A DNA stretch of 14,097 nt from NCBI GenBank assembly GCA_022579005.1, contig MU401496.1, forward strand, positions 1 through 14,097, in the 5' to 3' direction. The notes below the pieces were generated by a model. It did no database searches, was not told where the DNA came from, and saw only the letters and a list, made by a program, of their open reading frames with translations. This DNA comes from Poronia punctata. Its lineage: Eukaryota > Ascomycota > Sordariomycetes > Xylariales > Xylariaceae. Made by a program: the position numbers and the translations under genes. Shown here in pieces: positions 1 through 14,097 of the stretch. Numbering within the stretch: the stretch's first letter is position 1; each line of letters opens with the position of its first letter.

Positions 1-41
1 CCATCACATTTTTTTGGGCGGGGCCCCCCCCCCAAACCCCT

Positions 42-75
<34 letters not shown>

Positions 76-95
76 CCCGGGTTTTCTTTCGGTTT

Positions 96-140
<45 letters not shown>
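1..140. repeat. Homopolymer-rich left end
   Basis: This end holds a short G/C run, 29 consecutive T (44-72) and 40 consecutive A (101-140) within 140 bases. Nothing coding or RNA-like is visible, and there is no TTAGGG-type telomere repeat. Such a patchwork of homopolymers at the very edge is typical of a scaffold end where assembly failed, so the exact run lengths are unreliable. A short TAGA tetranucleotide tract follows at about 166-182, and sequence up to the tRNA gene is A/T-rich and otherwise featureless. Confidence 0.8.
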
Positions 141-142
<2 letters not shown>

Positions 143-350
143 TGCGCAAGTGATGTTTTTCTATCGGTAGATAGATAGATAGGTATAAGCAGAGATTTTG
201 CTAACCTTACTACCTTTTTTTTCGGGGCGCTTCTAAATACTACCGTCTTTTTTTAATTTAAAGCACATCTATCCAGTTTTTAGAGAGCAGGATATAAGAT
301 TTTAAAAGAAAAAGGACAGAAACGGAATACTAGATAGGAAAAGAAATCAT

Positions 351-360
351 AAAAAAAAAA
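351..360 (-). terminator. Probable RNA polymerase III terminator of the tRNA gene
   Basis: Ten consecutive A on the plus strand are ten T in the direction of tRNA transcription, starting 33 nt beyond the tRNA 3' end. A run of five or more T is the standard eukaryotic Pol III stop signal. No earlier T run of four or more lies between the tRNA end and this tract, and none long enough lies inside the insert, so a transcript could run through the interrupted gene and stop here. Confidence 0.65.
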
Positions 361-403
361 GTAGTTGCATCTGTAGACGACATCAGGAATTGAGCCCAAT
401 GCG

Positions 404-414
404 GGGGTCGAACC
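404..414 (-). promoter_or_regulatory. Pol III B box, overlapping the intron 3' splice site
   Basis: GGTTCGACCCC matches the B-box consensus GGTTCGANNCC. Its first G is the last base of the intron (414) and the rest is exon 2. The insert therefore leaves a complete B box in the DNA and only lengthens the distance to the A box, to roughly 125 bp. TFIIIC is known to tolerate long A-B spacing. Confidence 0.65.
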
Positions 415-504
415 TATAAGGACTTTTGTGTTAGCAAATCTCTTCCCCCTTTATCTGGCTATACCTATAGGGCGGTTAGAATAAATATTAATTACCTAAC
501 TTAC
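414..504 (-). other. Spliceosomal-type intron inside the tRNA T stem
   Basis: The insert begins GTAAGT (504-499), the best fungal donor. It carries GCTAACA with branch motif CTAAC at 434-430, and ends TATAG at 414, about 17 nt after the branch adenosine. Length (91 nt) and layout match the introns in the protein genes of this window. Excision between tRNA positions 52 and 53 joins GCGG to GTTCGACC and rebuilds the T stem exactly. Known eukaryotic nuclear tRNA introns lie next to the anticodon and are cut by tRNA endonuclease, so this position and these borders are not of that class. At 91 nt it is far too short for a group I or II intron. Splicing by the spliceosome is inferred, not shown. 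Confidence 0.72.
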
Positions 505-538
505 CCGCAACCTTGAGATTAAGAGTCTCACGGCTCTA

Positions 539-550
539 CCGATTGAGCTA
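539..550 (-). promoter_or_regulatory. Pol III A box of the tRNA gene
   Basis: TAGCTCAATCGG matches the internal A-box form TRGYNNANNNGG in the D arm. It is intact, which supports this being or recently having been a transcribed tRNA gene. Confidence 0.7.
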
Positions 551-557
551 ACCGGGC

Positions 558-1325
558 GCTTTTTTTTGATTTGTTTTCGTCACGATCCATCTTAGTTGAT
601 TATGTGGGACTGGGACTGGGACTGGGACTTAGACTTGGGTCTACTCGTAGGTGTGGGATTTTGGTAGTACGGGGTTTTTTGTTGTTGATCTCTACGGAAG
701 TACATACATATGTAACTAGGTACGGAAGTATAGAGTAAGTATGTAAGTAAAATTTCTTGTCTTGTCTAGGTAGCTAAGAGGATGACAAAGATAAATACCC
801 TGTTTATGTTGATATTTTATAGATAAAGAAAAGAAGAAGAAAAGTTTTCCTGCTGGTCTCGAGTCAACACGAATTTTTTGACCTGCGTAATACGATTGAA
901 CAGTCAGTTTCTTCGAGGGCCATGTAATATGCGCTTAGACCCCAAAAGTCCCCATCTATCATAACATCACATCACATCACATCACATCACAGTGACGTGT
1001 CCATGATGTCTGTTCTGTCCTATTCGATTAAAGGTTAGGTATTGGTTGGGGAACTTGCAAAACTCTCCGCTGACTTGTTATTTTCCCCCCGTAAAGGCCC
1101 AGCAAAAGAAAAGGGGCCAAAACTCTATCGGATGGACCATTATCTGGAGCTGATGATGGACAACTGAGGTAAACAGGTGACATAAGCAAAGGGTTGGGTT
1201 CGATAACGATAGGAACCACATAACTTAGTGCCGGGCTGTATGTAAATAATGCCTTCAACTCGAGAATTGAACAAGTAGGTTATCGAAGTTCAGAAACACA
1301 ATTGCCCTTGACAGTATACGACAAG
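558..1325. other. Intergenic region between tRNA-Lys and the GNAT gene
   Basis: I see no gene here. It holds a run of eight T directly next to the tRNA 5' end (560-567), four tandem copies of GGGACT (606-629), TACATA/GTAAGTA-like short repeats around 700-750, and five tandem copies of CATCA (965-989). The right half must contain the promoter and leader of the acetyltransferase gene, but no TATA box stands out. Reading frames on the minus strand here lack an ATG and resemble no protein. Confidence 0.6.
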
Positions 1326-2633
1326 ATGGAGCAAGACGAAGTAAAATCACCGCAGCAGCCTGCTGTGACCGACGACAACCGAGGAGACGAGGTTGAGAAG
1401 CCGGTAGAAGATAATCAAGGTGCCGGTGGTGATGTCGAGATTCCAGCCGAGGAGAATCAGCAGGGTGATGATGTCGAGATGCCAACCGAGGAGAATCAGC
1501 AGGGTGGTGATGTCGAGATGCCAACCGAGGAGAATCAGCAGGGTGGTGATGTCGAGATGCCAACCGAGGAGAATCAAGGAGACGAAGCCGAGAAAGTAGC
1601 AGAGGAAGAGCCGGGAGGCGGAGACCAGATCGCAGCGGAAGAGGATAAAGTGGACGAGACTGAGAATGCACCAGAAGAGGATAAAGGAGGAGAAGCCGAG
1701 ATACCGACAGAAGAGAATCAACAAGACGGCGAGCCAGCGGAAGAGAACCAAGAAGGTGACATGCCATCGGAAGAGCAACCCGGCACGAATACCCAAGCCA
1801 CCAAACCCAGTACGGGAACAGGAGGAGGCGCAGGAGGAGGTGGAGGAGGCAGAGTCAGCCTAGCAACAGAAGACGACATCCCGGACCTAATCCCCATCTT
1901 CCTAGACTCCTTCAGCGGAGCAGCCAAGAAGAAGACCTTTCCCGAGACGGAGAGTGGTCGCAAATGGCTAGAGCGCAGCTTTGCCAACTTCCTCGGCTCC
2001 AAGTCGCAATATCATCCCGAGGGAAAGGTGCCCGTCGTGCGGAACGCAAACGGTACGTATCTGTAGCGACGGGAAGGATCTTTTTGCGGAGAGGGGCACG
2101 ACTAAAACTATTCTTGATGCGCAGGAAAACCGGTGGCCTTTGCCATCAGCCACGTCGTCCAGGCCGGTCAAAACGTCGTGGGCAACTCGTGGAAGCAGCG
2201 GTGGGGTGATGCCAATGGTTTACCGGACGTCAGCGAGGAGCAGTTGGCCAAGTTCTTCGAGCCGTTTGCCAAGGTGCATCATTTGGCTGTAGGGCCTCAA
2301 GCCCACGTGTGTGCGTAAATCTTCGACTTTCCCCCCAGATTCCTATCACTGGCTTTGGTGAGATATCTGGAAACTGATCGCTCAACTCGTTTGTCTGTAG
2401 TTATCGAATTCCTCATGACCAAGCTGCAATCGCGGAAAAACGGGTATGCATCGGAAATCATGGACTGGGCCACCAAACTAGCAGATGACCTTAACTGCGC
2501 TTGTTATCTCGACGGCGGCGGTCGTGGCATGGGAATCTGTGAACGGGCTGGCTTCGAAGCACAGGATGTCGAGGACAGGTACGGCGATATTCCACCATCA
2601 GTACCAATGTTGAGGGCAAGGGCAACAGCGTGA
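1326..2633 (+). CDS. GNAT-family N-acetyltransferase with acidic repeat N-terminus
   Basis: It is predicted to move an acetyl group from acetyl-CoA to an unknown amine. Exons are 1326-2052, 2125-2310 and 2401-2633 (381 aa). Introns are GTACGT...GCAG and GTGCGT...GTAG. The start ATG has good context (AAGATGG); the frame stays open upstream only to a TTG. Residues 1-175 are Glu/Asp/Gln-rich and likely disordered, with a 13-residue repeat at 36-85 and a Gly run at about 164-175. The GNAT domain covers about 176-370. The spliced junction gives FIEFLMT, followed by the acetyl-CoA loop R316-K-N-G319-Y-A321 (family form R/Q-x-x-G-x-G/A). Later CYLD and GICERAGF fit strand 5 and the closing helix. 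Fungi carry many such stand-alone GNATs, often in accessory regions; the substrate cannot be read from sequence. The family is secure, the exon borders nearly so. Confidence 0.92.
1431..1580 (+). repeat. 39-bp coding minisatellite, four copies
   Basis: Copies start at 1431, 1470, 1509 and 1548 and encode DVE(I/M)P(A/T)EENQQG(G/D). Copies 2 and 3 are identical over the full unit, copy 1 differs at a few bases, and copy 4 is cut short and diverges after AATCA. Weaker PTEENQQ- and PAEENQ-like relatives continue to about residue 150, which suggests older rounds of duplication. The unit is a multiple of three, so copy-number change keeps the frame. Confidence 0.92.
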
Positions 2634-3191
2634 GAAAAGACATCCGGGATGGAAGGTGAAAGATGTGAGAACAACATGTTGTTGAATTGTTTTGTTGGGT
2701 TGTATTGAGGGCTATTCTGAATAAAACACTAGTAGTGAAAAGTGAATATCTCCAGCAATCAAATATCAGTAAAACAGTCTGAGCCTCCCAAACTATTTGT
2801 TGTAGTTTACACCCTCCGAGGGTCTTTAGTTTGCCCTTGCAATATCCGTGAGAATATTGTACCCTGCCACGATCCGCTGAATATGAGGTCGTGACTGAGA
2901 TGGGGGACGGCATATCTGACTACTAAAGGTCTGCAATGTACAAATCGGCCTTTGTCAAATGGTGGTGAGCGTAGCTCTGAAATATAAACAGTCAACGCTT
3001 CTGCCACCCAAAGTGCGTATGGTTGAAAGACAAAATGGTGTTGTACAACAACGCAGCAAGTTCGCCGCTTAACGCCGACCTTTTTGATATCCCGTGTCCA
3101 ATATTTTCTTGTTTTTTTTTCATGTTGCCGAAAATGACCGATCCTCCGTAAGTGTTGTCGACAAAGGAGAAGGAGTTTTGATAGGAAAAAG
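2634..3191. other. Intergenic region between convergent genes
   Basis: This is shared 3' flank: the acetyltransferase ends on the left and the small minus-strand gene ends on the right. AATAAA at 2720-2725 is a probable polyadenylation signal 87 nt after the acetyltransferase stop. A T run at 3112-3120 is the only other notable tract. Frames here on either strand show no recognisable protein. Confidence 0.6.
2720..2725 (+). terminator. Probable polyadenylation signal of the GNAT gene
   Basis: AATAAA lies 87 nt downstream of the stop codon, at a usual distance for a fungal 3' UTR. Fungal genes often use weaker variants, so an exact match here is helpful but not proof. Confidence 0.45.
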
Positions 3192-3539
3192 TCATGGTTC
3201 AACTTTCACCTCGAGTCGTCGAACGACATCATCGTACATGCCGTCGATCTTGGCGAGTAGTAGGGCCCGGCCGGCTTCTTGGCGATACTCTTTGTGGAAG
3301 GCACGGTATTCGGACGAGTGGATCGGTGTATGTGGGACCTCGGCGCCGGTCACGATATCTCGGGCGACATCATCAAATGCCGCACTCTTTTTGGACGTCG
3401 TGGATAAGCTACGAGACCGTGTCTGGAGATCGAAGCCGCTGGGCCTCTTGAGGATGCTCTTGGGCCGGCATGGGGGAGAGCTGGATAGTGCATGCATGGT
3501 CAATGCTGCGTCCCGCGCGTTTGGTTGACTGAAAAACAT
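3192..3539 (-). CDS. Small conserved-looking protein of unknown function with a SILK motif
   Basis: Single-exon reading gives 115 aa from the first ATG (3539). A second in-frame ATG at 3497 has better context (ACCATG) and would give 101 aa. I do not recognise a named family. The protein has a basic, Ser-rich first half holding PKSILKRP at about residues 26-33. The second half, about 75-115, looks helical, rich in Glu/Lys/Arg/Tyr, and ends in charged residues. SILK is a known docking motif of protein phosphatase 1 partners; no clear RVxF partner motif is visible, so a PP1 link is only a guess. Codon use looks coding, and the opposite and neighbouring frames look like shadows. It converges on the acetyltransferase gene. 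An upstream exon cannot be excluded. Confidence 0.6.
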   Translation of the reverse strand: MFFSQPNARDAALTMHALSSSPPCRPKSILKRPSGFDLQTRSRSLSTTSKKSAAFDDVARDIVTGAEVPHTPIHSSEYRAFHKEYRQEAGRALLLAKIDGMYDDVVRRLEVKVEP

Positions 3540-4100
3540 TGAATGTTTTCGGAAGAAGATGGAGATGGTATAGATTGATTGAACCGGGCTTTGACGATAC
3601 CACGGTTTGTGTTGTGTGATGTTTCGTATTCGTGTTGCCTTGGTTGATATGGACAAAGAGGCTGAAGGTTTGGTGTGTCAGTTGGAACTTGGAAATCACT
3701 AGGTTAGGAAACGAGCGAGTCTCTATTAAAAAGGCTGCGGTGATTCTGAGCTGTGAGTAATTTCGTATATGATCAACAAGGCAGACTTGTCTCAGAAAGT
3801 TATCATCTGACGACGAGGGCAAAGAGAGTGTGGGCGGATTGTCGTTCCTTCTGGGGATATGATCCGCTATATCCTACAGTGATGCCGCTGGACTTTATGT
3901 TATCGTGGGGTGTTGATGGGGGGTCGTACAGATCGGGAAGTATAACAACGATGCAAAGAGCAGCGTGGTAGCGATTGAAACGTACAGCAGAAGTAGCGAG
4001 GGGGAGAAGGTCCAATTGGAACTGGACGACATGCCTTGGGGGTTTTGCTGGGAGGGACATGTGTTGGCACCCCTGTCTGACGTGGCCGTATTTGGACGTG

Positions 4101-4149
4101 CTGGAGGTGCTGGAGGTGCTGGAGGTGCTGGAGGTGCTGGAGGTGCTGG
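4101..4149 (+). repeat. CTGGAGGTG tandem repeat
   Basis: Five perfect 9-bp units run from 4101 to 4145, with the start of a sixth diverged unit after them. Because the unit is a multiple of three, all frames through it remain open (LEV, GAG or, on the minus strand, TSS repeats). None of these frames has a convincing ATG or flanking domain, so I treat it as noncoding. Confidence 0.85.
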
Positions 4150-4698
4150 GCGTGTTGGCCTTGCTGTTGGTTGTAGATGACACTGTCGAATCAGGCCGGG
4201 TCAGGCCGGGAACCCATGCGGCAGGGCTTTGTCCTAGACAACGAATGGTTCCAGATCCCCCTTGTCTCAGGCCACTATGGCATTAATTGTCCTGCAGCTC
4301 AGCGGACACTACCACACGTGGCTGGGTAAGAACCATTCGAAAGCCGGCATCGGTGCTGACCGGGTCTCCTGTAGCCATTCGACGGCGAGGACAAACGCGA
4401 CGTCTGTCTACGGACCCATAATCGCTCAAATCAGCGACATGCGAATGGCGGTCGGTTTGGCTCCTGCATATATCCCGAGCCGTCAGGGCCCGATCAAACC
4501 GAATAGGCTCCAACCCCGGCGCAAATCACGTTCCCCGCAGTCATCATCTGGTCTTCCCATTACTCAAGTACGAAAGGATTATCGAATTATATAAAAAAGA
4601 AGACCCTCGATGCCTTCCTTCCCAACCATTACTGGCAGTCGTCTATGGATTTACTCAATCATTCGTGTGTGAGAGGGTGCCCCTTCTTGGCCAAGCAA

Positions 4699-4723
4699 GT
4701 AAGGTATGTACTTCGTACCTTAC
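4699..4723. repeat. 8-bp inverted repeat GTAAGGTA / TACCTTAC
   Basis: GTAAGGTA at 4699-4706 is mirrored by its exact reverse complement TACCTTAC at 4716-4723 around a 9-nt loop. It could form a hairpin or be a two-fold binding site. Related GTAGGTAC-like words recur in the region, so it may be only part of a common intergenic word family. Confidence 0.6.
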
Positions 4724-7075
4724 CCACTTAAGCTCAGACCCTTTGGAGTCTTCCGTCGCGACTGCAGGCCAAGAATTTCCAAGCATCGCTTGATAAGGTA
4801 CCACCATTCATATAACAAGCACCTACCATCGGGCGGTAGGTACATCGGAGACATTGCACCTCCGCTGGTCAAAACACAAGACAGGTGTAAAGGCTTCAAT
4901 GACAGCAGCTGTGATCGGTTGGTCAGCGTAGGGAAGGACCTAAAGTTACCTCAGATGATAGCTTCACCAGATTTTTGCGATGCACACGATCAGTCCCCCG
5001 GTGCGATCGGGCTACCATGATCGCGTGTTCCTATGCACCCCCCACAAATGATCGGCGACACTTGTTGGACCCTGAACGAGGGCCTGGGGGACCGGGACAC
5101 GGGGAAAAAGAGAAGGCGGGGAGGTGAGATGGAGGTCCTCGTGACCTGATTGCACATTCAAAGTTGCGCTGACTGAATATTGGAATCACTTGATACGTGC
5201 TCTCTATTTCTAGCTCACGGTTTCCTTCTTACAAATCACAACTAGCCTGGCCTAGATTAACTGGGTCTGTACAAACCTCTACAGAGACCTACACGTAAGT
5301 TTACGGTGGTAGGCAGCACAAGAGGGGTATCACTCCGCAGCGAGATGCTATTTTTCAGACCCCAAATACCTTGCTCATGGAAGGAATGAAAACAGCGAAA
5401 GAGGACAAGAGAAATTGGGTTGTTACCTTAGTGGGTTGCCATTACCTACCTCTACAAGTACGAGTACAGAGGACACGTCGTCTTTTGGGTACAGCATCTA
5501 CGGCTATAATATGGATAGCTGGATTCGGTAAGTAGTGCTTTACGTAAAGAGCGGGTTGGTAACTCCGTAACACTGCCTGCCATTGCTGTGCATATACTCG
5601 TAGCTGAGAATACACCGTATAATATTCAACGCCATATCAGGCATAAATGCCTCCTTTTTACCTGCCTGTCTTACCTACCCCGTCAGCCCCAGTGAAATAT
5701 ATATACATGAAACTTGAACATGTTCTAGGTCCCCCAGGCTTTATTTACTCATGTACGATGTTTGCGCGCCACTTTGACTGTTGGGCCAATCCATCTAAGT
5801 GTCAAAATCAGGCTGGCTAACGATTAGAACTAACAAACAACCCAGTTCCTAGTCTAAATGGGTTGAGGAGAATGTGATATAAAGTAGACTGATATTGTTT
5901 CTTGTTGTCTGGGTGAGTCGGGAATGGAAGAATTGGATGTTTGTACTCCAACACGTTTACGTTATGGAGTAGGTAGTCGTACGCACGTAACACAAATGAG
6001 AAGGTCCGAGGGATAAAATACTTTGAGTCTTTGACGATCCAGAGGGGTTCTTCTTACAGGCCTTGAAAAGGCACATCTCCATCTATACACACTGTGGGTA
6101 TAAACTGTGCACCTGTAACCGACCCAACCCCGCCTCGAGGAAACCAGCATCTTGCTCTCTGCGCAGCACGTATCTGCCCTACGAGTATAGCACACCGTGA
6201 TAATCAGCCACAACTTGCCTTTGATGGCTTCGGCATTCTGCATTGTTTCTATATGTCTTGCATCGGGTTATGTGGTACGGATTACGGCACTAGGTATTAC
6301 TTCTATGCACGCTTCATGAATCATCAGAGTCCTTAAAACCTACCCCATACTGCTAGTCCTCCATCTTTAAAATAGCCTGCCAAGGCAGTTTGCGGTCTTT
6401 CGAGGCGAGAGCTTCTCTTTTGGGACACTAGTAGTCAGCTAAAACTCTACTCGTAGTAATGCATCCAATTTATGCAATTTACCATGTACACATCCAGGTT
6501 AGATAGTAGCCGAAAGCCGAGAACATGGCCAATTTTCCACATCCGCCTATACAGCACGTATTTCAGCAAGCATGAGATCAAGCATTCAGCGAACAGAATC
6601 TGATGCCAAGAGCCTAGTAGAGCCAATAGCCAAGCACGGACCCAAAGGAAGGGGGCGGCAGAATGGTTCAACGAACTCTGACCATGGGTGTCGGTAGAGC
6701 TGTCGCCGCGTCGCATTCCGTCGCAATCCATTTGACAGTTTGTCGTTTCCTTGCACCTTCCCTGTAACACCCTTTCGCTTGGAAAACGACAGGCACCTTT
6801 CGGCTCCCAGAAGCTTCACTTGGACCAACCAACTTTTCTGGTCGCTCTTTTCATTTTTTTTTGGGTCCCTTATTGCCCTGGTCTTGATATACTATAGACT
6901 CTAGATGGTCTAGATCAGTCGATTGCAGACTGTTGTGCCGATCTTCCTCAGGGTCTCCCATCTGATCGACAAATCTCAAATCCGTTCGTTAAATCATCCA
7001 ACTCGAATTGCCATTGCCAGTCCGCATCGTCGAATTTTCAGCAGCAGACCCCAATCATTTGACACAACATTGACT

Positions 7076-7111
7076 ATGGTTCCAAGGACATCGTGGCAGG
7101 CGAGAAGATGA
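7076..7111 (+). other. Possible upstream ORF in the mannosidase leader
   Basis: An ATG followed by ten codons and TGA lies 166 nt before the mannosidase start. If the mRNA leader reaches this far, it would be an 11-residue uORF (MVPRTSWQARR). The transcription start is unknown and the leader may itself be spliced, so this is weakly supported. Confidence 0.25.
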
Positions 7112-7277
7112 TACAGTTGGCTCGTTGCTGACTATACTATCTGTTCGGCTAGCCAGCTGTGCTATAGCGTCCTGTCGGACCACAACGCCAGAGACCATCA
7201 TCCTATCCTACTGAGCACCTGGCACGGGCTGACTTGCTCCGATTGATACGATATTTTGACTCTTCTGCTTTGCACCC

Positions 7278-10231
7278 ATGCCCACCATGTTCCGACTTCG
7301 CAGATACCGATACTTTGTCCTCTTCGCCACCATCGTCGTGTTTCTACTTTACCGAGTAGTCCAGAATAGCGATCAATGGGAGGCAGTCTCTGCCTCATTC
7401 CCTAAAGTAGTAGCCCCATCCAAGTTCGATTTCCCGCCCACGAGCGATTCAAATGTCGGGGATAAAGGTGGCTCATCCCAGGGGATGTCTGCCGAGGACC
7501 CTGATCTCCCGCAGAGGATACTAGAGAATACCGGCAAGAACAATCCAGCTGGCACTGTCCCCGACCTCACACCTCCCAACCGTGACCCCGTCACCGACCA
7601 GCACGACGACACCGACGTATCTCACGATCCCACCCTAAAGGACGTGGATGTCAAGGCATACGACCATGATGAAGCGTCCAAATCCACCACGGCTACGGGT
7701 ATTGGTCTTCCCGATCCCAAAGTAGCTGCATGGGCCGCAGATACCTACGAGGCCCAAGGCAATGCACTAACTACAGAAACCCACTGGAAAAAGGTTCGCG
7801 AGAACTTTCCTGTTCCCAAAGACGATGTCATTCCGCTTCCCGCCGGGAAGCCAAAGAAGATACCGACTATACAATATGCATTTGAGAAAGAATCGCTCGA
7901 TATTCGGGAGGTCCGCGAGGCGCGCCAATCATTGGTCAAGGCTGAGATGGAACGTAGTTGGGCGGGCTATTGGCAGTACGCTCGGGGTCATGACGAATTG
8001 AGGCCCGTTACCAAAAAGTTCCGCGACCCATTTTGCGGCTGGGCCGCTACGCTGGTGGATTCGCTCGATACGCTTTGGATTATGGGCATGGAGGATGAAT
8101 TCAAAGAGGCTCTCGAGGAGGTTGAAAGAATCGACTTCACCATCAGCCAGCGAAGTCAGATACCCGTTTTTGAGACGACGATTCGATACCTAGGCGGTCT
8201 GATTGCAGCTTACGACGTAAGCGGTGGTCCGAATGGCGGTTTCGACGTCCTTCTCCGGAAGGCAGTTGAGTTGGCAGAGATCTTGATGGGCGTGTTTGAC
8301 ACACCGAATCGTATGCCCGTACTCTATTACGACTGGAAGCCCCAATCCGCGTCCAAGCCCAAGAGGGCGAGCACTGGTGTCAGTGTTGCTGAGCTGGGCT
8401 CACTTGCGATGGAGTTCACCCGACTCGCACAGATCACAAAGGAGAACAAGTACTACGATGCAGTGGCGCGTATCACCGATGCGTTTTATGAATGGCAGGA
8501 AAGGGGCACCTCGATTCCTGGCATCTTCCCTGAACATGTCGATGCGAGCGGGTGCAACCGTACCGCACAGGCCGCACTCGAGGCTGCCCAAAGCAAGGCG
8601 GAAAGTGAGACAAATGACGCCAATCGGCGCACAAAGGCTGTTCTCGACGGGGATGACGAACTGGACCTTGAGATGGGTGACAAGACGCTGCACGGCGGCT
8701 TCGATAAGGCCGTATCTCGCATCGCCAGACGGGCTGGCAAGGGTTCCTCGCTAAATTTCGACATACCCAAGAGGAAGAACCCGCTGACTGGTAAGATGGA
8801 GCTCGTGGCGGCAGGTGAAGGCAGTTTGCCCGACTGTGTAGCCCAAGGCTTGGCCTCGAGGGGCTATGGAGGAGAGGAATACAGCATGGGCGGCTCTCAA
8901 GACTCGACTTACGAATACTTCCCGAAGCAGTGGCTACTCCTGGGCGGCTTGGAGCCCAAGTATAAGGAACTACACCTTAGAGTTAGCGAGGCGGTCAAGA
9001 AATGGTTGCTGTACCGGCCCATGGTGCCTGATAACCGTAACATCCTCTTCTCCGGAAAGATCTTCACGACCGGAGACCCAGAGACGGATGCCGTGACTGA
9101 ATACGAGGTCACACACCTTACGTGCTTCCTCGGAGGCATGTTTGCTATGGGTGGAAAGATCTTTGAGGTCCCAGCTGACGTGGAAATCGGCAAGAAGCTC
9201 ACCGATGGCTGCGTATGGGCGTACGAAGCTACAGAGACGGGTATAATGCCCGAGGGTGCCAAGGTACTACCATGCGACAATGTCAAGACCTGTCATTGGA
9301 ACCAGACTCGCTGGGAACAGGCAATCGATCCACTCTACGATAGCCGTCGAGAACAGCTGGACAGTTACTACGAGCGCAAGGAAAAGGCGAAAATAGCCGC
9401 AGCAAAAGAAAAGGAACGGCAAAGTCTCGAAAAGGAAACCGAAGAGGAGGTAGACACCGAAAAGGCCAACATTGCTGGATTACAGAAGAGGGCGCCAGTT
9501 ACCACCCCCGGAGACTCGGATGAGGAGACACAGGAAACGTCAGGCGGAGACACAAAATCAAAGGCATATCACAATGACGAGGGCGACACCGATCCTGCTC
9601 CAGGGTTCGTCAAGTCGTCTAAAGCTCAAGTTCCCCTCAAGAGTGACGAGGACAAAGATGAGGACCCTTACCGTCCATTGTCACACGAAGAATTTGTAGC
9701 CAACAAGATGGGAATCGAACACTTGCCCAAGGGGTTTGTCGAAATAACGTCGAAATCTTATATTTTAAGGCAAGAGTTCCCCTTTCTATTTTTTCCCCCA
9801 TGTCGTACGATGGCTAACTTTATTCGTCGGCAGACCTGAAGCGATCGAGTCGGTCTGGTACATGTACCGGATAACGGGAGATCGGAAATGGCAGGACAAG
9901 GGCTGGAAGATGTTTGAGGCCATCGTTCGCCACACAAGCACGACGGTCGGAAATAGCGCCATTGACAATGTCTTGTCGCCGGATCCCCTGCAGGTGAATG
10001 AAATGGAGAGCTTCTGGACTGCCGAGACATTGAAATACTTTTATCTTTTGTAAGTTGTGCCATCCTTCCTTTCGCTCCTTCTCCTTCTCCAGCCCTAGCG
10101 AATTTCGACGCATCGTGGCCCTAACTCTTGCGAATAGATACTCGGACCCAGATGTCATCAGTCTGGACCAATGGGTTTTGAACACTGAAGCACACCCCTT
10201 CAAACGGCCAAAGTCGTCATTTGCTGTATGA
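7278..10231 (+). CDS. GH47 class I alpha-1,2-mannosidase, type II membrane protein
   Basis: It trims alpha-1,2-linked mannose from N-glycans in the ER or Golgi lumen. Exons are 7278-9769, 9834-10049 and 10138-10231 (933 aa). Intron 1 is GC-AG, intron 2 is GTAAGT...TAG with CTAAC. Residues about 10-27 form one membrane anchor after a basic start. A disordered stem follows, then the GH47 domain from about 225. Catalytic residues are present: E299 in [11 protein letters not shown]542 in QDSTYEYF, E833 in LRPEAIES and calcium-binding T919 in [23 protein letters not shown] and the conserved cysteine pair C616/C645 also match. A charged, low-complexity insert of roughly 120 residues (about 690-815) sits before the RPE motif, making it longer than the yeast or human ER enzymes. 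A second ATG at 7287 has better context (CACCATG). All active-site groups argue for a working mannosidase rather than a degraded copy. I cannot separate ER from Golgi subtype. Confidence 0.96.
9770..9833 (+). other. Noncanonical GC-AG intron of the mannosidase gene
   Basis: The 64-nt intron starts AG|GCAAGA and ends GGCAG, with branch motif GCTAAC at 9813-9818. It splits the Arg codon of the LRPE motif (TTA AG|A CCT GAA), just before the catalytic base E833. No GT donor nearby keeps the frame into this motif. GC-AG introns are a known minor class spliced by the major spliceosome. If retained, the reading frame continues 23 codons and stops at 9837-9839, losing the base and the calcium site. 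Confidence 0.9.
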
Positions 10232-10825
10232 TGGAAGTTGGACAAGAGACGGATACCGAGTCTAACGACTACCGTAACGGAGGCTGCCGCACCCCATTAC
10301 AGGGAGTATGCCGGGTGCCCTCCACTAGTCGAGATGACGGACTGAATACAGTTGTCATCATCAACTAGCCCATATCGAACAAGATATGTCCCTACAAGCA
10401 GAGACTTGAAGAGTTTGATGGGCTGGAAAATAAGAGAAAGATATATATATATATATATAACCTCACTACTATACCGCTTAATGCGGGAGGTATCAGATAT
10501 GTTTACGCCCCTATTGGACCAGAGTTAGTATCAAGTGGCGACACAGACAAATATGTTTGCATACCTAGCGTACATGCCGCTCGAGATTTTGTTAGATTCA
10601 TAATGGCAAAATTGTGTATGAATTGCTCCATGATTTTATGTTGGACGTCTATCTATCTGGGAATGCTCTGGTTTTTTTTTTTTCAAATAAGTCTATCCTA
10701 AAACCGTTTAAGATGTTGATGATCCCTTAACCTTGCTTAACTATATCCGCGCCGAGTTAAAAAAAAAAAAAAAAAAGAGGAATGCGACAATTAATTTCCC
10801 AATCAAAAACAAAACCAACTAAACT
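10232..10825. other. Intergenic region between convergent mannosidase and protease genes
   Basis: Both flanking genes end here, so this DNA holds two 3' UTRs. It has a TA dinucleotide tract at about 10440-10459, a T run near 10672-10683 and an A run near 10759-10776. These A/T tracts may act in 3' end formation. No canonical AATAAA stands out close to either stop, and no coding frame is supported. Confidence 0.6.
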
Positions 10826-13673
10826 CTAGAATAATAAAGAAACTAATAATAGTACGCCTCCATAAATAATCCCCATTCCCATCCCCAAAGTCGTGGTTGT
10901 AGTACTAGAAGAAGAAGAAGAAGAAGCGAGAATATTTTCATGAACCATTCCCTCCGTACCTGGGGTGGTGTCGTTGTTATTGCGGATACTGGTGGTCATG
11001 GCGGAAGAAGGTGGACTTGTCTGTGATGATGATGATGAGATGGGAATTCCGATTTTCGTTGTAATTTTACGTACACGTGTACTTGTTTGAGACGAAAAAA
11101 GTGTAGTGGGAATGGGAATGATAGTCGAGGAGAACATTGTTGTGCGTGATGATGATGATGATGATGATATTGGGATTCCGATTTTCGTTGTGGGGATTTT
11201 CTTCCCGGTGCCATTGGAAATTGTATGTGAAATGGGACTCTTGTGGTGGATTTCGGTAGGAATATCAGTTGTGGTCAAGGACGAGGACGTGTCTGTACTT
11301 GTACTTGTACTTGTACTTGTACTTGTACTTGTACTTGTACTTGTTGTGCGTGATATAGGAATGCCGATTTTCGTCGTGATTTTAACAATGGGGATTTCAT
11401 GGACTGTAGGCGAGGACGTGCCCGTGCTTGTGCTTGTAAGTGATGTAGGGATGCTGTCAATTTTGGGGAAATAGGATGTAGTTGTAGTAGTAGTAGTAGT
11501 AGTAATAGGTTTCACCAATGTCTTTGAATTGGTAATTGTTGTTGCTGTTGCTGTTGCTGTTGCGTGATCGTCTTCGTCTTCGTCTTCGGGACAATATGTC
11601 ATGACTGTCATTTCGTACCGTGTAGATACTTTTCCTTGGCTTTCTGTATATGTTATTGCGCGCGTTATTGTCCGGTTGGCTGTTGTTGTTGCTGTTCTTT
11701 TGGAATTTGTCGTTACTGGGCCGTGGGCGTCGGGTGACGTTGTTGTTCTTGTTGTTGTTGTTGTTGTTGTAGAGGGGGAGGATACAGATACGGGTGTTAA
11801 AGATATTGGAGTAGTAGTAATAGTGGTGATGGGCTTAATAGAAGGAGAAGTCGAAGCCGGCAATACCTTTGTAGGAGGTGGAAGGGTAGATGTAGTCGTC
11901 GTTGTTGTTGATCTACTTGAACATGATCCGGGGATATTCCCCGCGGCGTTGGGTCCTTGGGGTACGGGGACTAGGTTTGAATTTCCGCAAGAGATGTAGT
12001 TGGCCATGAATACGGCGTTGTTTGTTTGATCGAATGTTACTGATTAACACGAGAGTTAATAATCAATCATTAAAACCTAGTTAGCTAGTGGAAAGGGGAA
12101 AGGGGAAAGGGGAAAGGGGAAAGGGGAAAGGGGAAAGGGGAAAGGGGAAAGGGGAAAGGGGAAAGGGGAAAGGGGAAAGGGGAATGGATTGAATGGATGG
12201 ATGGATGTAAAACTTACTATAAGCACCCCTCATAAAGGTATCCCCCAATATCCAAACGCCCAAATCCTTGGTATACCAAACCCCTAAGAAACAATCGGAA
12301 CCACTATTCCAGATGAAATCTTTATATGCGACGTTGATGGTGACTCTTGCTGAACCGGCGAGGAATTCGAAATCCACACTTCCGGCCTGTTGCTGGTAGT
12401 TGCAGTTTACTTTGTACCCGCCTTGACCGTCTGGTTTGGCGCCTGGGAATTTGGCAGCGATGGCGCTGACTATTGGTTCCGGGAGGAGGGAGAGGGTTGT
12501 GCCCGAGTCGATGATTACGGATAAGGGGAGGTTCTTGTCTAGGAAGGGGACTGAGGTGCTGGAACCTGGGGTACGGAGGGATAGGGAGTTGAGGATGACT
12601 CTGTAGTGTCTGAAATTTGGTGTTAGTCGAAGATGTTAATAATGTGATGGGGTGGTGGACTTACGGATCAGAGGGGTCGGTGGGCACCTTTTGCAGGTTG
12701 CCGGAATACTTGTTGGTGTCTACGCCTCCGAAAACCATCTCACCAGTCACGGCGGCTGTTCGTCTAGAATTAGCATATATCCATCACTTATTATAGACTT
12801 TCATCAGTTCATTCATGGATATCGGTGTCAACTTACCACTAGGAGGACTAAGCTGTCCGCCGAGATCAATACTGAACAGTTTCGTATTGGTAAGTCCCTG
12901 ATTGGCGACAGAATCGATGATGAGCGGATAATTGGCAGGGCCGCTTCCGTGGCTATGACCGAGACCCATGATACCAAACCAGACGAGATCCGACGAGTTC
13001 GCGACGCCGAATTGTTGACCAGAAATCTTTGAACCTGAGTATCTCTATCAGCACATATTTCGCCATTAGACCACGAGGATAACCGACATACCGGAAATAT
13101 AAATATCATCTTTATAATAAACCCCCTTGGCAGAACCAGACCCATACTCAATATAAAAGCCCGCATTACTCTTCTTCGCAGTTCTAGACTGCGAGGGATC
13201 GTAACGACCAAAAGCATTGCAGAACTGTCGCACATTAGACTTTGAACAATCCGGGTCGACCCAGAGTTCGAAAGACCCAGTGTCGATGAGTACGTCTACG
13301 GTCTGTTTGTTGGAACCCATCTTCACTATATACCAGTTAGTTCACCAAACCAAGACAAGGGGGTATTGAAATGGATCGACGTACACTCAGCCATATAAGC
13401 AGCACCGTAAACTCCCAAAACATCCGTCTTAAAGAACCTCTTGGCAATACTTGGCGTCACGACGCCGCGATGATCGAAGCGTTTCAGAGGGAGAGTAAGG
13501 AGGTCTCCCGAGCTTTTCGTGACGTTGCGGCTAACCGTCCCCGACCTGGGTGTATGTATCCTCGTTCGTGCCCCGTGGTGTCTGTGTGTTGCGGATGCCA
13601 TGGATAGCATGCCTAATATCACCATCACCCGCCAGACCGCCCAACAAGAGAACCGTACGGAGAAAAGTGACAT
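10826..13673 (-). CDS. Yapsin-like GPI-anchored aspartic protease (family A1)
   Basis: It is a pepsin-fold endoprotease expected at the plasma membrane or cell wall. Exons are 13673-13385, 13325-13092, 13034-12837, 12755-12665, 12609-12218 and 12039-10826 (805 aa). All five introns are GT-AG with frame kept. A signal peptide covers about 1-28, and a propeptide with dibasic sites (KR at 64-65 and 78-79) follows. Catalytic aspartates are D111 in DTGS and D305 in DSGTT. The flap has IEYGSGSAKG. The core ends at about 420 (FMANYISCG). Residues 420-805 are Ser/Thr-rich, likely O-glycosylated, and made of simple repeats. The protein ends in GIIYGGVLLLVSLLF, a hydrophobic tail fitting a GPI-anchor signal. 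Fungal relatives act in cell-wall upkeep and in processing of surface proteins. The start ATG has A at -3. The tail is longer and more repetitive than usual. Family assignment is secure; the biological substrate is unknown. Confidence 0.95.
11039..11385 (-). repeat. Three copies of a TKIGIPIS block in the protease tail
   Basis: The words encoding TTKIGIPIS occur at about 11039-11072, 11170-11200 and 11354-11385, each next to a Ser-rich tract. They are a higher-order repeat within the Ser/Thr tail, separate from the simple microsatellites. Base differences among copies (GGAATTCC, GGGATTCC, GGAATGCC) show that the duplications are not fresh. Only the hydrophobic block recurs in an otherwise polar tail; its role is unknown. 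Confidence 0.8.
11295..11342 (-). repeat. GTACTT hexanucleotide microsatellite, eight copies, coding (Ser-Thr)n
   Basis: Eight perfect plus-strand GTACTT units encode alternating Ser-Thr in the protease tail. Other coding microsatellites nearby are GAT x7 (11148-11168, Ser run), GTA-type triplets at about 11478-11505 (Thr run), and GAA triplets around 10908-10926 (Ser run). All units are multiples of three, so slippage would change the tail length without breaking the frame. Confidence 0.9.
12095..12182. repeat. GGGGAAA heptanucleotide array, 13 G4 tracts, inside protease intron 5
   Basis: Thirteen GGGG tracts separated by AAA run without interruption on the plus strand, inside intron 12217-12040. 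The protease is transcribed leftward, so the G-rich strand is the template and the pre-mRNA carries CCCCTTT repeats. Four-G tracts with 3-nt loops are a strong G-quadruplex pattern. The intron is 178 nt, two to three times the length of its neighbours, and the array accounts for the excess. The unit is seven bases, which would not be tolerated in an exon. Confidence 0.93.
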
Positions 13674-14097
13674 TTTCCGAGTACTGCGAGTACCGTTCTG
13701 TCAAGTTATACCTGGGGGGAGTAATGTATCGCACGCAGAATAAGGGAAGGAGAGTGGAGTTGGGAGGCCGATATTTAAACAGTGAAAAGACTAGGATAGA
13801 CAATGTTGGTCTAGTTCAATAGTGAGGATCGCTCTCTATATATCTATAATGCCGTTTATCATGAGCAATCATAAAATCGTGAGGTAATGCAAAGTCGTTG
13901 AAGCGAGAAAAGGCGGGAAACACACAATGATATGTGCTTCCTGCCAGCCTCTATATAATTGACATGGTGAAGGAGGGGGGGGGGGGGGGGGGGGGGGGGT
14001 TTTAGACAGCGGGATAGAATCTGGAAACGATGCCTCGGTGACATAAAAGGGAGGCAGGGCCTAGTGAGTAGAATGTAAATCATATAATGGAAAAAAA
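13674..14097. other. Protease upstream region and right end with poly-G
   Basis: This should hold the protease promoter (minus strand). TTTAAATA-like and TATATA-rich words occur about 100-170 bp upstream of the ATG (near 13770 and 13831-13848), but I cannot choose a TATA box. A run of 25 G lies at 13975-13999 and the window closes with seven A. No gene is supported; frames here pass through the homopolymer. The G run length is probably unreliable. Confidence 0.55.

Follow-up and report, generated by a model that had tools for sequence, protein, structure and literature searches.

Introns of nuclear tRNA genes are taught as a matter for a protein endonuclease and a ligase, apart from the spliceosome (PMC13149111). 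Among the closest described systems, the U6 RNA of S. pombe is made by Pol III and contains an mRNA-type intron that is removed by the spliceosome (PMC8917221, which refers to Tani and Ohshima for the original reports of this intron), while ectopic T-arm introns have been described at 53/54 in Cyanidioschyzon merolae (PMC9602550) and, with quoted lengths of 3-24 nt, in nucleomorphs (PMC4090602). The tRNA-Lys(CUU) genes of Poronia punctata that we analyse here resemble S. pombe U6 in that an mRNA-type intron would be carried by a putative Pol III transcript. However, U6 is a spliceosome part without a cloverleaf, whereas the host in P. punctata is a tRNA, and the intron splits both the T stem and the B box, in nine paralogous genes; the U6 gene found in P. 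punctata is itself intronless. Canonical eukaryotic tRNA introns are likewise found in nuclear tRNA genes, but they lie at 37/38 and are handled by the tRNA splicing endonuclease, whereas the inserts in the P. punctata Lys(CUU) genes lie at 52/53, carry GT-AG and branch signals and have no strict BHB junction. With C. merolae and the nucleomorphs they share a T-arm intron in a nuclear-type tRNA; the cited portions of those two sources name no spliceosomal signals, in contrast to the strong signals and the length of 59-91 nt of the P. punctata inserts. Among the matches listed in a search of the open-access literature (titles and abstract openings; most subscription journals and all preprints were outside its scope), none was found to describe a nuclear tRNA gene with a spliceosomal intron. 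The genes described below very probably extend a known oddity, the mRNA-type intron in a Pol III RNA, to a tRNA.

Nine of fifteen tRNA-Lys(CUU) genes are interrupted in the T stem

The host genome is a P. punctata (Xylariaceae) assembly of 573 contigs, and the gene at issue lies near the start of its contig within the window, that is, the whole stretch of 14,097 nt that was analysed. At gathering scores, the sole RNA that cmscan detected in the window was an RF00005 tRNA, which occupies minus-strand positions 557-393 and scores 36.8 bits against a gathering score of 29. It would read the lysine codon AAG with the anticodon CUU, and the alignment places an insert in its T arm; ARAGORN did not call this gene, whether introns were allowed or not. 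An earlier note, made from the letters of the window, had claimed a 91-nt insert between tRNA positions 52 and 53 with GTAAGT, GCTAACA and TAG, and both the coordinates and the signals proved to be exactly as claimed, according to cmscan and the sequence itself (Table 1). Given the joined exons, ARAGORN returned tRNA-Lys(ctt) for all nine insert-bearing copies, including that of the window. As the window insert starts and ends in G, its junction can be slid by one base each way, and GT-AG boundaries are obtained only in the register GCGG/GTAAGT...TAG/GTTCG.

Table 1. Positions of the tRNA-Lys(CUU) gene parts and of the protein-gene intron used for comparison, in window coordinates
Feature	Position	Strand	Remark
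tRNA-Lys(CUU) exon 1, positions 1-52 plus one extra C (533/532)	505..557	-	otherwise same as 14 other copies
A box TAGCTCAATCGG, Pol III internal promoter	539..550	-	present in 15/15 copies
Anticodon CTT	523-521	-	within exon 1
Helix P0 (possible), exon-1 side GGTTGC just upstream of 5' splice site	507..512	-	inferred structure
91-nt insert, read as U2-type spliceosomal intron	414..504	-	between T-stem positions 52 and 53
5' splice site GTAAGT	499..504	-	sequence
Branch-point-like GCTAACA, putative branch A at 431, 17 nt upstream of intron end	429..435	-	
3' splice site TAG	414..416	-	sequence
B box GGTTCGACCCC, rebuilt from last intron G and exon 2	404..414	-	B box in 15/15 copies
Exon 2, positions 53-73: T loop, 3' side of T stem, acceptor stem	393..413	-	identical in 9/9 insert-bearing copies
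HP1: acceptor 3' strand GCATTGGG can pair with trailer CCTGATG and next base	381..402	-	
Helix P0 (possible), trailer side GCAACT, one G-U	363..368	-	window match P = 0.095 (shuffling)
T10 run, Pol III terminator	351..360	-	T5+ run ends trailer in 15/15 copies
Comparator: GH47 protein-gene intron, GTAAGT...CCCTAACTC...TAG (CTAAC)	10050..10137	+	joined, gives last 60 residues of deposited protein P0001

Comparison with the other tRNA-Lys(CUU) loci of the genome, a check that the note had proposed, returned the same 15 places by a genome-wide DNA search and by a pattern search allowing up to three mismatches (reversed control, 0 matches), and all 15 were inspected with their flanks. Six of them (L043-L048) are uninterrupted 73-nt genes that score 70.3 bits (five copies) or 68.2 bits (one copy) against RF00005, while the other nine (L049-L057, the window gene being L057) have an insert at exactly one common site, 52/53, with a length of 59-66 nt in eight copies and of 91 nt in the window copy. 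The nine interrupted genes occupy nine distinct places across eight contigs. When given these nine genes unspliced, ARAGORN missed five, truncated two with a false T arm and called two with a misplaced intron. The insert is not a product of chance, because nine copies share its site and its branch motif is enriched over shuffled sequences, as detailed below.

The window copy is the worst preserved among the nine intron copies. It has one surplus C between the D stem and the anticodon stem (533/532) that is absent from the 14 other copies, and the sequence GAGCCGTGAG belongs to the window copy only. In addition, its trailer shows no clear second hairpin, termed HP2 (380-361), and differs at the base 3' of CCTGATG. 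The extra C and the unclear HP2 could stem either from genuine decay or from a sequencing error close to where the contig begins.

Elsewhere in the window, positions 1-140 contain homopolymer runs of T29 and A40, which are typical of a contig end, and a 39-bp tandem repeat of 3.9 copies (1425-1576) lies within the open frame 1326-2066, which has no Pfam match. In the GH47 region 7278-9833, 64 residues that are open in exon 1 are missing from the deposited protein P0001, and a GC-AG reading (9770-9833) is available for the intron that follows; an error in the deposited gene model is possible.

Splice signals, promoter elements and conservation

A U2-type intron has GT...AG ends with a 5' site complementary to U1. 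All nine inserts begin with GTRAGY, namely GTAAGT in seven copies, GTAAGC in one and GTGAGT in one, and all nine end in AG, as TAG in eight copies and AAG in one. A YTRAY motif is present 8-22 nt upstream of the 3' end in eight of the nine inserts against 1.43 expected, a count that was reached in none of 20,000 shuffles, and the stricter YTAAC is present in seven against 0.44 expected, likewise equalled in none of 20,000 shuffles. The ninth insert, which has no YTRAY, has CTAAG, and with this motif included a branch-like A lies 13-17 nt upstream of the end in every copy. Thus, the 5' site, the AG end and a branch motif close to the 3' site were all found in the inserts. An information content of 2.0 bits is reached at intron positions 1, 2, 4 and 5 and at the final two; positions 3 and 6, like the third-last and fourth-last, have 1.5 bits. 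A further 22 positions near the ends were examined, 14 of them on the 5' side and 8 on the 3' side, and these stay below 0.8 bits apart from two unaligned columns, namely position 17 (1.5) and the eleventh-last (1.0). The likeness to protein-gene introns of the window that the earlier note had remarked on was recovered in the GH47 intron, with its GTAAGT, CTAAC and TAG, this single intron being the comparator rather than a genome-wide intron consensus.

Outside the signals, the inserts have diverged strongly. Mean pairwise identity is 0.26 among intron interiors (0.20 shuffled), 0.24 over 100 nt of 5' flank (0.22 shuffled) and 0.50 over 100 nt of 3' flank (0.23 shuffled), as opposed to 0.99-1.00 in the exons, which are 73/73 identical in eight of the nine intron copies. 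L049 and L056, whose introns are the most alike among all 36 pairs, have an intron identity of only 0.66 and yet no exon difference in 73 nt. The exon constraint of a functional tRNA gene was accordingly found in the intron copies, with the window copy deviating by its extra C. Because mainly exons and splice signals have been kept, the conservation has the pattern expected of introns in use, and the reading of the insert as an mRNA-type intron, first made on the window gene, gains support past the window from nine of the 15 tRNA-Lys(CUU) genes. Kinship remains visible among some of the introns, as ACATGTTCAAATC or variants of it occur in L049, L050, L054 and L056. All nine intron copies have U68, whereas five of the six intronless copies have C68, the sixth, L048, being intronless with U68. 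It is most likely that the intron was gained once in the U68 lineage of tRNA-Lys(CUU) genes and then spread with the gene copies, in which case L048 would represent either the state before intron gain or a loss of the intron.

With respect to transcription, the genes were compared with the consensus sequences of the A box and the B box, and all 15 are predicted to be type-2 Pol III genes, having both boxes and a terminating T run. The B box GGTTCGACCC is present in 15 of 15 genes and is rebuilt with the final intron G in the intron copies. A run of at least five T lies 32-51 nt 3' of the tRNA in all 15 tRNA-Lys(CUU) genes, compared with a median of 16.5 nt to T5 in other tRNA genes (among the 49 listed, with those lacking T5 in the fetched flank excluded). 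None of the nine inserts has five T in a row, which would halt Pol III, and one has T4; avoidance of T runs in the introns was nevertheless discarded as evidence for Pol III, as the observed 1 against 2.3 expected (P = 0.30) is not below chance.

A B-box-like GTTCAAATC lies within the introns of L049 and L050 (gene-relative nt 63-72), near the native distance from A box to B box, and its counterpart in L054 and L056 is related but altered. We considered that this intronic element might serve as a second promoter element.

Similar introns were sought elsewhere as well. The same-junction pattern gave eight matches genome-wide, namely six of the known Lys(CUU) copies together with L073 and L077, and the latter two were rejected as further intron-bearing tRNAs, neither being a tRNA at the Rfam gathering score. 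L077 is part of a dispersed repeat that was matched over about 40-150 nt at 25 places and contains a B-box-like GGTTCGATTCC; on contigs C50, C51, C82 and C168, its copies come in pairs with a spacing of about 250-310 bases. By eye, the end of L073 resembles this repeat, and L073 is absent from the 25 places. ARAGORN found a T-arm insert in none of the other 49 RF00005 places, which derive from the best 63 of 2574 candidates, a list from which the window gene is absent. Among the best candidates of each search, U6 (one gene), SRP RNA (one) and 5S RNA (47 scored) matched end to end with no large insert, and thus no second kind of Pol III gene with such introns was found here. Pattern scans of viral contigs gave one chance match and then none, and that of a general collection of genome contigs one chance match. 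L078, a coding-like sequence in which ARAGORN found no tRNA, was rejected as a relative, and L079 was judged by eye to be a chance match.

Removal of the insert and competing explanations

Given these features, we consider it likely that the nine genes are functional nuclear tRNA-Lys(CUU) genes whose T stem is split by a U2-type spliceosomal intron and whose transcripts are made by Pol III and spliced by the spliceosome. The nine tRNA copies probably have to be spliced in this way, and not by the usual tRNA-splicing enzymes. Spliceosome dependence, as raised in the earlier note, can hold for these nine genes and does not extend to the whole isoacceptor, which has six intronless copies. We infer the following order of steps. 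By way of the A box and the B box rebuilt across AG/G, Pol III would transcribe both exons, the intron between them and a structured trailer, and transcription would end at the T run. The spliceosome would then excise the intron, branching at the CTAAC-like A, and splicing would join GCGG to GTTCGACC, so that the T arm and the elbow could form. RNase P, RNase Z and the enzymes that modify the T arm would act only after splicing.

A rival explanation is that the nine copies are pseudogenes which share one intron-like insertion and are unspliced or silent; the six intact tRNA-Lys(CUU) genes, which could supply all tRNA-Lys(CUU), speak for it. The window copy, with its extra C and degraded HP2, would fit such a scenario. 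For eukaryotes, the cited part of PMC4090602 notes that insertions in the D or T arm mostly affect a single tRNA gene out of many synonymous ones, and such genes are supposed there to be pseudogenes. However, the insert is present in 9 of 15 genes, that is, in most copies, and exons are identical in eight of the nine alongside near-background introns and 5' flanks, with the splice signals retained; homogenisation by gene conversion would need to halt at the splice sites. The pairing of HP2 has also been maintained despite sequence change in 14 copies, eight of them intron-bearing. We therefore regard the pseudogene explanation as unlikely.

It seems even less probable that the tRNA splicing endonuclease and a ligase remove the inserts, in the manner of archaeal non-canonical introns, with a GT-AG appearance that is coincidental. 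The endonuclease is presumably present, given the ordinary anticodon-loop introns in the Lys(UUU), Ala(UGC) and Leu genes of this genome, and the T-arm introns of C. merolae and the nucleomorphs are precedents for the location, with a removal mechanism that both sources leave open in their cited parts. Moreover, with G-U pairs counted, the central BHB helix in the canonical register has 3 of 4 pairs in eight copies and 4 of 4 in L056. The outer helix, on the other hand, has just 1 of 3 pairs at the GT-AG boundary in all nine copies, and the strict BHB motif (two 3-nt bulges, a 4-bp helix and flanking helices) is absent from the insert junctions of all nine; none of the boundary shifts and bulge sizes tried, by which relaxed BHB forms were partly covered, completes all three helices. 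The insert is also at 52/53 in nine of nine copies and not at the 37/38 position of canonical tRNA introns, and the endonuclease route leaves unexplained why GTRAGY, a branch-like motif and AG persist amid diverged interiors. Spliceosomal splicing is normally coupled to Pol II, and this usual coupling would favour a scenario in which Pol II makes longer, mRNA-like spliced RNAs from these loci with the tRNA as a by-product. We think this scenario very improbable, as each of the 15 genes has both Pol III boxes and, 32-51 nt past the tRNA, a T5+ run, and as the intron copies are barely more alike than shuffled sequence over the 100 nt upstream.

The structured trailer and the meaning of a probable mRNA-type tRNA intron

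All 15 genes, intron-bearing or not, have a trailer ahead of the terminator (window 392-361) with the potential to form the hairpin HP1. With G-U counted, an HP1 run of eight pairs is found in 15 of 15 Lys(CUU) genes versus 3 of 49 other tRNA genes, while with Watson-Crick pairs only it keeps eight pairs in five intronless copies but has 4-5 in the ten remaining genes (4 in the window), the latter values falling within the range of other tRNA genes (1-6). For HP2, whose arms are 7 nt long, the 14 copies counted (window excluded) show 11 distinct arm pairs, which amounts to strong covariation; the arms are 98.7% paired versus 73% when re-dealt, a value reached in 0 of 10,000 trials, with the observed value favoured by arms that were picked by eye as hairpins. 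A possible third helix, P0, would involve GGTTGC, which spans the variable loop and the start of the T stem. A six-pair complement of it follows HP2 in 7 of 9 intron copies versus 0 of 6 intronless ones (Fisher P = 0.007, for copies that are related), and the lowest P for any individual copy is not below 0.029. The trailer as a whole was rejected as an intron-specific device, since HP1 and HP2 also occur in intronless copies and only P0 is enriched with the intron.

We speculate, with considerable doubt, that splicing acts as a folding switch, in which the trailer would hold the RNA in an alternative fold until removal of the intron by the spliceosome releases the cloverleaf. In the unspliced RNA, HP1 would capture the 3' strand of the acceptor stem and P0 would form between GGTTGC and the trailer GCARCC, with HP2 as a spacer; this fold might block tRNA-processing enzymes and hold the splice sites close. 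Intron removal would then build the T stem and, with the trailer removed too, the cloverleaf would be released. In predicted folds of the unspliced RNA, HP1 has a probability above 0.5 in six of nine copies, the exceptions being L053, L056 and L057, and L053 is a predicted exception to the switch, with an acceptor-stem probability of 0.84 even when unspliced. In predicted folds of the spliced RNA that retains the trailer, HP1 wins in seven of nine copies, and in intronless RNA in two of six. A simple switch driven by splicing alone is thus not borne out by the predicted folding energies; besides splicing, it would take either loss of the trailer or the help of a chaperone. Should such a switch operate, the supply of the tRNA for lysine AAG codons would be tied to the capacity of the spliceosome.

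If the proposed splicing route is true, these genes also point to a blind spot in annotation, given that the analysis of noncanonical introns in tRNAscan-SE 2.0 is described for candidates from archaeal search models (PMC8450103, in the part cited) and given the failures of ARAGORN on the nine unspliced genes. Furthermore, if most genes of one tRNA family need the spliceosome, the division of labour between the endonuclease and the spliceosome breaks down. An abundant Pol III housekeeping RNA could then be spliced in the manner of an mRNA, and the decoding of AAG in Poronia punctata would be linked to its splicing capacity.
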